Assembly: GCF_034134805.1 (NCBI RefSeq) | Contig: NZ_CP139419.1 | Coordinates: 248,001-312,000, forward strand | Reading direction: 5' to 3' | Source of the DNA: Streptococcus sp. S5 | GTDB taxonomy: Bacteria > Bacillota > Bacilli > Lactobacillales > Streptococcaceae | DNA length: 64,000 nt | Part shown: positions 1 to 64,000 of the stretch, piece by piece | Layout of the letters: each line of letters begins with the position of its first letter | Position numbering within the stretch: position 1 is the stretch's first letter | Translations under genes and position numbers: made by a program | The notes under the pieces: model-generated | Database searches by the model: none | What the model was told of the DNA's origin: nothing | What the model saw: only the letters and a program-made list of their open reading frames with translations

Positions 1-1
1 T

Positions 2-343
2 CCTCTTTTAAAATCAACATTTGATCTTTTATGGGAGAAAGAGAAGGAAATCCTAGAAAAAACATCAGCTAGTCGTTTTAGGAATCCAGCAGATACAAAT
101 ATTTGGCTTTTTAAATATTGGCAAATTGCTAGTGGACAATATGCTATTGGTGATTCAAAAATTGGTGGACTATTTTCTTTGGATGATGCAAATTCAGATT
201 TCTGGAAGTTTTTAGTTTCGAAGAATTATAAAATTATGTGTATTAATGATGGCTTTAATATTCAGGATGAAGATAAAGTAATGAAAGAATTCATTGCTAC
301 ATTTGATGAGTTTCTACCTGAAAAGAGTACTTTTGAATTATAA
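2..343 (+). CDS. Stealth-family capsule phosphotransferase, C-terminal fragment
   Basis: This is the 3' end of an open frame that enters from the left edge; about 113 residues are visible. The segment has the layout of the C-terminal conserved regions of Stealth proteins: a stretch reading [12 protein letters not shown], then a YWQIASGQY-like segment, and the ending [10 protein letters not shown]. Stealth proteins are cytoplasmic sugar-1-phosphate transferases that build phosphodiester links in capsules; WefC of streptococcal receptor polysaccharides is one. Its place directly before glycosyltransferases, wzy and wzx fits that role. The catalytic N-terminal half lies outside the window, so neither sugar nor linkage can be named. 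Confidence 0.72.
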
Positions 344-364
344 AACACAGGTATTTAGGAGATT

Positions 365-1003
365 ATGGAAAGAAAATCACTAAAAGATAGAATAAAACCT
401 ATCGTTTATCCAATTATTAATTTTATTCCTAGACGAAGACTTAAGAATAAAAATTTCACTATCATTTGTGATAATTGTTGGGCTGGGAAAGTTTATCAGG
501 AGTTGGGCTTGCCTTATCAAACACCATTTGTAGGGATGTTTGTCTTTTCGCCTGATTATATCAAGATGCTCAAGAATTTAAAACACTATTTGAGTGGAAA
601 CATCCCCTTGAAATTTGTTAAGGAATCGAAATATATCAAAGACTTTGATAATTCCTATCCACTTGCACTTCTTGATGATATTGAACTTCATTTTTTGCAT
701 TATGCAGATGAAGAAGAAGCTACTCAAAAATGGAATCGCCGTTTGAAGAGAATGCATTGGGATAATTTGTATTTCAAGTTCAATGATAATGATGCCTGCA
801 CTTATGAGTTGATGAAAGAGTTTGAAGAGCTTCCATACAAGAGTAAGGTGATTTTCTCTTCAAAGAATTATAGTGACCTACCTTCATTGGTCCACTTTAA
901 ATCAGCTGAAAAGCAAGGACATGTTGGAATCGATTTAAAAACTTACCACCGCTATTTCAATGCTGTAACTTGGTTGAATAAGGGTGGAGAAGACTTAACA
1001 TAA
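365..1003 (+). CDS. DUF1919 exopolysaccharide biosynthesis protein
   Basis: The 212-residue protein carries the DUF1919 pattern: an early FTIICDNCWAG motif, a PFVGMFVFSPDY segment, a central HFLHYADEEEA stretch, and a late FSSKNYSDLPSLVHF segment. It has no signal peptide or membrane segment. DUF1919 proteins recur in capsule and exopolysaccharide loci of Firmicutes and are usually described as biosynthesis proteins or putative acyl/glycosyl transferases; the reaction is not established to my knowledge. The start is supported by an AGGAG six bases upstream, and the gene begins 21 bases after the Stealth-like gene, so the two are probably cotranscribed. Base composition is AT-rich like its four neighbours. 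Confidence 0.75.
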   Translation: MERKSLKDRIKPIVYPIINFIPRRRLKNKNFTIICDNCWAGKVYQELGLPYQTPFVGMFVFSPDYIKMLKNLKHYLSGNIPLKFVKESKYIKDFDNSYPLALLDDIELHFLHYADEEEATQKWNRRLKRMHWDNLYFKFNDNDACTYELMKEFEELPYKSKVIFSSKNYSDLPSLVHFKSAEKQGHVGIDLKTYHRYFNAVTWLNKGGEDLT

Positions 1004-1022
1004 TTAATTGGGTAAATAATTT

Positions 1023-2003
1023 ATGAAACCACTTTTAACTGTCGTCATTCCAGTTTATAATGTCGAAAAATATTTAAAACGTTGTATTGATAGTATCCTT
1101 GTTCAAGAGTGGAAGAACTATGATATCTTACTTGTAGATGATGGAAGTACCGATAATTCTCCTAAAATTTGTGATGACTATGCTAAAACGTATGACTTTA
1201 TCTCAGTTATTCATAAGGAGAATGGTGGGCTCTCTGTGGCTCGTAACACAGGTATTTCTAATGCTGAGGGAGATTATCTTTATTTCCCAGATTCAGATGA
1301 TTGGATTGAACCGAATACCTTTAGTGATTTAGCTGAAGTTATTGAATCAGATCAGTATGATATTATTTCCTTCAATCGTGAATTTGTAAGGAGTGAAGAT
1401 GATATTATAAAATCCGATTCCAAACAGTCTAAACGATTAACTGGAAAAGAAGCTCTTCTAGAAATGTTTTCTTATGGCTTTATAACTGGTTTTGCCAATG
1501 ATAAGATATATAAAAAATCATTATTCACGAGGGATAATATTCAGTTTCCAATTGGTAAGTATTATGAAGATCTTGGGACTAACTATAAGCTATTTCTTTT
1601 AGCTGAAAAGGTCTATGCGACAAATCAAAAATACTATCACTATCTAATTGATAATCCTGATGCAATTACCAAATCTTGGAATGAGCAAAAATTAGAAAAT
1701 ATGATTAGCTTTTTTAAAGAGATATATTATTCGGATGATGTTCGTTCGAAACTTGATTCTAGTGAATTAGCAATTGCTAAGATGTTTTTTGTCGATGGTA
1801 TGACGCATAGTTTAGCTAGTCTATATAAATCAAATTTGTATAAGTCGTATCCTGAATTAACGAAAGACGTAAAGAACGAGTTAAAGAAAAATAAACTCAC
1901 GTTTACGGAGTTGTCTAAGTTGAATCATCGAACAAAATATATTTTGTATAAGTTGGGTTTATTGCAAGGTGCATTCAGAGTACAACATTTATTGAAAAAG
2001 TAG
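1023..2003 (+). CDS. GT2-family glycosyltransferase (first of a pair)
   Basis: A 326-residue GT-A inverting glycosyltransferase. The first 110 residues contain the family hallmarks: the VVIPVYNVEKYLKRCIDS opening, VDDGSTDNSP nucleotide-binding segment, the NGGLSVARNTG segment, and PDSDDW as the DXD-type metal site. The C-terminal ~200 residues are variable, as usual for acceptor recognition. It probably adds one hexose to the lipid-linked capsule repeat unit on the inner membrane face. The donor and linkage cannot be read from sequence. Only a weak ribosome site (GGGTAAA) precedes the ATG, which lies 20 bases after the DUF1919 stop, so coupling to upstream translation is likely. It is clearly related to the following gene. 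Confidence 0.85.
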   Translation: MKPLLTVVIPVYNVEKYLKRCIDSILVQEWKNYDILLVDDGSTDNSPKICDDYAKTYDFISVIHKENGGLSVARNTGISNAEGDYLYFPDSDDWIEPNTFSDLAEVIESDQYDIISFNREFVRSEDDIIKSDSKQSKRLTGKEALLEMFSYGFITGFANDKIYKKSLFTRDNIQFPIGKYYEDLGTNYKLFLLAEKVYATNQKYYHYLIDNPDAITKSWNEQKLENMISFFKEIYYSDDVRSKLDSSELAIAKMFFVDGMTHSLASLYKSNLYKSYPELTKDVKNELKKNKLTFTELSKLNHRTKYILYKLGLLQGAFRVQHLLKK

Positions 2004-2012
2004 GAGTCTAGT

Positions 2013-3005
2013 TTGAAATACTCTGTTATTATTCCTGTTTATAACGTTGAGAAATACATTGACCGTTGTTTGAAAAGTATTATTTCTCAAAATTATGATG
2101 ACTTGGAAATTATAGTGATAGACAATGGATCTACTGATAGTAGTGGCATTATTTGCGATACTTACGCTAGCGAGTACTCAAATATCTCGGTCTATCATAT
2201 TGAAAACCATGGTGTTGGTTCGGCACGAAATTTTGGCTTGTCCAAAGCCAGGGGAGAGTTTATCTACTTCGTTGATAGTGATGATTATCTTGTTGGTAAT
2301 CTCTTTGCTGATTTTGCTGATAAGCTAGTGTCAGATTTAGATTTGGTTGTTTTTTGTTATTACAATTCTTTTGAGGAAGATTTAACTGAGAAGAGCCGTA
2401 CTGAAAAGTCACTTCCATTTAAAGGAAATTACGACAAGGATGGTTTTATCAAGATATTTAAAGAACTATTCTTATCGGATATGCTTTACACAGTTTGGAA
2501 TAAGATATATCGCAGAGAATTTCTTCTCGAAAATAACCTTTCTTTTGAGCAGTATGAGTTAGGTGAAGATGTCCGCTTCAATCTTAATGTTTATCGTAAT
2601 GTAAACAGGATTTTTCTTTCTCAAGATTCCTACTATGTTTATGTCATTGGTAGGAAAGGTTCCGCTATGTCGAGCTATAACCCCAAGCGTATTCAATACC
2701 AGCTTCAAGAATTGAAGATGGTTGATAGTCTACTTTCGGACTGGTATTTGGATAGTTTTGATCTTGATCAAACAATTAAGGCACGAATCTTAATGAGTAA
2801 TATTTATAATATATCCAAACAAAATACTCAATTCAGTTCAAAGGTGGAATATGTAAAAGATATTTGTGAAAATAAAGACATTAAATCATTTATTCATACA
2901 GAAGAAAATGATTTGAAACCGTTCATAAATTATTTACTAAAACAAAAAAGGTATTCTACTGTTCTGTTTCTTAAAATGGTTCAAGCATTGGTTAAAAGGA
3001 GTTAA
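2013..3005 (+). CDS. GT2-family glycosyltransferase (second of a pair)
   Basis: A 330-residue GT2 enzyme with the same N-terminal signatures as the upstream gene: SVIIPVYNVEKYIDRCL, a VIDNGSTDSSG nucleotide site, and FVDSDDY as the metal-binding DXD motif. The start is a TTG, chosen because AGGAG lies seven bases before it and translation from it gives the canonical N-terminus. The two transferases share the fold and opening but diverge in the C-terminal halves, so they probably add different residues to the same repeat unit. Only nine bases separate them, and wzy follows after one base, so this is one transcript. The gene is AT-rich like its neighbours. Confidence 0.85.
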   Translation: MKYSVIIPVYNVEKYIDRCLKSIISQNYDDLEIIVIDNGSTDSSGIICDTYASEYSNISVYHIENHGVGSARNFGLSKARGEFIYFVDSDDYLVGNLFADFADKLVSDLDLVVFCYYNSFEEDLTEKSRTEKSLPFKGNYDKDGFIKIFKELFLSDMLYTVWNKIYRREFLLENNLSFEQYELGEDVRFNLNVYRNVNRIFLSQDSYYVYVIGRKGSAMSSYNPKRIQYQLQELKMVDSLLSDWYLDSFDLDQTIKARILMSNIYNISKQNTQFSSKVEYVKDICENKDIKSFIHTEENDLKPFINYLLKQKRYSTVLFLKMVQALVKRS

Positions 3006-3006
3006 A

Positions 3007-4155
3007 ATGTTTCGTATTGAAGCAGAAAAATTGTTAGTTGGTTTTGTATTATCATTTATTATAGCTGTAGATATGTTAGGTACAACTATGTTAGGTAGAT
3101 TGATACCAACTATACCAAGTTCTATGTCTGTACTAGTTTCTCTATGTTTGCTAATCCGCTTTAGATACATTAAGAAATTCTCTATCAACTACCTGATTTT
3201 TGCACCTGTACTTCTAATTGTTGGCTTTTTAGTAGCTTTACAAATGAAGAATTATAGTTTCCTTGCCTATATGGTTCTGATAGTCTTTTTGTATGATATG
3301 GATATGGATTTTATATTAAAGGTTTATTGTGCGGTAGTTATTCCCTTTTTATTAGGAACAGTATTTTTATCTTTAATTCATATCATTCCTAACTTACAAT
3401 TTGTACAAATGAGAAATACAGGTATGGTTACAAGAAATTCCTTTGGTTTTATTTATCCAACGGATTTCGCGTCGCATTGTTTTTATTTATATGTTGCTCT
3501 GTCTTATTTAAACAGAAATCGTTTCTTGTTTACCCGTTCGGTTTTAGGGTTAGGTCTTGCTGCTTTTATTATTAAATTTTGTGATGCTCGTTTAAATGCA
3601 ATGTCAATCGTTATTTCGGTTGTGATATTTGCTTTTTTCTACTTTGCTAAAAATAAACATCGTATGATTTTTAGTATATTCCCAGCTTCAATTTTAGCAT
3701 CATCTGGAATTATGTATTACTTAACAAAGAATTTCACGTGGTCTAGTTCATTCTATGTTGCTATGAATAATTTGGTAAGTATGCGTTTGAAATTAGGCAA
3801 TGATGCTTTAAAGACTTATGCTGTACGTTTATTTGGTAATCCAGAAGCAAATTTTATTGGTTATGGTGGTAAAACTGAATCAGTTTTAAGTTATAACTAT
3901 GTTGATTCCTCATATATTCAAATGCTGTTTTATTATGGCAGTGTAGCAGTGGTTCTTCTTGTAATTCTATATTTTGTTAGATCTTGGGTTATCTATCGAC
4001 AGGGAAATTATCTTATTCTAACTTTACTTTCTTTGATCACATGGAATTGTATGATTGAAGCATTTTGGATTAGACCGTCATATAACATTTTTTTCTATAT
4101 TTTATTTGCGTCAGCTACAATAGGGGTTGAGCGTAAAAATAGGAGTAAAAAATGA
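3007..4155 (+). CDS. wzy: Wzy, capsule / receptor-polysaccharide polymerase
   Basis: A 382-residue, very hydrophobic protein with about ten predicted membrane segments and a larger extracytoplasmic loop around residues 240-310, the topology of Wzy oligosaccharide polymerases. Wzy links flipped undecaprenyl-pyrophosphate repeat units on the outer membrane face. Primary sequence is poorly conserved in this family, so the call rests on topology, length and position between transferases and the Wzx flippase. An AAAGGAG site overlaps the end of the preceding gene. The last four bases overlap wzx (ATGA), showing translational coupling. It is AT-rich; the composition changes abruptly in the next gene, which suggests that the cassette swaps as a serotype block ending here. 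Confidence 0.75.
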   Translation: MFRIEAEKLLVGFVLSFIIAVDMLGTTMLGRLIPTIPSSMSVLVSLCLLIRFRYIKKFSINYLIFAPVLLIVGFLVALQMKNYSFLAYMVLIVFLYDMDMDFILKVYCAVVIPFLLGTVFLSLIHIIPNLQFVQMRNTGMVTRNSFGFIYPTDFASHCFYLYVALSYLNRNRFLFTRSVLGLGLAAFIIKFCDARLNAMSIVISVVIFAFFYFAKNKHRMIFSIFPASILASSGIMYYLTKNFTWSSSFYVAMNNLVSMRLKLGNDALKTYAVRLFGNPEANFIGYGGKTESVLSYNYVDSSYIQMLFYYGSVAVVLLVILYFVRSWVIYRQGNYLILTLLSLITWNCMIEAFWIRPSYNIFFYILFASATIGVERKNRSKK

Positions 4156-5564
4156 AAGTTCTTAAAAATTACGCCTATAATCTCTCCTACCAGTTGCTGG
4201 TGATTATCTTGCCGATTATCACAACCCCTTATGTGACGCGGGTCTTTAGCTCGAATGACTTAGGAAGCTATGGTTATTTCAACTCTATCGTCACCTATTT
4301 TATTCTTTTGGCGACCTTGGGAGTGGCTAACTACGGAACCAAGGAGATTTCAGGACACCGCAAAGACATCCAAAAGAATTTCTGGGGGATTTATACCCTC
4401 CAATTGGGAGCGACCTTTGTGTCCATCCTGCTCTATGTCTTGCTGTGCTTGGCGCTTCCTTCCATGCAAAACCCTGTGGCCTATATCTTAGGGCTCAGTT
4501 TGGTTTCAAAGGGACTCGATATCTCCTGGCTCTTTCAGGGATTAGAGGATTTTCGTAAGATTACCGTTCGAAATATCACGGTCAAATTGGTTGGAGTCAT
4601 CTCCATCTTCTTGTTTGTCAAATCTGCCAATGATCTGTATCTCTATGTATTCTTGCTCACCATCTTTGAGCTCTTAGGTCAGCTCAGTATGTGGCTACCT
4701 GCTCGTGAGTTCATTGGGAAAGCCCATTTTGATTTGGCTTATGCACGGGTGCATTTAAAACCGGTCATTCTGCTCTTTTTACCGCAGATTGCCATTTCCC
4801 TCTATGTCACCTTGGATCGAACTATGCTGGGTGCTCTCGCCTCTACAAAGGATGTAGGGATTTATGACCAGGCCTTGAAATTGGTTAATATTTTGCTGAC
4901 CCTTGTGACGTCTTTAGGAAGTGTCATGCTTCCGCGCGTGGCGAGTCTCTTGGCTTCAGGAGATCACAAGGCGGTTAATAAGATGCACCAAATGTCCTTT
5001 TTGATCTATAATTTGGTCATCTTCCCAATCATCGCGGGTATGCTGATCGTCAACGATGACTTTGTTCGATTCTTCTTAGGGAAGGATTTCCAAGATGCTC
5101 GCTATGCCATCGCTATCATGATCTTCCGCATGTTCTTTATCGGATGGACCAATATCATGGGGATTCAAATTCTCATTCCACATGATAAGAACAAAGAATT
5201 TATGCTGTCAACTACGATTCCTGCTATCGTCAGTGTCGGGTTGAATGTGCTCTTCTTACCTCATTTTGGTTTTATTGGTGCAGCCATTGTATCCGTCTTA
5301 ACAGAATCCTTGGTATGGCTGATTCAACTGTACTATACCCGTCATTACCTCAAGGAAGTTCCAATTATCGGGTCTATGACAAAAATTATGTTTGCATCTG
5401 CTCTGATGTATGGCCTCTTGCTACTTGTAAAACCATTCCTACATTTCACCCCTACCCTGAACGTACTCGTGTATGCGGTGCTTGGTGGGATCATTTATCT
5501 GATCGCTATCCTATCTCTGAGAGTGGTAGATGTGAAAGAATTAAAACAAATATTTAAGAAATAA
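4152..5564 (+). CDS. wzx: Wzx, repeat-unit flippase
   Basis: A 470-residue polytopic protein of the MATE/PST superfamily with roughly twelve to fourteen membrane segments. The N-terminus (LPIITTPYVTRVF) is the usual signature of Wzx proteins in streptococcal capsule loci, and a YDQALKLVNI segment near residue 240 is also typical. It moves the lipid-linked repeat unit across the membrane for polymerisation by the adjacent Wzy. It starts inside the wzy stop region and ends overlapping the region of the glf ribosome site. Its GC content is visibly higher than the five genes before it and matches the genes after it, so it appears to belong to the conserved distal flank. Confidence 0.87.
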   Translation: MKVLKNYAYNLSYQLLVIILPIITTPYVTRVFSSNDLGSYGYFNSIVTYFILLATLGVANYGTKEISGHRKDIQKNFWGIYTLQLGATFVSILLYVLLCLALPSMQNPVAYILGLSLVSKGLDISWLFQGLEDFRKITVRNITVKLVGVISIFLFVKSANDLYLYVFLLTIFELLGQLSMWLPAREFIGKAHFDLAYARVHLKPVILLFLPQIAISLYVTLDRTMLGALASTKDVGIYDQALKLVNILLTLVTSLGSVMLPRVASLLASGDHKAVNKMHQMSFLIYNLVIFPIIAGMLIVNDDFVRFFLGKDFQDARYAIAIMIFRMFFIGWTNIMGIQILIPHDKNKEFMLSTTIPAIVSVGLNVLFLPHFGFIGAAIVSVLTESLVWLIQLYYTRHYLKEVPIIGSMTKIMFASALMYGLLLLVKPFLHFTPTLNVLVYAVLGGIIYLIAILSLRVVDVKELKQIFKK

Positions 5565-5575
5565 TGGAGTCTACT

Positions 5576-6673
5576 ATGTACGATTATCTAATTGTTGGTG
5601 CTGGTTTGTCTGGAGCCATTTTCGCACATGAAGCTACAAAACGTGGCAAAAAAGTAAAAGTGATTGACAAGCGAGATCACATCGGTGGAAATATCTACTG
5701 CGAAGAGGTTGAAGGTATCAACGTCCATAAGTACGGTGCCCACATTTTCCATACGTCCAACAAAAAAGTGTGGGACTATGTCAACCAGTTCGCTGAATTC
5801 AATAACTATATCAACTCACCAGTAGCTAACTACAAGGGCAGTCTGTACAATCTTCCCTTTAACATGAATACCTTCTACGCTATGTGGGGAACCAAGACTC
5901 CTCAAGAAGTCAAGGACAAGATTGCCGAGCAAACAGCTGACATGAAAGATGTTGAACCGAAAAACCTGGAAGAACAAGCTATCAAATTGATCGGTCCAGA
6001 TATCTACGAAAAGTTGATTAAGGGCTACACTGAAAAACAATGGGGACGTTCTGCCACAGACCTTCCACCCTTTATCATCAAACGTCTACCAGTTCGTTTG
6101 ACCTTTGATAATAACTACTTTAATGACCGTTACCAAGGGATTCCAATCGGTGGTTACAATGTCATCATTGAAAACATGCTGGGTGATGTGGAAGTAGAAC
6201 TTGGCGTTGACTTCTTTGCCAATCGTGAAGAACTTGAAGCTTCAGCGGATAAAGTTGTCTTTACAGGAATGATTGACCAGTACTTTGACTACAAACATGG
6301 GGAATTGGAATATCGTAGCTTGCGCTTCGAACACGAAGTCTTGGATGAGGAAAACCATCAAGGGAATGCGGTCGTCAACTATACAGAGCGTGAGATTCCT
6401 TATACTCGGATCATCGAGCATAAGCACTTCGAGTATGGTACACAACCTAAGACAGTCATCACACGTGAATACCCTGCTGACTGGAAACGTGGGGATGAAC
6501 CCTACTACCCAATCAATGATGAAAAGAACAATGCTATGTTTGCCAAGTACCAAGAAGAAGCAGCAAAAAATGACAAGGTCATTTTCTGTGGACGCCTAGC
6601 AGACTATAAATACTACGACATGCACGTGGTTATTGAGCGTGCTCTAGAAGTCGTAGCAAATGAGTTTGATTGA
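5576..6673 (+). CDS. glf: UDP-galactopyranose mutase
   Basis: Flavoenzyme that interconverts UDP-galactopyranose and UDP-galactofuranose, supplying Galf for the surface polysaccharide. The 365-residue protein opens with a Rossmann FAD motif (YLIVGAGLSGA), followed by the conserved HIGGNIY, KYGAHIFHT, and YTEKQWG segments that line the flavin and substrate site, and ends with a GRLADYKYYDMH motif. Length matches bacterial Glf. An ATG lies 12 bases further upstream, but the one chosen has TGGAG at good spacing and gives the family-typical MYDYLIVGAG start. The gene overlaps the wzx end closely. Presence of glf means the encoded polysaccharide contains galactofuranose. Confidence 0.95.
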   Translation: MYDYLIVGAGLSGAIFAHEATKRGKKVKVIDKRDHIGGNIYCEEVEGINVHKYGAHIFHTSNKKVWDYVNQFAEFNNYINSPVANYKGSLYNLPFNMNTFYAMWGTKTPQEVKDKIAEQTADMKDVEPKNLEEQAIKLIGPDIYEKLIKGYTEKQWGRSATDLPPFIIKRLPVRLTFDNNYFNDRYQGIPIGGYNVIIENMLGDVEVELGVDFFANREELEASADKVVFTGMIDQYFDYKHGELEYRSLRFEHEVLDEENHQGNAVVNYTEREIPYTRIIEHKHFEYGTQPKTVITREYPADWKRGDEPYYPINDEKNNAMFAKYQEEAAKNDKVIFCGRLADYKYYDMHVVIERALEVVANEFD

Positions 6674-6688
6674 AAGAAACCATAATCT

Positions 6689-7741
6689 ATGAAATACTAC
6701 TTAAAAGAAGAATTTCTTCATGACAATAACGCTAAAAATGCAGGAAATAAGGCTCGTAATGATGTTGAATCTATTGTAAAAAGTCAAGGATTTAAAGCTC
6801 TTATCCTTTCAGTAGACAATTGGTATGAGATGAGTACAGCAAAAGCTCAATTACATAAGGCGAAAGCCTTCAGTCGTTCCCTAAAGCAGTTGAATGAAGG
6901 TGATGAGCTCTTGATTCAATTTCCAATGCTACACCATAGTTTTTTCACTACCTCTCTTGTAAAAAAAGCAGGAAAAAGAGGAGTGAAGATCTATTTCATT
7001 ATCCATGACTTAGATGCTCTTCGTTTCATGAATGGTCAAGCTGTTCCTTTGAAACATAGAATTCGTATGAAGATTCAAGAATCAGGTCTTCTTGCTGCAG
7101 CTGATGGGATCATCGCCCACAACCCAGTTATGAAATCTGTCTTGGTGGATAAAGGGGTTGCAGAAGATAAGATTGTCAGCCTTGGTATTTTTGACTATTT
7201 GATTCCAGATTTTCAAGAAAAGAGTGGCCAAACAAAAGATCAGCCGATCATTGTGGCAGGTAATTTGGCCCAGGAAAAAGCTGGTTATCTTTACTCACTT
7301 CCTGCAGAACCTGCATATAACCTTTATGGTGTCGGCTTCGACGAAAGCAGAGCTCTTGAGAATGAGAACTACTTTGGTTCCTTCTTACCGGATGAGCTTC
7401 CTGCAGCCCTTGAGGGTGGTTTTGGACTGGTCTGGGATGGGGATAGTGCTGAGACCTGTAGTGGCGTCTTTGGCGAGTACCTTCGCTATAACAACTCTCA
7501 CAAGGCGTCACTATACTTGGCCTCAGGCTTCCCGCTTGTGGTTTGGAAACAGTCAGCCTTGTCTCACTTTGTACTTGAGAAGAGCTGTGGGATTGCAGTA
7601 GACTCGCTTCATGACTTGAAGGAGACAATCGACAATCTTTCAGATGCCGATTACCAAGACTTGGTGGACAATGCCAAGCGTGTTGGTCAGGAAATCCGAG
7701 ATGGTCATTACTTAAAGACGGCCTTAAAGCATTTATCATAA
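6689..7741 (+). CDS. Galactofuranosyl-type GT-B sugar transferase
   Basis: A 350-residue cytoplasmic GT-B protein resembling the family annotated as beta-1,6-galactofuranosyltransferases, which also includes the Gtf3/Nss glucosyltransferase of serine-rich-repeat adhesin glycosylation. Visible landmarks are GDELLIQFPM, KIYFIIHDLDALRF, the VAGNLAQEKAGYLY segment at the start of the second Rossmann half, FGLVWDGDSAETCSG in the donor site, and YNNSHKASLYLASGFPLVVW. It follows glf by 15 bases and precedes the terminator that closes the locus, so transfer of the Galf made by Glf is the likely function. The exact donor is inferred from context, not proven by residues. Confidence 0.78.
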   Translation: MKYYLKEEFLHDNNAKNAGNKARNDVESIVKSQGFKALILSVDNWYEMSTAKAQLHKAKAFSRSLKQLNEGDELLIQFPMLHHSFFTTSLVKKAGKRGVKIYFIIHDLDALRFMNGQAVPLKHRIRMKIQESGLLAAADGIIAHNPVMKSVLVDKGVAEDKIVSLGIFDYLIPDFQEKSGQTKDQPIIVAGNLAQEKAGYLYSLPAEPAYNLYGVGFDESRALENENYFGSFLPDELPAALEGGFGLVWDGDSAETCSGVFGEYLRYNNSHKASLYLASGFPLVVWKQSALSHFVLEKSCGIAVDSLHDLKETIDNLSDADYQDLVDNAKRVGQEIRDGHYLKTALKHLS

Positions 7742-7745
7742 GATC

Positions 7746-7772
7746 AAAAGAAGTCAGACAGACTTCTTTTTT
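7746..7772 (+). terminator. Terminator of the polysaccharide locus
   Basis: Perfect ten-base inverted repeat (AAAAGAAGTC / GACTTCTTTT) with a five-base loop and a T run, four bases after the last transferase stop. It closes the capsule/RPS transcript. Confidence 0.88.
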
Positions 7773-7838
7773 AGTTTTTCAAAAATATCACTAATTTTAA
7801 AAATTTGCCTTATAAAACTTTTCATCGCTGAAACCGTA

Positions 7839-7847
7839 TGGTAAAAT
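7839..7847 (+). promoter_or_regulatory. Extended -10 promoter for the GH25 hydrolase
   Basis: TGG followed by TAAAAT forms an extended -10; a weak -35 (TTTTCA) sits 17 bases upstream. It lies 37 bases before the hydrolase start, which has AAGGGAAG as ribosome site. No clear WalR box is seen. Confidence 0.6.
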
Positions 7848-7883
7848 GATTAAAGTATAAAATTTGTATAAAGGGAAGTTTAT

Positions 7884-10800
7884 ATGAAAAAGAAAGATCT
7901 TATTTTCTATGCGGGAGCAGCAGTCTTGATGGCTGTATCTGCTCAAGGAGTCAGCGCAGATGAGGTGGTTTCAAAAGAAGCTACTTCTGAAGGCAACCAA
8001 GTCCAAGCTGAAAAAGTGCCAGAAGTAACGGTTGCTGATAAGACTGTAGCGCCTGTCTCAAGTAATTATGCTGCACCAGCAAATGTGACTGAACCAGCTG
8101 TGGCACCTGCGAGCAAGGTTGTGGCTTCAGAAAGTGGAACCCCATCTGTAGAGAAAGCTACAGAAGTAGCACCTACTGAGAAGACAGAAGAAACCCCTCT
8201 TCCATCTGATACAGGAAGGACGACCTTCTTTAACACAGGTGCTCACGCTCCTGCTGGTCGCTCGACGGATGTGGCGGTTCAGCCAAAATCATTCGTTGAT
8301 GTGAGTAGCCACAACGGAGATATTAGTATTGGCGACTACCGCACCTTAGCCAATAAGGGTGTGGGCGGTGTCGTTGTCAAATTGACAGAAGATACTTGGT
8401 ACAAGAACCCGAATGCGGAAAATCAAATTCGCAATGCGCAAGCAGCTGGTCTACAAGTATCGACCTACCACTTCTCTCGCTATACTTCTGAAGAAGCAGC
8501 GCGTGCAGAAGCACGGTTCTATATCGCAGCGGCGCAACGCTTGAATCTTCCAAAGAACACCCTCATGGTCAATGACTTTGAGGATGCCAAGATGCAGCCA
8601 AACATTAACCGCAACACCCAAGCTTGGGCTGACGAAATGCGTAAAAATGGCTACACCAACTTGATGTTCTACACCAGTGCCAGCTGGTTGGATGAAAACA
8701 ACCTCCGCAAGAAAGGTCCTGTCAACACCGCTCAATTTGGTCTTCAGAATTTCTGGATTGCCCAATATCCTTCTCCAAAACTGTCTGTAAACGATGCGAA
8801 AAGCTTGCGTTACAATGGGAAAGCTAGCGCGTGGCAGTTTACTTCTCAAGCGGAATTGCTTCCAGGAAAACACCTCTTTGACCACAGTGTGGACTATACC
8901 GGTCGCTTCACCGCGAACGCAAAACCTGCAGCGGATCCAACAGAAGGCAGCTTAAGTGGGAAGATTGACATTGTCAATAACGATACTATGACGGGCCGCT
9001 TTGACGTTGTCATCTCAAATGTTAAGGCGCCAAATGGAGTTCGAACCGTTTCTGTACCGATCTGGTCAGAAACAGGTGGTCAAGATGACCTTGTTTGGTA
9101 TACAGCCAACCGTCAAGCAAACGGAACCTATACTGTTAATGTAAAAGCGTCCGATCATAAAAACTCAACCGGTCTTTACAATGTCCATCTTTACTATGTT
9201 CAGAACAATGGACAAATGACGGGTGTGGGTGGAACAACGACAAATGTTTACATCGGAAAACGACCAGAGGTTTTAAAACCAAGTGGCACGTTAACGATTG
9301 AGAATAATAATGCTAAGTCAGGAACTTTTGACGCCGTTATCACTAATATCTCAGCACCACTAGGTGTTAAAGAGGTTTTAGTCCCATCTTGGAGTCTAGA
9401 AAATGGTCAAGACGATCTTATCTGGCACAAGGCAACTAAGCAGATTGATGGCAGTTATCGTGTAACCATTAAGGCAAGTGAGCATAAAGGAAATAAAGGA
9501 AACTACCGAGCTGATGCTTATATTGTTGACAACTCTGGTAAACCCCACTATATCGCAGAACGAGTAGTTTCGGTTGATTATGCTCGACCAAGTGGTGTCC
9601 TTACGATTGAAAACAACAATACTACAGCAGGTACCTTTGATGCTGTTGTTAGCAACATTGTTGCCCCAAATGGTCTAAAAGAGGTTTTAGTTCCATCATG
9701 GAGTTTGGTTGGTGGCCAAGATGACCTCATTTGGCACAAGGCAACGCGTCAAGCAGATGGTTCTTATCGTGTGACTATTAAAGCGAGTGATCATAAGAAT
9801 TCTACTGGGAATTACCGAGCTGATGCTTACATCGTAGATGATTCAAATAATCGTTTTTATCTGACTGAAAAAGTGGTTGAAGTTCGTCAATCACGCCCAA
9901 CTGCTTCATTAACGATCGAAAGCAATAATATTTCAACTGGTAGTTTTGATGCAGTTATTCGTAATGTGGTGGCCCCAAATGGTGTAAAGGAAATCCTAGT
10001 TCCATCATGGAGTCTAGAAAATGGGCAGGATGATCTTGTATGGCATAAGGCAAATCGTCAATCTGATGGTAGTTATCGAGTAACTATTAAAGCAAGTGAT
10101 CATAAAAATTCACTAGGGAATTATCGTGCAGACCTTTATGTCGTTGATAATGATAATAACCGTCATTATGTTACTGAAACGATTGTAACCGTTAAACATG
10201 ATAAACCAACTGGAATCATTTCGGTTGTCAATAACAACAAAGATACAGGTACCTTTGATGTCATCATCAAGGATGTATACAGCCCTAAAGGGGTACGAGC
10301 TGTTCAAGTCCCAACTTGGTCTGATAAGGAAGGACAGGATGATCTCCGCTGGTATGAAGCGGCTCGCCAAGCGAACGGGGACTACAAGGTATCCGTCAAA
10401 GCGAGCGATCACAAGAACTCTACTGGTAAGTACCATGTTCACCTTTACTACATTCAAAATGATGGTTCTCGGATTGGTATTGGTACCACGACTACAGACG
10501 TGGAGTTCCGAAATGCGACGACCAAGACGCAAGCTGCTATCAAGAATGTCAATGCAACGAACGGGACTTATACAGTAGCTGTGGATCAAGCTCCTCAAGG
10601 TCGTCAGATTAAGAACATCCGTGTTGCTGCCTGGTCCAAAGCTCATCAAGAAAATCTTTACTGGTATTCCGCAACGCCGACAGGTATGCACACAGAGATC
10701 ACAGTCTCTGCCAATAATCACGGTAATGAAGTGGGTAACTATACTACACACATCTATGTGGACTACAAAGATGGTGGTGTTGAAGGCTTTAACCTTGGTC

Positions 10801-11354
10801 AAACAGCCTTGTCTCCACGAAATCAAAAGGTGAACCCACAAACAACCTATTATTCTCAACGGGATCCTCGTTGGGCTGGGAAATATTACGGTGTGAGCAA
10901 TGTCGATCAGTCAGGTTGTGTGCCAACCTCTCTTGCCATGACCTTCACAGATATCCTTGGCAGAACTATTTTGCCAACAACAGTAGCTGATTATCTCTAC
11001 AACAATACTGATTCATTCAACAAAGGTGAAGCAGGAACAGATTCTGATGGGATTGTAGCTGCCACTCGTAATTGGGGCTTGAAGAGCCAATTGATTAATG
11101 GAGCTGGAGGCATTGCAGAAGCTCTCATGGCTGGCAAGCATGTACTTGCTGCGGTAGGCAATAGCCAATTTACTAGTGATCCTTATACTCATGAATTGGT
11201 CTTGCATGGTTATGACAATGGAAGAACCTATGTTCGCGATCCATATAATAGTGGCAACAACGGCTGGTACTCTATCAATTATCTTCACTCTATTAAGAGT
11301 AAGGACCCGATGGATAACAAGCTTGGAGCACCTTTCTTCTCAATTTTTGCATAA
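7884..11354 (+). CDS. Secreted cell-wall hydrolase: GH25 muramidase, six GBS_Bsp-like repeats, C39-like peptidase domain
   Basis: A 1156-residue secreted enzyme. Residues 1-25 are a signal peptide (cut near VSA|DE), 26-130 a low-complexity Ala/Pro/Glu linker, and 136-320 a GH25 lysozyme domain with D139 in FVDVSSHNG and the catalytic-type D231-F-E233. Six GBS_Bsp-like repeats of about 97 residues follow (motifs VPSWS...GQDDLIWHKA and IKASDHKNSTGNYRADAY); the last is divergent. The final 170 residues form a papain-like C39_2 domain with C1012 in SGCVPTS and H1103. There is no LPXTG motif or membrane anchor, so the repeats presumably bind the wall. GH25 cuts the glycan strand; the second domain probably acts on peptide bonds. 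It neighbours a paralogue sharing signal peptide and repeats. A role in division or wall turnover is inferred. Confidence 0.88.
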   Translation: MKKKDLIFYAGAAVLMAVSAQGVSADEVVSKEATSEGNQVQAEKVPEVTVADKTVAPVSSNYAAPANVTEPAVAPASKVVASESGTPSVEKATEVAPTEKTEETPLPSDTGRTTFFNTGAHAPAGRSTDVAVQPKSFVDVSSHNGDISIGDYRTLANKGVGGVVVKLTEDTWYKNPNAENQIRNAQAAGLQVSTYHFSRYTSEEAARAEARFYIAAAQRLNLPKNTLMVNDFEDAKMQPNINRNTQAWADEMRKNGYTNLMFYTSASWLDENNLRKKGPVNTAQFGLQNFWIAQYPSPKLSVNDAKSLRYNGKASAWQFTSQAELLPGKHLFDHSVDYTGRFTANAKPAADPTEGSLSGKIDIVNNDTMTGRFDVVISNVKAPNGVRTVSVPIWSETGGQDDLVWYTANRQANGTYTVNVKASDHKNSTGLYNVHLYYVQNNGQMTGVGGTTTNVYIGKRPEVLKPSGTLTIENNNAKSGTFDAVITNISAPLGVKEVLVPSWSLENGQDDLIWHKATKQIDGSYRVTIKASEHKGNKGNYRADAYIVDNSGKPHYIAERVVSVDYARPSGVLTIENNNTTAGTFDAVVSNIVAPNGLKEVLVPSWSLVGGQDDLIWHKATRQADGSYRVTIKASDHKNSTGNYRADAYIVDDSNNRFYLTEKVVEVRQSRPTASLTIESNNISTGSFDAVIRNVVAPNGVKEILVPSWSLENGQDDLVWHKANRQSDGSYRVTIKASDHKNSLGNYRADLYVVDNDNNRHYVTETIVTVKHDKPTGIISVVNNNKDTGTFDVIIKDVYSPKGVRAVQVPTWSDKEGQDDLRWYEAARQANGDYKVSVKASDHKNSTGKYHVHLYYIQNDGSRIGIGTTTTDVEFRNATTKTQAAIKNVNATNGTYTVAVDQAPQGRQIKNIRVAAWSKAHQENLYWYSATPTGMHTEITVSANNHGNEVGNYTTHIYVDYKDGGVEGFNLGQTALSPRNQKVNPQTTYYSQRDPRWAGKYYGVSNVDQSGCVPTSLAMTFTDILGRTILPTTVADYLYNNTDSFNKGEAGTDSDGIVAATRNWGLKSQLINGAGGIAEALMAGKHVLAAVGNSQFTSDPYTHELVLHGYDNGRTYVRDPYNSGNNGWYSINYLHSIKSKDPMDNKLGAPFFSIFA

Positions 11355-11361
11355 GCTAAAC

Positions 11362-11388
11362 AGAAGGCCAATCTGGCCTTCTTTTTTT
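11362..11388 (+). terminator. Terminator after GH25 hydrolase
   Basis: Inverted repeat AGAAGGCC / GGCCTTCT with a short loop and a run of seven T, eight bases after the stop. The two hydrolases are therefore separate transcripts. Confidence 0.87.
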
Positions 11389-11439
11389 CTTTAAAAATAG
11401 GATTCTTCTCATGATATTGTTTCTTGATCCGGCGGTTTG

Positions 11440-11448
11440 TGTTATAAT
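11440..11448 (+). promoter_or_regulatory. Extended -10 promoter for the CHAP hydrolase
   Basis: TGT plus a perfect TATAAT makes an extended -10; a TTCTTG lies 16 bases upstream as a poor -35. The start point predicted near 11455 makes an upstream in-frame ATG at 11457 unlikely as start and supports the later ATG at 11496. Confidence 0.7.
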
Positions 11449-11495
11449 ACTACTATGTGGGTACAATCCGTATAAAAAATTGTAAGGGAAGATAC

Positions 11496-14270
11496 ATGAA
11501 AAAGAAAGATCTTATTTTTTATGCTGGGACAGCCGTTTTGTTGGCTTTTTCGACACAACAAGTCAAAGCCGATGAGCAACATGCGTCCGATCAAACATCA
11601 GAAAATACTTCCTCTGTCATTTCAAAAACAACAACTTCATCAGAAGCGCAGAATACTGTGAACGAAGGAGTGGGAGTTGAGAAAGGTATTCAGACAGAGA
11701 ATACCGTTGCAACAGAGGCGGCACCTGCCACACCGACTCTTAGCAATAACCAGTCTTCTGACAAGGGCACTAGCGACAAGGTTGTATCAGAGCAACCAGC
11801 ACCAGCTGTGGTAGCTAGTCGCGCACCATATGGCGCACGCGCACGAGTGGTAGAATCAGAAGATAATAGTTTGCCGGTTGAGAAAGTAGAGAAGCCAAGT
11901 GGCACGCTAACAATTGAAAATAATGATCAAACTACAGGTGCATTTGATGCAGTTGTTAGTAATATCACATCTCCAGGTGGTGTTAAGGAAGTTTTAGTTC
12001 CATCGTGGAGTTTAGAAAAGGGTCAAGACGACCTTATTTGGCATAAGGCGACGAAACAAACGGATGGGAGCTATCGTGTAACCATTAAGGCAAGTGAACA
12101 TAAAGGCAATAAAGGAAACTATCGCGCTGATGCCTACATCGTTGACAACTCTGGGGAACGGCACTATATCGCGGAACAAGTAGTTTCGGTTGATTACGTT
12201 CGACCAAGTGGTGTTCTGAAGATTGAAAACAATAACCCAGTAGCAGGTACCTTTGATGCTGTTGTAAGCAATATTGTTGCCCCAACTGGTCTAAAAGAAG
12301 TATTAGTTCCATCATGGAGTCTTGAAAATGGACAGGATGACCTAGTATGGCACAAGGCAACACGTCAAGCGGATGGTTCTTATCGTGTGACTATTAAAGC
12401 GAGTGATCATAAGAATTCTACTGGGAATTATCGTGCTGACGCCTACATTGTAGATGATTCAAATAATCGTTTTTATCTGACTGAAAAAGTAGTTGAGGTT
12501 CATCAGGTCAAACCAAGTGGCACAGTAACGATTGAGAATAACAATACTGAAAAAGGTACGTTTGATGCTGTTATTCGCAATGTAGTCGCACCATATGGCT
12601 TGAAAGAGGTCCTAGTCCCTACTTGGTCTAACAAAAACGGTCAGGACGATTTAGTTTGGCATAAGGCTGAACGTCAAAGTGATGGAAGCTACCGTGCAAC
12701 CATCAAAGCATCTGATCATAAGAATGACACAGGTAAATTTAATGTCCACATTTACTACGTAGATCAAAATAATAAGAAAAACTACATTACAGAGACAATT
12801 ACAGAAGTTCAACAAGTCAAACCAAGTGGTACTGTTACAATTGAGAACAACAATACTGTAACAGGTACGTTTGATGCAGTTATTCGTAATGTTGTTGCAC
12901 CAAATGGCTTGAAAGAAGTCTTGATTCCAACCTGGTCAGACAAGAACTGGCAAGATGATCTAGTATGGCACAAAGCAGTTCGTCAAAGTGACGGAAGCTA
13001 CCGTGTAACCATCAAAGCCTCAGACCATAAAAATGAAGATGGTAAATACAATGTCCATGTCTACTATGTAGATCAAAATAACCAACGAAACTACATCACA
13101 GAAACCACGACAGAAGTGCGTCAAGCCCGTCGTTCTGGTACGATCCTAATTCAAAACAATAACAAGGATACAGGTACCTTTGATATCATTATCAGGGATG
13201 TCTACAATCCTAAAGGTGTGCGAACTGTGCAAGTCCCTACTTGGTCGGATAAGGACGGCCAAGACGACATCCGCTGGTATGAAGCAACTCGCCAATCAAA
13301 TGGAGACTACAAGGTCTCAGTCAAAGCGAGCGACCACAAAAACTCTACTGGTAAGTACCATATTCACCTTTATTATATCCAAAATGATGGTTCTCGTGTG
13401 GGTGTTGGAACAACGACTACAGAAGTTGAATTCCGTAATGCAAAGACTAAGACACAAACAGGGATCAAGAATGTCAATTCTGGTGCTGGAACTTATACGG
13501 TAACGGTGGATCAAGCGCCTCAGGGACGTCGGATTAAGAACATCCGTGTCGCAGCCTGGTCTCAAGCTCATCAAGAAAATCTCTACTGGTATTCAACAGC
13601 GCCTTCTGGTATGCATACAGAAGTGCAGGTTTCTGCAGCAAATCACCAGTACCAATCAGGCAACTATACCACTCACGTCTATGTGGATTATGTCGATGGT
13701 GGCGTTGAAGGCTTTAACCTTGGTCAAACAGCCCTTCATCCCCGTGCGACTGTAGATCAAACTGCTTTTAGTCCTCGTGTAACGAATGGACAACGGGACC
13801 GTGTCTTACGGGCTGCAGCTAGTCTAGTGGGCGTTCGTGGCGGCACTGCAGCTCACCATCAATTGGTCAATGATTATAACAGTGTTAAACCACTTCCGGT
13901 TGGTTATGCAGTGAAGACGACCGATGACTGGTGTGATATCTTTGTCACAACAGTCTTCCAGCGGGAAGGTTTGAGCGGTTTGATTGGCCGTGAATGTGGA
14001 GTCGAACGTCACATCCAGATTTTCAAACGCTTGGGCATCTGGAATGAAGATGGTACCACTACACCAAAAGCAGGGGACATCATCACCTTTAACTGGGATC
14101 AAAATACCCAACAAAACAATGGCTTTGCGGATCACATCGGAATTGTCGAGAGCGTCTCAAATGGGATCATTCATACCATTGAAGGAAACTCCAACAACCA
14201 AGTCCGTCGCAATACCTATCGAATCGGACATGGCAATATCCGTGGATTTGCCACCCCACGCTATCAATAA
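11496..14270 (+). CDS. Secreted cell-wall hydrolase: six GBS_Bsp-like repeats and CHAP domain
   Basis: A 924-residue secreted protein whose first residues (MKKKDLIFYAG) match the upstream hydrolase. A signal peptide ends near residue 25 (VKA|DE). A Thr/Ser/Glu/Ala linker to about residue 130 is followed by six GBS_Bsp-like repeats in which PSGTLTIENN openings recur, with the same divergent sixth repeat as its neighbour (ending GGVEGFNLGQTAL). The C-terminal ~160 residues form a CHAP amidase/endopeptidase with C813 in DDWCDIFV and H880 in ADHIGIVES, the expected Cys/His pair. It has no N-terminal muramidase. CHAP enzymes cleave stem peptides or the Mur-Ala bond. An ATG 39 bases upstream was rejected because AAGGGA precedes the chosen start and the paralogue starts there too. 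Confidence 0.88.
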   Translation: MKKKDLIFYAGTAVLLAFSTQQVKADEQHASDQTSENTSSVISKTTTSSEAQNTVNEGVGVEKGIQTENTVATEAAPATPTLSNNQSSDKGTSDKVVSEQPAPAVVASRAPYGARARVVESEDNSLPVEKVEKPSGTLTIENNDQTTGAFDAVVSNITSPGGVKEVLVPSWSLEKGQDDLIWHKATKQTDGSYRVTIKASEHKGNKGNYRADAYIVDNSGERHYIAEQVVSVDYVRPSGVLKIENNNPVAGTFDAVVSNIVAPTGLKEVLVPSWSLENGQDDLVWHKATRQADGSYRVTIKASDHKNSTGNYRADAYIVDDSNNRFYLTEKVVEVHQVKPSGTVTIENNNTEKGTFDAVIRNVVAPYGLKEVLVPTWSNKNGQDDLVWHKAERQSDGSYRATIKASDHKNDTGKFNVHIYYVDQNNKKNYITETITEVQQVKPSGTVTIENNNTVTGTFDAVIRNVVAPNGLKEVLIPTWSDKNWQDDLVWHKAVRQSDGSYRVTIKASDHKNEDGKYNVHVYYVDQNNQRNYITETTTEVRQARRSGTILIQNNNKDTGTFDIIIRDVYNPKGVRTVQVPTWSDKDGQDDIRWYEATRQSNGDYKVSVKASDHKNSTGKYHIHLYYIQNDGSRVGVGTTTTEVEFRNAKTKTQTGIKNVNSGAGTYTVTVDQAPQGRRIKNIRVAAWSQAHQENLYWYSTAPSGMHTEVQVSAANHQYQSGNYTTHVYVDYVDGGVEGFNLGQTALHPRATVDQTAFSPRVTNGQRDRVLRAAASLVGVRGGTAAHHQLVNDYNSVKPLPVGYAVKTTDDWCDIFVTTVFQREGLSGLIGRECGVERHIQIFKRLGIWNEDGTTTPKAGDIITFNWDQNTQQNNGFADHIGIVESVSNGIIHTIEGNSNNQVRRNTYRIGHGNIRGFATPRYQ

Positions 14271-14276
14271 TAAAAA

Positions 14277-14453
14277 GGGAGTGGGAAAGAACTCTGACTA
14301 GTTAAAAAGAGTTCGTCTTCCCACCCCCGCACAGTTGATTAGGTCATCTTTGGAGCTTAAAAAGCGAACAAAGATGCCAATCAACCACTGCGTCATACAG
14401 TTATTTCTATCAAATATAAAAAGGCTGAACAGTTTTTGTCCAGCCTCTTTTTG
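14277..14453 (-). repeat. Family-1 composite hairpin repeat, subfamily A (inverted copy)
   Basis: About 180 bp between convergent genes. Read on the minus strand it has a GGCTGGAC..CAGCC hairpin, a central long hairpin bounded by GTTGATT and AATCAAC, and a GTGGGAA..TTCCCAC hairpin at the other end. Both ends carry T runs in outward orientation, so it should act as a bidirectional terminator for the CHAP gene and the pseudouridine synthase. A second subfamily A copy lies between secE and nusG; four subfamily B copies share the core GCAAGACGCAGTGGTTGA. Confidence 0.85.
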
Positions 14454-14465
14454 TGGCTTCTTTTT

Positions 14466-15329
14466 TTAGTCTCTCAACCCTTCTTCGAAACTCTTGGAAG
14501 GGGCCTCGACTTGGATGGTTTCAAGGGTTAATGGATTGGTGAAGGTCAAGCGGTGAGCATGGAGCATGAGTCGCTCTCCGCGTGCAGGGTTATAGAGAGG
14601 GTCTCCGACAATCGGGTGCCCATGATGGGAGAGATGCACCCGGATCTGATGGGTGCGCCCCGTCTTGAGCTGGCATTTGACCAGGCTGTTTCGCCCGATT
14701 TTTTTCAGTTGCGTTACCTGGGTTTCTGCGTACTGACCCTTGCGTGGATCGACCAAGCGCTTGCGCCGATCATGGCGATCACGTCCGATTTTATCCTTGT
14801 AGACGATCGTTTTTTGCCTTAAGCTACCTTGCATCAAGGCCCAGTACTCGCGTTGAATTTTTTTATCTTCCAAAATGCGGTTGAGAATGGGGAGGATAAA
14901 AGGATTCTTGGCAAATAAAATGGCCCCACTGGTTTCCTTATCTAACCGGTGCACGACGTAACAGGTGGATCCAACATAGCTGGAAACATGGTTGAGAAGA
15001 GCAATTTCTGTCGGCTCATTGGCGTGGGTTTTCATGCCTTCGGGCTTATTGACGATGATGACATGCTCATCCTGATAGAGTTCTTCGACCAGACTGGGGT
15101 CTCCTTCTAGGAGCTCTTTTTCAGGGTAATCGTCTGCGTCAAAGATCAGATGGATCTGGTCCCCTTTTTGAACGGGGCTCTGCCAGTTGATGGTCTCTCC
15201 ATTCACCAAGACGTGTTTTTTGACCCGTAAAAAATGCCGGATCTTACGGGGAATGAGGAAGTAGTCCTCAAGCAACTCTTTCACAGTCATCTGGGGAAAG
15301 GATTGTGGAATGGTAAATTGATAATTCAT
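14466..15329 (-). CDS. RluA/RluD-family 23S rRNA or tRNA pseudouridine synthase
   Basis: A 287-residue enzyme converting uridine to pseudouridine in structured RNA. The signature HRLDKETSG lies at residues 127-135, with D130 the catalytic aspartate. Earlier residues 15-60 form an S4-like RNA-binding region, and INKPEGM-like (IVNKPEGM) and KTGRTHQIRVHLSHHGHPIVGDPLY segments are the other conserved blocks of the family. The exact RNA target cannot be assigned: streptococci encode several RluA paralogues. It runs divergently from pbp2A with about 100 bases between, and its 3' end faces the CHAP gene across a family-1 repeat. Confidence 0.92.
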   Translation of the reverse strand: MNYQFTIPQSFPQMTVKELLEDYFLIPRKIRHFLRVKKHVLVNGETINWQSPVQKGDQIHLIFDADDYPEKELLEGDPSLVEELYQDEHVIIVNKPEGMKTHANEPTEIALLNHVSSYVGSTCYVVHRLDKETSGAILFAKNPFILPILNRILEDKKIQREYWALMQGSLRQKTIVYKDKIGRDRHDRRKRLVDPRKGQYAETQVTQLKKIGRNSLVKCQLKTGRTHQIRVHLSHHGHPIVGDPLYNPARGERLMLHAHRLTFTNPLTLETIQVEAPSKSFEEGLRD

Positions 15330-15396
15330 GACCCTATTGTAGCAAAATCTAAGCTTAAAGAAAACTAAATGAGAGAAGGGGATGAGCTATCTTTTC

Positions 15397-15425
15397 TTGC
15401 TAGGACAAGGATAAGGTGTTACAAT
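15397..15425 (+). promoter_or_regulatory. pbp2A promoter, giving an almost leaderless mRNA
   Basis: TTGCTA, 17 bases, TACAAT. The -10 ends only seven bases before the pbp2A ATG at 15433, so the start point would fall at or within a base or two of the start codon. No ribosome site is visible. Confidence 0.55.
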
Positions 15426-15432
15426 AACAGGT

Positions 15433-17667
15433 ATGAATAGAATAAAAGAATTATTTGAAAACCTGATCACTTTTTTTAGAAAGGATCATCCGCCCAAAGC
15501 GGTGGCAGAAGAAGTGCCAGACACGGAACTACCGGAAGAGACAGTAGAGCCGACCTATAGTCGCTCAGGCAAGCACAGAAGCAAGCTTCTCTCTCAGCAT
15601 CTTTTCCGTCGTTTTTGGCGCCGCTTCCATTTGACCAAGATTCTCCTGATCATTGGGCTAGGCTTTAGCCTCTTGACAGGGGGCTATCTCTTCTACCTCG
15701 CAAAGACGACCAACGTCAAAGATTTGCAGAATGCACTGAAGGCGACGACCATTATCTATGATAAGAATGGGGACCAGGCGGGAAGTTTGACCGGGCAAAA
15801 AGGAACCTATGTCGAACTCGATGCCATTAGTGAGAATCTGCAAAATGCCGTGGTCGCTACAGAGGACCGGAGCTTTTACAAGAATAGCGGGATCAACTAT
15901 GGTCGCTTCTTTTTAGCGATTTTGACCCTGGGTCGCTCAGGTGGTGGGTCGACCATCACCCAGCAGCTAGCCAAGAATGCTTACCTGTCTCAGGACCAGA
16001 CGGTAGAGCGCAAGGCCAAGGAATTCTTCCTAGCACTTGAAATCAATAAGAAATACAGTAAAAAAGAGATCCTCACCATGTACCTCAACAATGCCTATTT
16101 TGGAAATGGGGTTTGGGGTATTGAGGATGCTTCCAAGAAGTATTTTGGGGTTTCAGCCAGTCAATTAAGCCTGGATCAGTCTGCGGTACTCGCTGGTATG
16201 CTCAAGGGACCTGAAATCTATAACCCGCTCTATTCAGTAGAGAATGCGACCAATCGCCGCAATACGGTCCTCCAAAATATGGTGGCGGCTGGCTATATTG
16301 ACCAGAAAACGGCTGATCAGTCGGCTGCTGTCGATATCCATGGCCAGCTGGTCGATGCCTATGAAGGCAAGTCGGAGGATTACCGCTACCCATCCTATTT
16401 TGATGCGGTGATCAATGAAGCGGTCAATGAATACGGCCTGACCGAAGAAGACATTGTCAAAAATGGCTACCGGATCTACACCGAGCTGGATCAAAATTAC
16501 CAAGCAAGCATGCAGGTGATCTATGACAATACGGCCCTCTTCCCAGTAGCAGAAGACGGCACGCGCGCGGAATCTGGTAGTGTCGCCCTCGATCCTAAGA
16601 CCGGAGGGGTTCGGGCTCTCGTAGGGCGTGTCGGCAGTGATCAAAATCCAGGATTCCGTACCTACAACTACGCTACCCAGGCTGCTCGAAGTCCAGGATC
16701 AACCATCAAACCTTTGGTTGTCTATAGCCCAGCTGTTGCTGAAGGTTGGTCGACCAATAAGGAATTGGACAATAGTACCACCCAATATGGAAGCTATGAG
16801 GTCAATAACTACGCGGGAATCCAGTCGAGCCCAACGGTACCGATGTACCAGGCCCTGGCAGAGTCCCTTAACCTTCCAGCCGTAGCGACCGCTAATGATT
16901 TGGGTCTTGATACGGTCTTTGAGTACGGGAAAAAATTCGGGCTCAACATGGACAAGGTGGACAAGTCGCTTGCCGTTGCCTTGGGAGCTGGTGTGACAAC
17001 CAATCCGATGCAGATGGCCCAAGCCTATGGAACCTTTGCCAATGGTGGTGTCATGAATGATGCCCACCTCATTACCAAGATTGAAAATGCAAGCGGCCAA
17101 GTGGTCAAGAGCCACAGCCAGAAATCAACCCGAGTGCTCAGTGGTTCAACGACAGATAAGATGACCAATATGATGCTTGGTACCTTTAGTAATGGTACAG
17201 GGGTTAACGCTGCGCCTTATGGCTATACCATGGCAGGGAAAACCGGTACGACAGAGACCAGCTTTAACAAGGACCTCTCTGGAGACCAATGGGTGATCGG
17301 CTACACGCCAGATGTGGTCATCAGTCAGTGGCTTGGTTTCCCAACGACCGATGAAAATCACTACCTGACGGACAGTAGTGCTGGAACGGCATCCGAGATC
17401 TTCCGCAATGTTGCCAACAGTGTTCTGCCTTATACAGACGGTACCCAGTTTGACTCGGTGAAGAACTCTTATGCTGAAAACGGTATTGCACCAGTCGGAG
17501 AAGAAACGACAGAAACAGATAGCAAAGAAGACAAAGGTTTCTTTGAGGATGTCAAAGAAAAAGCGTCGAATATGGTCGATAATGCGAAGAAAGCAATCGA
17601 CGAGGCCGATATCCCAGGAAAAGCGAAAAACGCTTGGGATACCTTCAAAGGCTGGCTTGGTTTCTAA
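15433..17667 (+). CDS. pbp2A: Class A penicillin-binding protein 2a
   Basis: Bifunctional peptidoglycan glycosyltransferase/transpeptidase of 744 residues. A basic cytoplasmic tail is followed by one membrane segment (about 69-91). The GT51 domain shows the catalytic E144 in ATEDRSFYKN and the GGSTITQQLAKN block. The transpeptidase has the nucleophile S423 in SPGSTIKP, an SLN motif near residue 479, and KTGT at 603-606, all intact. The C-terminus is a charged 50-residue tail. It polymerises and crosslinks septal and peripheral wall. Gene order pbp2A, rpmG, secE, nusG matches pneumococcus, but here a zinc peptidase and a repeat element are inserted after pbp2A. The start rests on similarity to the pneumococcal N-terminus, since no Shine-Dalgarno is visible. 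Confidence 0.95.
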   Translation: MNRIKELFENLITFFRKDHPPKAVAEEVPDTELPEETVEPTYSRSGKHRSKLLSQHLFRRFWRRFHLTKILLIIGLGFSLLTGGYLFYLAKTTNVKDLQNALKATTIIYDKNGDQAGSLTGQKGTYVELDAISENLQNAVVATEDRSFYKNSGINYGRFFLAILTLGRSGGGSTITQQLAKNAYLSQDQTVERKAKEFFLALEINKKYSKKEILTMYLNNAYFGNGVWGIEDASKKYFGVSASQLSLDQSAVLAGMLKGPEIYNPLYSVENATNRRNTVLQNMVAAGYIDQKTADQSAAVDIHGQLVDAYEGKSEDYRYPSYFDAVINEAVNEYGLTEEDIVKNGYRIYTELDQNYQASMQVIYDNTALFPVAEDGTRAESGSVALDPKTGGVRALVGRVGSDQNPGFRTYNYATQAARSPGSTIKPLVVYSPAVAEGWSTNKELDNSTTQYGSYEVNNYAGIQSSPTVPMYQALAESLNLPAVATANDLGLDTVFEYGKKFGLNMDKVDKSLAVALGAGVTTNPMQMAQAYGTFANGGVMNDAHLITKIENASGQVVKSHSQKSTRVLSGSTTDKMTNMMLGTFSNGTGVNAAPYGYTMAGKTGTTETSFNKDLSGDQWVIGYTPDVVISQWLGFPTTDENHYLTDSSAGTASEIFRNVANSVLPYTDGTQFDSVKNSYAENGIAPVGEETTETDSKEDKGFFEDVKEKASNMVDNAKKAIDEADIPGKAKNAWDTFKGWLGF

Positions 17668-17670
17668 TCA

Positions 17671-17705
17671 AAAAACGATTCAGAAGAATTTCTGAATCGT
17701 TTTTT
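17671..17705 (+). terminator. pbp2A terminator
   Basis: Long inverted repeat AAAAACGATTCAGA / TCTGAATCGTTTTT directly after the stop. The core ATTCAGAAG..TTCTGAAT is repeated, with one change, on the far side of the adjacent structured element (17968-17988). Confidence 0.9.
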
Positions 17706-17715
17706 GCAGATTGAA

Positions 17716-17950
17716 GACAAAGTCTTCTTAGAAACTTTCCTTAAGTGAGTACGGACGTCAGCGAACTTCGAAGAAGTTCCATGACTTAGTTTTGAGCCTG
17801 AGGTCTCAAAACTCCCGAGTGCTAGAAACAACAGTGTTTCTGGCACTTTTCTCACGGCGGAAAGTTTCTGTTGAAATGATCCTAATAGTATTAATTATTT
17901 TAATTTTTCAACGTTACTTAGATTGTTTTATGTAAAATGCAATTTGTCTA
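17716..17950 (+). repeat. Family-2 structured TIR element, copy 1
   Basis: About 235 bp bounded by AGACAAA and TTTGTCT. Inner inverted repeats AAACTTTCC...GTGAG and CTCAC...GGAAAGTTT enclose three hairpins: GAACTTC/GAAGTTC, AGTTTTGAG/CTCAAAACT, and AGTGCTAGAAACA/TGTTTCTGGCACT. A small hairpin GAAGAC-AAA-GTCTTC sits at the left end and an AT-rich tail of about 75 bases at the right. It has no coding capacity. Other copies are at 23500-23892 and, inverted, 44812-45053. Confidence 0.85.
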
Positions 17951-17954
17951 TATT

Positions 17955-17990
17955 CTAAAAAGATCCATTCAGAAGGATTTCTGAATAGAC
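17955..17990 (-). terminator. Terminator of the zinc metallopeptidase gene
   Basis: On the minus strand ATTCAGAAATCC pairs with the TTCTGAAT arm and is followed by GGATCTTTTT, just after the stop of the leftward peptidase gene. Confidence 0.75.
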
Positions 17991-17996
17991 CTTTGT

Positions 17997-18911
17997 TTAG
18001 AGTTCGCTATCTGACAAGCTAAAGGTATCGCCGTGTTGGAGATCTCCGTACTGGTAGCCTCGTTTGAACCAGCGCATGCGTTGTTCCGAAGTCCCATGGG
18101 TAAAGCTATCTGGTACCGAGTAGCCGTAGGCTTGCTCCTGGAGAGTATCATCACCTACTGCATGGGCTGCATTCATGGCTTCTTCGATATCGCCGATATC
18201 TAGAAGGTTTCGGTCTTGAATGGAGCGGGCCCAGACACCTGCTAGGTAATCGGCTTGTAGCTCGATGCGGACACTGATGGCATTTCGTTCCTTTTCAGAA
18301 AGACCTTGTTGCATTCGATGGTATTTGCCAAGGATTCCCAGCTCATTTTGTACGTGGTGGCCGACTTCGTGGGCGATCACGTAGGCCATGGCGAAGTCCC
18401 CGCTAGCCTTGTATTTGGTTGTCAATTCCTTGTAGAAGCTCATATCCAAATAAATCTTTTTGTCGGTCGGACAGTAGAAGGGACCAGCCGATGCTTGCCC
18501 AACCCCACAGCCTGTCTGTGTCCGTCCGGTATAGAAGACTAGTTTGGGCTCATGGTAAGTGCGTCCTTCAGCTTGAAAGACCTTGTGCCAATGATCTTCT
18601 GTTGTACCAAGGACCTTGCTGACGAACTCAGCATCTGCATCATCGACATGGGTCTTGTTGGTGCGCGTGATTTGGGTGGATTGGTAAGGTTGAGAAGAAG
18701 TCCCATTTCCAAAGAGTCCACCAAGACTAGCGCCACCACCTCCTAGAAGAACCAGAAGAAGGATGAGGATGATCTTACTCTTGAAGCTTCCAGGAGATAG
18801 CAAGATTTGTAAAATGCCCCCGCCAAGGTTACTGTTGCCTGAAGACTGAGAGTAGCTTTGCCCTCGACGGTCTTCGATATTTCTACTTTCTTTTAGGTTA
18901 TCACTTTTCAT
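17997..18911 (-). CDS. YpfJ-type neutral zinc metallopeptidase
   Basis: A 304-residue membrane-anchored protease of the YpfJ/KPN_02809 family. A charged N-terminus and Gly-rich stretch precede one hydrophobic segment at residues 46-58; the rest is predicted outside the cell. The zinc motif HEVGHH is at 181-186 within AYVIAHEVGHHVQNELG, and downstream ELQADYLAGVWA provides the glutamate third ligand typical of gluzincin-like families. A disulphide or metal pair is suggested by GCGVGQASAGPFYCP (residues 144-147). Substrate unknown. It interrupts the usual pbp2A-rpmG adjacency and points the other way, so it is likely an insertion relative to pneumococcal order. Confidence 0.88.
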   Translation of the reverse strand: MKSDNLKESRNIEDRRGQSYSQSSGNSNLGGGILQILLSPGSFKSKIILILLLVLLGGGGASLGGLFGNGTSSQPYQSTQITRTNKTHVDDADAEFVSKVLGTTEDHWHKVFQAEGRTYHEPKLVFYTGRTQTGCGVGQASAGPFYCPTDKKIYLDMSFYKELTTKYKASGDFAMAYVIAHEVGHHVQNELGILGKYHRMQQGLSEKERNAISVRIELQADYLAGVWARSIQDRNLLDIGDIEEAMNAAHAVGDDTLQEQAYGYSVPDSFTHGTSEQRMRWFKRGYQYGDLQHGDTFSLSDSEL

Positions 18912-19008
18912 ATTCGTCTCCTTTTGTTTTATTTTACCAAAAATGAGGAAAAAACCAGAGTGATAACGCTTTAGATTTGCTTTTTTCTTGACAGGAGATT
19001 TTCTGTTC

Positions 19009-19037
19009 TTGTCAAAATGTGGAAAACTTGCTATAAT
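19009..19037 (+). promoter_or_regulatory. rpmG-secE promoter
   Basis: TTGTCA, 17 bases, TATAAT, ending 19 bases before the L33 start; a strong housekeeping promoter. Confidence 0.85.
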
Positions 19038-19055
19038 GGGGTGAACGGAGGCGTT

Positions 19056-19208
19056 ATGGCATTAAAAAAAGCAAGTCTAGCGTGTACGGTTTGTGGGTCA
19101 CGCAATTACTCCATTAAGTTGAGTGGGACGCCAAAACCAACACGTCTAGAAGTCAATAAATTCTGCAAGCATTGCAGCAAGTATACCATCCATAAAGAAA
19201 CACGATAG
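19056..19208 (+). CDS. rpmG: 50S ribosomal protein L33 (zinc-type)
   Basis: A 50-residue ribosomal protein beginning [15 protein letters not shown]. Two CXXC pairs (CTVC and CKHC) are the zinc knuckle of the C+ paralogue. It binds near the E site of the large subunit. An in-frame ATG 39 bases upstream overlaps the promoter -10 region and is rejected; GGAGG sits at the right distance before the chosen start. The gene heads a short unit with secE, whose start lies nine bases beyond the stop. Confidence 0.95.
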
Positions 19209-19217
19209 GAGAGAGTT

Positions 19218-19394
19218 GTGAAATTCATTAAAGATATTTTCGTCTTACTAAAAGATACAACTTGGCCAAATCGCAAGGAAAGATGGAAAAACTTTATCTC
19301 AGTGATTGAGTACACCGCTTTCTTTGTGGCATTGATTTATTTGTTCGACAAAGTCATTGCACGTGGCCTATTGCACATGATCAATTTCTTTTAA
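19218..19394 (+). CDS. secE: SecE, preprotein translocase subunit
   Basis: A 58-residue protein starting at GTG, with AGGAGAGAG upstream. It reads MKFIKDIFVLLKDTTWPNRK, containing the conserved amphipathic helix with the TTWP(N/S) motif before a single C-terminal membrane segment (about residues 30-57). SecE clamps SecY in the SecYEG channel. It follows rpmG by nine bases, as in other streptococci. Unusually, a 175 bp hairpin repeat then separates it from nusG, which has its own promoter here. Confidence 0.95.
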   Translation: MKFIKDIFVLLKDTTWPNRKERWKNFISVIEYTAFFVALIYLFDKVIARGLLHMINFF

Positions 19395-19408
19395 GAAAAG
19401 AAGCCATA

Positions 19409-19584
19409 AGGCTGGGCAACAACTGTCCAGCCTTTGATTTTTGATAGGATTAACTGCAAGACGCAGTGGTTGATTGGCATCTTTGTTCGCTTTTTAAGCT
19501 TCAAAGATGGCCTAATCAACTGTGCGGGGGTGGGAAAACGAACTCTTTTTAACCAGTCGGAGTTCTTTCCCACTCCCATTTTTT
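19409..19584 (+). repeat. Family-1 composite hairpin repeat, subfamily A (direct copy)
   Basis: Hairpins AGGCTGG..CCAGCCT, TTGATTGGC..GCCTAATCAA (with CATCTTTG/CAAAGATG above it) and GTGGGAA..TTCCCAC followed by a T run. It lies between secE and nusG and should stop rpmG-secE transcripts. The subfamily differs from B by paired stem changes. Confidence 0.85.
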
Positions 19585-19618
19585 ATTGCCTTTTCTTAAA
19601 AATAAATCAGCAAACCTC

Positions 19619-19681
19619 TTTGCATTCCTGCAAAATGTGGTATAATGAAGCTAGGAAAAGGAAAGCCAAGAGGCTTTTTTT
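19619..19681 (+). promoter_or_regulatory. nusG promoter and 5' leader hairpin
   Basis: TTTGCA, 16 bases, TATAAT at 19641-19646. The predicted start near 19653 is followed almost at once by a hairpin AAAGCC-AAGA-GGCTTT with a seven-T run ending at 19681, which looks like an intrinsic terminator inside the leader, about 50 bases before nusG. It may be an attenuator or 5' stability hairpin. Confidence 0.6.
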
Positions 19682-19732
19682 AGTATGTTCACAAAAGCTC
19701 GAGCAGGCTAAACAGAAAGAAAGGATGCCCAA

Positions 19733-20269
19733 ATGGACAGTTTTGATAAAGGCTGGTTTGTACTACAAACCTACTCAGGATATGAAAACAAGGTAAAAGA
19801 GAATCTTTTGCAACGTGCGCAAACTTACAATATGTTAGAAAACATCTTGCGCGTAGAGATTCCAACTCAAACCGTACAAGTTGAGAAAAACGGTAAAACC
19901 AAAGAAATCGAAGAAAACCGCTTCCCAGGTTATGTCTTGGTTGAAATGGTCATGACAGATGAAGCTTGGTTTGTCGTTCGGAATACACCGAACGTTACTG
20001 GTTTCGTCGGATCACACGGGAACCGTTCAAAACCAACTCCATTGTTGGAAGAAGAAATCCGCAGCATCTTGCTCTCTATGGGTCAAACCGTTCAAGAGTT
20101 TGATTTGGATGTCAAGGTGGGCGATACGGTTCGTATCATCGACGGTGCCTTCACAGACTATACTGGTAAGATCACTGAAATTGATAACAACAAGGTGAAA
20201 ATGGTCATTTCTATGTTCGGTAACGATACGGTTGCAGAAGTGAATTTGAACCAAATTGCTGAATTGTAA
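19733..20269 (+). CDS. nusG: Transcription termination/antitermination factor NusG
   Basis: A 178-residue protein. Residues 1-110 are the NGN domain (KGWFVLQTYSGYENKVKENL, then FPGYVLVEM and WFVVRNTPNVTGFVG), which binds the RNA polymerase clamp. Residues 125-175 are the KOW domain (GDTVRIIDGAFTDYTGKI). It modulates pausing and couples transcription with translation. Length is standard. AAAGGA precedes the start. Here it has its own promoter and a hairpin-containing leader, so its expression is separated from secE. A bidirectional terminator follows at once. Confidence 0.96.
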   Translation: MDSFDKGWFVLQTYSGYENKVKENLLQRAQTYNMLENILRVEIPTQTVQVEKNGKTKEIEENRFPGYVLVEMVMTDEAWFVVRNTPNVTGFVGSHGNRSKPTPLLEEEIRSILLSMGQTVQEFDLDVKVGDTVRIIDGAFTDYTGKITEIDNNKVKMVISMFGNDTVAEVNLNQIAEL

Positions 20270-20276
20270 GAAAAAT

Positions 20277-20309
20277 AGAACCCTCCAAGAAAAACTTGGA
20301 GGGTTCTTT
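20277..20309. terminator. Bidirectional terminator, nusG / lipoprotein gene
   Basis: Thirteen-base inverted repeat AGAACCCTCCAAG / CTTGGAGGGTTCT between converging genes, with T-rich flanks on both strands. Confidence 0.88.
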
Positions 20310-20319
20310 GTATGGATCG

Positions 20320-21078
20320 TTATTGATTTTTATCCAGGCCAGTGATCTTTTTTAACTGCTTGGTTTCTGCAGCAGACGTGACATCAACGATCTTGTCTCC
20401 CTGTGTAGAGAAGTTAGATTCGTCCCCGTTACTATCTTTATAGACATAGCTGGTCCAACGTTCGGAACGCATAATGGTATAGGGTTTTCCAAGACGTTTG
20501 AGGGCTGTTTTTGGTGTATCGGATTTGGAAATGCTGCTAGTAGACTGGTGGTTGGCATCGCCCCCTTTTAAACGGAAGGTGATATCTGTTAATACATTGT
20601 TGTGGAAGACAGCCATGATATCGCCATTGTCTGTTGCCCAAACATTGACCCCATCGCCAGGATTCGCACTGTCTGTACTACTTACGGGTTGACCAAAGGC
20701 TGCAACTACGTCATCGTAACTGCTTCTTTCTTTTGGCCCACCAACCTCTTGTCCATCTTCGGTTCTTAATACAAAACCGGTGGTAGGGTGGAGGTTCTTT
20801 AGTTTTTCAATCTCAGGAATGGATGCAGCTCCTGGCACATATTGGAGAGATGCGCCATCATCTGGATCCAAACTGAAGCGATCTGAAAAATCATCTGAGC
20901 TACTGCTGTCTGAAGAAGTGCTCGACGATTTACGAGATGATGTTTTGGTAGAAGATTGTTTGATCGGTTTTCTAGAGCTAGAAGCTGTTTTTGCTGGTTG
21001 CGCAGAATTGGCAGGTGAGCAAGCTGCTAGTGTCACTAGTGAAAGAAGGCCGATCGTAAAGAAACGAATGTTTTTCAT
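20320..21078 (-). CDS. Lipoprotein with two BamE/SmpA-like domains
   Basis: A 252-residue surface lipoprotein. The signal peptide ends in the lipobox LAAC with acylated C20. A Ser/Lys-rich linker (21-80) follows. The folded part holds two short repeats of the type 'helix, G-(Q/K)-P, strands': YDDVVAAFGQPVSS...ITFRLKG and PKTALKRLGKPYTI...GDKIVDV. This is the layout of BamE/SmpA or DUF3862-like domains. I cannot name a specific family or function. The same paired domain recurs in four membrane proteins at 51603-55124, which suggests a shared role. A TGA-TATAAT extended -10 lies upstream on this strand. Its 3' end converges on nusG. Confidence 0.75.
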   Translation of the reverse strand: MKNIRFFTIGLLSLVTLAACSPANSAQPAKTASSSRKPIKQSSTKTSSRKSSSTSSDSSSSDDFSDRFSLDPDDGASLQYVPGAASIPEIEKLKNLHPTTGFVLRTEDGQEVGGPKERSSYDDVVAAFGQPVSSTDSANPGDGVNVWATDNGDIMAVFHNNVLTDITFRLKGGDANHQSTSSISKSDTPKTALKRLGKPYTIMRSERWTSYVYKDSNGDESNFSTQGDKIVDVTSAAETKQLKKITGLDKNQ

Positions 21079-21160
21079 AAATACCCTTTCTAATGTGCTT
21101 CGCCAATCAGGCGAGGTTTTATTATATCAATAATCAAGGAATGGAGCAAATGGCAACAAA

Positions 21161-21221
21161 AAAACCCCCTATTGCTAGGGGAATTTTTAAAAGATAAAAG
21201 ATGATAAAAAATTTTATTATC
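21161..21221 (-). terminator. Terminators of tRNA-Cys
   Basis: On the minus strand, directly after the tRNA, GATAA/TTATC forms a weak hairpin with T runs, then CCCCTAGCAATAGGGG plus seven T forms a strong one. Confidence 0.7.
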
Positions 21222-21222
21222 A

Positions 21223-21293
21223 AGGCGGTAGACGGATTTGAACCGACGATCAAGCTTTTGCAGAGCCGTGCCTTACCACTTGGCTATACCGCC
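21223..21293 (-). tRNA. tRNA-Cys (GCA)
   Basis: The 71-nt cloverleaf has acceptor arms GGCGGTA / TACCGCC, D-arm GCC..GGC, anticodon loop CTGCAAA with GCA, and T-loop TTCAAAT. CCA is not encoded. Two irregularities are a C-U pair at the base of the anticodon stem and a U-U mismatch in the T stem (GTCGG/CCGTC). Upstream on this strand is a good promoter: TTGACC at 21329-21334 and TACAAT at 21306-21311, spaced 17. Confidence 0.92.
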
Positions 21294-21305
21294 ATAACAT
21301 ATAAT

Positions 21306-21334
21306 ATTGTAACCTAAAAATAAAGATAGGTCAA
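21306..21334 (-). promoter_or_regulatory. tRNA-Cys promoter
   Basis: TTGACC, 17 bases, TACAAT on the minus strand, ending 12 bases before the tRNA. Confidence 0.8.
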
Positions 21335-21395
21335 GAAAAACTTTTTGCTTCAAATCATTGCAGATGGGGAATGCTGAAAAAATCTCTCAAATAGC

Positions 21396-21546
21396 TTGCG
21401 AATTCTAGGGATTTCTGCTATACTTATAGAGTTGTCTAAGACAGCAAATACTCATCTCGGATCCATTGTGGCACCGTTGCCCTTGTGGTCGTGCTGCAAG
21501 TTGACGTCTGAGAGAGGAGAAAAAAACAAAAAAGGAGAAACTACTC
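21396..21546 (+). promoter_or_regulatory. rpsB promoter and ~115-nt leader
   Basis: TTGCGA, 17 bases, TATACT (21419-21424). The leader from about 21431 contains GTTGTCTAAGACAGC and a GC-rich stretch around 21465-21510 that could fold, then AAAGGAG before the ATG. Ribosomal-protein leaders often carry autoregulatory binding sites; I cannot match this one to a known family. Confidence 0.6.
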
Positions 21547-22329
21547 ATGGCAGTAATTTCAATGAAACAACTTCTTGAGGCTGGTGTACACTTCGGTCAC
21601 CAAACTCGTCGCTGGAACCCTAAGATGGCTAAGTACATCTTCACAGAACGTAACGGAATCCACGTGATCGACTTGCAACAAACTGTAAAATATGCAGACC
21701 AAGCATACGACTTCATGCGTGATGCAGCTGCAAACGATGCAGTTATCTTGTTCGTAGGTACTAAGAAACAAGCTGCTGATGCTGTTGCAGAAGAAGCTGT
21801 TCGTGCAGGTCAATACTTCATCAACCACCGTTGGTTGGGTGGAACTCTTACTAACTGGGGAACAATCCAAAAACGTATCGCTCGTTTGAAAGAAATCAAA
21901 CGCATGGAAGAAGATGGAACTTTTGAAGTTCTTCCTAAGAAAGAAGTTGCATTGTTGAACAAACAACGCGCTCGTCTTGAAAAATTCTTGGGCGGTATCG
22001 AAGACATGCCTCGTATCCCAGACGTAATGTACGTTGTGGATCCACATAAAGAACAAATCGCTGTTAAAGAAGCTAAGAAATTGGGTATCCCAGTTGTAGC
22101 GATGGTCGACACAAACACTGACCCAGATGATATCGATGTTATCATCCCAGCGAACGATGACGCTATCCGTGCTGTTAAATTGATCACTGCGAAAATGGCT
22201 GACGCTGTTATCGAAGGACGTCAAGGTGAAGACAGTGTTGCTACAGTAGAAGCTGAATTGGCAGCTACTGAAGGTCAAGCTGATTCAATCGAAGAAATCG
22301 TTGAAGTTGTAGAAGGCGACAACGCTTAA
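21547..22329 (+). CDS. rpsB: 30S ribosomal protein S2
   Basis: A 260-residue protein opening [27 protein letters not shown], the S2 signature, with the second signature [29 protein letters not shown] cut across residues 180-206 and an acidic C-terminal tail. S2 completes the small-subunit platform and recruits S1. The codon usage is strongly biased, as in highly expressed genes. It is followed by tsf after a hairpin, the order conserved in most bacteria. Confidence 0.98.
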
Positions 22330-22353
22330 TTTCATTCAATAAGTAACGAACCT

Positions 22354-22390
22354 AAGAGGGCAGGGCTCAGCCCGACCCTCTTATTTTATT
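22354..22390 (+). terminator. rpsB-tsf intergenic hairpin
   Basis: AAGAGGG and CCCTCTT enclose GGGC-TCA-GCCC, followed by TATTTTATT. It probably attenuates rather than blocks transcription into tsf, adjusting the S2 to EF-Ts ratio. Confidence 0.75.
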
Positions 22391-22411
22391 AAAAAATATA
22401 GGAGAACAAAA

Positions 22412-23452
22412 ATGGCAGAAATTACAGCTAAGCTTGTAAAAGAATTGCGTGAAAAATCTGGTGCCGGTGTCATGGACGCTAAAAAGGCATTGGTTGAAGT
22501 TGAAGGTGATATCGAAAAAGCGATCGAATTGCTTCGCGAAAAAGGTATGGCTAAAGCAGCTAAGAAAGCTGACCGTGTTGCCGCTGAAGGTTTGACTGGT
22601 GTTTATGTCAATAGTAACGTTGCAGCAGTAGTTGAAGTAAACGCTGAAACTGACTTCGTTGCGAAAAACGCTCAATTCGTTGAATTGGTAAACGCAACAG
22701 CGAAAGTGATCGCTGAAGGTAAACCAGCTAACAACGAAGAAGCTCTTGCTTTGACAATGCCTTCAGGTGAAACTCTTGAAGCTGCATACGTATCTGCAAC
22801 AGCTACAATCGGTGAAAAAATTTCATTCCGTCGTTTTGCTTTGCTTGAAAAAACAGATGCACAACACTTCGGTGCTTACCAACACAACGGTGGACGTATC
22901 GGTGTTATCTCTGTGATCGAAGGTGGAGACGAAGCACTTGCTAAACAAATCTCAATGCACATCGCTGCAATGAAACCAACTGTTCTTTCATACAAAGAAT
23001 TGGATGAACAATTCGTGAAAGATGAATTGGCACAATTGAACCACGTCATCGACCAAGATAACGAAAGCCGTGCAATGGTTGGTAAACCAGCTCTTCCACA
23101 CTTGAAATTCGGTTCAAAAGCACAATTGACTGACGAAGTGGTTGCTCAAGCTGAAGAAGATATCAAAGCTGAATTGGCAGCTGAAGGTAAACCAGAAAAA
23201 ATCTGGTATAAAATCATCCCAGGTAAAATGGATCGCTTCTTCTTGGACAACACAAAAGTTGACCAAGCCTACACTCTTCTTGCACAAGTCTACATCATGG
23301 ATGACAGCAAGACAGTTGAAGCTTACCTTGAATCAGTAAATGCTTCAGTTATCGAATTCGTTCGTTTTGAAGTTGGTGAAGGTATTGAAAAAGCTTCAAA
23401 TGACTTTGAAGCAGAAGTTGCAGCTACAATGGCAGCAGCTCTTAACAACTAA
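22412..23452 (+). CDS. tsf: Elongation factor Ts
   Basis: Guanine-nucleotide exchange factor for EF-Tu, 346 residues. The N-terminal UBA-like domain reads [22 protein letters not shown], followed by the TDFVAKN motif that inserts beside the EF-Tu nucleotide site. The core is longer than the E. coli protein, as is usual in streptococci, with an extra segment around residues 220-250. AGGAG precedes the start. No promoter is seen between rpsB and tsf, so it depends on read-through of the intergenic hairpin. Codon bias is strong. Confidence 0.98.
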
Positions 23453-23464
23453 GAATAAAAAAAT

Positions 23465-23493
23465 AAGAGGTTTCGAAGGGAACCTCTTTTTTT
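23465..23493 (+). terminator. tsf terminator
   Basis: AAGAGGTT / AACCTCTT with an eight-base loop and T run. Part of its right arm and tail (CCTCTTTTTTTGTAA) recurs at about 23913, beyond the adjacent structured element. Confidence 0.88.
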
Positions 23494-23499
23494 GTAAGA

Positions 23500-23892
23500 T
23501 AAATTCATCTAAATAACTTTCCTTAGGTGAGTACGGACGTCAGCGAACTTCGAAGAAGTTCCATGACTAATTAAGATACAAAGGGCGTCTGCGGATAAAG
23601 TCAAAATAGGAAGTTTAACGAAGAATCTTTAGATTCTAGGAAAACTTATCTTTTTGACACAATCCGCCGCCCGTGTTCAATTAGTTTTGGACCCATTCGC
23701 TTTTCAAATTTTAAGCTCATGCTAAAACAGTTCCCCGAACTGTTTTACTTCCAAAACTCCCGAGTGCTAGAAACATGATTGTTTCTAGCACTTTTCTCAC
23801 GGCGGAAAGTTTTAGTAGATGACTGAGTAATTCTAATAAATAAATTTTTTTGTTTTATAGAATTTATTAGATTTGTAAAAAACAGTTTGTCT
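23500..23892 (+). repeat. Family-2 structured TIR element, copy 2, with an extra hairpin arm
   Basis: It shares the AACTTTCC...GTGAG and CTCACGGCGGAAAGTTT frame, the GAACTTC/GAAGTTC hairpin and the AGTGCTAGAAACA/TGTTTCTAGCACT hairpin with copy 1. The left end has lost its small hairpin. Between the GAAGTTC arm and the AGTTTTGG/CCAAAACT stem it carries about 120 extra bases that fold on themselves (GGGCG..GCGGAT with ATCCGCCGCCC; GAATCT/AGATTC at the tip). The loop of the AGTTTTGG stem also holds an AAAACAGTTC/GAACTGTTTT hairpin. No coding capacity was seen. Confidence 0.82.
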
Positions 23893-23928
23893 ATACTCTT
23901 TGAAGAACGGAAACCTCTTTTTTGTAAA

Positions 23929-23953
23929 TAAAAACTGAAGCCGTTGCTTCAGT
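23929..23953 (-). terminator. Terminator of the small-multidrug-export gene
   Basis: On the minus strand GACTGAAGC / GCTTCAGT is followed by TTTTTATTT, overlapping the area just past the leftward stop. Confidence 0.78.
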
Positions 23954-23960
23954 CTTTTGC

Positions 23961-24431
23961 TTAATGTGCGAAGGTATCGATTCCTAGAAGCAGGGACAGG
24001 GTTCCCATGATGAGGCCGGCTAGGATCACTCCGAGCATGACTGCGAGGCTACTGCGTTTGAAGTCCCAGTCAAGGATAGAGGCTGCAAGGGCACCGGTCC
24101 AGGCACCAGTTCCCGGAAGAGGGATTCCCACAAAGAGCAATAAGGCCCAGAAGATTCCCTTGTCTCCTGCGGCTTTTTCTAATTTCTGTCCGCCTCTATG
24201 CCCTTTATTGAGACACCAGCTAAAAAAGCCTCCGATGATCGGTTTTTTTGCCCCCCAGGTGAGGATATGGCGGGCGAAAAAGAAGATCAGAGGGACAGGG
24301 AGAAGATTTCCGATCACTCCGATCAGGAGTGCTGTCCATAAGGGAATACCATTTGCAATGGCAAAAGGGATGGCCCCGCGCAATTCAACAAGGGGCACCA
24401 TGGAGATCAGGAAGGTAAAGATATATTTCAT
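23961..24431 (-). CDS. COG2426 / Sm_multidrug_ex family membrane protein
   Basis: A 156-residue protein with four to five membrane segments. Conserved blocks are PLVELRGAIPFAI near the N-terminus, LLPVPLIFFFARHIL, a central hydrophilic GHRGGQKLEKAA segment, and FVGIPLPGTGAWTGALAA. This matches the family named 'small multi-drug export protein' (Pfam Sm_multidrug_ex). That name is historical and transport of drugs is not established; the PLPGTGAWTG motif relates it to DedA-like proteins. It is alone, leftward, between tsf with its repeat element and dpr. Confidence 0.8.
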   Translation of the reverse strand: MKYIFTFLISMVPLVELRGAIPFAIANGIPLWTALLIGVIGNLLPVPLIFFFARHILTWGAKKPIIGGFFSWCLNKGHRGGQKLEKAAGDKGIFWALLLFVGIPLPGTGAWTGALAASILDWDFKRSSLAVMLGVILAGLIMGTLSLLLGIDTFAH

Positions 24432-24513
24432 TGGTCAAGCCTTTCGATTAGTCTTCTTCATTCTATCGTATCTTTTCTCAATTGACAACTATGATATTTT
24501 TAAATCTTTTATC

Positions 24514-24542
24514 TTGACTTTCTGAATGAGGAAGCATATAAT
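24514..24542 (+). promoter_or_regulatory. dpr promoter
   Basis: TTGACT, 17 bases, TATAAT, 44 bases before the Dpr start. Confidence 0.85.
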
Positions 24543-24556
24543 AAAGACATAGTTAA

Positions 24557-24571
24557 TTAGAACCATTATAA
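24557..24571 (+). promoter_or_regulatory. PerR-box-like operator in the dpr leader
   Basis: TTAGAAC-C-ATTATAA matches the PerR consensus TTATAAT-N-ATTATAA at 12 of 14 positions. It lies just downstream of the predicted start of transcription, where binding would repress. Dpr genes in other streptococci are PerR-controlled. Confidence 0.6.
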
Positions 24572-24586
24572 AAAAGGAGAAACGAT

Positions 24587-25108
24587 ATGACAACTATGAA
24601 ACATGAAGCAGCTACTGATGTAGCAACTTTTGCACCTTCTAATAAAGAAACTCTTCCAGAAACAAAAGCTCTCTTGAACCAAGTCGTAGCAGATCTCTAC
24701 GTCGCTCACATTGCCCTTCACCAAGTACACTGGTATATGCGTGGACGTGGCTTTATGGTTTGGCATCCAAAAATGGACGAATACATGGACAGCTTGGATG
24801 CAACCTTGGATGAAGTGAGCGAACGCTTGATCACTCTTGGTGGTGCGCCATATTCTAGCATGACTGAATTTTTGGAACACAGCAATATTGAAGAACGCCG
24901 TGGAACATTTACAAAAAATGTAGAAGAAAGCTTGACACGTGTTCTTGAAATCTTCCATTACCTTGATGGCCTTTACCAAAAAGCTTTGGATGTTACCGAT
25001 GCTGAAGGCGACGATGTAACCAACGATATCTTTGTTGGGGCTAAAGCAGAACTTGAAAAGAACATTTGGATGGTGGCTGCTGAACTTGGTCAAGAACCAG
25101 GATTATAA
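24587..25108 (+). CDS. dpr: Dpr/Dps iron-binding peroxide-resistance protein
   Basis: A 173-residue ferritin-like subunit that forms a dodecameric cage, oxidising Fe(II) with peroxide and storing it. This suits a catalase-less streptococcus. The inter-subunit ferroxidase ligands are visible: H48 in HQVHWYMRG, H60, the D64 region (HPKMDEYMD), and D75/E79 in DATLDEVSERL. The N-terminal ~20 residues are variable. AAAGGAG lies at good distance before the first ATG. It is monocistronic between its promoter with the PerR-like site and its own terminator. Confidence 0.93.
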   Translation: MTTMKHEAATDVATFAPSNKETLPETKALLNQVVADLYVAHIALHQVHWYMRGRGFMVWHPKMDEYMDSLDATLDEVSERLITLGGAPYSSMTEFLEHSNIEERRGTFTKNVEESLTRVLEIFHYLDGLYQKALDVTDAEGDDVTNDIFVGAKAELEKNIWMVAAELGQEPGL

Positions 25109-25114
25109 GATCAT

Positions 25115-25147
25115 AAAAAAATAGAAGCCGTGGGCTTCTATTTTTTT
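25115..25147 (+). terminator. dpr terminator
   Basis: AATAGAAGCC / GGCTTCTATT with a T run, six bases past the stop. Confidence 0.88.
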
Positions 25148-25277
25148 GGTTTGTAGGAGATTTCCACTAATTAAAGGAATTCTTAATCTAACTATAGTTG
25201 GAGCGAAATCGAGGCCTATTCCTCCTATTTTTTTGGTATAGTTAATATGTGATTTTCTGTAAGCGTTCGCAGGTATA

Positions 25278-25291
25278 AGAAAGCGCTTACA
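25278..25291 (+). promoter_or_regulatory. cre-like CcpA site before the beta-galactosidase gene
   Basis: AGAAAGCGCTTACA matches the catabolite-responsive consensus TGWAARCGYTWNCW at all but the first position. It lies 33 bases before the start codon, in position to repress in glucose. A probable -10 (TATAGT or TAATAT) lies upstream near 25238-25248. Confidence 0.72.
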
Positions 25292-25323
25292 AATTTAATT
25301 GTTAATCCTAAGAGGGGGTTTTT

Positions 25324-28300
25324 ATGGGAAAGTCTTTTTTTGAAAAGCGTCCTGTTTTTAGTATTCGTAAGCTCTCAGTTGGAGCTTGTTCTGTTGTGAT
25401 TGGGATTTCTGCCTTGGGTCTTTCAAGGGTCCATGCGGAAGAAAAGCCAGCCCTCGAAAGTGAACCGACTTCGATGGAGACACCAAGTGTTGTGACGGAA
25501 AACTCAGAAGCGGAAGTTCCTGGAGCTGGTGCAAGGGTTTCAGAAGCTCCAGCTGTCATCACCCCTACCAGAGCTGAGGAAAAGCCGGCGCCTCAAGGCG
25601 AAGGCCAGCCCGTTTCAGCTTCATCTGAGCGTGCTACAGGAACGGAAGAAACAGCTGCTCCAGATCAAAATCGTGTAGCGGAGGATATTGTGCAAGATCG
25701 AGAACGTGATTTTAATAAAGATTGGTATTTTAAATTAAATGCAGCTCCTGGTGCAGAAGGGCGTCAAGTGGATGTCAAGGATTGGAAAAAATTAGATCTT
25801 CCTCATGACTGGTCTATTTTCTTTGATTTCGATCACAATTCTCCGGCTCAAAATGAGGGGGGACAATTAAACGGTGGGGATGCTTGGTATCGCAAGACCT
25901 TCCGTTTGGAAGACAAGGACCTGGATAAGAAGGTCCGCTTGGAATTTGGCGGGGTTTATATGGATTCAAAAGTCTATGTAAACGGACAATTCGTCGGTCA
26001 TTATCCAAATGGCTACAATGCCTTTTCTTATGATATTACTCCTTATTTGAATGCGGATGGAAGCGAGAATACCATCGCCGTTCATGTGGTCAATCAACAA
26101 CCAAGTAGCCGTTGGTATTCTGGTAGTGGGATTTACCGGGATGTTAAGCTGAGTGTAACGGACAAGGTTCATTTAGCGCAGTATGGGACTACGATTACGA
26201 CCCCTCAGTTGGAAAAACAGCAAAATGGGGCAGTGGATACAGTGGTGAAGAGCCGCATTGTCAACCAAGATGATCAAGCTCATAGTATTTATGCGGAATA
26301 TGAAATTGTCGATCAAAATGGCCAAGTGGTGAGCGAAAAAACGCGCAGTGAAGCACAAGCTGTTCTAGCAGGTCAAGCGATCAACCTATCTCAAACCCTC
26401 CATGTTGAAAAACCAACCCTCTGGGATGTGAAAACGGATCATCCAGCTCTCTATACCTTGTATACGCGGGTTTATCGGGATTCGCAGTTAGTAGATGTTC
26501 AAAAGGAACGCTTTGGTTATCGCTATCTCAACTGGACGCCAGAAGGTGGCTTCTTCCTCAATGGGGTGGCGACAAAATTCCACGGGGTATCTCTTCACCA
26601 TGACCACGGGGCTCTTGGAGCTGAGGAAAATTACAAGGCTGAATACCGTCGTCTCAAACAGATGAAGGACATGGGAGTCAATGCGATTCGGACGACCCAC
26701 AACCCAGCGAGTGAACAAACCTTAAAAATTGCTGCTGAGTTGGGTTTGATGGTCCAAGAAGAAGCCTTTGATACCTGGTATGGTGGTAAGAAACAATACG
26801 ATTATGGTCGTTTCTTTGAAAAAGATGCCACTCACCCAGAAGCTCGGAAAGGCGATACTTGGTCCGATTACGATCTACGGACCATGGTAGAGCGGGGCAA
26901 GAACAATCCAGCCATTGTCATGTGGTCAATCGGTAATGAAGTCGGTGAAGCAGATGGTTCAGACAAATCTGTCGCAACTGTTCGTCGGTTGGTCAAGACC
27001 ATCAAGGACGTGGATGCAACCCGCTATGTCACTATGGGAGCTGATAAATTCCGCTTTGGTGATGGATCAGGAGGCCATGAAAAGGTAGCAGCAGAGCTCG
27101 ATGCGGTTGGATTTAACTATTCAGAAGCCAACTATGAAAGCTTACGGGCGAAACATCCAAACTGGCTCATTTATGGTTCGGAAACCTCTTCTGCAACGCG
27201 GACACGGGGCTCTTACTACCATCCTGAAAGAGAATGGGTCGGTAGCAACCAAGAAGACCGCCACTATGAACAATCAGACTACGGCAATGACCGGGTTGGT
27301 TGGGGTCGGACAGCAACCGCCTCTTGGACCTTTGACCGTGATCATGCCGGTTATGCAGGGCAATTTATCTGGACCGGTACCGACTATATCGGTGAGCCAA
27401 CCCCATGGCACAACCAAAATGACACACCTGTGAAAAGTTCTTATTTCGGTATTGTCGATACTGCTGGCCTTCCAAAGAATGATTTTTACCTTTACCAAAG
27501 TCAATGGGTATCGGCTGAGAAACATCCGATGGTGCATCTCTTACCACATTGGAACTGGGACAATCCAGAGTTAGCCAATCGTGTCATGGATGAAGAAGGA
27601 CGGATTCCTGTTCGGACCTTCTCCAATGCCCACAGTGTGGAATTGATTGTCAATGGGGAATCACAAGGAGTGAAGACTTTTACCAAGAAGACCACAGCTG
27701 ATGGCCGGACCTACCAAGAAGGGGCAAATCCGGATGAACTCTATCTAGAGTGGTTGGTCCCTTATGTACCAGGTAAAGTGGAAGCTATTGCGCGCAACGA
27801 AGTGGGTGAAGTGATTGCGAAAGATCAAGTCGAAACAGCCGGCAAGCCTGCGGGTGTCCGTTTGTTGAAAGAAGAACACGCGATTGCAGCGGACGGTAAG
27901 GATTTGACCTATATTACCTATGAAATCGTCGATGAAGCAGGTCGTGTAGTCCCAACTGCCAATAATTTGGTGCATTTCCATTTGCATGGACAAGGCCAAA
28001 TTGTCGGTGTCGATAATGGGGAACAAGCCAGCCGTGAACGCTACAAAGCGCAGGAAGATGGCACATGGCAACGCAAAGCCTTCAACGGTAAAGGAGTTGT
28101 GATTGTCAAATCAACTGAGCAGGCGGGTGCCTTTACACTGTATGCAGACTCAGACCGCTTGCAATCAGACCAAGTCAGCCTCTTTACAGGTAAGAAGGAC
28201 CAAGCAGAACGTACTGTATTAGGTGTGGAACCTGTTCGACAAAGTGCTTATCTAGGAGAAGAGCCAACCTTGCCAAGTAAGGTCAATGTGGTCTATAGTG

Positions 28301-31300
28301 ATGGCAAGGCCCAAGAAGAAGCCGTTGAATGGGATGCGGCAGACTATAGCCGTGCTGGACAAGTCCGTGTGACAGGTCATGTTCAAGGACGCACGGTCGA
28401 AGCTCTGGTCGATGTGATCGGCGTGGAACAAGTCCTTCCAGTCATCAAACAAATCCCACAGGGAGCAGATCTAACGACAGTGGATAAGGCTGTGCAATTA
28501 GTCTTTACCGATGGGACCACTGCTCACTATGAGGTCGATCAATGGACCTTGGAAGCTGGTCAAGAAGATCAGTTGTCCACACCAGGAGCACGCTTGAAGG
28601 CGACAGGACTCCTAGGCAATGGGGAAACGGTCCAAGCGACACTAGTGGTTGCAGGAGGAGATGTAGGCAAGGCTAAGAAACCAACGGTTCAGCTAGATGG
28701 AGTAGCTCTTCCAAAATTTGGTAGTGGCAACCATACTATTTTCCGTCCGCTGGCTTATGGGCAAGAGCCTGGTCAAGTCACAGCAAGTGCAGAAAATGCT
28801 CAAGTGACGGTCCTACAAGCTAATCGCGAAAATGGTTTGAAGGCTCAAATCTTTGTGACTGCTAAGGATACAGGAGCTGTACAGACCTATGTGGTCCAAT
28901 TCCAAGAAGAAAGTCCACAGATCCAGCGTTTAGAATTGCGTCTGCCAGAAGGACAGGAACTCAAGGAAGACCAAACGGTACCACTTGAAGTCATTGCCCA
29001 TTACCAAGATGGTAGCCAGGCAAGTCTCAAAGCAGATCAAATCGATGTGAAAACAAGAGCTGGTAGCCAAGGAAAAGCCGTCGCAACCAATAAAGGTTTG
29101 GAATTGCGAGAAGCAGGATTGGTTCATTTAGAAGCCAACTACCAAGGACAAACGGGAGAAGTCACCTTTACCATCACGCCAAATCCAGAAGAAAAGACAG
29201 TTGTGAAGGTGCGTCCTGTACGGATTAGTACGGATCGAAACGTTTTGCCAGCTCTTCCAGAGACCGTCTTGGTCGAGTATGACAAGGGATTCCCTAAAGA
29301 AAAACGCGTGACCTGGGATGCTGTGACCGCAGATCAAGTCAAGGATTACCATAGCTTTACAGTCACAGGTCATGTAGAGGGTGTGGAAAAAGAAGCCCAA
29401 GCTCAAGTCACCGTTGAAGGCATTATCGCTGTAGAAGAAGTCAGCACGACAACGCCAGTTGGTGAAAAACCAGCCCTTCCAGAAAGCGTGCGGACCTATC
29501 ACTCTAATGGTAAGACCTATACAGCTAAGGTGGCCTGGGATGCGGTCGATCCGCAACTCTTGGCCAAAGAAGGAGAAGTTGTCCTAGCTGGTCGTGTAGA
29601 AGGAACGGATCTTCCAACCCGTCTTCATATTCGTGTTTCCGCAAACACAGTCAAGGGGGCCAATGTAGCAGAGCAATGGACAGGATCTGTCTTGCCACTC
29701 GCTTTTGCAAGTGACTCTAACGATGCAGATCCAGTTGCTAAGGTCAATGATAAAGTCATCTCCTTTACCGATGCTCCGGCTAACCGTTGGACCAACTGGG
29801 GTCGTAACAATGCGGAAGATTCTGTTGGGATCTTGTTTGGGGATTCTGGTATCTTGACCAAGCGAGCAGTGGACAACCTCCATGTTGGTTTCCATGAAGA
29901 CCATGGTGTTGGGGCTCCAAGTGAATATGTGATTGAGTACTATACAGGGGAACAAATCCCAACAGTTCCAAGCAATCCAAATCGTGTTAAAGACGAAACA
30001 GACCATCCATTTAACAATCCAGCTAACTGGAAAGAAGTCAGCAACCTAACCGTTGAAGAACCGGTAGCAGCTGGTAAGATGAATCATTTCAGTTTTGATA
30101 AAGTCGACACCTATGCTGTTCGGATCCGTATGAAGACGCCAGAAGGCAAGCGTGGAAGCTCTATTTCAGAGATTCAGATCTTTGCCAATAAGGTTGCGGC
30201 AGAAGAAAAGAGCCAGTTGACCATTCGCGTCAATGGCGATGTCTTGCCAAGTGTCAACCCAAGTGTGACCGATTACTACATCGATGCGCGTGATCGGGCT
30301 TATCCACAAGTGGAAGCGACAGCCAGCCATCACGGTCTTGCAACGGTTGTGCCAAGTGTCCATGAAGGGGAGCCAATCCGTGTCATCCATCAAGCGGAAG
30401 ATGGTACCATCTTACAAGAATACCGCCTCCATCTCACAAGCGATGCAGAAAAACTGAAACAAGCTACTCCAGTAGCAGTAGAAGCAGGCAGCCGTTTTGT
30501 GAAAGTCGGTCAAGATCTAGTTCTACCATCTACCGTAGGCGTTTACTTCCAAGGGGATACAGGCTATGAACGCAAGGAACTGACGGTGGACTGGCAGGCT
30601 ATCCCAGCTGATGCACTTTCTCACGAAGGCAGCTTCACGCTGGAAGGAAAAGTCATTGGCTATGATCTGACTGCTCAGCTGACCGTCCGGGTGTCAGAAA
30701 AGACAGGAGAAAACCTCTCTGTGAACCGTGACTACAATGCAGAAGATACCAGGGCATTTGCTAGTGAAACCAATGATCTCGATCCAAATCAAATCGACTA
30801 TATCGATTACATCAACGATGGTGGCTACAACGAATACTATCGCTGGACAAACTGGAAGAGAGAACCGGATCAAACAGAAGTGTTTGCTGGTCTCATCTTC
30901 AAGAAAAATGGTCAGGTAACAGAGCGATTGGTTAATAAAGTAGCGGTCGACTTCTTTGCAGATCAGGAAACAGGTCTGCCAACGAAAACGGTTCTTGAAC
31001 GCTACATTGGTTCAGACTTTGAGGTTCCGGATGATTATGGCAATCTGAAGAATCTTCCAGATCATCCATTTAACCAGGCCTCTAACTGGGAAGAAATTCC
31101 GTATAGCTTGGATTATGCCTTTGAGCCTGGTTATATCTCTAACCTCAGCTTCAATGAAACCAGAACCAAAGCCATCCGTTTAAGAATGGTCCGTGATGAA
31201 AATCTAAAAGGAATTGGAATCGTTGAATTGAGCGCCTATGCTCCAACAGAAGAGGCTCAGGCAATAACTGATGTCACCATCCAAGTCAATGGCAAAGACC

Positions 31301-32154
31301 TAGAAGGTTTTCAACCAGATGTGACAGATTATCATCTAGAGTATGAGGGAGAACGTCCAATCGTTTCAGCAAAAGGCAAGAATGGAACAGCCGTTACGGT
31401 CGTGGATGCTAAAAGTGCCAATGCTCCGGTTCTTGTCAAGGTTGTCTCAGAAGATGGCAAGCTCGAAAAAGTATATCAACTTTCTCTCTCCGCAAAAGCA
31501 CCTACAGGCTCAGCCATTCCTGAAGAAGGGGTTAAGAATCTGGTTCATACCAAACCAGAGTTGGTGATTGAGCCAGAAGAGATGGACTTTGAACGCATAG
31601 AACGTCCAAATGCGGATCTTCCAAAAGGTGAGAAACGTGTGGTTCAAGAAGGTCAAAAAGGCCGCAAATTGCGCTTGGTGGAAGTCTCTCAAGAAAATGG
31701 TGTGGAAAGCCGGAAGGAACTAGATGCCTTTGTAGAGCTAGATCCAGTGGCAGAGATCACGGAGGTGGGCACGAAAGAAGTACTTCCAGATACTCCACAA
31801 CCAGAGCCACAGCCGCAACCGCAGCCAGAACCACAACCAGAGCCGCAACCAGAACCACAACCGCTTCCAAACCCAGAACATCCTCATGGCTCAGAAGGAC
31901 CAGTAGCTACCGCAACTTCTCAAGCATCGCTTGAGGTCAAAGCGGTACGTCAGGAAGGGACAAATGCAGTAGAGAAGGAAGTCGAAAAAACGGCTCAAAC
32001 ACCAGCAGTTTCAGCTGCTCCGGTTTCCGAAGGAAAATTACCAAATACAGGATCAGACGAAAGCGTCGCAAGCCTCGTTGCTGGAATCCTAGCGGCAGGC
32101 CTTGCCAGTGCTGTGCTGGACGATCAGAAAAAAAGAGCCAATAAGGCCAAGTAA
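25324..32154 (+). CDS. bgaA: Wall-anchored GH2 beta-galactosidase, BgaA-type
   Basis: A 2276-residue surface enzyme that removes terminal beta-linked galactose from host glycans and can act as an adhesin. It has a YSIRK-type signal (FSIRKLSVGACSVVIG, cut after A38), an acidic linker, GH2 sugar-binding and Ig domains (about 125-400), and a TIM barrel with acid/base E539 (WSIGNEVG) and nucleophile E620 (IYGSETSS). Their 81-residue spacing is the same as in pneumococcal BgaA. Bacterial Ig-like domains, two CBM71-like galactose-binding modules (about 1440-1625 and 1796-1976), a G5 domain (2070-2152), a Pro-Glu-Gln repeat and sortase motif LPNTG (2239-2243) follow. All key residues are intact. It is probably coexpressed with the adjacent fucosidase. 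Confidence 0.95.
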   Translation: MGKSFFEKRPVFSIRKLSVGACSVVIGISALGLSRVHAEEKPALESEPTSMETPSVVTENSEAEVPGAGARVSEAPAVITPTRAEEKPAPQGEGQPVSASSERATGTEETAAPDQNRVAEDIVQDRERDFNKDWYFKLNAAPGAEGRQVDVKDWKKLDLPHDWSIFFDFDHNSPAQNEGGQLNGGDAWYRKTFRLEDKDLDKKVRLEFGGVYMDSKVYVNGQFVGHYPNGYNAFSYDITPYLNADGSENTIAVHVVNQQPSSRWYSGSGIYRDVKLSVTDKVHLAQYGTTITTPQLEKQQNGAVDTVVKSRIVNQDDQAHSIYAEYEIVDQNGQVVSEKTRSEAQAVLAGQAINLSQTLHVEKPTLWDVKTDHPALYTLYTRVYRDSQLVDVQKERFGYRYLNWTPEGGFFLNGVATKFHGVSLHHDHGALGAEENYKAEYRRLKQMKDMGVNAIRTTHNPASEQTLKIAAELGLMVQEEAFDTWYGGKKQYDYGRFFEKDATHPEARKGDTWSDYDLRTMVERGKNNPAIVMWSIGNEVGEADGSDKSVATVRRLVKTIKDVDATRYVTMGADKFRFGDGSGGHEKVAAELDAVGFNYSEANYESLRAKHPNWLIYGSETSSATRTRGSYYHPEREWVGSNQEDRHYEQSDYGNDRVGWGRTATASWTFDRDHAGYAGQFIWTGTDYIGEPTPWHNQNDTPVKSSYFGIVDTAGLPKNDFYLYQSQWVSAEKHPMVHLLPHWNWDNPELANRVMDEEGRIPVRTFSNAHSVELIVNGESQGVKTFTKKTTADGRTYQEGANPDELYLEWLVPYVPGKVEAIARNEVGEVIAKDQVETAGKPAGVRLLKEEHAIAADGKDLTYITYEIVDEAGRVVPTANNLVHFHLHGQGQIVGVDNGEQASRERYKAQEDGTWQRKAFNGKGVVIVKSTEQAGAFTLYADSDRLQSDQVSLFTGKKDQAERTVLGVEPVRQSAYLGEEPTLPSKVNVVYSDGKAQEEAVEWDAADYSRAGQVRVTGHVQGRTVEALVDVIGVEQVLPVIKQIPQGADLTTVDKAVQLVFTDGTTAHYEVDQWTLEAGQEDQLSTPGARLKATGLLGNGETVQATLVVAGGDVGKAKKPTVQLDGVALPKFGSGNHTIFRPLAYGQEPGQVTASAENAQVTVLQANRENGLKAQIFVTAKDTGAVQTYVVQFQEESPQIQRLELRLPEGQELKEDQTVPLEVIAHYQDGSQASLKADQIDVKTRAGSQGKAVATNKGLELREAGLVHLEANYQGQTGEVTFTITPNPEEKTVVKVRPVRISTDRNVLPALPETVLVEYDKGFPKEKRVTWDAVTADQVKDYHSFTVTGHVEGVEKEAQAQVTVEGIIAVEEVSTTTPVGEKPALPESVRTYHSNGKTYTAKVAWDAVDPQLLAKEGEVVLAGRVEGTDLPTRLHIRVSANTVKGANVAEQWTGSVLPLAFASDSNDADPVAKVNDKVISFTDAPANRWTNWGRNNAEDSVGILFGDSGILTKRAVDNLHVGFHEDHGVGAPSEYVIEYYTGEQIPTVPSNPNRVKDETDHPFNNPANWKEVSNLTVEEPVAAGKMNHFSFDKVDTYAVRIRMKTPEGKRGSSISEIQIFANKVAAEEKSQLTIRVNGDVLPSVNPSVTDYYIDARDRAYPQVEATASHHGLATVVPSVHEGEPIRVIHQAEDGTILQEYRLHLTSDAEKLKQATPVAVEAGSRFVKVGQDLVLPSTVGVYFQGDTGYERKELTVDWQAIPADALSHEGSFTLEGKVIGYDLTAQLTVRVSEKTGENLSVNRDYNAEDTRAFASETNDLDPNQIDYIDYINDGGYNEYYRWTNWKREPDQTEVFAGLIFKKNGQVTERLVNKVAVDFFADQETGLPTKTVLERYIGSDFEVPDDYGNLKNLPDHPFNQASNWEEIPYSLDYAFEPGYISNLSFNETRTKAIRLRMVRDENLKGIGIVELSAYAPTEEAQAITDVTIQVNGKDLEGFQPDVTDYHLEYEGERPIVSAKGKNGTAVTVVDAKSANAPVLVKVVSEDGKLEKVYQLSLSAKAPTGSAIPEEGVKNLVHTKPELVIEPEEMDFERIERPNADLPKGEKRVVQEGQKGRKLRLVEVSQENGVESRKELDAFVELDPVAEITEVGTKEVLPDTPQPEPQPQPQPEPQPEPQPEPQPLPNPEHPHGSEGPVATATSQASLEVKAVRQEGTNAVEKEVEKTAQTPAVSAAPVSEGKLPNTGSDESVASLVAGILAAGLASAVLDDQKKRANKAK

Positions 32155-32191
32155 AAAGCTGGATAAGCCAGTAACTATACGGTGAAAAGTT

Positions 32192-32240
32192 CACAGGTAA
32201 AAGAAGGAGGATGGGGAAACCCCACCCTCTTTACCTGGTG
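32192..32240 (+). promoter_or_regulatory. Long hairpin between bgaA and the fucosidase gene
   Basis: CAC-AGGTAAA pairs with TTTACCT-GGTG, and GGAGGATGGGG with CCCCACCCTC, across a three-base loop. There is no T run, so it is not a standard terminator; it could protect or process a shared mRNA. It ends 18 bases before the fucosidase start. Confidence 0.6.
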
Positions 32241-32257
32241 ACATAAAGGAATAGAAT

Positions 32258-35200
32258 ATGGGAAAAAGATTAGTTGATCAGAGAAATCGATTTGGCATTC
32301 GTAAACTCTCAGTAGGCGTCTGCTCGGTAGTCGTAGCGACTTGTTTTTTAGGAGTGACTACTAGTTACGCAGAGGAACAAGCTGAGAGGAGTGAAACTCG
32401 CGAAGAACGGGTTGAAACGAGCGATGTCGATCACCAAGGAAAGGAGGAGAAAACTGTGAACGAGCACCAAGAAGAATCAGAGCATGCCTCAGTAGCTACT
32501 AGCGAGAAAGAAAATCGCACAGCCAGCCAAGGGACAGAAGCCACTCAACCAGCCACTTCTCTAGATGAGGAGACTGAGATTGAAGATTACGGACCGCTTC
32601 CAAGTAAGGCTCAGATGCAATACCACCGCGAAGAACTAGCGGCTTTCATCCACTTTGGGATGAATACTTACTACGATCGTGAGTGGGGAGATGGGGAAGA
32701 AGACCCTTATTATTTCTATCCAGAGCATCTGGATACCGATCAGTGGATCAAAACCCTGAAGGATGCAGGCTTTAAGCGGACGATCATGGTCGTCAAGCAC
32801 CACGATGGCTTCCTCTTGTACCCTTCTAAATACACCGACCATACCATTGCTAAAAGTGGTTGGAAGGATGGAAAAGGTGATGTCCTAGCCGAGGTTTCTG
32901 CTTCTGCCAGCAAGTATGACATGGACATGGGGGTCTACCTCTCACCTTGGGATGCTCACAGTCCGCTCTACCATGTGGATACAGAGGACCAATACAATGA
33001 ATACTATCTCAACCAACTTAAGGAAATCCTTGAAGATCCAAAATATGGGAACAAGGGCAAGTTTGTAGAAGTCTGGATGGATGGAGCGCGTGGCGATGGG
33101 GCTCAAAAAGTCACCTATACCTTCGACAAGTGGTTTGAAGCCATTCGCAAGGCCCATGGGGATATTGCCATCTTCTCAGCTGAGCCGACCAATGTTCGTT
33201 GGATTGGAAATGAAAAGGGGATTGCCGGAGATCCGGTTTGGCAAAAGGTTAATCCAGATAAGATCCGCAACAATCCATCGAATAGCTACCTCAATCACGG
33301 GGATCCGGAAGGGAAGCAATACTCAGTGGGAGAAGCCGATGTCTCTATTCGCTCCGGCTGGTTCTACCATGACAATCAAGAACCTAAGTCCTTGCGCGAA
33401 TTGATGGACATATACTTCAAATCGGTCGGCCGTGGCACCCCGCTCTTGCTCAATATTCCACCCAACCAAGACGGAAAATTTGCGGATGCCGATGTGGCCC
33501 GTTTGAAAGAATTCCGTCAGACCTTGGACCAACTCTACAGTGTGAACTATGCGGCAGGAGCTTTGGTAGAAGCTGACTCGACACGACGCAATCCGCTCTA
33601 CAAGGCCAGCCATTTGACAGATGGCGATGAAAAGACCAGTTGGGCACCTGCAGATGATGCCAAGACCGGATCTTTTGTTCTCGATCTTGGAAAAGAGCAA
33701 CACTTTGATGTGGTCGAGCTCAAGGAAACCATCGAGAAAGGCCAACGGATTTCTGGCTTTACCATCGATGTGGCAGTAAATGGTCAATGGGTTCCTTTTG
33801 GAGCTGGTTCAACCGTAGGATACCGCCGTTTGATCAAAGGGCAACCAGTTGATAGTCGCTATATCCGGGTGTCCATCACCGATGCCCAAGCCACTCCAAT
33901 CTTGAACGGTGTCTCTGTCTATAAGACCCCAGCTAGCATCGAAGAAACCGATGGCTATCCGCTTGGTTTGACTTATCATTCTGACCGGACAGCTGACCGG
34001 GCCAATAGCCAATGGAATGAAGAGGGAGAAGGCGTCCGAGGCACCTCTATGTGGACCAAAGAAAAAGGAGCTTCAGTGACCTATCAGTTTGAAGGCACCA
34101 AGGCCTATGTGGTCGCAACTGTCGACCCTGGTCATGGGGAAATGGATGTCTATGTCGATGGCCAAAAACTAGCGACCGTCAATACCCAAAGCCCAAGCCG
34201 CAAACGCAGCCAAAAGGTCTATGAAACACCGGACTTGGCAGCAGGATCCCACACCTTGACCTTGGTCAATAGCAAGGGAGATGCGATCGCAACGGAAGGG
34301 ATTTATGCTCTCAATAACCAAGAAAAGGGTCTCTTTGAGTTTGCTCAGCCAACCCTAGCTGTTAAGAAAGGCGACCCAGCGCAAGTCGTCGTCAAGAGAA
34401 AAGGTGGCTCTAAAGGAAGTGCCAGTCTCAAATTGATCACAGAACCAGGAACAGGGGTTCATGGTAAGGTCTACAAAGATACCAATGTCACCCTTGAGTT
34501 CGCGGATGGAGAGACGGAAAAAACAGTCCAAGTTCCAACTCTTGATTTTGCAGGAAAAGCAACCGATGTCTATGACTTTAAGGTCAAATTGTTGCATCCG
34601 GATCAAGGAAGTCTGGTCGGCTTTATTCCAGAACTGACAGTCCAAGTGATGAACGAGGACCTGCTTCCAGAAAATCGCAAAGAAGTAGATGACCAAGATC
34701 CAAAACTGCATTACAGTGAGGGTTGGCAGCACGAGACAGACAATCCAAACTTCTCAAATGGCACAGAATCTTGGTCTAGCTTTAACCAAGTGACCGATGA
34801 GGAAGGCAAGAAACACATTGAAGTGACCATTACCTTTAAGGGCACAGGTGTGGAGGTTCGAGGAGTGGTTGATCCAAGTCATGGGCTCTACAGCGTCACC
34901 CTGGATGGAAAAGAAATGGCCTTCGAAGAAGGTCGGGGCCATGATTATGAGATCGAAGGCGATCATTATTTCAGTGGCTACGGAGACCAACGCAAGCTCG
35001 ACCAGAGTTTGGTCAATCTGCAAGGTCTAGCAAAAGGCTACCATCAGCTACGCCTGCATCTGGATCCAGCCCTCAATGATCCTCAGTCGTCCAGAGCTAT
35101 CCAGGTAGACCGATTTGTCCTCTCAGGGAAAGATAGTCAGTTGCTCAGTCAAGAAGAGTTGCAACAGATCATCAGAGAAGGAGTAGAAAAGATCAAGGCT

Positions 35201-35968
35201 ACTTCTCTCGAGCGCTTGAAAGCAGACCTCAAACCGACGGTTCAAGGACAATTGACGGACTTGACTCAGTTGTTGGATCAAGAGCGCCCAGATTTGGTTG
35301 CTGCAGCCAATCAAGTCGAAGCCCTTGAAACCATCTTAGAAGATGCTCGCAATTATGAACCGCTGACGCAGACACGCCCAGACGAAGGTGTTCGGGATTT
35401 GATTCTTGAAAAACCAGAACTTCTCATCGAAGCGGAGGAGATTCCATTTGAGAGTCAAACACGTGAGAACAAGGACTTGGCCAAGGGCGAAAGCCGGATC
35501 CTTCAAGCAGGGAAGGTCGGACGCCGATTGAAATTGATCGAGGTTCGACAAGAAGAAGGCAAAGAAATTCGGACAGAAGTCGATGCCTTTGTCGAAGTGG
35601 AGGCCCAGGACCAGATCACAGAAGTCGGGACGAAGGAAGCGGAAGAAAGTCCGTTGATAGCTGATATGCCGACTCCAACCACTCCTGTCACTCCAAGTAA
35701 GGTGCAACCAGAAGTTGCAACTCTTTCTCAAGCTGAAGACAAAAAAGAAAAAGGAAGACATGTTCTCTTGCAACCGAAAACTCCAGAAGCAGTTTCTGTT
35801 TCGACTTCAGACCATCCGGAAAAAGAAGTGGTTAAAAGTCCTTCTCTACAATCGGAAGGAAAACTTCCTCAAACCGGTACAAAAGAAAGTGGATTGTTTG
35901 CTTGGTTAGGCCTTCTTGGTCTAGGATTCTTGGGCGGAGGCGCGAAATTTGCTCGTCGCAAAGAGTAG
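32258..35968 (+). CDS. Wall-anchored GH29 alpha-L-fucosidase
   Basis: A 1236-residue surface enzyme predicted to release L-fucose from host or milk glycans. The signal peptide carries the FGIRKLSVGVCSVVV motif, cut after A38. The GH29 barrel (about 112-470) contains HFGMNTY, VVKHHDGF, YLSPWD and the nucleophile D275 in VWMDGA. A discoidin/CBM32-like domain (about 475-575), a second lectin-like segment with VDPGHG repeated at about 625 and VDPSHG at about 870, a Calx-beta-like part, a coiled region, a G5 domain (1043-1128) and LPQTG (1203-1207) follow. The G5 domain closely resembles that of the upstream beta-galactosidase. The fucose linkage preference is not deducible. With bgaA it forms a host-glycan trimming pair. 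Confidence 0.92.
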   Translation: MGKRLVDQRNRFGIRKLSVGVCSVVVATCFLGVTTSYAEEQAERSETREERVETSDVDHQGKEEKTVNEHQEESEHASVATSEKENRTASQGTEATQPATSLDEETEIEDYGPLPSKAQMQYHREELAAFIHFGMNTYYDREWGDGEEDPYYFYPEHLDTDQWIKTLKDAGFKRTIMVVKHHDGFLLYPSKYTDHTIAKSGWKDGKGDVLAEVSASASKYDMDMGVYLSPWDAHSPLYHVDTEDQYNEYYLNQLKEILEDPKYGNKGKFVEVWMDGARGDGAQKVTYTFDKWFEAIRKAHGDIAIFSAEPTNVRWIGNEKGIAGDPVWQKVNPDKIRNNPSNSYLNHGDPEGKQYSVGEADVSIRSGWFYHDNQEPKSLRELMDIYFKSVGRGTPLLLNIPPNQDGKFADADVARLKEFRQTLDQLYSVNYAAGALVEADSTRRNPLYKASHLTDGDEKTSWAPADDAKTGSFVLDLGKEQHFDVVELKETIEKGQRISGFTIDVAVNGQWVPFGAGSTVGYRRLIKGQPVDSRYIRVSITDAQATPILNGVSVYKTPASIEETDGYPLGLTYHSDRTADRANSQWNEEGEGVRGTSMWTKEKGASVTYQFEGTKAYVVATVDPGHGEMDVYVDGQKLATVNTQSPSRKRSQKVYETPDLAAGSHTLTLVNSKGDAIATEGIYALNNQEKGLFEFAQPTLAVKKGDPAQVVVKRKGGSKGSASLKLITEPGTGVHGKVYKDTNVTLEFADGETEKTVQVPTLDFAGKATDVYDFKVKLLHPDQGSLVGFIPELTVQVMNEDLLPENRKEVDDQDPKLHYSEGWQHETDNPNFSNGTESWSSFNQVTDEEGKKHIEVTITFKGTGVEVRGVVDPSHGLYSVTLDGKEMAFEEGRGHDYEIEGDHYFSGYGDQRKLDQSLVNLQGLAKGYHQLRLHLDPALNDPQSSRAIQVDRFVLSGKDSQLLSQEELQQIIREGVEKIKATSLERLKADLKPTVQGQLTDLTQLLDQERPDLVAAANQVEALETILEDARNYEPLTQTRPDEGVRDLILEKPELLIEAEEIPFESQTRENKDLAKGESRILQAGKVGRRLKLIEVRQEEGKEIRTEVDAFVEVEAQDQITEVGTKEAEESPLIADMPTPTTPVTPSKVQPEVATLSQAEDKKEKGRHVLLQPKTPEAVSVSTSDHPEKEVVKSPSLQSEGKLPQTGTKESGLFAWLGLLGLGFLGGGAKFARRKE

Positions 35969-35984
35969 CTCCTTATTCGCATAA

Positions 35985-36164
35985 GAGGCTGGGACAAAAG
36001 TCCTAGCCTCTCAATTATTTTTGGATTGTCGAGCAAGACGCAGTGGTTGAGTGGGCTCTACTACGCTGATTTCATCAGCTTTTACAGCCCTACTCAACTG
36101 TGCGGAGGTGGGACGACGAAATCGAATTCTAACGAATTACCGATTTCTGTCCCACTCTCTTTTG
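35985..36164 (+). repeat. Family-1 composite hairpin repeat, subfamily B, copy 1
   Basis: Left hairpin GAGGCTGGGAC / GTCCTAGCCTC, central GTTGAGTGGGCT / AGCCCTACTCAAC, right GTGGGAC..AAATCG / CGATTT..GTCCCAC ending in T-rich sequence. It lies 17 bases after the fucosidase stop and probably terminates that transcript. It differs from the copy at 58388 at only a few positions. Confidence 0.88.
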
Positions 36165-36233
36165 TTTTTCTCCTTTCCTTAAGAGATTCCTATTTCCATA
36201 GAGTCTTTGCTTTATTTACAGCCGTAAAAATTG

Positions 36234-36256
36234 TATAATAGTCAAATAAGGTCAAT
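36234..36256 (+). promoter_or_regulatory. ctsR promoter -10 and CtsR operator
   Basis: TATAAT (36234-36239) is directly followed by the heptad repeat AGTCAAA-TAA-GGTCAAT, matching the CtsR consensus RGTCAAA-NAN-RGTCAAA. The operator covers the start site, so CtsR represses its own operon, as is known for this family. Confidence 0.88.
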
Positions 36257-36342
36257 GATGAGAAGGAACACTCCAAGGCCATTTTTTATGGGCCAAAGAG
36301 CAGAGCATCCATCTAGAAAAAAACAAGCCAGAAAGGAGCATC

Positions 36343-36807
36343 ATGGCAAATAAGAACACATCTGATAGCATTGAAGCTTATATCAAGGCCTTGCTGGCTC
36401 AAGCTGGCATGGCAGAGCTCAAAAGAAGTGAGTTAGCCGATGTCTTTCAGGTCGTACCCAGTCAGATTAACTATGTCATTAAGACCCGCTTTACCGAGAG
36501 CCGAGGCTATATTGTAGAGAGCAAGCGCGGTGGTGGGGGCTATATCCGCATTGGCAAGGTCCAGTTTTCAGATCACCATCAGATGCTCCAAGACTTGGCA
36601 GCCAATATTGGAGAGACCATCAGCCAGCAGGTCTTCAATGATATCCTCCAGATGCTCTATGAAGAAAAATTATTGACAAAACGTGAGGCTCAGCTCTTGC
36701 TTGCGACGACCTCCGATGAGGTCCTAGGTCGAGATGCTCTCATCCTACGAGCAACGATGCTGAAAAAAATCATTCAACAAGTAGATAGAAAAGGAAATAC
36801 CGACTAG
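36343..36807 (+). CDS. ctsR: CtsR, class III heat-shock repressor
   Basis: A 154-residue repressor. The N-terminal winged helix-turn-helix contains KRSELADVFQVVPSQINYVIKTRFTESRGY cut across residues 27-56, then the glycine-rich wing (KRGGGGYIRI) that inserts into DNA and senses heat. The C-terminal half dimerises and is the target of McsB or ClpE-type inactivation in relatives. It represses clp genes at low temperature. AGGAG precedes the ATG. The stop codon is directly followed by the clpC start. The operator is in its own promoter. No mcsA/mcsB genes lie between, as is typical of streptococci. Confidence 0.95.
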   Translation: MANKNTSDSIEAYIKALLAQAGMAELKRSELADVFQVVPSQINYVIKTRFTESRGYIVESKRGGGGYIRIGKVQFSDHHQMLQDLAANIGETISQQVFNDILQMLYEEKLLTKREAQLLLATTSDEVLGRDALILRATMLKKIIQQVDRKGNTD

Positions 36808-39237
36808 ATGAACTATTCAACAGCACTGTTAGAAAGTATAGAAGCGGCCCAAATACTAGCAGGCCACTATCAGGGGCATACCTTAGATACTTGGCATCTC
36901 CTGACGGCTATGGCCAATAATCCCTATAGCGTGGCAGGTTCTGTACTGAACGATTATCCTATGCAGATCGATGAGTTTCAGGATGCGGCGGAGCATATTA
37001 CAGGCCAAGCTTTTCAAAGCGACAATCGGTATGAAATCTTCCCATTTTCTTATCGGATGGAAGCCATTATGAAGCACGCAAGAGAGATTGCCCAGGTCCT
37101 TCATGCCAAGACCTTGGGAACAGAGCATGTGCTCCTCTCTCTTCTAGCAGACCGTGGGACCTTAGCGAGCCAAGTCATGGAGTTTGCCGGCTTTGCCTTT
37201 ACAGAGCAAGACAAGGGAGTTCCTATTGCCTCTCTTCGAAAGAATCTTGAGGACAAGGCAGGCTGGGACAAGAATGATATCAAAGCCATTCGGAGTCTCT
37301 ATCGCGCCCAAAACCCTAACCGCCAAACCATGGGAAATATGATGGGCATGCCCCCAAGCACCAGTGGAGGTCTTGAAGATTATACCCGTGATTTGACAGA
37401 AATGGCGCGTGCAGGCCAGCTTGAGCCTGTGATTGGTCGGGATGCAGAGATTTCACGCATGATCCAAATCCTCAGCCGCAAGACGAAGAACAATCCTGTA
37501 TTGGTGGGAGAAGCAGGGGTCGGAAAAACAGCCCTTGCCTTAGGTCTGGCCCAGCGTGTCGCTAGTGGCAATGTACCAGCTGAAATCGCGCAGATGCGTG
37601 TTCTGGAATTGGATCTCATGAATGTCGTTGCTGGGACGCGCTTCCGTGGGGACTTCGAAGAACGGATGAACAATATCATCCAGGACATCGAAGAAGACGG
37701 TCACGTGATTCTCTTTATCGATGAACTGCATACTATTATGGGGTCAGGATCCGGTATTGATTCGACCTTAGACGCAGCCAATATTCTAAAACCAGCCCTG
37801 GCACGGGGAACCTTGCGTACAGTTGGGGCAACGACCCAAGATGAGTACCAAAAGCATATCGAAAAAGATGCAGCCCTCTCTCGGCGTTTTGCGAAAGTCA
37901 CCATTGAAGAGCCAAGTGTTGCAGATAGCATCCAAATTCTCCAAGGCTTGAAAGAGACTTATCAGGACCACCATCATGTGACCATTACCGATGAAGCGAT
38001 CGAAACAGCTGTCAAATATGCCCACCGCTATTTGACTAGTCGTCAATTGCCAGATTCAGCCATTGATCTCTTGGATGAAGCGGCAGCTACCGTACAAAAC
38101 CGCGATTCCAACGGTCACGTAAAAGAAGAGTTGACCGCCTTGGATCGGGCCTTGATGGATGGCAAGTGGAAGAAAGCAGCCCAGCTCTTAGAAGTAGAGG
38201 CCGCTCCCATTGTCTACAAAAAAGAAGTCACTGACCAAGATGTCTTGGTGACCTTGAGCCAATTATCCGGTATTCCAACTCAAAAACTGACCCAAACCGA
38301 TGCCAAGAAGTACCTAAACTTAGAAGCAGAATTGCATAAGCGCGTGATTGGTCAAGACCAAGCCGTTTCGAGTATCAGTCGGGCTATTCGACGCAATCAA
38401 TCGGGGATCCGTAGCAACAAGCGTCCGATCGGTTCTTTCATGTTCTTAGGACCTACCGGTGTCGGAAAAACAGAGCTAGCCAAAGCTTTGGCGGAAGTTC
38501 TGTTTGATGATGAATCGGCCCTCATCCGTTTTGATATGAGTGAGTATATGGAAAAATTCGCAGCGAGCCGCCTCAACGGTGCCCCTCCAGGCTATGTGGG
38601 CTACGAAGAAGGAGGCGAGTTGACCGAGAAAGTCCGCAACAAACCGTATTCGGTCCTCTTATTTGATGAGGTGGAAAAAGCCCATCCAGATATTTTCAAT
38701 GTCCTTTTGCAAGTCTTGGATGACGGAGTCTTAACCGATAGTAAAGGCCGGAAGATTGACTTCTCCAATACCATTATCATCATGACCTCAAACCTGGGAG
38801 CAACAGCCCTTCGGGATGATAAGACAGTTGGCTTTGGTGCCAAAGATATCCGCTTTGATCAAGCTAATATGGAAAAACGCATGTTTGAAGAGTTGAAGAA
38901 GACCTATCGTCCAGAGTTTATCAACCGGATTGATGAAAAGGTGGTATTCCATAGCCTATCCAGCGAGGACATGCAGCAGGTGGTGAAAGTCATGGTCAAA
39001 CCGCTCATCGCGACCTTGGCCGAACAAGGTATGACCCTCAAATTCCAGCCTTCAGCGCTCAAGTTGCTAGCAACCAAAGGCTACGATCCAGAAATGGGAG
39101 CTCGCCCACTGCGTCGTGTCTTGCAGACCGAAGTGGAAGATCAACTAGCAGAGCTATTGCTGAAAGGCCAAGCCCAAGAAGGACAAACGATCAAGGTTGG
39201 AACGACAGCCGGAACGATCAAGTTTGAGATTGTCTAG
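36808..39237 (+). CDS. clpC: ClpC, Hsp100 AAA+ unfoldase
   Basis: An 809-residue ATP-driven unfoldase that feeds ClpP. An N-terminal Clp_N double repeat (1-145) and a Gly/Met-rich linker precede AAA-1 with Walker A at 234-241 (GEAGVGKT) and Walker B (FIDELH). A middle domain is short. AAA-2 has Walker A at 548-555 (GPTGVGKT), Walker B (LLFDEVEKAH), and the sensor/substrate pore GYVGYEEGG; a D2-small domain ends the protein. No UVR motif is obvious in the M-domain. It begins immediately after the ctsR stop, so it is translationally coupled and CtsR-controlled. It may extend the transcript into the two following genes. Confidence 0.95.
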   Translation: MNYSTALLESIEAAQILAGHYQGHTLDTWHLLTAMANNPYSVAGSVLNDYPMQIDEFQDAAEHITGQAFQSDNRYEIFPFSYRMEAIMKHAREIAQVLHAKTLGTEHVLLSLLADRGTLASQVMEFAGFAFTEQDKGVPIASLRKNLEDKAGWDKNDIKAIRSLYRAQNPNRQTMGNMMGMPPSTSGGLEDYTRDLTEMARAGQLEPVIGRDAEISRMIQILSRKTKNNPVLVGEAGVGKTALALGLAQRVASGNVPAEIAQMRVLELDLMNVVAGTRFRGDFEERMNNIIQDIEEDGHVILFIDELHTIMGSGSGIDSTLDAANILKPALARGTLRTVGATTQDEYQKHIEKDAALSRRFAKVTIEEPSVADSIQILQGLKETYQDHHHVTITDEAIETAVKYAHRYLTSRQLPDSAIDLLDEAAATVQNRDSNGHVKEELTALDRALMDGKWKKAAQLLEVEAAPIVYKKEVTDQDVLVTLSQLSGIPTQKLTQTDAKKYLNLEAELHKRVIGQDQAVSSISRAIRRNQSGIRSNKRPIGSFMFLGPTGVGKTELAKALAEVLFDDESALIRFDMSEYMEKFAASRLNGAPPGYVGYEEGGELTEKVRNKPYSVLLFDEVEKAHPDIFNVLLQVLDDGVLTDSKGRKIDFSNTIIIMTSNLGATALRDDKTVGFGAKDIRFDQANMEKRMFEELKKTYRPEFINRIDEKVVFHSLSSEDMQQVVKVMVKPLIATLAEQGMTLKFQPSALKLLATKGYDPEMGARPLRRVLQTEVEDQLAELLLKGQAQEGQTIKVGTTAGTIKFEIV

Positions 39238-39246
39238 GAGGATGTC

Positions 39247-39735
39247 ATGACGCTTCAGCGATTAACCCGTATTTCGCTTTTGGCGGCCCTTTGTGTCGCT
39301 CTACGTCAGGCTTTTGCCCCTTTCCCAAATGTCCAACCTATTTCTGCCATCTTTTTTCTCTTGGTGATATTTGAAGGGTATAGCTTTGCTTTTCTTGTGA
39401 TGATGATCACCATGTTTGTCTCCGTCTTTTTCCTGGGGATGAGCCTGATTGTGTTCTTTCAGATTGTCGCCTTTGGCTGTTTGATGCTCATTTGGCGCAT
39501 CAGTTACAAGTGGTTGCCCTTTGTCCTTCAGATCCTTTTTGTGGGCCTACTGTCCTTTGCTTATGGGGTCTTGATCGATAGTGTTTATGCCTTGATATAC
39601 CATATTCCTTGGTGGACCTATGCTTTGGTCAATGGTTTTAGTTTTAACCTTGCCCATGCTCTGTCGACGATCATTTTCTATCCCATTATCTATCAAATCT
39701 TTAGGAGATTTTATGTTGAAAAAAACCATTTCTAG
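39247..39735 (+). CDS. ECF transporter S-component-like membrane protein
   Basis: A 162-residue hydrophobic protein with about five to six membrane segments. The opening LTRISLLAALCVALRQAF and FPNVQPISAIFFL are typical of ECF S-components, the substrate-binding subunits that share a common EcfAA'T module encoded elsewhere. The substrate cannot be read directly. Pairing with a DUF4430 (transcobalamin-like) lipoprotein suggests a corrinoid or another heterocyclic cofactor. AGGAGG overlaps the clpC stop and the start is nine bases after it, implying cotranscription with the stress operon. The 3' end overlaps the next gene by 23 bases. Confidence 0.72.
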   Translation: MTLQRLTRISLLAALCVALRQAFAPFPNVQPISAIFFLLVIFEGYSFAFLVMMITMFVSVFFLGMSLIVFFQIVAFGCLMLIWRISYKWLPFVLQILFVGLLSFAYGVLIDSVYALIYHIPWWTYALVNGFSFNLAHALSTIIFYPIIYQIFRRFYVEKNHF

Positions 39736-40120
39736 CTTGATGACCTTACTTGCAGCTCTTCTTTTAGCGAGTTGCGCTTCGTCTCATAGCACAAACCATC
39801 AAACAACAGCTTCTAGCACAGAAGTTGCCAAGAAAAACGAAATTTCGATTACGATTAGCGTGACGCCAGAAGGTCAAAAAGCGCAATCAAAAACCTTGAA
39901 AGTAGCAGAAGAGAGCAACCTCATGAAAGTGCTCAAAGCCAACTACAAGATTGAAGAAAAAAATGGCATGATCACCTCGATTGACGGTCACAGCCAAGAT
40001 GAAGCCAAAGGTCTTTACTGGATGTACAAGATCAATGGCGAAATGGCTCCAAAAGGTGCTGCTGAAACCACCGTTAAAAAAGGAGACAAGATCGAATTCT
40101 ATCAAGAAGTGTATAAATAA
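39713..40120 (+). CDS. DUF4430 (transcobalamin-like) lipoprotein
   Basis: A 135-residue lipoprotein. The signal peptide ends at the lipobox LASC (C21), followed by a Ser/Thr linker. The DUF4430 domain covers about 45-135: ITISVTPEGQKAQSKTLKV, SNLMKVLKANYKIEEKNGMITSIDG broken by a turn, and GLYWMYKINGEMAPKGAAE, the beta-grasp fold found at the C-terminus of transcobalamin and intrinsic factor. It likely captures a ligand for the overlapping S-component. Upstream in-frame ATGs were rejected: AGGAG six bases before this ATG and the signal peptide start here. The ligand is uncertain because streptococci generally lack B12 enzymes. Confidence 0.75.
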   Translation: MLKKTISSLMTLLAALLLASCASSHSTNHQTTASSTEVAKKNEISITISVTPEGQKAQSKTLKVAEESNLMKVLKANYKIEEKNGMITSIDGHSQDEAKGLYWMYKINGEMAPKGAAETTVKKGDKIEFYQEVYK

Positions 40121-40124
40121 TGAG

Positions 40125-40307
40125 AAGAGAGTGGGACAGAAATCGGTAATTCGTTAGAATTCGATTTCGTCGTCCCACCTCCGCACAGTTGAGTAGGGCT
40201 GTAAAAGCTGATGAAGTCAGCGTAGTAGAGCCCACTCAACCACTGCGTCTTGCTCGACAATCCAAAAATAATTGAGAGGCTAGGACTTTTGTTCCAGCCT
40301 CTTTTTT
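40125..40307 (-). repeat. Family-1 composite hairpin repeat, subfamily B, copy 2 (inverted)
   Basis: Same three-hairpin structure as the copy at 35985 but on the opposite strand, beginning five bases after the DUF4430 stop. Here the rightward terminator is formed by GAGGCTAGGAC / GTTCCAGCCTC plus six T. Confidence 0.88.
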
Positions 40308-40367
40308 GCTAAAGTTTAGGAGCTTATTTAAAACTTCTTTCAAATTAGAAAAATATTTGAGAAACTA

Positions 40368-40424
40368 TTGACAGCCTCATATAACAGTGTTACAATAGTG
40401 TTACAAAATATTACAAATGTTACA
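40368..40424 (+). promoter_or_regulatory. Lipoprotein promoter with four TGTTACA-type direct repeats
   Basis: TTGACA, 17 bases, TACAAT (40391-40396). Heptads TGTTACA, TGTTACA, TATTACA, TGTTACA begin at 40388, 40399, 40409 and 40418. The first two, TGTTAC-N5-TGTTAC, match the WalR/VicR consensus TGTWAH-N5-TGTWAH exactly. Because they overlap the -10 and start site, repression is more likely than activation. Confidence 0.68.
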
Positions 40425-40439
40425 AATAGAGGTTCTGTT

Positions 40440-41165
40440 ATGAAAAACAAAAAAATCATTTCCCTAGCAGCGCTAGCTCTTACAGCTAGTCTTTTCCTAG
40501 GAGCTTGTGGTGGGAATAAAGAAGAAAAGGCAACAGAAGCAAGCAGTTCAAAGACCAGTCAAGTCAAACAAACCAGCTCTTCTTCTAAGAAAAAAGTGAT
40601 CACTAGCAAGGATCCGATTGCCTCTTCATCCTCTGATAGCAAATCAGAGGAAAGTCATACTGTTGGTAGCAAAAATACCCAAGCTGCAGCTAGTCAAACA
40701 CCAGCTCCAGCTAAAGCAGCGACTCCAGCAGCACCGGTAACAAAAGAAACAAAAGAAGTAGCCACACCAGCCACACCAGCGAAAGCAAAATTGCCAAGTC
40801 TAGAAGACGGTCATGCTCAGGCTAAGAAGCAAGCTTCTGCGACGGAGAATGCCCAATACAAGGGAGTCTATTCTGTAGCAGCAGGGGATTTCTCCGCAGC
40901 AGCTGGGAATTGGTCTGACAAACGCGACACTGGAGTCACTATTGGCCAAGGCGGTCAAGTAACCATCCAACTTCCTGGGGGCCAACCCGTAGCCTATGGT
41001 ATCAGCGCTTATAACTATACCTTGGATGATGGTCATTACCATGCTAATCTCTCAGCAGGCGATGGATCTGCAGCGACTCTAGATATCGTAGTTGGAAAAG
41101 ATGGCTCGGTATCTAGTGTGACGGTTTTGAAAGACGGTGTCAGCCACTCCCTCACTCGTGAATAA
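40440..41165 (+). CDS. Surface lipoprotein of unknown function
   Basis: A 241-residue lipoprotein with lipobox LGAC (C23). Residues 24-135 are a Ser/Lys then Ala/Pro/Thr linker, suitable for crossing the wall. The C-terminal ~105 residues are a compact domain starting NAQYKGVYSVAAGDFSAAAG, with a Gly-rich middle (IGQGGQVTIQLPGG) and ending in beta-strand-like sequence. It may belong to a streptococcal lipoprotein domain of unknown function; I do not recognise a catalytic site. The ATG used fits the signal peptide; an ATG 72 bases upstream overlaps the -35 and is rejected. Control by WalRK (VicRK), the cell-wall regulator, is suggested by the repeats in its promoter. Confidence 0.78.
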   Translation: MKNKKIISLAALALTASLFLGACGGNKEEKATEASSSKTSQVKQTSSSSKKKVITSKDPIASSSSDSKSEESHTVGSKNTQAAASQTPAPAKAATPAAPVTKETKEVATPATPAKAKLPSLEDGHAQAKKQASATENAQYKGVYSVAAGDFSAAAGNWSDKRDTGVTIGQGGQVTIQLPGGQPVAYGISAYNYTLDDGHYHANLSAGDGSAATLDIVVGKDGSVSSVTVLKDGVSHSLTRE

Positions 41166-41171
41166 AATTCG

Positions 41172-41214
41172 AAAGATCTGAAAGGAGAAGCTTCTCTTTT
41201 CAGATCTTTTTTTG
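41172..41214 (+). terminator. Terminator of the lipoprotein gene
   Basis: AAAGATCTGAAA..GAGAAG / CTTCTC..TTTCAGATCTTT with a T run. Confidence 0.9.
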
Positions 41215-41227
41215 TTGGTTTGAAGAA

Positions 41228-41302
41228 AAATATATTTTTTTATAAAAAACTATTGACAGATAGAAAATATAGTTTATAATAAAAACATAAAGAAATATAT
41301 TT
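41228..41302 (+). promoter_or_regulatory. nadR promoter flanked by two AAATATATTT palindromes
   Basis: TTGACA (41253-41258), 16 bases, TATAAT (41275-41280). The perfect palindrome AAATATATTT occurs at 41228-41237 and 41293-41302, each followed by TATAAAAAA. The pair flanks the promoter. Since the third gene encodes an NrtR-type repressor, these are likely its operators. Confidence 0.6.
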
Positions 41303-41329
41303 ATAAAAAATTATAAAAAAGGGGTTCGT

Positions 41330-42391
41330 ATGAAAAAAGAAAGAATTGCCCTGGTGTTTGGAACCTTCGCGCCTCTTCATCAAGGGCATATTGACCTGAT
41401 CCAGCGGGCCAAGCGTCAGTGTGATCGCGTTCGTGTCATTGTATCTGGTTATGAAGGGGACCGTGGTGAAGAAGTGGGATTGACCTTACAAAAACGCTTC
41501 CGTTATATCCGCGAAGCCTTCTCAAATGATGAGTTGACCCAAGTCTATAAGTTAGATGAGACAGAACTTCCTCGTTATCCCTTGGGTTGGGAACCTTGGT
41601 TACAAACAGCCCTAAATACCATCCAGTATCAAACAGAGACAGAAGAGTTGATCTTTTATGTGGGGGAGAAAGCTTACAAGGAAGAGTTGGAAGCTAGAGG
41701 GTTTGAAGTTCACTTAGAAGAGCGTCGCTTCGGGATCTCTGCTACCATGATCCGAGAAAATCCAAGCAAATACTGGAAATACATCGCCCAGCCCTTCCGT
41801 CGCCAGTTCACGAAAAAAGTCTTGATCATGGGGAGCGCCAGCAACGGGAAAACGACCCTTGCAAAGGACTTGGCTCGCTTTTACGATGCACCTGTTAGTC
41901 TTGAGTATGCCCGTGAATACCAGATCAAGAACAATGTGCGGGATGATGAACTCACGCCAAAAGATTACTATTACCTACTCTTAGGACAGTATGATCAAAC
42001 CTCTAAGCTCATCGATAGTAGTGCCAATCGAGGCCTTGTCATCGCAGATACTAATTCCCTGGTGACCAAGGGTTACTACGATTACTATATGGAAGTCGAA
42101 GGCCAGGATACCAGCATGACCGATACCTTCGACAACCTCTTTGTCAGTATTCTGTCCAAAGAAAAATGGGATTTGATCCTCTTTGTACAGCCGATCGGCT
42201 CTTATGTCAATGATGGTTTCCGAGATATGACCATGGCTGACGAAGACATCCGCACCAGCTTTTCAAATTACCTAGACCAATTGCGCCAGCAATACCTAGG
42301 AAACATTCCGACCACTTTCCTCGCATCAGACTACCTCGGCAACTACGAAGAAGCCAAGAAGGTGATCGATGCCATCTACCAAGCCGACTAA
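41330..42391 (+). CDS. nadR: NadR: nicotinamide mononucleotide adenylyltransferase / ribosylnicotinamide kinase
   Basis: A 353-residue bifunctional enzyme of NAD salvage. The N-terminal nucleotidyltransferase domain has FGTFAPLHQGH with the HXGH motif at 17-20 and an ISATMIRENP block near residue 140. The C-terminal kinase has a P-loop GSASNGKT at 168-175 and a DTNSLVT segment. Together they phosphorylate nicotinamide riboside to NMN and adenylate it to NAD. The N-terminal repressor HTH of enterobacterial NadR is absent, so this form is only enzymatic. GGGG precedes the start. pnuC follows after 10 bases and delivers the substrate. Confidence 0.92.
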   Translation: MKKERIALVFGTFAPLHQGHIDLIQRAKRQCDRVRVIVSGYEGDRGEEVGLTLQKRFRYIREAFSNDELTQVYKLDETELPRYPLGWEPWLQTALNTIQYQTETEELIFYVGEKAYKEELEARGFEVHLEERRFGISATMIRENPSKYWKYIAQPFRRQFTKKVLIMGSASNGKTTLAKDLARFYDAPVSLEYAREYQIKNNVRDDELTPKDYYYLLLGQYDQTSKLIDSSANRGLVIADTNSLVTKGYYDYYMEVEGQDTSMTDTFDNLFVSILSKEKWDLILFVQPIGSYVNDGFRDMTMADEDIRTSFSNYLDQLRQQYLGNIPTTFLASDYLGNYEEAKKVIDAIYQAD

Positions 42392-42401
42392 GGAGCAGCT
42401 T

Positions 42402-43184
42402 ATGAAAAACCTATCTGAAAAATTCGCAACTTTTAGCCAAGACTTTAGAAATGTTCACCAAGAAGCGAAAAAGCAAGGCTTTGTCAATATTATGAAACTT
42501 CTATGGAAGGACCTTTTTGTAGGACGCACAGCCTTTCAATGGATCTATCTCCTGCTTCTTTCCAGCGTTCCCTTCTTCTTAGAATGGACCAATCGGACAG
42601 GACAGCATGATTGGCTGGGACTGTTTGCCTCTTGGACAGGCATTGTCTGCGTCATCCTGGTTGCCGAAGGGCGTGCTAGTAACTACCTCTTTGGAGCAGT
42701 GAATTCCGCTATCTACCTTGTTTTAGCCCTCAATAAAAACTTCTACGGGGAAGTTCTGACAACACTTTATTTCTTCATCATGCAACCGATTGGTCTTTAT
42801 GTTTGGCTCTCTAATCGGATCAATGATCAAGGTAAGGTCGAAGAATCTCACTTTGAAGCCAAGAAATTGAACTTAATCGAGTGGATGCGCTATTTGGCCT
42901 TGTGTGCTGTGATTTGGATCGGTATGGGCTTCGCGTATCAAAGTATCCATAGCGCTCGCCCTTTCCGTGATAGTATCACCGATGCGACCAACGGGGTCGG
43001 CCAGCTCCTAATGACCCGCCTTTACCGGGAGCAATGGATCTTCTGGATTGCGACCAACGTCTTTAGTATCTATCTCTGGTGGGATCAGAGTCTTCACATT
43101 CAAGGGATGTACTGGGTTTACACGCTCAATAGTTTAGTAGGCTGGTACCAATGGACCAAAGCCCTCAAGAAGGAGGTGGTTTAG
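42402..43184 (+). CDS. pnuC: PnuC nicotinamide riboside transporter
   Basis: A 260-residue membrane protein of the PnuC family. After about 50 cytoplasmic residues it has seven to eight hydrophobic segments. Recognisable blocks are the WTGIVCVILVAEGRASNYLFGAVNSAIY region, cut at residues 73-100, and YFFIMQPIGLYVW and WQWTKALKK near the end. PnuC moves nicotinamide riboside by facilitated diffusion; phosphorylation by the NadR kinase traps it. An upstream in-frame ATG was rejected because AAGGAGCA precedes the chosen start. The next gene starts directly after its stop codon, showing coupling. Confidence 0.9.
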   Translation: MKNLSEKFATFSQDFRNVHQEAKKQGFVNIMKLLWKDLFVGRTAFQWIYLLLLSSVPFFLEWTNRTGQHDWLGLFASWTGIVCVILVAEGRASNYLFGAVNSAIYLVLALNKNFYGEVLTTLYFFIMQPIGLYVWLSNRINDQGKVEESHFEAKKLNLIEWMRYLALCAVIWIGMGFAYQSIHSARPFRDSITDATNGVGQLLMTRLYREQWIFWIATNVFSIYLWWDQSLHIQGMYWVYTLNSLVGWYQWTKALKKEVV

Positions 43185-43961
43185 ATGGCAAGTCTCTCGA
43201 TTCCAGCAGGAATGACGGAGAAAGAGTATTTTGAGACGGTCGCTAGTGAAGCGGACTTTCTCAAGTGGTACAGGGAGCAAGACCTGCCGACTTATGAAAC
43301 TCCAAGTGTCACAGCGGACATGGTAGCTTACTGTTTTGTTGAAGGCCAGCTCAAGCTTTTAGCTATTCGCCGCAAGGCCCACCCTTATCAACACCGCCTA
43401 GCCTTAGTTGGGGGCTTTGTGAACAAGGATGAAGATGCGACTCATGCTTGTATCCGAGAAGTCAAAGAAGAAGTTGGGCTCGATCTGCCAGTGAATAAGG
43501 TGGAGCAGCTCCTGACAGTTTCCACCCCTGGGCGGGACCCCAGAGGCTGGGTCATTACCATCGCCCATCTGGTCTATCTGCCAGCAGAAGCAGTAGACTT
43601 AGCCCATGCAGGTGACGATGCCAAGGAAGTCGTTTTTCTCGATGTCGATTTCAAAAAATCCCAGTGTTTGCTCGATGGAGAACCCTTAGCTGCTTCTGAT
43701 TTTGCCTTTGACCACTATCAAATCATTCAAGAATCGATCAAGCGGATTCAGGGGCGTCTAGACTGGAATCCAACCTTCCTCTATCTGTTAGAGGAGCCTT
43801 TCACCGTTTATGAAGCAACTGAGTTGGTCAATCTGATCAATCCTGGACGTCCCATCGTTAGTAATAACTTCCTCGTAAAATTCGGAGAATTCGTGGAAGA
43901 AGTGGGTGTCAAGCGGGTTCCTAAGAAAAAACCACGCAAGACCTATCGCTTAAAACAGTAG
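43185..43961 (+). CDS. nrtR: NrtR: Nudix-type NAD metabolism repressor
   Basis: A 258-residue protein with an N-terminal Nudix domain and C-terminal winged helix, the NrtR layout. The Nudix box GGFVNKDEDATHACIREV, followed by KEEVGL, occupies about residues 76-99 and matches GX5EX7REUXEEXGU fully, so ADP-ribose hydrolysis may be retained. The wing domain (about 205-250) includes FTVYEATELVNLINP and SNNFLVKFGEFVEE, followed by a basic tail. NrtR proteins repress NAD synthesis or salvage genes and are released by ADP-ribose-type effectors. Its place in the nadR-pnuC operon implies autogenous control. AAGGAGG lies at the end of pnuC. Confidence 0.82.
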   Translation: MASLSIPAGMTEKEYFETVASEADFLKWYREQDLPTYETPSVTADMVAYCFVEGQLKLLAIRRKAHPYQHRLALVGGFVNKDEDATHACIREVKEEVGLDLPVNKVEQLLTVSTPGRDPRGWVITIAHLVYLPAEAVDLAHAGDDAKEVVFLDVDFKKSQCLLDGEPLAASDFAFDHYQIIQESIKRIQGRLDWNPTFLYLLEEPFTVYEATELVNLINPGRPIVSNNFLVKFGEFVEEVGVKRVPKKKPRKTYRLKQ

Positions 43962-44050
43962 ATCGAGCGGGGTTCATTCTACCAGCCCTCCCTTACTTTT
44001 AGTAACGGAAGGACTTTTTCTGATTTTTCCTGCTCCACTTGTGTGCAAAG

Positions 44051-44059
44051 TGGTATAAT
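44051..44059 (+). promoter_or_regulatory. Extended -10 promoter of the DUF1275 gene
   Basis: TGG plus TATAAT; no good -35. It rules out the in-frame ATG at 44043 as a start codon. Confidence 0.65.
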
Positions 44060-44090
44060 AATCATAATTGAAATCAAAAGAGACAAGACT

Positions 44091-44777
44091 ATGGAAGAAA
44101 AAATAATTTTACCACAAAATACACGACTGATGGGGGCTCTGCTTGGTTTTATCGGAGGGGGCCTTGATGTTTTTTGCCACATGCACTACCGGAGTTTGGT
44201 CGCGACTCAAACTGGGAACCTCCTGCTTCTCATCGCTGATTGGCACGATCCCCGTGTCGAAAATACCATCATGCGTTTTTCATCTATTTTATTTTTCTCG
44301 ATCGGCTTTCTGGTTGCCCTCCATATCAAAGAATATCGCAAGACAGCCTTTTGGCGGACCAAGATGTTGATTCCTTTGTTTGTGGTGACACTCCTGATTC
44401 CCTTGGTGTCTGTCATACCACCTGTAGAAGTTCCCTTTATTGCTTTTGGAACAGGGATGATGATGTTGACCTTTACAGGGAGCCTCATCGAAAATCACCC
44501 TTATGTGATCTTTATGACTTCCGGAAATTACCGCAAGATGCTGACGGCCTTGTACCGAATCACTCGAGGAAAGGGAGATTTGGACGAGTATCGCAGGCAG
44601 GCTATGAATTACGGGATTGTCGTTGGAAGCTTTGTTGCGGGAGCTATTAGTGTAGCCATCCTCATGCATTTCATTCACCAATGGGCCATCTGGCTGATCA
44701 CAGTGAACCTCTTTTTGATCATGACCTACTACACCGCCAGAGTCAAACAACTCGGATTACAGACAGATAATCTATAA
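44091..44777 (+). CDS. DUF1275 (YoaK-type) membrane protein
   Basis: A 228-residue protein with six predicted membrane segments. The N-terminal half has the DUF1275 signature: LLGFIGGGLDVFCHMHYRSLVATQTGN cut at residues 15-41, followed by FFSIGFLVALHI. Function is unknown; members are widespread in Firmicutes and sometimes called permeases without proof. The start follows the extended -10 and gives a short leader. It stands alone after the nadR operon. The downstream region lacks a clean terminator of its own: a TAGGCC sequence after the stop looks like a terminator arm separated from its partner by a family-2 element. Confidence 0.78.
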   Translation: MEEKIILPQNTRLMGALLGFIGGGLDVFCHMHYRSLVATQTGNLLLLIADWHDPRVENTIMRFSSILFFSIGFLVALHIKEYRKTAFWRTKMLIPLFVVTLLIPLVSVIPPVEVPFIAFGTGMMMLTFTGSLIENHPYVIFMTSGNYRKMLTALYRITRGKGDLDEYRRQAMNYGIVVGSFVAGAISVAILMHFIHQWAIWLITVNLFLIMTYYTARVKQLGLQTDNL

Positions 44778-44811
44778 AAATAGGCCCCCGTGTGAGATTC
44801 TATTAGAATGT

Positions 44812-45053
44812 AGACAAATTGTTTTTTTATATTAAGTAATCTAGAAGATACTAAAAAATTAAACTGATATATACTATAGAGCTCGTTCACAAACACACTG
44901 AAACTTTCCGCCGTGAGAAAAGTGCCTGAAACACGATTGTTTCAGGCACTCGGGAGTTTTGAGACCTTAGGCTCAAAACTAAGTCATGGAACTTCTTCGA
45001 AGTTCGCTGACGTCCGTACTCACCTAAGGAAAGTTTCTAAGATGACTTTGTCA
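44812..45053 (-). repeat. Family-2 structured TIR element, copy 3 (inverted)
   Basis: Bounded by AGACAAA and TTTGTCA. It contains AAACTTTCC...GTGAG paired with CTCAC...GGAAAGTTT, hairpins AGTGCCTGAAACA/TGTTTCAGGCACT, AGTTTTGAG/CTCAAAACT and GAACTTC/GAAGTTC, and a terminal ATGAC-TTT-GTCAT hairpin. Relative to copies 1 and 2 the stem changes are compensatory. It lies immediately beside a family-1 repeat. Confidence 0.85.
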
Positions 45054-45066
45054 TTAATCTAAAACA

Positions 45067-45249
45067 GAGGCTGGGACAAAAGTCCTAGCCTCTCAATTAT
45101 TTTTGGATTGTCGAGCAAGACGCAGTGGTTGAGTGGGCTCTACTACGCTAATTTCATCAGCTTTTACAGCCCTACTCAACTGTGCGGAGGTGGGACGACG
45201 AAATCGAATTCTAACGAATTACCGATTTCTGTCCCACTCTCGCTTTTTG
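45067..45249 (+). repeat. Family-1 composite hairpin repeat, subfamily B, copy 3
   Basis: Nearly identical to the copy at 35985. It lies between the rightward DUF1275 gene and leftward dusB, a position where a bidirectional terminator would serve both. Confidence 0.88.
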
Positions 45250-45254
45250 TGTTT

Positions 45255-46232
45255 CTATGCTTTTAATTGTAAGAGTTCTTCAATCTCTGCTAGGGTGCTA
45301 GCTTGCGAGATGGCGCCACGGAGTTTGGCTGCGCCTGAGGTACCACGGAGGTAGTGAGGGGCGAGGCCACGGAATTCACGAACGGCAATGTGCTCACCTT
45401 TGAGATCGATCAAGCGTTTCAAGTGTTCGTAAGCGATCTTCATCTTGTCTTCAAAAGTCAAATCAGGCAGGATTTCTCCTGTTTCAAAGTAGTGGTTGAT
45501 TTGGTTGAAGAGATAAGGATTCCCCATAGCAGCGCGACCAATCATGACCGCATCAGCACCGACTTCTTCGATCCGTTGTTTGGCGTCTTGAACCGTACGG
45601 ATATCTCCATTTGCGATGAAAGGAATCTTGGTCAGGGCCTGTGCAACCTTGTGAAGGGTCTCAAGGTCCGCATGACCCGTATACATTTGCTCCCGAGTCC
45701 GTCCATGCATGGCAAGGGCAGAGACACCTGCAGCTTCAGCAGCGAGCGCATTCTCAACTGCTAGGGAAGGATCCGACCAACCCGTCCGCATTTTAACAGT
45801 GAGGGGGATATCAAGGACAGATTGAACCTTATTGATGATGGAGTAGATCTTGTCTGGATCCTTGAGCCACATCGCACCAGCCTCGTTCTTGACGATTTTA
45901 TTCACCGGGCAACCCATGTTGATATCAACGATATCGGTCTTGGTATTTTCTTGGATAAATTCAGCTGCGCGTGCGAGGCTATCTTCGTCACTTCCAAAGA
46001 GTTGGATCGATACAGGATTTTCTCCTTCATCGATATGGAGCATGTGAAGCGTCTTTTCATTGTTGTACTGGATTCCCTTGTCAGAGACCATTTCCATCAC
46101 AACGAGCCCTGCCCCCAGTTCTTTGGCAATGGTCCGGAAAGCTGAGTTGGTCACTCCGGCCATTGGGGCTAGGACGGTACGGTTAGGGATTTCGACATCC
46201 CCGATCATAAATGGCGTATTAAGATTTGTCAC
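45255..46232 (-). CDS. dusB: tRNA-dihydrouridine synthase (DusB-type)
   Basis: A 325-residue flavoprotein that reduces uridine to dihydrouridine in the tRNA D-loop. The FMN-binding N-terminus reads [17 protein letters not shown], and the catalytic C108 is in [33 protein letters not shown] and [12 protein letters not shown] follow, and a helical RNA-binding domain ends the protein. The start is GTG, with GGAGG nine bases before it and the family N-terminus ([10 protein letters not shown]). An ATG 84 bases upstream would lie deep inside hslO. It overlaps the end of hslO by 14 bases, so the two are coupled. Confidence 0.92.
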
Positions 46233-47091
46233 GAATGAGTTCCTCCAAGTCATTTTCGTCAAAGTGGTAGTGTGTTTGGCAGAATTGGCAGGTAATCTCT
46301 GCACCGTGATCTTCATCTTTCATCTCTTTTAGATCACTAGCTGGCAGACTTGCTAAAGCGTTCAAGAAACGCTCACGGCTACAGTCGCACTGGAAGCGAA
46401 GTTCTTCTTCAGAGAGACGTTTGAAAGGTTCATCCCCATAGATAGCGGCAAGAAGAGCTTCAATATGGTCTTCAGATTCCAAAAGTGTGGAGATGGCAGG
46501 CATTTCTTGGATGCGTTTTTCAAAGCGCGCGATTTCTTCTTCCTTGGCATTTGGCAAAACCTGGAGCAAGAAACCACCAGCCACCTTGACCTTGTCTTCG
46601 TCATCCAACAGGACATTGAGTCCAACTGCAGAAGGTGTTTGTTGGCTTTCCGTCAGATAAAAGGCCAGGTCTTCTCCGATTTCACCGGTGACAAGAGGGG
46701 TCATGGAGTTATAAGGATTTCCCGTACCATAGTCAGTGATGACCAGGAATTCTCCGTTTCCGACAAATGGTCCCACCAGGACTTCACCAGTTGCCGTCTT
46801 CTTGATATCCACTCCAGGATTTTGCACGTAGCCCTTAACATTTCCCTTGGTATCTGCCACGGTGATGATGGCTCCGAGTGAGCTAGTCCCAAGGACCTTG
46901 ACCGTAATTTTAGTATCTCCTTTCTCGTTTGCTGCTAAGATTTGACTGGCAATGAGGGTACGGCCAAGTGCGACCGTGGAGCTAGCTTGTGTATGATGTT
47001 TTTCTTGGGCTGTTCGTACGGTTTCTGTACTGTCTAGTACATAGGCACGAAAAGCGCCGCTTTCTGAGATAGTTTTAATAATTTTGTCCAT
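46219..47091 (-). CDS. hslO: Hsp33 redox-regulated chaperonin
   Basis: A 290-residue holdase activated by oxidation. The N-terminal domain starts [17 protein letters not shown] and includes [11 protein letters not shown]. The C-terminal redox switch shows CDC (in [10 protein letters not shown]) and CQFC ([12 protein letters not shown]), the four zinc-binding cysteines that form disulphides under stress. An upstream in-frame ATG lies 39 bases earlier; the chosen one gives the family-typical N-terminus. It is the first gene of a leftward pair with dusB, an arrangement common in streptococci. Confidence 0.94.
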
Positions 47092-47289
47092 ACCTACTAT
47101 TTTAGCACAAATCAAGCAAAGTGGGGACAAGGAGAATTCCGAAAATCAGTCGTTTCAGAAGAAGGGCAAGAAGAAAAGAAAATTCCGAACGTTATTTCTA
47201 GAAAGAAGCAATTTCCAAGTAAAAGACGAGTTTCATAGAGAAGTTAGTTTAAAAAGGAAGGAGAAAAATAAACGATAGCTGAGTGGATC

Positions 47290-48703
<1,414 letters not shown>

Positions 48704-48708
48704 TTCAA

Positions 48709-48739
48709 TAAAAGTTGGGAGTCTCTCTCAACTTTTTTG
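48709..48739 (+). terminator. purA terminator
   Basis: AAAAGTTG / CAACTTTT with a T run, six bases past the stop. Confidence 0.85.
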
Positions 48740-48742
48740 AGT

Positions 48743-48775
48743 CTTAAGATTACTTTAAGATCTGGGGGATATACT
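48743..48775 (+). promoter_or_regulatory. CiaR-type promoter of a small RNA
   Basis: CTTAAG-N5-TTTAAG (48743-48759), ten bases, TATACT (48770-48775). This spacing matches the known streptococcal csRNA promoter NTTAAG-N5-WTTAAG-N10-TATAAT. Confidence 0.9.
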
Positions 48776-48781
48776 AAGACC

Positions 48782-48870
48782 ATAAACAAAGACCTCCCAA
48801 CTTTGTTTAGCACTCTTAACTTTTTTCATAATATCTCCCTATAAGAAGTCACCCATTGGTGGCTTTTTTT
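48782..48870 (+). ncRNA. Cia-dependent small RNA (csRNA)
   Basis: About 89 nt, not protein coding. The 5' hairpin AAACAAAG / CTTTGTTT exposes ACCTCCCAA in its loop. A single-stranded middle contains TTTTTTCATAATATCTCCCT, complementary both to AUG and to a Shine-Dalgarno sequence. The 3' terminator AAGTCACC / GGTGGCTT ends in seven T. These are the defining features of pneumococcal csRNAs, which bind the ribosome site of mRNAs such as comC and are transcribed under CiaRH. It sits between purA and tadA. Which of the numbered csRNAs it corresponds to cannot be told here. Confidence 0.88.
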
Positions 48871-48882
48871 GTGGCTTCATCA

Positions 48883-48888
48883 TATAAT
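48883..48888 (+). promoter_or_regulatory. tadA -10 element
   Basis: TATAAT 23 bases before the GTG start of tadA, right after the csRNA terminator; no convincing -35. Confidence 0.6.
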
Positions 48889-48910
48889 AGAACAAGAACA
48901 TAAAAAGTAA

Positions 48911-49435
48911 GTGAGTGTACAAGTGAGAGACTATACCCTAGAAGAGAAAGAAGCTTTTATGCGAGAGGCTTTAAAAGAGGCAGAAATCGCCTTGGCCCAT
49001 GAGGAAATCCCGATTGGCTGTGTCATTGTCAAAGACGGTGAGATCATTGGACGTGGTCACAACGCGCGAGAGGAATTGCAGCGAGCGGTCATGCATGCGG
49101 AGGTAATGGCAATCGAAGAAGCCAATCAGCACGAAGAGAGTTGGCGCTTGCTGGATACGACTCTTTTTGTGACCATTGAACCCTGTGTCATGTGTAGTGG
49201 TGCCATTGGACTGGCCCGGATCCCTCAGGTAGTCTATGGCGCGACCAATCAGAAGTTCGGTGGAGCAGGGAGTCTCTATGACATTTTGACAGATGAACGT
49301 CTCAATCACCGAGTGGAAGTAGAAACAGGAATCTTGGAAGCAGAATGTGCAGCCATCATGCAGACCTTTTTCCGCCAAGGCCGGGAACGAAAAAAACAAG
49401 CTAAACTAGCAGCCAAGGCCGAAACACAAGAATAA
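48911..49435 (+). CDS. tadA: tRNA-specific adenosine deaminase
   Basis: Deaminates A34 to inosine in tRNA-Arg(ACG). The 174-residue protein has the cytidine-deaminase zinc site: HAE in VMHAEVMAIEEA (proton shuttle Glu) and PCVMC in TIEPCVMCSGAIG. The early EIPIGCVIVKDGEIIGRGHN and late KFGGAGSLYDIL segments are also typical. The start is a GTG; a second in-frame GTG 12 bases later (giving MRDYTLEEK) is equally possible. A basic Lys/Ala tail is species-variable. It lies just upstream of the SRP RNA gene, as in other streptococci. Confidence 0.93.
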   Translation: MSVQVRDYTLEEKEAFMREALKEAEIALAHEEIPIGCVIVKDGEIIGRGHNAREELQRAVMHAEVMAIEEANQHEESWRLLDTTLFVTIEPCVMCSGAIGLARIPQVVYGATNQKFGGAGSLYDILTDERLNHRVEVETGILEAECAAIMQTFFRQGRERKKQAKLAAKAETQE

Positions 49436-49445
49436 AAACCGGACC

Positions 49446-49474
49446 TTTGCAAAATCCACAAATTATGATATAAT
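49446..49474 (+). promoter_or_regulatory. SRP RNA promoter
   Basis: TTTGCA, 17 bases, TATAAT, with TGA forming an extended -10. It is nine bases before the RNA. Confidence 0.82.
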
Positions 49475-49482
49475 ACCTATCG

Positions 49483-49558
49483 GAGCAACAGTTCTGCGTG
49501 AAGCGGGTCAGGGGAGGAATCCAGCAGCCCTAAGCGAAGTGAACTGTGTGCTCTTTTT
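49483..49558 (+). ncRNA. ffs: Signal recognition particle RNA (small bacterial type)
   Basis: About 76 nt forming one long hairpin. Outer arms are GAGCAACAGTTC and GAACTGTGTGCTC. The tip carries the conserved Ffh-binding motif GGTCAGG..GGAA..AGCAGCCC with the GGAA-type tetraloop. The RNA ends in a T run. It assembles with Ffh to target nascent membrane proteins. Its position after tadA is standard for streptococci. Confidence 0.93.
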
Positions 49559-49560
49559 CT

Positions 49561-49815
49561 ATGTACCTTAGTGAATCAAGTCCAAGGGACGCAGATGAAC
49601 TTAGGTACATTGACGCAGTTCGAGCAAAGCGAGAACTACGTTCCGATAAATGAACGTAGTGAAACAAGCCTGCAAATCGCAGATGAGTTTAGAGATATTG
49701 ATTCTGAGGAGCTTTGCGAAGTGAGAGCTATCACTCACCAGCATCATCCCAAAATTCATTAGTGGATTCAAAGAAAAATAGCGTGAAAATGGAGCTTCGG
49801 AAGAGGCCCCTTTTT
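49561..49815 (+). other. Unexplained hairpin-rich region after ffs
   Basis: About 250 bases with several inverted repeats: ATGTACCTTAGT / ACTTAGGTACAT, CTACGTTC / GAACGTAG, and AGCTTTGCGAAGTGAGAGCT, ending with GGAGCTTC / GAGGCCCC and seven T near 49808. A 63-codon open frame runs through it from 49571, but it lacks a ribosome site and a recognisable domain. It may be a read-through ncRNA, a degenerate repeat or gene relic. Confidence 0.45.
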
Positions 49816-49846
49816 TTGTCTGTTCCGTTCAAAATAAGGCCCTACA

Positions 49847-49918
49847 TGCAAACGATTGCTATTGCGTCGTTGCTTGATTTGTGAAAATAAAAAAATTAGC
49901 AAATGAAAACGTTTTACA
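49847..49918 (+). promoter_or_regulatory. Two cre-like sites upstream of pgi
   Basis: TGCAAACGATTGCT (49847-49860) and TGAAAACGTTTTACA (49904-49918) both fit the CcpA consensus. The second lies 13 bases upstream of the -35, a position compatible with activation of a glycolytic gene. Confidence 0.6.
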
Positions 49919-49930
49919 GGATGGTTTCCC

Positions 49931-49959
49931 TTGATTAAATCCCAGTAAAGCGATATCAT
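49931..49959 (+). promoter_or_regulatory. pgi promoter
   Basis: TTGATT, 17 bases, TATCAT; the transcript starts about 22 bases before the ATG, leaving room for TTGGAGGA. Confidence 0.8.
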
Positions 49960-49987
49960 AGAGAAGAAGAAATTTTGGAGGAATAAC

Positions 49988-51337
49988 ATGTCTCATATTA
50001 AATTTGACTACTCAAAAGTTTTGGGTAAATTTGTTGCCCCACATGAAGTGGACTACATGCAAGCACAAGTTACAGCAGCAGACGAATTGATCCGTAAAGG
50101 AACTGGTGCTGGTAGCGACTTCTTGGGTTGGTTGGACCTTCCTGAAAACTACGACCGCGAAGAATTTGACCGCATCTTGAAAGCTGCTGAACAAATCAAA
50201 GCTGACAGCGATGTTTTGGTCGTTATCGGTATTGGTGGATCATACCTTGGAGCGAAAGCTGCCATTGACTTCTTGAACCACCACTTTGCAAACTTGCAAA
50301 CAAAAGAAGAACGCAAAGCTCCACAAATCCTTTATGCTGGAAACTCAATCTCATCAACTTACCTTGCTGACTTAGTAGAGTATGTTGCAGATAAAGACTT
50401 CTCAGTCAACGTGATTTCTAAATCAGGTACAACAACTGAGCCAGCCATCGCTTTCCGTGTCTTCAAAGAACTTTTGGTTAAGAAATACGGTCAAGAAGAA
50501 GCTAACAAACGGATCTATGCTACAACTGACCGCCAAAAAGGTGCTGTTAAGGTTGAAGCAGATGCTAACGGTTGGGAAACATTTGTGGTTCCAGATGATA
50601 TCGGTGGACGCTTCTCAGTATTGACAGCAGTTGGTTTGCTTCCAATCGCTGCATCAGGTGCAGACATCAAAGCCCTTATGGAAGGTGCGAACGCTGCCCG
50701 TAAAGACTACACTTCAGACAAACTTTCAGAAAACGAAGCTTACCAATACGCAGCAGTTCGTAACATCCTTTACCGTAAAGGTTATGCTACTGAAATCTTG
50801 GTAAACTACGAGCCATCTCTTCAATACTTCTCAGAATGGTGGAAACAATTGGCTGGTGAGTCAGAAGGAAAAGACCAAAAAGGTATTTACCCAACTTCAG
50901 CTAACTTCTCAACAGACTTGCACTCATTGGGTCAGTTTATCCAAGAAGGAACTCGTATCATGTTTGAAACAGTTGTCCGTGTGGACAAACCACGTAAGAA
51001 CGTGATCATCCCTACATTGGAAGAAGACCTTGATGGACTTGGTTACCTTCAAGGAAAAGACGTTGACTTCGTAAACAAAAAAGCAACTGACGGTGTTCTT
51101 CTTGCCCACACTGACGGTGACGTGCCAAACATGTACGTGACTCTTCCTGAGCAAGATGCCTTCACTCTTGGTTATGCCATCTACTTCTTCGAATTGGCTA
51201 TCGCCCTTTCAGGTTACTTGAATGCGATCAACCCATTTGACCAACCAGGTGTTGAAGCCTACAAGAAAAATATGTTTGCCCTTCTTGGTAAACCAGGATT
51301 TGAAGAACTTGGAGCAGAACTCAACGCTCGTCTTTAA
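49988..51337 (+). CDS. pgi: Glucose-6-phosphate isomerase
   Basis: Interconverts glucose-6-phosphate and fructose-6-phosphate. The 449-residue protein shows [14 protein letters not shown] (phosphate loop), [15 protein letters not shown], the [19 protein letters not shown] block (PGI signature 1), and [14 protein letters not shown]; the length matches Gram-positive Pgi. The catalytic Glu lies in the [14 protein letters not shown] region. Codon bias indicates high expression. It is monocistronic with its own promoter, preceded by cre-like sites that may raise transcription in glucose. Confidence 0.97.
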
Positions 51338-51346
51338 TCAATAGAC

Positions 51347-51375
51347 AAAACGATCTTGAAAAAGATCGTTTTTTT
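51347..51375 (+). terminator. pgi terminator
   Basis: AAAACGATCTT / AAGATCGTTTT with a T run, ten bases past the stop. Confidence 0.9.
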
Positions 51376-51563
51376 ATTTGCTAAACAAACTCATATTTTT
51401 GTCCCCTGGAATTAATTATAAAAACACGATCTAGTTATGTTTCTCGATCATATGGTAATCTGATTGCGATTGTCACCCTTCGAAAGAAATTTTAATAGAA
51501 GTTTCTAAAAGGTCCGATCTTTTTCAGTCTAAACAGACAGGAGTTGGTCCTTGCTTGGTTTTA

Positions 51564-51572
51564 TGTTATAGT
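51564..51572 (+). promoter_or_regulatory. Promoter of the first paired-domain protein gene
   Basis: TGT plus TATAGT, extended -10, with TTGCTT about 15 bases upstream. The roughly 190 bases between the pgi terminator and this site hold nothing I recognise. Confidence 0.6.
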
Positions 51573-51602
51573 AGAAGAGAAGAATAAAAAGGAGAATTCG
51601 AA

Positions 51603-52691
51603 ATGTCCGAGAAAGATCAAGAACAATTTATGAAACATACTCCCGTAGAGGGTGCGCCTCAATTTGATGTGGCTGCGCCAGCCTTTGTCCCAAAAGAAGA
51701 AGCCGAAGACTTGGTCGTTCCAGAAGCTAGTGGCCTTTCAGTGACGGAGACGGAAGCAATGAAAGAAGAGGCAGACAAGCCAGCTATTTCAGAAGCAGTG
51801 GAGCTTCCAAAGGTGGATGAAGCAACTGTTGGAGAACATCCAGATGTAGTTGCTGCTCCCCAACCGACTCCTCCATTCCAGCCTGCGCCTCAAGCTCCTC
51901 AAAACATAGCAGCTCAACCAGTTAGTCCGCAAACAGCACCTATTCCTGGCATACCTATTCCACAAGCTCCTCTTTCTCCTGTTGGAAGACCGATGGATAC
52001 TGCTGACAAGAAGGCGATTCGTTTTGCCCTTGGGATTTTAGTGGGTCTCCTTATCGGTGGTGTCAGTGGCTATTTGATTGGTCATGTTAACCCTAGTACG
52101 TCATCATCTAGAAAGCAGACTTCTTGGTCAGGCAACCAGTCTGGTTCGTCTTCCAATATCGATTTGGATCAATTGACCGCAGAAGACGCGGAAGTTGATT
52201 TTAGCTGGAAACAGTCTGATATCGAGCAACTTCAGTTTTTAACAGGAAGTGATGCTGGGGAGACTCCTGAGGAAATGATTGAAGCTTATGGGAAAGCTAG
52301 CTCCGTTCAATTTGAAAGTGGAGAATTGAAATTATTTTGGGATGATAACTCTTATAATAAAGAGGTCAAAGCGACTTACTCTAAGAAAGGGAAAGAATTC
52401 CAGCTTGTCAAATTTGAATTTAATCAATTTGGGAAAAATCTTACGGTTGAGGATAACTTTGCAGATGGGTTCAAGGTTGGAGATAGTGAAACCGGTGCTG
52501 GAGGGACCTCTTACAAAGAGCTTTTAGAAAAATACGGTGATGCAGTCAATCTGACGGTGAGTTCATCTGATGATTCAGACGAGATAGAATTGGTCATGGA
52601 CTTCCAAAAGAAAAATGGGGACTACGTGGATTTGACCTTTATTCGCCAAGAAAATGGAGATTTTCTCTTGAGCAGTAAAGACAGCTACTAA
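51603..52691 (+). CDS. Membrane protein with Pro-rich cytoplasmic tail and paired BamE/SmpA-like domains (1 of 4)
   Basis: A 362-residue protein of unknown function. Residues 1-135 are acidic then Pro/Gln/Ala-rich and predicted cytoplasmic. One membrane segment (FALGILVGLLIGGVSGYLIG, about 140-160) is followed by a Ser/Gln-rich linker. The outer part has two repeats of one short domain: MIEAYGKASSVQF...YSKKGKEFQLVKFEF and LLEKYGDAVNLTV...DGYVDLTFIR-like ending (GDYVDLTFIR). The helix, then Y/F-G-(K/D/N)-(A/P), then strands recalls BamE/SmpA and DUF3862 domains. AAGGAG precedes the ATG. It has its own promoter and terminator, but the next three genes encode proteins of the same plan. Confidence 0.72.
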   Translation: MSEKDQEQFMKHTPVEGAPQFDVAAPAFVPKEEAEDLVVPEASGLSVTETEAMKEEADKPAISEAVELPKVDEATVGEHPDVVAAPQPTPPFQPAPQAPQNIAAQPVSPQTAPIPGIPIPQAPLSPVGRPMDTADKKAIRFALGILVGLLIGGVSGYLIGHVNPSTSSSRKQTSWSGNQSGSSSNIDLDQLTAEDAEVDFSWKQSDIEQLQFLTGSDAGETPEEMIEAYGKASSVQFESGELKLFWDDNSYNKEVKATYSKKGKEFQLVKFEFNQFGKNLTVEDNFADGFKVGDSETGAGGTSYKELLEKYGDAVNLTVSSSDDSDEIELVMDFQKKNGDYVDLTFIRQENGDFLLSSKDSY

Positions 52692-52705
52692 AAGGATCAG
52701 ACAAG

Positions 52706-52730
52706 AAAGAGGCAAGCGCCTCTTTTTTGG
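52706..52730 (+). terminator. Terminator after paired-domain gene 1
   Basis: AAGAGGC-AAGC-GCCTCTT with a T run; separates gene 1 from genes 2-4. A TACAAT at 52762-52767 probably serves genes 2-4. Confidence 0.87.
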
Positions 52731-52807
52731 GATAAGACGAGACAAATACGCTAATTTTCTATACAATAGAAAGAGTTTGAATAGAAAGAGCATGAAGGAT
52801 GGAAGAA

Positions 52808-53506
52808 ATGAAACAGTGGATAGAACATCATAAGCGGATCCTCCAAAAAGCTGCGAGTGCTTTACTGGCTTTTATGGTTGGTGTTTGCTTGGTGTTTATG
52901 ATTCATCCAGTGAAAACTTTGCCCAAAGATCGCTTGTTGAGTTTGTCTCGCATGCAAGAAGACAGCCGGCAATTTGTTGCGTCTTCTTCCAAAGAGCCGG
53001 CTTTAGAGGACTTGTTGTCATTGGACCTTGCAAGGGATGAAGGAAAGACGCAAAAAAATTGGGTGACTTTGTCTGCATTTGTCAAAAAATTTGGAAAAGC
53101 AGCGAGTTTTACACAAGAAGATACGACTTTTGGAGCGCAAGTCCAGCTAGGCTATGGGACTCCTGTGCAGGGGATTCATCCTTATACCATAGAATTTCAA
53201 AAGCAGGATGATACCTTTTATTTGAGCTCGATTCAAGGCTTTGCGCCCAAGTCGGCTCACTATCAGAGCAAAAAGAACTTAAAACTGGCAGATTTTACAG
53301 GCTATCAGACACTAGATGGAAAAAAGGAAAAGGGGACAGCAGTAGAAGATGTCTTGAAAAAATCAGGTCTTCCCAATTCTCTTAGTTTGACCTCTGAAAA
53401 GGACAAGCAAGTCCTAGCCCTGTCTTATCAGGTGACAGATGGACTGGTCTCTTTAACCTTTGAACGTGACCATAGTGGTCAGTATCGTTTGACGAAGAAG
53501 GGGTGA
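52808..53506 (+). CDS. Membrane protein with paired BamE/SmpA-like domains (2 of 4)
   Basis: A 232-residue protein of unknown function. A short basic N-terminus precedes a single membrane segment (about 14-33), then a linker of about 60 residues. The exposed part has two repeats: LSAFVKKFGKAASFTQ...YTIEFQKQDDTFYLSSI and VEDVLKKSGLPNSLSL...LVSLTFERDHSGQYRL. Each is a helix, a (F/S)G-(K/L)-(A/P) turn and strands. The start at 52808 was preferred over an ATG nine bases earlier because AAGGATGG then has workable spacing. Its stop overlaps the region of the next start, so genes 2, 3 and 4 form a unit. Confidence 0.7.
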   Translation: MKQWIEHHKRILQKAASALLAFMVGVCLVFMIHPVKTLPKDRLLSLSRMQEDSRQFVASSSKEPALEDLLSLDLARDEGKTQKNWVTLSAFVKKFGKAASFTQEDTTFGAQVQLGYGTPVQGIHPYTIEFQKQDDTFYLSSIQGFAPKSAHYQSKKNLKLADFTGYQTLDGKKEKGTAVEDVLKKSGLPNSLSLTSEKDKQVLALSYQVTDGLVSLTFERDHSGQYRLTKKG

Positions 53507-53511
53507 AGCAG

Positions 53512-54201
53512 ATGATCGAGTGGATGAAAAAGAATCGAAAAGAGCTCTTGCTGCCGTTTTTGTGTTTTGTTTTAGGATTGTTACTTGCGATTGCAAGCAT
53601 CCAGGTGCAGGAGCAGGGAACCGATACCAAGGAGGACCAAACACTGACTCATTTCCAGCCAAAGGATTACAAGAATTTGGTCAGCAAGGAACAAGAAATC
53701 AAACAGTTTAAATGGACCATCGAAGCTGTGGCGAATTTAAAAGTTCGTCTCAAGCAGAGTCAGCAACCAGGAACCCGCTTGGAAACAGTTGTGACGGAAT
53801 GGGGAAAAGCCCAAAAAGTTCGCTACACAAAGACAGATCAAGGAGATAAAATGGTTCTCGTCTTGACTTATGCAGCTAAGCAAACCGATCAGGGTAAGAA
53901 AAGTGTGACCTTGTGGTTTGAACAGGAAAAAGACCAGGGGTATCGCTTGATGATGGTGGATGCGACGAATTTGTTGGACGCAAAAGAGAAGACAAGCAGT
54001 GAGAAAGAAATCATTACTGAAAAAGAGCACAAAGGTGCAGAATTCGCCCAGCTTATTAAGAAACTAGGAAATCCTCAACGCTTAATCTGGGGGGAAGTGT
54101 CAGATGGCGGAATGGGGTATCGCGCGACTTACCAGCTACCAGGTCAGTCAGAAGTGGTGATGGAATTCAAGAAAAAAGGCAAGAAATTAGTGTTGGTATA
54201 A
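53512..54201 (+). CDS. Membrane protein with paired BamE/SmpA-like domains (3 of 4)
   Basis: A 229-residue protein of unknown function with the same plan as its neighbours: basic N-terminus, membrane segment LLLPFLCFVLGLLLAIASI (about 13-31), linker, then two repeats, VVTEWGKAQKVRY...SVTLWFEQEKDQGYRL and LIKKLGNPQRLIW...EVVMEFKKKGKKLVLV. The second contains the GNP variant of the turn. The ATG chosen is five bases after the previous stop with AAGGGG eight to nine bases upstream; a GTG nine bases earlier is the alternative. No catalytic motif is visible. It is probably translated together with genes 2 and 4. Confidence 0.7.
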   Translation: MIEWMKKNRKELLLPFLCFVLGLLLAIASIQVQEQGTDTKEDQTLTHFQPKDYKNLVSKEQEIKQFKWTIEAVANLKVRLKQSQQPGTRLETVVTEWGKAQKVRYTKTDQGDKMVLVLTYAAKQTDQGKKSVTLWFEQEKDQGYRLMMVDATNLLDAKEKTSSEKEIITEKEHKGAEFAQLIKKLGNPQRLIWGEVSDGGMGYRATYQLPGQSEVVMEFKKKGKKLVLV

Positions 54202-54215
54202 GAAGGGAGACATCA

Positions 54216-55124
54216 TTGGACGATCAACGGACAGACATCAAGGCAGCTTCCTCTCACCAGGGTGGGAGTCGCTTGATTTCAGAAGCCGATCTGGCTTCAT
54301 TAGGGGGAAGCAGGCATTCAGAACCAAGACAAACTGTACTAGACTTCCAATCGGATAGAGAGAAAACCTATCGTCCTTCCTCTAAGAGTGAAGGGTCTTC
54401 GCTAGCCGCCTTTTTTGGTTTATTGGCCATGCTGGGATTATTTGCCTATCTGGCTTCAGGAGGTATTCATAGTTCTTCTACTACTAGTGAATATGGAAGC
54501 ACTGGTCTATCTTATGGAACAAGAAAGGAAACCTTGAAGGGTGGTACGAGTACCTTGATTGCTCCGGAGGGGGAATTTCAGTTTCAAGTGACCTATGAGA
54601 AGGCCATTTCCCTGATTCCTGGTTTAAGTGAGGGAGATCAAGGACGTTACTCTTCAACTTCTCTGTCTCCACAGGATGTGGTAGCTGTACTGGGGAAGGC
54701 TAGCAGTGGAGAAGAAACCTACCAAGAAGGTGGTGTCAGTCCTTTTATGACACAATTGGAGTATCAGTCTGAAGGCTCTCCTTCTTCCGTAACAGTTTTA
54801 CTTTCAAATATTGGTGTTGATCGTTTATCTTCTCTTGATTTTAAAAACTTAAACAGTGAGCGATTAGCCAATAAAAATGGTAGCTTAAACAGAGAAGATT
54901 TTGCCAATATGAAAATAGGAACGAGCTATTCAGATCTTGTGAATACAGTAGGAATTCCTAGCAGTGTTTCTTGGTCGAGTATGCTAGGGTCAGAATCCTT
55001 CTTAACCTTTTACTATAAGCTTTCTGATTCGCGCTCCGTCATTATTCACTTTGGCAGCAATCGTACCATCAGTGAAATCAAGGGTCTAGAAGATCCAGCG
55101 ACATCAACTTCCACATCGCCTTAG
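54216..55124 (+). CDS. Membrane protein with paired BamE/SmpA-like domains (4 of 4)
   Basis: A 302-residue protein of unknown function starting at TTG, with AGAAGGGAGA just upstream. About 60 cytoplasmic, charged residues precede one membrane segment (about 61-80, LAAFFGLLAMLGLFAYLA). After a Ser/Thr-rich linker come two repeats: PQDVVAVLGKASSGEE...PSSVTVLLSN and YSDLVNTVGIPSSVSW...SRSVIIHFGSNRTISEIKG. The second, with IGTSYSDLVNTVG, is the most typical DUF3862/BamE-like one. It ends the three-gene unit; no strong terminator is visible before the dapH promoter (TATAAT near 55149). Confidence 0.7.
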   Translation: MDDQRTDIKAASSHQGGSRLISEADLASLGGSRHSEPRQTVLDFQSDREKTYRPSSKSEGSSLAAFFGLLAMLGLFAYLASGGIHSSSTTSEYGSTGLSYGTRKETLKGGTSTLIAPEGEFQFQVTYEKAISLIPGLSEGDQGRYSSTSLSPQDVVAVLGKASSGEETYQEGGVSPFMTQLEYQSEGSPSSVTVLLSNIGVDRLSSLDFKNLNSERLANKNGSLNREDFANMKIGTSYSDLVNTVGIPSSVSWSSMLGSESFLTFYYKLSDSRSVIIHFGSNRTISEIKGLEDPATSTSTSP

Positions 55125-55189
55125 GTGTTCATCTCACTAGGATTGTGGTATAATATGAATACCTTTAATTGAAATGAATGGAGAATCTC

Positions 55190-55888
55190 ATGACTGCACA
55201 AAAAATGTCTGCACAAGAAATTATCGCTTTTATTGGAAATGCAGAAAAGAAAACCAATGTGAAAGTAACCTTTGAAGGGGAATTGGCAACAGCTGTTCCT
55301 GCTTCTGTTACCAAGCTTGGCAATGTTTTGTTCGGTGACTGGAAAGATATCGAGCCCCTTCTTGCTAACTTGACTGAAAACAAGGATTATGTGGTAGAAC
55401 AAGATGGCCGTAACTCAGCTGTCCCATTACTGGATAAACGCTACCTAAATGCGCGTATTGAACCAGGCGCTATTATCCGTGACCAAGTAACCATCGAAGA
55501 CAATGCTGTCGTGATGATGGGTGCTGTCATCAATATCGGTGCTGAAATCGGTGCAGGAACCATGATTGATATGGGGGCTATTCTTGGTGGTCGTGCTACT
55601 GTTGGTAAAAACAGCCACATCGGTGCGGGTGCCGTTCTTGCGGGAGTCATTGAGCCAGCTTCTGCTGAGCCTGTTCGGATCGGTGACAATGTCTTGGTCG
55701 GTGCCAACGCTGTTGTGATTGAAGGAGTTCAAGTTGGAAACGGTTCAGTCGTTGCCGCTGGAGCGATCGTTACTCAAGATGTCCCTGAAAATGTGGTTGT
55801 AGCTGGTGTCCCAGCTCGCATCATCAAGGAAATTGACGAAAAAACACAACAAAAAACAGCACTCGAAGACGCCTTGCGTAATTTGTAA
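55190..55888 (+). CDS. dapH: Tetrahydrodipicolinate N-acetyltransferase
   Basis: A 232-residue left-handed beta-helix acetyltransferase of the acetyl branch of lysine synthesis, which in streptococci supplies lysine for peptidoglycan. Hexapeptide repeats occupy about 90-200 ([21 protein letters not shown], cut at residues 110-130, [20 protein letters not shown], then [16 protein letters not shown]). The N-terminal 70 residues form the family's cap. An in-frame ATG 12 bases earlier was rejected; the chosen start has GGAGAAT upstream and fits the pneumococcal N-terminus. The deacetylase for the next-but-one step follows after a short hairpin. Confidence 0.95.
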
Positions 55889-55898
55889 GATAGAAATA

Positions 55899-55922
55899 TA
55901 GAGGCCGCAAGGCCTCTATTCT
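55899..55922 (+). terminator. Hairpin between dapH and the deacetylase gene
   Basis: ATAGAGGCC-GCAA-GGCCTCTAT; the tail is only TTCT, so partial read-through into the next gene is likely. Confidence 0.65.
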
Positions 55923-55940
55923 AATAGAAAGAAGACAACG

Positions 55941-57074
55941 ATGACATTGGACTTAATCAAAATCAGGCGGGATTTGCACCAAATACCTGAAATTGGATTG
56001 GAAGAATTTGAAACCCAAGCTTATCTCTTGGACCGGATCGCAGAGATCACAGCAGGCAAGGACTTTGTAGAGCAACGGACTTGGCGGACCGGGATCCTGG
56101 TTTATCTTCATGGGACTGCACCTGAAAAAACCATTGGCTGGCGGACAGATATAGATGGTTTACCGATTGTGGAACAAACGGGCCTTGATTTTGCCTCTAA
56201 GCACGAAGGACGGATGCACGCTTGTGGTCATGATATGCACATGACAACAGCCCTCGGGCTTTTGGATCAACTGGTCCAAGTGCAACCAAAGAATAACCTG
56301 CTCTTTCTCTTCCAACCAGCTGAAGAAAATGAGGCTGGTGGGATGCTCATGTATAAGGACAATGCTTTTGGCGACTGGATCCCTGATGAATTCTATGGTC
56401 TGCATGTACGCCCTGATTTGAAGGTGGGAGACATTGCGACCAATACCGGTACCCTTTTTGCAGGGACCTGTGAAGTCAAGATTACCTTTACAGGAAAGGG
56501 AGGGCATGCCGCCTTTCCACATGAAGCCAATGATGCTCTTGTAGCAGCTTCTTACTTCATTACCCAAGTCCAATCGGTCGTGAGTCGAAATGTCGATCCG
56601 ATTGAAGGGGCAGTGGTCACTTTTGGTTCCATGCATGCAGGAACCACCAACAATGTGATTGCTGAGACCGCCTTCCTTCATGGGACCATCCGGACCTTGA
56701 CCATGGAGATGAACCTACTGACTCAAAAACGGGTCAAAACGATTGCGGAAGGGGTTGCAGCCGCTTTTGATGTAGAATTAGATCTGGAACTCAAGCAAGG
56801 AGGTTACCTGCCTGTGGAAAACCAACCAGAGTTGGCCAAAGAACTCATGGACTTTTTCACAGCTGAGGAAGACGTGAACCTGATTGATATCTTGCCAGCG
56901 ATGACAGGAGAAGACTTTGGCTTTCTCTTGAGCAAGGTCCCGGGTGTCATGTTCTGGCTAGGAATTGATACCCCTTATGCCCTGCACCATCCGAAGATGA
57001 GCCCAAATGAAGCAGCCCTTCCCTTTGCTGTGGAAAACATTGGTAAATTTTTGAAAATGAAAGCTAACCAATAA
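55941..57074 (+). CDS. N-acetyldiaminopimelate deacetylase (M20 family)
   Basis: Removes acetyl from N-acetyl-LL-diaminopimelate, the step after acetylation by DapH and transamination. The 377-residue zinc-dependent M20D protein has [10 protein letters not shown] (metal ligands), the catalytic Glu in [29 protein letters not shown], a dimerisation insert containing [15 protein letters not shown], and the final [12 protein letters not shown] ligand. Sequence alone does not separate it fully from amidohydrolases such as hippuricase, but the dapH neighbour makes this assignment strong. It is probably cotranscribed with dapH across a weak hairpin. Confidence 0.9.
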
Positions 57075-57085
57075 AGGAATGATTC

Positions 57086-57115
57086 AACTCCGTCTGGAGT
57101 TGGATTTTTATTTTG
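57086..57115 (+). terminator. Terminator after the deacetylase gene
   Basis: CAACTCC-GTCT-GGAGTTG followed by a T-rich tail. A TACAAT near 57153 is the probable -10 of the next gene. Confidence 0.83.
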
Positions 57116-57183
57116 TTGTATAAAAACTGTTCGGATCTTTCCTAAAAAATGATACAATTAAAGCTAGACAAAAGGAGTAGGGA

Positions 57184-57723
57184 ATGAAGAAAACACTACG
57201 AAAAGAAACCATTGCAGCCATGAAACAGTTGCCAGAATCCGTGAAAACTCAAGCAGATGAAGAGCTGACTCAGCGCCTCTTGGAGCTGCCAGCTTTTCAG
57301 GAGGCAAAGACCCTTGCGACCTATCTGTCTTTTGACCATGAAGTTTCCACAGCTAGCTTGATCCAAGCAGCTCTTCAACTTGGAAAACGCGTCTGTGTTC
57401 CCCGTACCTATCCACAAGGGCGAATGGAATTTGTGGAATACGATCCTAATATTTTGGAAAAGACACGCTTTGGTTTGCTGGAGCCCAATGAAAAAGGAAA
57501 GCTTGTGGAACAGTCAGAGATTGATCTGATCCATGTACCAGGCGTGGTCTTCCAGTCAAAAGGCTACCGAATTGGCTATGGTGGTGGCTATTATGATCGT
57601 TATTTAGCAGATTTTACTGGAAAAACGGTTAGTACGATTTATTCCATCCAGCAGAAGGATTTCCAGCCAGATACGTTTGATCAGGCAGTTCAGGAGGTGC
57701 TAGTCTATGAAGTTACTCTTTGA
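57184..57723 (+). CDS. fthC: 5-formyltetrahydrofolate cyclo-ligase
   Basis: ATP-dependent conversion of 5-formyl-THF to 5,10-methenyl-THF, recovering folate for one-carbon metabolism. The 179-residue protein has the N-terminal KKTLRKETIAAMKQL basic segment, FDHEVSTASLI, the VPGVVFQSKGYRIGYGGGYYDRYL signature (cut at residues 119-142) that holds the ATP site, and a short C-terminal strand. Length is normal. GGAGTAGGG precedes the ATG. Its 3' end overlaps the rhomboid gene by 17 bases, so the two are coupled. Confidence 0.93.
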   Translation: MKKTLRKETIAAMKQLPESVKTQADEELTQRLLELPAFQEAKTLATYLSFDHEVSTASLIQAALQLGKRVCVPRTYPQGRMEFVEYDPNILEKTRFGLLEPNEKGKLVEQSEIDLIHVPGVVFQSKGYRIGYGGGYYDRYLADFTGKTVSTIYSIQQKDFQPDTFDQAVQEVLVYEVTL

Positions 57724-58384
57724 TCGTCGTTATCCTGTGACCAGCCTCTTGTTGCTCGTCACAACGGCAGTCTTTCTTTCCATGTTTATCCGATTTGGAG
57801 GCGACTACCAAACAGGTGCTGCTATTTACTATAGCGGTGGTATTATTGGAGAGGTTGTGAAAGTCGATCCTAGCCAGTTATGGCGAATAGTGACAGCTAC
57901 ATTTGTTCATATCGGCCTAGAACATTTTGTGCTCAATATGATCACCCTCTATTACTTAGGACGTTTGGCAGAAGATCTCTTTGGATCGAAGGCTTTCTTA
58001 GCTCTTTATCTCTTATCAGGCATGATGGGTAATGTCTTTGTTGCTATTTTTACGCCAGATGTGATTGCAGCAGGAGCTTCTACAGCCCTCTTTGGACTGT
58101 TTGGGACCATTGGTGCGCTGCGCTTTATTGTCCAAAGTCCCTATATTCGCCACTTGAGTCAGTCCTATACCAGCTTGATTGTGGTCAATTTGATCTTTAG
58201 CTTCATGCCAGGAATCAGTATGGCGGGGCACATCGGTGGCTTAGTAGCTGGGGTCATGTTGGCTTATGTCTTTCCAGTAAGAGGGGAAGCTCGTTTTATG
58301 AACCGAACCTATCAGATGAGTGCAGCCCTCTCTTATCTCTTGCTTTTGCTTTATTTCTTAGGTAAAATCTTGAATCTATTTTAA
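57707..58384 (+). CDS. Rhomboid-family intramembrane serine protease
   Basis: A 225-residue polytopic protease with six membrane segments. The catalytic Ser is S125 in AGASTALFGLFG (GXSX motif), and the catalytic His is H175 in GISMAGHIGGLVAG, giving the Ser-His dyad within the membrane. The HIGLEHFVLNMI segment near residue 65 is the conserved loop. It cleaves membrane proteins near their transmembrane segments; the substrate is unknown. It overlaps fthC and is followed within four bases by a family-1 repeat that terminates the transcript. Confidence 0.92.
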   Translation: MKLLFDRRYPVTSLLLLVTTAVFLSMFIRFGGDYQTGAAIYYSGGIIGEVVKVDPSQLWRIVTATFVHIGLEHFVLNMITLYYLGRLAEDLFGSKAFLALYLLSGMMGNVFVAIFTPDVIAAGASTALFGLFGTIGALRFIVQSPYIRHLSQSYTSLIVVNLIFSFMPGISMAGHIGGLVAGVMLAYVFPVRGEARFMNRTYQMSAALSYLLLLLYFLGKILNLF

Positions 58385-58387
58385 GAA

Positions 58388-58569
58388 GAGGCTAGGACAA
58401 AAGTCCTAGCCTCTTAATTGTTTTTGGATTGTCGAGCAAGACGCAGTGGTTGAGTGGGCTCTACTACGCTGATTTCATCAGCTTTTACAGCCCTACTCAA
58501 CTGTGCGGAGGTGGGACGACGAAATCGAATTCTAACGAATTACCGATTTCTGTCCCACTCTCTTTTTTT
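58388..58569 (+). repeat. Family-1 composite hairpin repeat, subfamily B, copy 4
   Basis: Almost identical to the copies at 35985 and 45067. The left stem is a perfect GAGGCTAGGAC / GTCCTAGCCTC, whereas others have a G-T pair there. It ends the fthC-rhomboid unit. Confidence 0.88.
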
Positions 58570-58729
58570 CCTAAAAAATGTAGCAAAATCGTAAACTAAC
58601 AGAAAATTGTTTGAAATGCAAAGGATTGTATATATTTATTATAATATATTTGTAGAGGCTAAATGAGCCTTCTATTGCTAGGTCCATAGAGAAGGTAATC
58701 ATGGGTAAAAAAGTATAAAAATGCAAAAT

Positions 58730-58778
58730 AGAAAGCGCTTGCAAAAGGGTTGAGAAAGGTGTAAACTGGAGATATAAA
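58730..58778 (+). promoter_or_regulatory. cre-like site and promoter of the C69 dipeptidase gene
   Basis: AGAAAGCGCTTGCA (58730-58743) is a good CcpA site. It is followed by TTGAGA (58750-58755), 17 bases and TATAAA (58773-58778). The ~150 bases to the left, beyond the repeat, are AT-rich with a possible second -10 (TATAAT near 58640) and a small AGGCT/AGCCT hairpin. Confidence 0.7.
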
Positions 58779-58833
58779 AACCAAAAATAGTGCTATTTTG
58801 TCAAAAGTAGTGCAAAAACAAAGGAGATTTGCC

Positions 58834-60780
58834 ATGAAAAAATGGTTGTTAAAACTCTCATTGGTAGCGATGACACTTTTACTCCTACCAATTCAAGCTG
58901 TTCAAGCCTGTTGCGGTTTTATCATTGGTCGCCAATTGACCAAGGATGGGACCACTCTCTTTGGTCGGACAGAAGACTACCCTTACTATCCAAATGGTGG
59001 AAAGCACAACAAAAACTTTGTAGTTGTTGATGCGAAGAACTATAAGGAAGGGGATCAACTGGAAGACGAATCTAATGGTTTTACCTATCCACATGCTGCT
59101 AGTGAAATGAAATACACAGCGACTTATGACTCTGCTCGTGGAGATGGTAGTAACGGTGCTTTTGGTGAACATGGATTTAACGAAGCCGGCGTTTCTATGA
59201 CCTCAACTGTTACAGCCATTCCAAACAAAAAAGTCTTGAAGACTGACCCATTGACAGAAAAGGGAATTCCAGAAGCTGCCATGCTTGATGTAATTTTACC
59301 TCGTGCAAAATCTGCTCGCGAAGGAATCGAATTACTTGCGAAAGTCATTGAAGAAAAAGGTTCAGCTGAGGGGAATACAGTTGTTATTGCGGACCAGAAA
59401 GAAACTTGGTACATGGAAATTCTTTCTGGTCACCAATATGTAGCAGTAAAAGTCCCAGAAGACAAATATGCAGTCTTTGCAAATACCTACTACCTTGGTC
59501 ATGTGGATTTGAATGACAAGGAAAATGTGATCGCTTCGAAAGATGTCGAAAAAGTAGCCAAAGAATCTGGTAACTACAAGACAGACAAAGATGGTAACTT
59601 CCATATCGCTAAATCTTATGGACCAGAAAAATATGCTGAAGGAGACCGTTCACGTACTTACGCAGGAATCACTCTTTTGGATCCAAAATCAAAAGTGACT
59701 TATGAAGATGATGAATACGAACTCTTCCGCTCACCAACAGATCCAAACAAGAAATTTACTTTGGAAGATGCCTTTGCTCTCCAACGCAACCGTTTTGAAC
59801 ATTTGAATGGTCGTTTTGTTCCAGACGATCAAATTGGTGTCAAGAAACAAGGGGATAATGGTAGCAATGATGCTGTTCGTAAAGACCAATACAAGTATGC
59901 TTTAGGAAACGAAAACGTTATTGATGCCCATGTCTACCAAATCAATCCAAAACTTCCAAAATCATTTGGTGGTACGTTATGGCTTGGTATGGGACCATCT
60001 CGGAACACTCCTTATGTTCCATTCTATGGTAATCTAAAAGATACTTACGAAGCTTTCAAACCTCAAACAGCAACTTATGATCCAAATTCATGGTATTGGA
60101 CAGTATGGCACATTGACAATATGGCGATCAATAACCAAGATGTCTTTGGAAAATCAGTCCAAGATCACTGGAAAGCTCTTGAAAAACAATTTATTGTTGA
60201 TCAAGAAAAGAAAGATATTGAATATTATGCGTTGAAAGATCAACCGGAAGCTGCAAAAGCTGCCGAAGATAAGGTGACAAAAGATGCACTGGAATTGTCT
60301 GATCGTCTTTTCCAACACTTCAAAGATTATGAAAAATTAATGGAAAAACAATTAGAGGCAGCTGGACGTAAATCTGATCCATATCGTGCTTCTCAACCAG
60401 ATAATTATAAAGATCCTGAAGAACCTAAGAAACCAGATACACCAAAAGTTCCAGAAAAACCACAAATCAATGAAGATGTGAACAAAATTAAAATTCCGGC
60501 TCCAGATTATGTAGCAACACCTTCTAATAAAGACATTCCAGCAAATGCAGAAGGAAATCCAAATAATCGCTTTGGCTATGCTGCTAACAAGGATAAACAA
60601 CCTGCTGTATCTTCGAAAGTAGAAACGCCTGTGAAGCCAGAAGAAAAAGTTCAATCTCCGGTTGAAGCTCCTGTAGTAGGAAACAGTGTAAACAACAATA
60701 ATCGCTTCGGTTCTAACTTTAATCCAGGCGAAATTGAAACTTTCCCAAATACAAATTATTCTTACAATGTTCATCCTTAA
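58834..60780 (+). CDS. Secreted C69-family dipeptidase
   Basis: A 648-residue Ntn-type hydrolase. The signal peptide (1-25, ending AVQA) is followed by CCGFIIG, where a cysteine (C26 or C27) becomes the N-terminal nucleophile after cleavage. GRTEDYPYYPNGG, FGEHGFNEAGVSMTSTVT and TWYMEILSGHQYVAVKVP are other family blocks. A Pro/Lys-rich C-terminal region (about 525-648) contains the motif NNRFG twice and has no LPXTG or membrane anchor. Members cleave dipeptides of broad specificity; here the secreted form may feed peptide uptake. The start was placed at the signal peptide, with AAAGGAG upstream; an earlier in-frame start is rejected. Confidence 0.87.
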   Translation: MKKWLLKLSLVAMTLLLLPIQAVQACCGFIIGRQLTKDGTTLFGRTEDYPYYPNGGKHNKNFVVVDAKNYKEGDQLEDESNGFTYPHAASEMKYTATYDSARGDGSNGAFGEHGFNEAGVSMTSTVTAIPNKKVLKTDPLTEKGIPEAAMLDVILPRAKSAREGIELLAKVIEEKGSAEGNTVVIADQKETWYMEILSGHQYVAVKVPEDKYAVFANTYYLGHVDLNDKENVIASKDVEKVAKESGNYKTDKDGNFHIAKSYGPEKYAEGDRSRTYAGITLLDPKSKVTYEDDEYELFRSPTDPNKKFTLEDAFALQRNRFEHLNGRFVPDDQIGVKKQGDNGSNDAVRKDQYKYALGNENVIDAHVYQINPKLPKSFGGTLWLGMGPSRNTPYVPFYGNLKDTYEAFKPQTATYDPNSWYWTVWHIDNMAINNQDVFGKSVQDHWKALEKQFIVDQEKKDIEYYALKDQPEAAKAAEDKVTKDALELSDRLFQHFKDYEKLMEKQLEAAGRKSDPYRASQPDNYKDPEEPKKPDTPKVPEKPQINEDVNKIKIPAPDYVATPSNKDIPANAEGNPNNRFGYAANKDKQPAVSSKVETPVKPEEKVQSPVEAPVVGNSVNNNNRFGSNFNPGEIETFPNTNYSYNVHP

Positions 60781-60823
60781 ACAATAAGAATAAAAAGTAA
60801 ATTGGACCAAGTCCAATGAAACG

Positions 60824-60857
60824 AAAGAGGCCGGATTTTTATCCAGCCTCTTTTTTA
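60824..60857 (+). terminator. Terminator of the dipeptidase gene
   Basis: AAAGAGGC..GAT / ATC..GCCTCTTTT with a T run. A smaller ATTGGAC-CAA-GTCCAAT hairpin precedes it. Confidence 0.87.
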
Positions 60858-60858
60858 T

Positions 60859-60918
60859 AAAAAAAGACTGACCATTGTAGGGCAGCAAAGCTCTTACATG
60901 ATATGGCCAGTCTCTTTT
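60859..60918 (-). terminator. galU terminator
   Basis: On the minus strand GACTGGCCAT pairs with ATGGTCAGTC and is followed by seven T; it also reads weakly in the other direction. Confidence 0.75.
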
Positions 60919-60941
60919 GTATTCTGTAGATTTGAAAATGA

Positions 60942-61850
60942 TTAGTCTGCAGTTTGTTCAGTTGCTTCTAATTTTTTTCCAAGGTCAATAATATATTGTT
61001 TAAGATCATCTTTGACTTGAGGGTGTTTCAAGGCATAGTCGATCGAAGTTTTCATGAAGCCGAATTTATCACCTACATCGTAGCGTTGGCCTTTAAATTC
61101 ACGGGCAAAGACTCGTTGGGTCTTATTGAGGGTGTCGATCGCATCCGTCAATTGAATTTCATTGCCAGCACCTGGTTCTTGATTTGCAAGAATATCAAAG
61201 ATTTCAGGAGTCAAGAGGTAGCGTCCGATAATGGCGAGATCACTTGGAGCATCCTCTGGGTTTGGTTTTTCGACAAAAGTTTCAACGCTATAAAGACCGT
61301 TAATACCTTCTCCTTGAGGTGCGATCACACCGTAAGAAGAAACCTCTTCGTGAGGGACTTCCATCACAGCGATAGTGGATGCATGGGTTTCATCGTAGTC
61401 GTTCATCAATTGTTTGGTCAATGGCAAGGCATCATCATTAGTGATGTCCATGAGATCATCTCCCAACATAACGACAAAAGGCTCGTTTCCAACAAAGGCT
61501 TTGGCTTGAAGAACAGCGTCCCCTAAACCTCGAGGGTGACTTTGGCGGATGAAATGAAGATTGATCGCTGTTGTATCATTGACCAACTTGAGTAAGTCAG
61601 TCTTGCCTTTTTGCTCGAGATTGTATTCCAATTCGAAGTTAGAATCGAAATGGTCTTCGATCGAACGTTTGGCCTTCCCTGTTACGACAAGGATTTCCTC
61701 AATCCCAGATTTCAGAGCCTCTTCTACGATAAATTGGATCGTAGGTTTGTCAACGATTGGCAACATTTCCTTTGCCAAAGCTTTGGTAGCTGGGAGGAAG
61801 CGTGTCCCCAAACCAGCCGCAGGAATGACTGCTTTTCTAACTTTAGTCAT
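60942..61850 (-). CDS. galU: UTP-glucose-1-phosphate uridylyltransferase
   Basis: Makes UDP-glucose, precursor of UDP-galactose and capsule sugars, and so supports the polysaccharide locus at the left of the window. The 302-residue protein begins with the nucleotidyltransferase signature [20 protein letters not shown], followed by [23 protein letters not shown], and VMLGDDLM (metal and phosphate contacts). Length is normal. It lies 45 bases downstream of gpsA on the same strand, a conserved pair in streptococci. Confidence 0.96.
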
Positions 61851-61895
61851 ATAGTTTCCTTTCTAAAAGGTAGGATTGATGTTAGGGTGGTTGAC

Positions 61896-62912
61896 TTATT
61901 TCCACTCATTTTCTTCTTTAAATTCATTGCTCATCATGTGGTGGATGGCTTCGCGGATATCTTTTCCTTCATAGATGACTTGGTAAATGGCTTGTGTAAT
62001 CGGCATGTAGACATCCAATTCTTGGGCCAGCTCGTGGGCGACTTTGGTCGTAGAGATCCCTTCAATGATCATACCCATGTTGGCTTCGATATCTTCCAAT
62101 TTTTCGCCACGTCCGAGAGCATCCCCAGCTCGCCAGTTGCGGGAATGGACAGAAGTTCCGGTAACGATCAGATCACCAACCCCAGACAAACCGCTATAGG
62201 TCAATGGGCTAGCTCCGAGCTTAACGCCAAGGCGCGTGATTTCAGCGAGACCGCGCGTGATGATGGCTGCTTTGGCATTGTCCCCATAACCAAGACCGTG
62301 CAGGGCTCCAGCTCCGACTGCGATGATATTCTTCAAGGCTCCAGCAGTTTCCACTCCGATAACATCTGTATTGGTATAGAGACGGAAGTAGTGATTGCTA
62401 AAGAGTTCTTGAACATAGCGTGCAGCTTCTAAATCTTTTGAAGCTGCTGTAATGAGGGTGATGTCCCGTACGATGGTCTCCTCTGCATGACTCGGTCCAG
62501 AAACGACCACTACTTCACTGCGAAGAGAAGCAGGGATTTCTTCTTCAAGGATTTGAGAAATCCGATCGTGTGTACCAGGTTCGAGCCCTTTAGAAGCGTG
62601 CATGACTGTGACAGGGTGATCCAGTGTTTCAGCGACTTGTTTAGCGACCAAGCGGGTCACCTTTGTAGGAACGACAAAAAGGATAGCATCCACGCCGTCC
62701 AAAGCTGCTTTCAGATCGGTCGTAGCAGTAATCTCTTCGCTAATAACGATGTCTTTGAAATAGCGTTGATTGGTATGAGCGGTATTGATTTCATCGATTT
62801 GTTCTTGGATATTTCCCCAGAGACGGACTTCATGGCCGTTATCATTGAGGACTTGTGAAAGGGCTGTTCCCCATGAACCAGGACCCAATACTGCAACGGT
62901 TTGTTTTTCCAT
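61896..62912 (-). CDS. gpsA: Glycerol-3-phosphate dehydrogenase [NAD(P)+]
   Basis: Reduces dihydroxyacetone phosphate to sn-glycerol-3-phosphate for phospholipid and teichoic acid synthesis. The 338-residue protein starts with [17 protein letters not shown] (NAD(P)-binding Rossmann loop), followed by [22 protein letters not shown], the catalytic Lys in [26 protein letters not shown] (cut over two segments), and a helical C-terminal domain. An ATG 12 bases earlier is less likely: GGAAG is well spaced for the one chosen. A structured leader lies upstream. Confidence 0.95.
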
Positions 62913-62938
62913 TGTATCTTCCATTTCTATGTCTATTT

Positions 62939-62998
62939 TTCAACAAGGCTAGAAATCTAGCGCTTGCGCCTTCGAAACGGCCAAATGTGTGCCTTGAA
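62939..62998 (-). promoter_or_regulatory. Structured leader of gpsA
   Basis: On the minus strand TTCAAGGC pairs with GCCTTG-TT-GAA and encloses a GCGC-AA-GCGC hairpin and a CTAGA/TCTAG hairpin, i.e. a three-way junction of 60 nt ending 27 bases before the start. A probable -10 (TAAAAT) lies near 63022. Confidence 0.5.
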
Positions 62999-63184
62999 GG
63001 ACGATTCTTTTTTCCTCTCTATTTTAACATAATATAGGTAAAAAAACTTGTATGATCATCAATTGTTTTGTGAGGAAGGTGAGAGTGATAAATAAAATCT
63101 ATCACGGTTTTAAAAAATACATATTAGACACTATCACTAATGGGTGGTAAGATAAGTAGTAGTTAAAATGAAGGAGGAATGAAT

Positions 63185-63874
63185 ATGTGCAGAACAATTG
63201 TTGGAGTATCCGCTAATCTCTGTCCGGTGGACCCGGAAGGGAAAAACCTTCATTCCTCTGTATCTAGTCAGTTTGCGGAAGGGATTCGTCAAGCAGGTGG
63301 ACTTCCAATGGTCATCCCGATGGGAGATCCTTCCTTAGTTAAGGACTATGTTGAAACGATTGATAAATTGATCTTAAGTGGAGGCCAAAATGTCGATCCT
63401 AGTCTCTATGGCGAAGAAAAAACCATCGAGAGCGATGATTACAATATCGAACGGGATCAATTTGAGCTTGCCCTACTGAAGGAAGCAGTACGCCAAAACA
63501 AACCGGTTCTAGGAATTTGCCGTGGGGTTCAGTTGATCAATGTGGCTTTTGGAGGAACACTCAACCAAGAGATCGAAGGGCATTGGCAAGGACTTCCGTT
63601 TGGGACTTCCCATTCTATCCAGACTAAAAAAGGCAGTGTGGTAGAGCAGCTTTTTGGACAGGCCAGTCGGATTAATTCCGTGCACCGTCAATGTATCAAG
63701 GATCTCGCACCGAATTTTCGTGTGACCGCCTTTGATCCGCGCGATCACACCATCGAAGCCATTGAAGCTGTAGATGGTCATCGCATTATGGGCTTGCAGT
63801 GGCACCCAGAATACTTGGTCAATGAAGAAAAAGGGAATTTAGAACTGTTTCGCTATTTGTTGCAGGAGTTATAA
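63185..63874 (+). CDS. Class-I amidotransferase-like gamma-glutamyl hydrolase (peptidase C26 family)
   Basis: A 229-residue cytoplasmic hydrolase of the PuuD / C26 family. The nucleophile C112 is in LGICRGVQLINVAFGG; the His-Glu pair is in LQWHPEYLV near the end, and LSGGQNVDPSLY is the oxyanion-side loop. All three catalytic residues are present. Members cleave gamma-glutamyl bonds (gamma-glutamyl-GABA or folate polyglutamate-like substrates); the substrate here is unknown. An ATG six bases earlier is too near AAGGAGG, so the second ATG was taken. It is flanked on the right by an insertion sequence. Confidence 0.88.
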   Translation: MCRTIVGVSANLCPVDPEGKNLHSSVSSQFAEGIRQAGGLPMVIPMGDPSLVKDYVETIDKLILSGGQNVDPSLYGEEKTIESDDYNIERDQFELALLKEAVRQNKPVLGICRGVQLINVAFGGTLNQEIEGHWQGLPFGTSHSIQTKKGSVVEQLFGQASRINSVHRQCIKDLAPNFRVTAFDPRDHTIEAIEAVDGHRIMGLQWHPEYLVNEEKGNLELFRYLLQEL

Positions 63875-63898
63875 TGAAGTGAGAGGTTGGCCTTGAAC

Positions 63899-64000
63899 TG
63901 CACCCCAAAAGTTAGACAGAAAAATCTAACTTTTGGGGTGTTTTTATTATGAAATTAACTTATAAAGATAAAGTTCAGATCTATGAACTTAGAAAACAAG
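63899..64000 (+). mobile_element. Left end of an IS3-family (IS150-like) insertion sequence
   Basis: TGCACCCCAAAAGTTAGACA resembles IS3/IS150-group termini, and its complement (TCTAACTTTTGGGGTG) lies directly inside it, making a subterminal hairpin. The transposase frame follows. The rest is beyond the window. Confidence 0.75.
63949..64000 (+). CDS. IS3-family transposase OrfA, N-terminal fragment
   Basis: Seventeen codons, starting MKLTYKDKVQIYELRKQ, typical of the helix-turn-helix N-terminus of IS150-type OrfA proteins. The frame is open to the window edge; whether the copy is intact cannot be told. A T run and hairpin precede it in place of a clear promoter. Confidence 0.75.
   Translation, partial: MKLTYKDKVQIYELRKQ

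Follow-up and report, generated by a model that had tools for sequence, protein, structure and literature searches.

The window, the whole 64,000-nucleotide stretch of the Streptococcus sp. S5 chromosome that was analysed, contains three copies of a dispersed element in which terminal repeats enclose a structured core. The chromosome (2.11 Mb) carries about 41 copies, and 42 places in it are related to copy 1. For reasons given below we consider the element to be very probably a MITE, and its features are listed under that name.

17708..17956, + strand: MITE copy 1, complete, 249 bp; ends AGATTGAAGACAAA / TTTGTCTATATTCT
17708..17721, + strand: left terminal repeat of copy 1; the left end of the IS1182-family IS in other streptococci has the same sequence
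17729..17869, + strand: structured core of copy 1, with outer stem P1, P1b and hairpins P2/P2b, P3 and P4
17943..17956, + strand: right terminal repeat (inverted) of copy 1, TTTGTCTATATTCT
17670..17705, + strand: terminator hairpin left of copy 1, AAAAAACGATTCAGAAGAATTTCTGAATCGTTTTTT, one side of the target duplication
17957..17995, + strand: terminator hairpin right of copy 1, duplicated and partly diverged, ATTCAGAAGGATTTCTGAAT
23490..23899, + strand: MITE copy 2 with an extra domain, 410 bp; ends TTTTGTAAGATAAA / TTTGTCTATACTCT
23568..23746, + strand: extra structured domain of copy 2, replacing the tip of P3 (the middle hairpin); limits approximate, from sequence comparison
44805..45060, - strand: MITE copy 3, 256 bp; R1 score 163.6 bits; ends AGATTAATGACAAA / TTTGTCTACATTCT
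45066..45094, - strand: terminator-like hairpin beside copy 3, also the end of a neighbouring D2 repeat

The sequence-only reading had described three copies that share terminal AGACAAA/TTTGTCT repeats and an inner frame around hairpins whose arms change together. The copies, the frame, the hairpins and the paired changes are all present in the window sequence. The terminal repeats occur in all three copies but have degenerated to AGATAAA in copy 2 and to TGACAAA in copy 3, and an element delimited by them is slightly wider than first proposed. The long hairpin is paired as described, except for a single G-T pair in copy 1 (CTAG/CTGG).

The R1 cmsearch places the core of copy 1 at 17729-17869 on the plus strand (158.4 bits; DNA fold z = -7.8) and that of copy 3 at 44899-45039 on the minus strand. 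The match to copy 2 is split (23511-23650 and 23694-23814) because of the extra domain of ~180 bp. A large domain of this kind, GGGCGTCTGCGGATAAAGTC...GACACAATCCGC.GCCC, stands in place of the P3 tip in three copies of the same genome (window 23568-23746, L040 and L152), which suggests modular exchange, as judged by sequence comparison. In several species another module, GGTGAAATTATCCAGTGGATGATTTCAG, takes the place of the P2 hairpin (L030, L084 near 404, L087 and L115) and is apparently exchanged as a unit; a similar piece is found in L161 (near 4144). No ORF of 80 aa or more runs across copy 1 or copy 2. With a length of ~250 bp and no transposase gene, the element has the proportions of a MITE.

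The left hairpin of copy 1 lies just downstream of an ORF that ends at 17667, and its match to the right flank outscores all 1482 cross-pairings. The hairpin beside copy 3 has no second copy across the element, and the flank score of this copy is not above the null. It adjoins another dispersed repeat of ~180-200 bp, present in the window at 35984-36180, 40127-40307, 45066-45262 and 58387-58583 with 92-99% identity; the copy at 45066-45262 ends in this terminator-like hairpin (GAGGCTAGGACTTTTGTCCCAGCCTC).

The element ends lead to a family of transposons. Of 147 genomes, 51 contain the 16-base end pattern AGAWTGWAGACAAAGT, while the reversed control gave 2 hits; many of the pattern sites lie ~1.05 kb from a PF13751 transposase domain. 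These ISs are complete, measure 1533-1550 bp and carry the same repeat at both ends. The transposase of one of them (L131, 482 aa) matches the NCBIfam model NF033551 (IS1182) with 443.9 bits. The MITE and the IS of other streptococci have 14-bp terminal repeats in common, and the structured core is missing from the IS. No PF13751 domain was found in the genome of the window, and mobility there may therefore be extinct. A short relic of two inverted IS ends (AGATTGAAG...CTTCAATCT) within ~60 bp is present in this genome (L153, ~2024134), between terminator-like hairpins.

Perfect duplications of 20-38 bp border seven of the nine IS copies examined, each of them a palindromic terminator hairpin (e.g. 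AAACGGATAACGCACCAAATATGGTGCGTTATCCGTTT), and one further copy has a duplication with a single mismatch. The MITE copies of the window genome likewise have the same terminator hairpin on both sides, with a different hairpin at each locus. When flanks of different copies are paired to give the null, 17 of 39 reach p<=0.004 and 19 of 39 p<0.05. Across the genus, 55 of the 105 copies with both ends lie above 99% of the null; in 12 the duplication is perfect over 16 nt or more. In about half of the MITE copies no flank duplication is detectable. Since IS and MITE both sit between duplicated hairpins, both insert into a terminator stem-loop, and what is duplicated is the entire palindrome. Terminal inverted repeats and type of target duplication are thus those of the autonomous IS, as expected of a MITE of IS1182. 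The sequence-only reading had set the element apart from passive MITE debris. It was right that this is a dispersed, structured family with genuine compensatory changes and not mere decayed remnants; the anatomy is that of a MITE nonetheless, and the contrast fails on the repeats held in common with IS1182-family ISs and on the target duplications.

With genes called as longest ORFs, a simple rule, the gene context agrees with terminators being the target. In the window genome the neighbouring genes are convergent for 20 copies and divergent for none; in other genomes the numbers are 44 and 4 of 94 copies. An orientation bias in the window genome (15-16 '++' against 4 '--') had suggested coupling to transcription, but across the genus the counts are 22 and 24 and the idea was dropped.

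The element is widespread in Streptococcus, where 113 of 197 sampled genomes match at E<=0.001 in the search that the earlier reading had proposed, with copy numbers from few to more than 40 across species. Its core has a GC content of 45%. Folding either strand as DNA gives z = -7.0 to -8.3 relative to dinucleotide shuffles, and together with the copy number and the spread through the genus this rules out chance. Covariation was assessed in an alignment of 130 distinct cores and 141 columns. The reference for each column pair was a set of 150 alignments simulated along the tree at an equal number of changes per column, a procedure that approximates R-scape but is not R-scape itself. Ten base pairs covary significantly (E<0.05), all within predicted helices, so the covariation expected by the sequence-only reading is borne out. 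In a smaller alignment of 20 sequences, 95% of cells are paired and both sides have changed in 30 of 46 pairs. These values were reached in none of 500 shuffles, and the signal is lost when the partner is slid by one column. The covariation of the element is real.

Across the genus, the unpaired parts of the core show strong conservation, equal to that of the stems, and are recognisable in another Lactobacillales family; the motifs are GGACG..AGCGA, TTCCAT..CTAA and GAGCC..GGTCTC. Two further ideas about the core were discarded. For a pseudoknot, CCTTAGG close to the 5' side would pair with CCTAAGG in the P3 loop; the consensus allows this pairing, which variants do not keep consistently. The idea of a single-strand origin from a plasmid or phage came from a TAGCGA motif, but the core has no match in records of plasmids or phages, and one position of the motif is paired and varies. 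In another streptococcus (L090, ~4000-4250) a copy of the element appears to be interrupted by a repeat (TATACTCAATGAAAATCAAAGAGC...TTCGAAGAGTA), which we take to be BOX-like.

Compensatory changes can be used to ask which strand is under selection. When the helix of an RNA made from one strand is selected, single changes to G-U are tolerated and single changes to A-C are not. The RNase P control, 30 streptococci aligned on the Rfam structure, behaves in this way, with 13.2% G-U and 0.0% A-C (43 against 0 events, p 2e-13). The helices of the element contain 1.0% G-U and 1.5% A-C (42 against 54 events, p 0.26), together with 123 double Watson-Crick changes, and with P1 left out the events number 26 and 28. 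Covariation is thus present and the excess of G-U over A-C is absent. Unlike in RNase P, one-strand RNA selection is therefore not what keeps the pairing. The pairing is kept regardless of strand, which fits better with folding at the DNA level or with correction by template switching. The earlier proposal that the element would be an RNA is not supported by this comparison, as its changes lead from one Watson-Crick pair to another.

The same symmetry is found outside the genus. In the genome G314, from another Lactobacillales family, a divergent core that shares the layout and the P3 loop is matched 47 times (L274-L293 and L304-L323); some of the matches are in tandem, and the element ends are different. 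The 35 aligned sequences hold 24 G-U (1.9%) and 22 A-C (1.8%) cells, so the G314 core repeats the strand symmetry of the Streptococcus element. G314 also carries 12 intact IS1182-type copies. Their terminal repeats are unlike those of its elements, and no partner for the core is claimed there.

The double Watson-Crick changes without G-U intermediates would also be expected if the core were neutral cargo of a mobile element, its stems kept perfect solely by template switching and not by selection on the fold. The flanking terminators may contain traces of such a process. In the flanks of L080, L085 and L068, one duplicated terminator has a loop that is the reverse complement of the loop in the other. 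Among hand-picked terminator pairs, 7 of 14 match clearly better with one copy inverted, a hint of template switching at hairpins, the mechanism described in PMC8794818. A purely mutational process acting on stems does not predict unpaired motifs as conserved as the stems, and we regard wholly neutral cargo as unlikely.

The element matches a family in Rfam. In a permissive scan, the minus strand of copy 1 matches RF02616 (SSRC8_2) over its full length (1-281) with 60.6 bits and E 1.4e-16, below the gathering cut-off of 72 bits. Four other copies of the same genome exceed the cut-off (93.5, 79.1, 78.9 and 75.5 bits), which is reached in 20 of 147 genomes. The sequence-only reading knew of no name for the element and had counted a match to an Rfam family against itself; RF02616 is such a match, with copy 1 itself below the cut-off. 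Other Rfam hits (rox1, mir-59 and so on) are chance matches to the AT-rich terminator hairpin. SSRC8 is an S. pyogenes sRNA that was detected on Northern blots, with circular RACE to map it (PMC3675131). At its strongest match (genome L209, 340.8 bits), both ends of the RNA carry the ends of the element and one terminator hairpin occurs twice (AATACTGAAATTCAGTATTT and AAGACTGAAGCTCAGTATG); the two target duplications therefore mark the limits of the Rfam sequence, and S. pyogenes SSRC8 is a copy of the element that is transcribed. RF02616 resembles the element over the full length including the element ends. Rfam files it as an sRNA, whereas the present analysis makes it a member of a mobile family flanked by terminators, with a model that includes the target duplication.

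At least one copy is thus transcribed, and co-option as an sRNA may have occurred. That the family as a whole consists of functional trans-acting sRNAs like SSRC8, multicopy by chance and selected for an RNA fold, would account for the RF02616 match, the Northern and RACE detection (PMC3675131), the strong covariation and the conserved unpaired motifs. It is improbable all the same, since neither strand has the G-U excess over A-C seen in RNase P of the genus, the Rfam consensus takes in transposon ends and the flanking terminator duplication, and copy number varies from few to more than 40 between species. Slightly less probable still is transcription of both strands with both RNAs under selection, so that G-U is forbidden on either. 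Such an arrangement would yield the observed symmetry, and the flanking terminators do face both ways, with many copies between convergent genes. It requires two functional RNAs in one frame, which is less economical, draws its argument from the symmetry only, and leaves the terminal repeats and target duplications unexplained.

Our preferred explanation, which we hold to be very probable, is a non-autonomous MITE of ~250 bp that is mobilised in trans by an IS1182-family transposase, duplicates terminators, and has a core that would act as folded DNA, be corrected by template switching, or both. In this mechanism the transposase would join the element to the hairpin base on both strands, with a stagger equal to the length of the hairpin. 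The host gene would keep its own terminator and the second terminator would close the far side. With both terminators retained, insertion would be nearly harmless, which would account for the ~40 copies and for their near absence between divergent genes. Copying of the whole terminator hairpin would thus be a neat way of inserting without harm, as the upstream gene keeps its terminator. The core may extrude as a cruciform, acting on both strands, and its stems may be corrected by template switching during replication. Transposition by itself does not account for the conserved unpaired motifs, since the IS does without them. Some factor presumably reads the sequence or fold of the core, which may serve mobility or, in some copies, a host function. 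A more specific version is possible but tentative: the core would be a conserved DNA-acting module, cruciform on both strands, that serves mobility, with a transposase that duplicates terminators, and sRNA catalogues and covariation screens would have taken it for RNA. Such a module could be a transposase signal or play a role at the replication fork, and it would occur in Streptococcus and, with other ends, in another family.

If the MITE reading is correct, an accepted sRNA family, RF02616, becomes a mobile element plus its target duplication, and 'SSRC8' annotations should be read with care. The element also illustrates clearly that covariation can be significant without implying RNA function. 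The symmetry of G-U and A-C between strands, calibrated on RNase P, offers a cheap additional test for covariation screens.

Among known repeats of S. pneumoniae, BOX, RUP and SPRITE occupy the same niche as small, MITE-like intergenic repeats enriched between convergent genes (PMC3049150), but membership of the element in any of them is hardly credible, as its ends, sequence, fold and 45% GC core are different and its host range is wider. SPRITE ends in AAAA/TTTT, is 28% GC and shows no target duplication that could be demonstrated (PMC3049150); the ends of the element are AGATTGAAGACAAA / TTTGTCTACATTCT. The hairpins maintained by template switching in PMC8794818 show similar compensatory changes without G-U intermediates and reverse-complement copying at hairpins, and differ in belonging to RNA genes and not to a mobile element.

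Also among the nearest known systems are the streptococcal IS1182-family ISs, which have terminal repeats and terminator target in common with the MITE; the latter lacks the transposase gene and has a structured core that is absent from the IS. Our literature search found no paper that joins IS1182, MITE and Streptococcus in the sense proposed here. In staphylococci, IS1272 and TnSha1 of the IS1182 family insert into stem-loops irrespective of sequence, and many of these targets are terminators (PMC4923244, PMC5678879); the streptococcal element targets stem-loops and terminators in a similar way. While IS1272 replaces or deletes the stem-loop without target duplication, the hairpin is duplicated as a whole in the flanks of both the streptococcal IS and the MITE, and replacement of an inverted repeat as in IS1272 was discarded. 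Insertion that copies a terminator thus departs from the published, hairpin-replacing mechanism of IS1272 within the same IS family.
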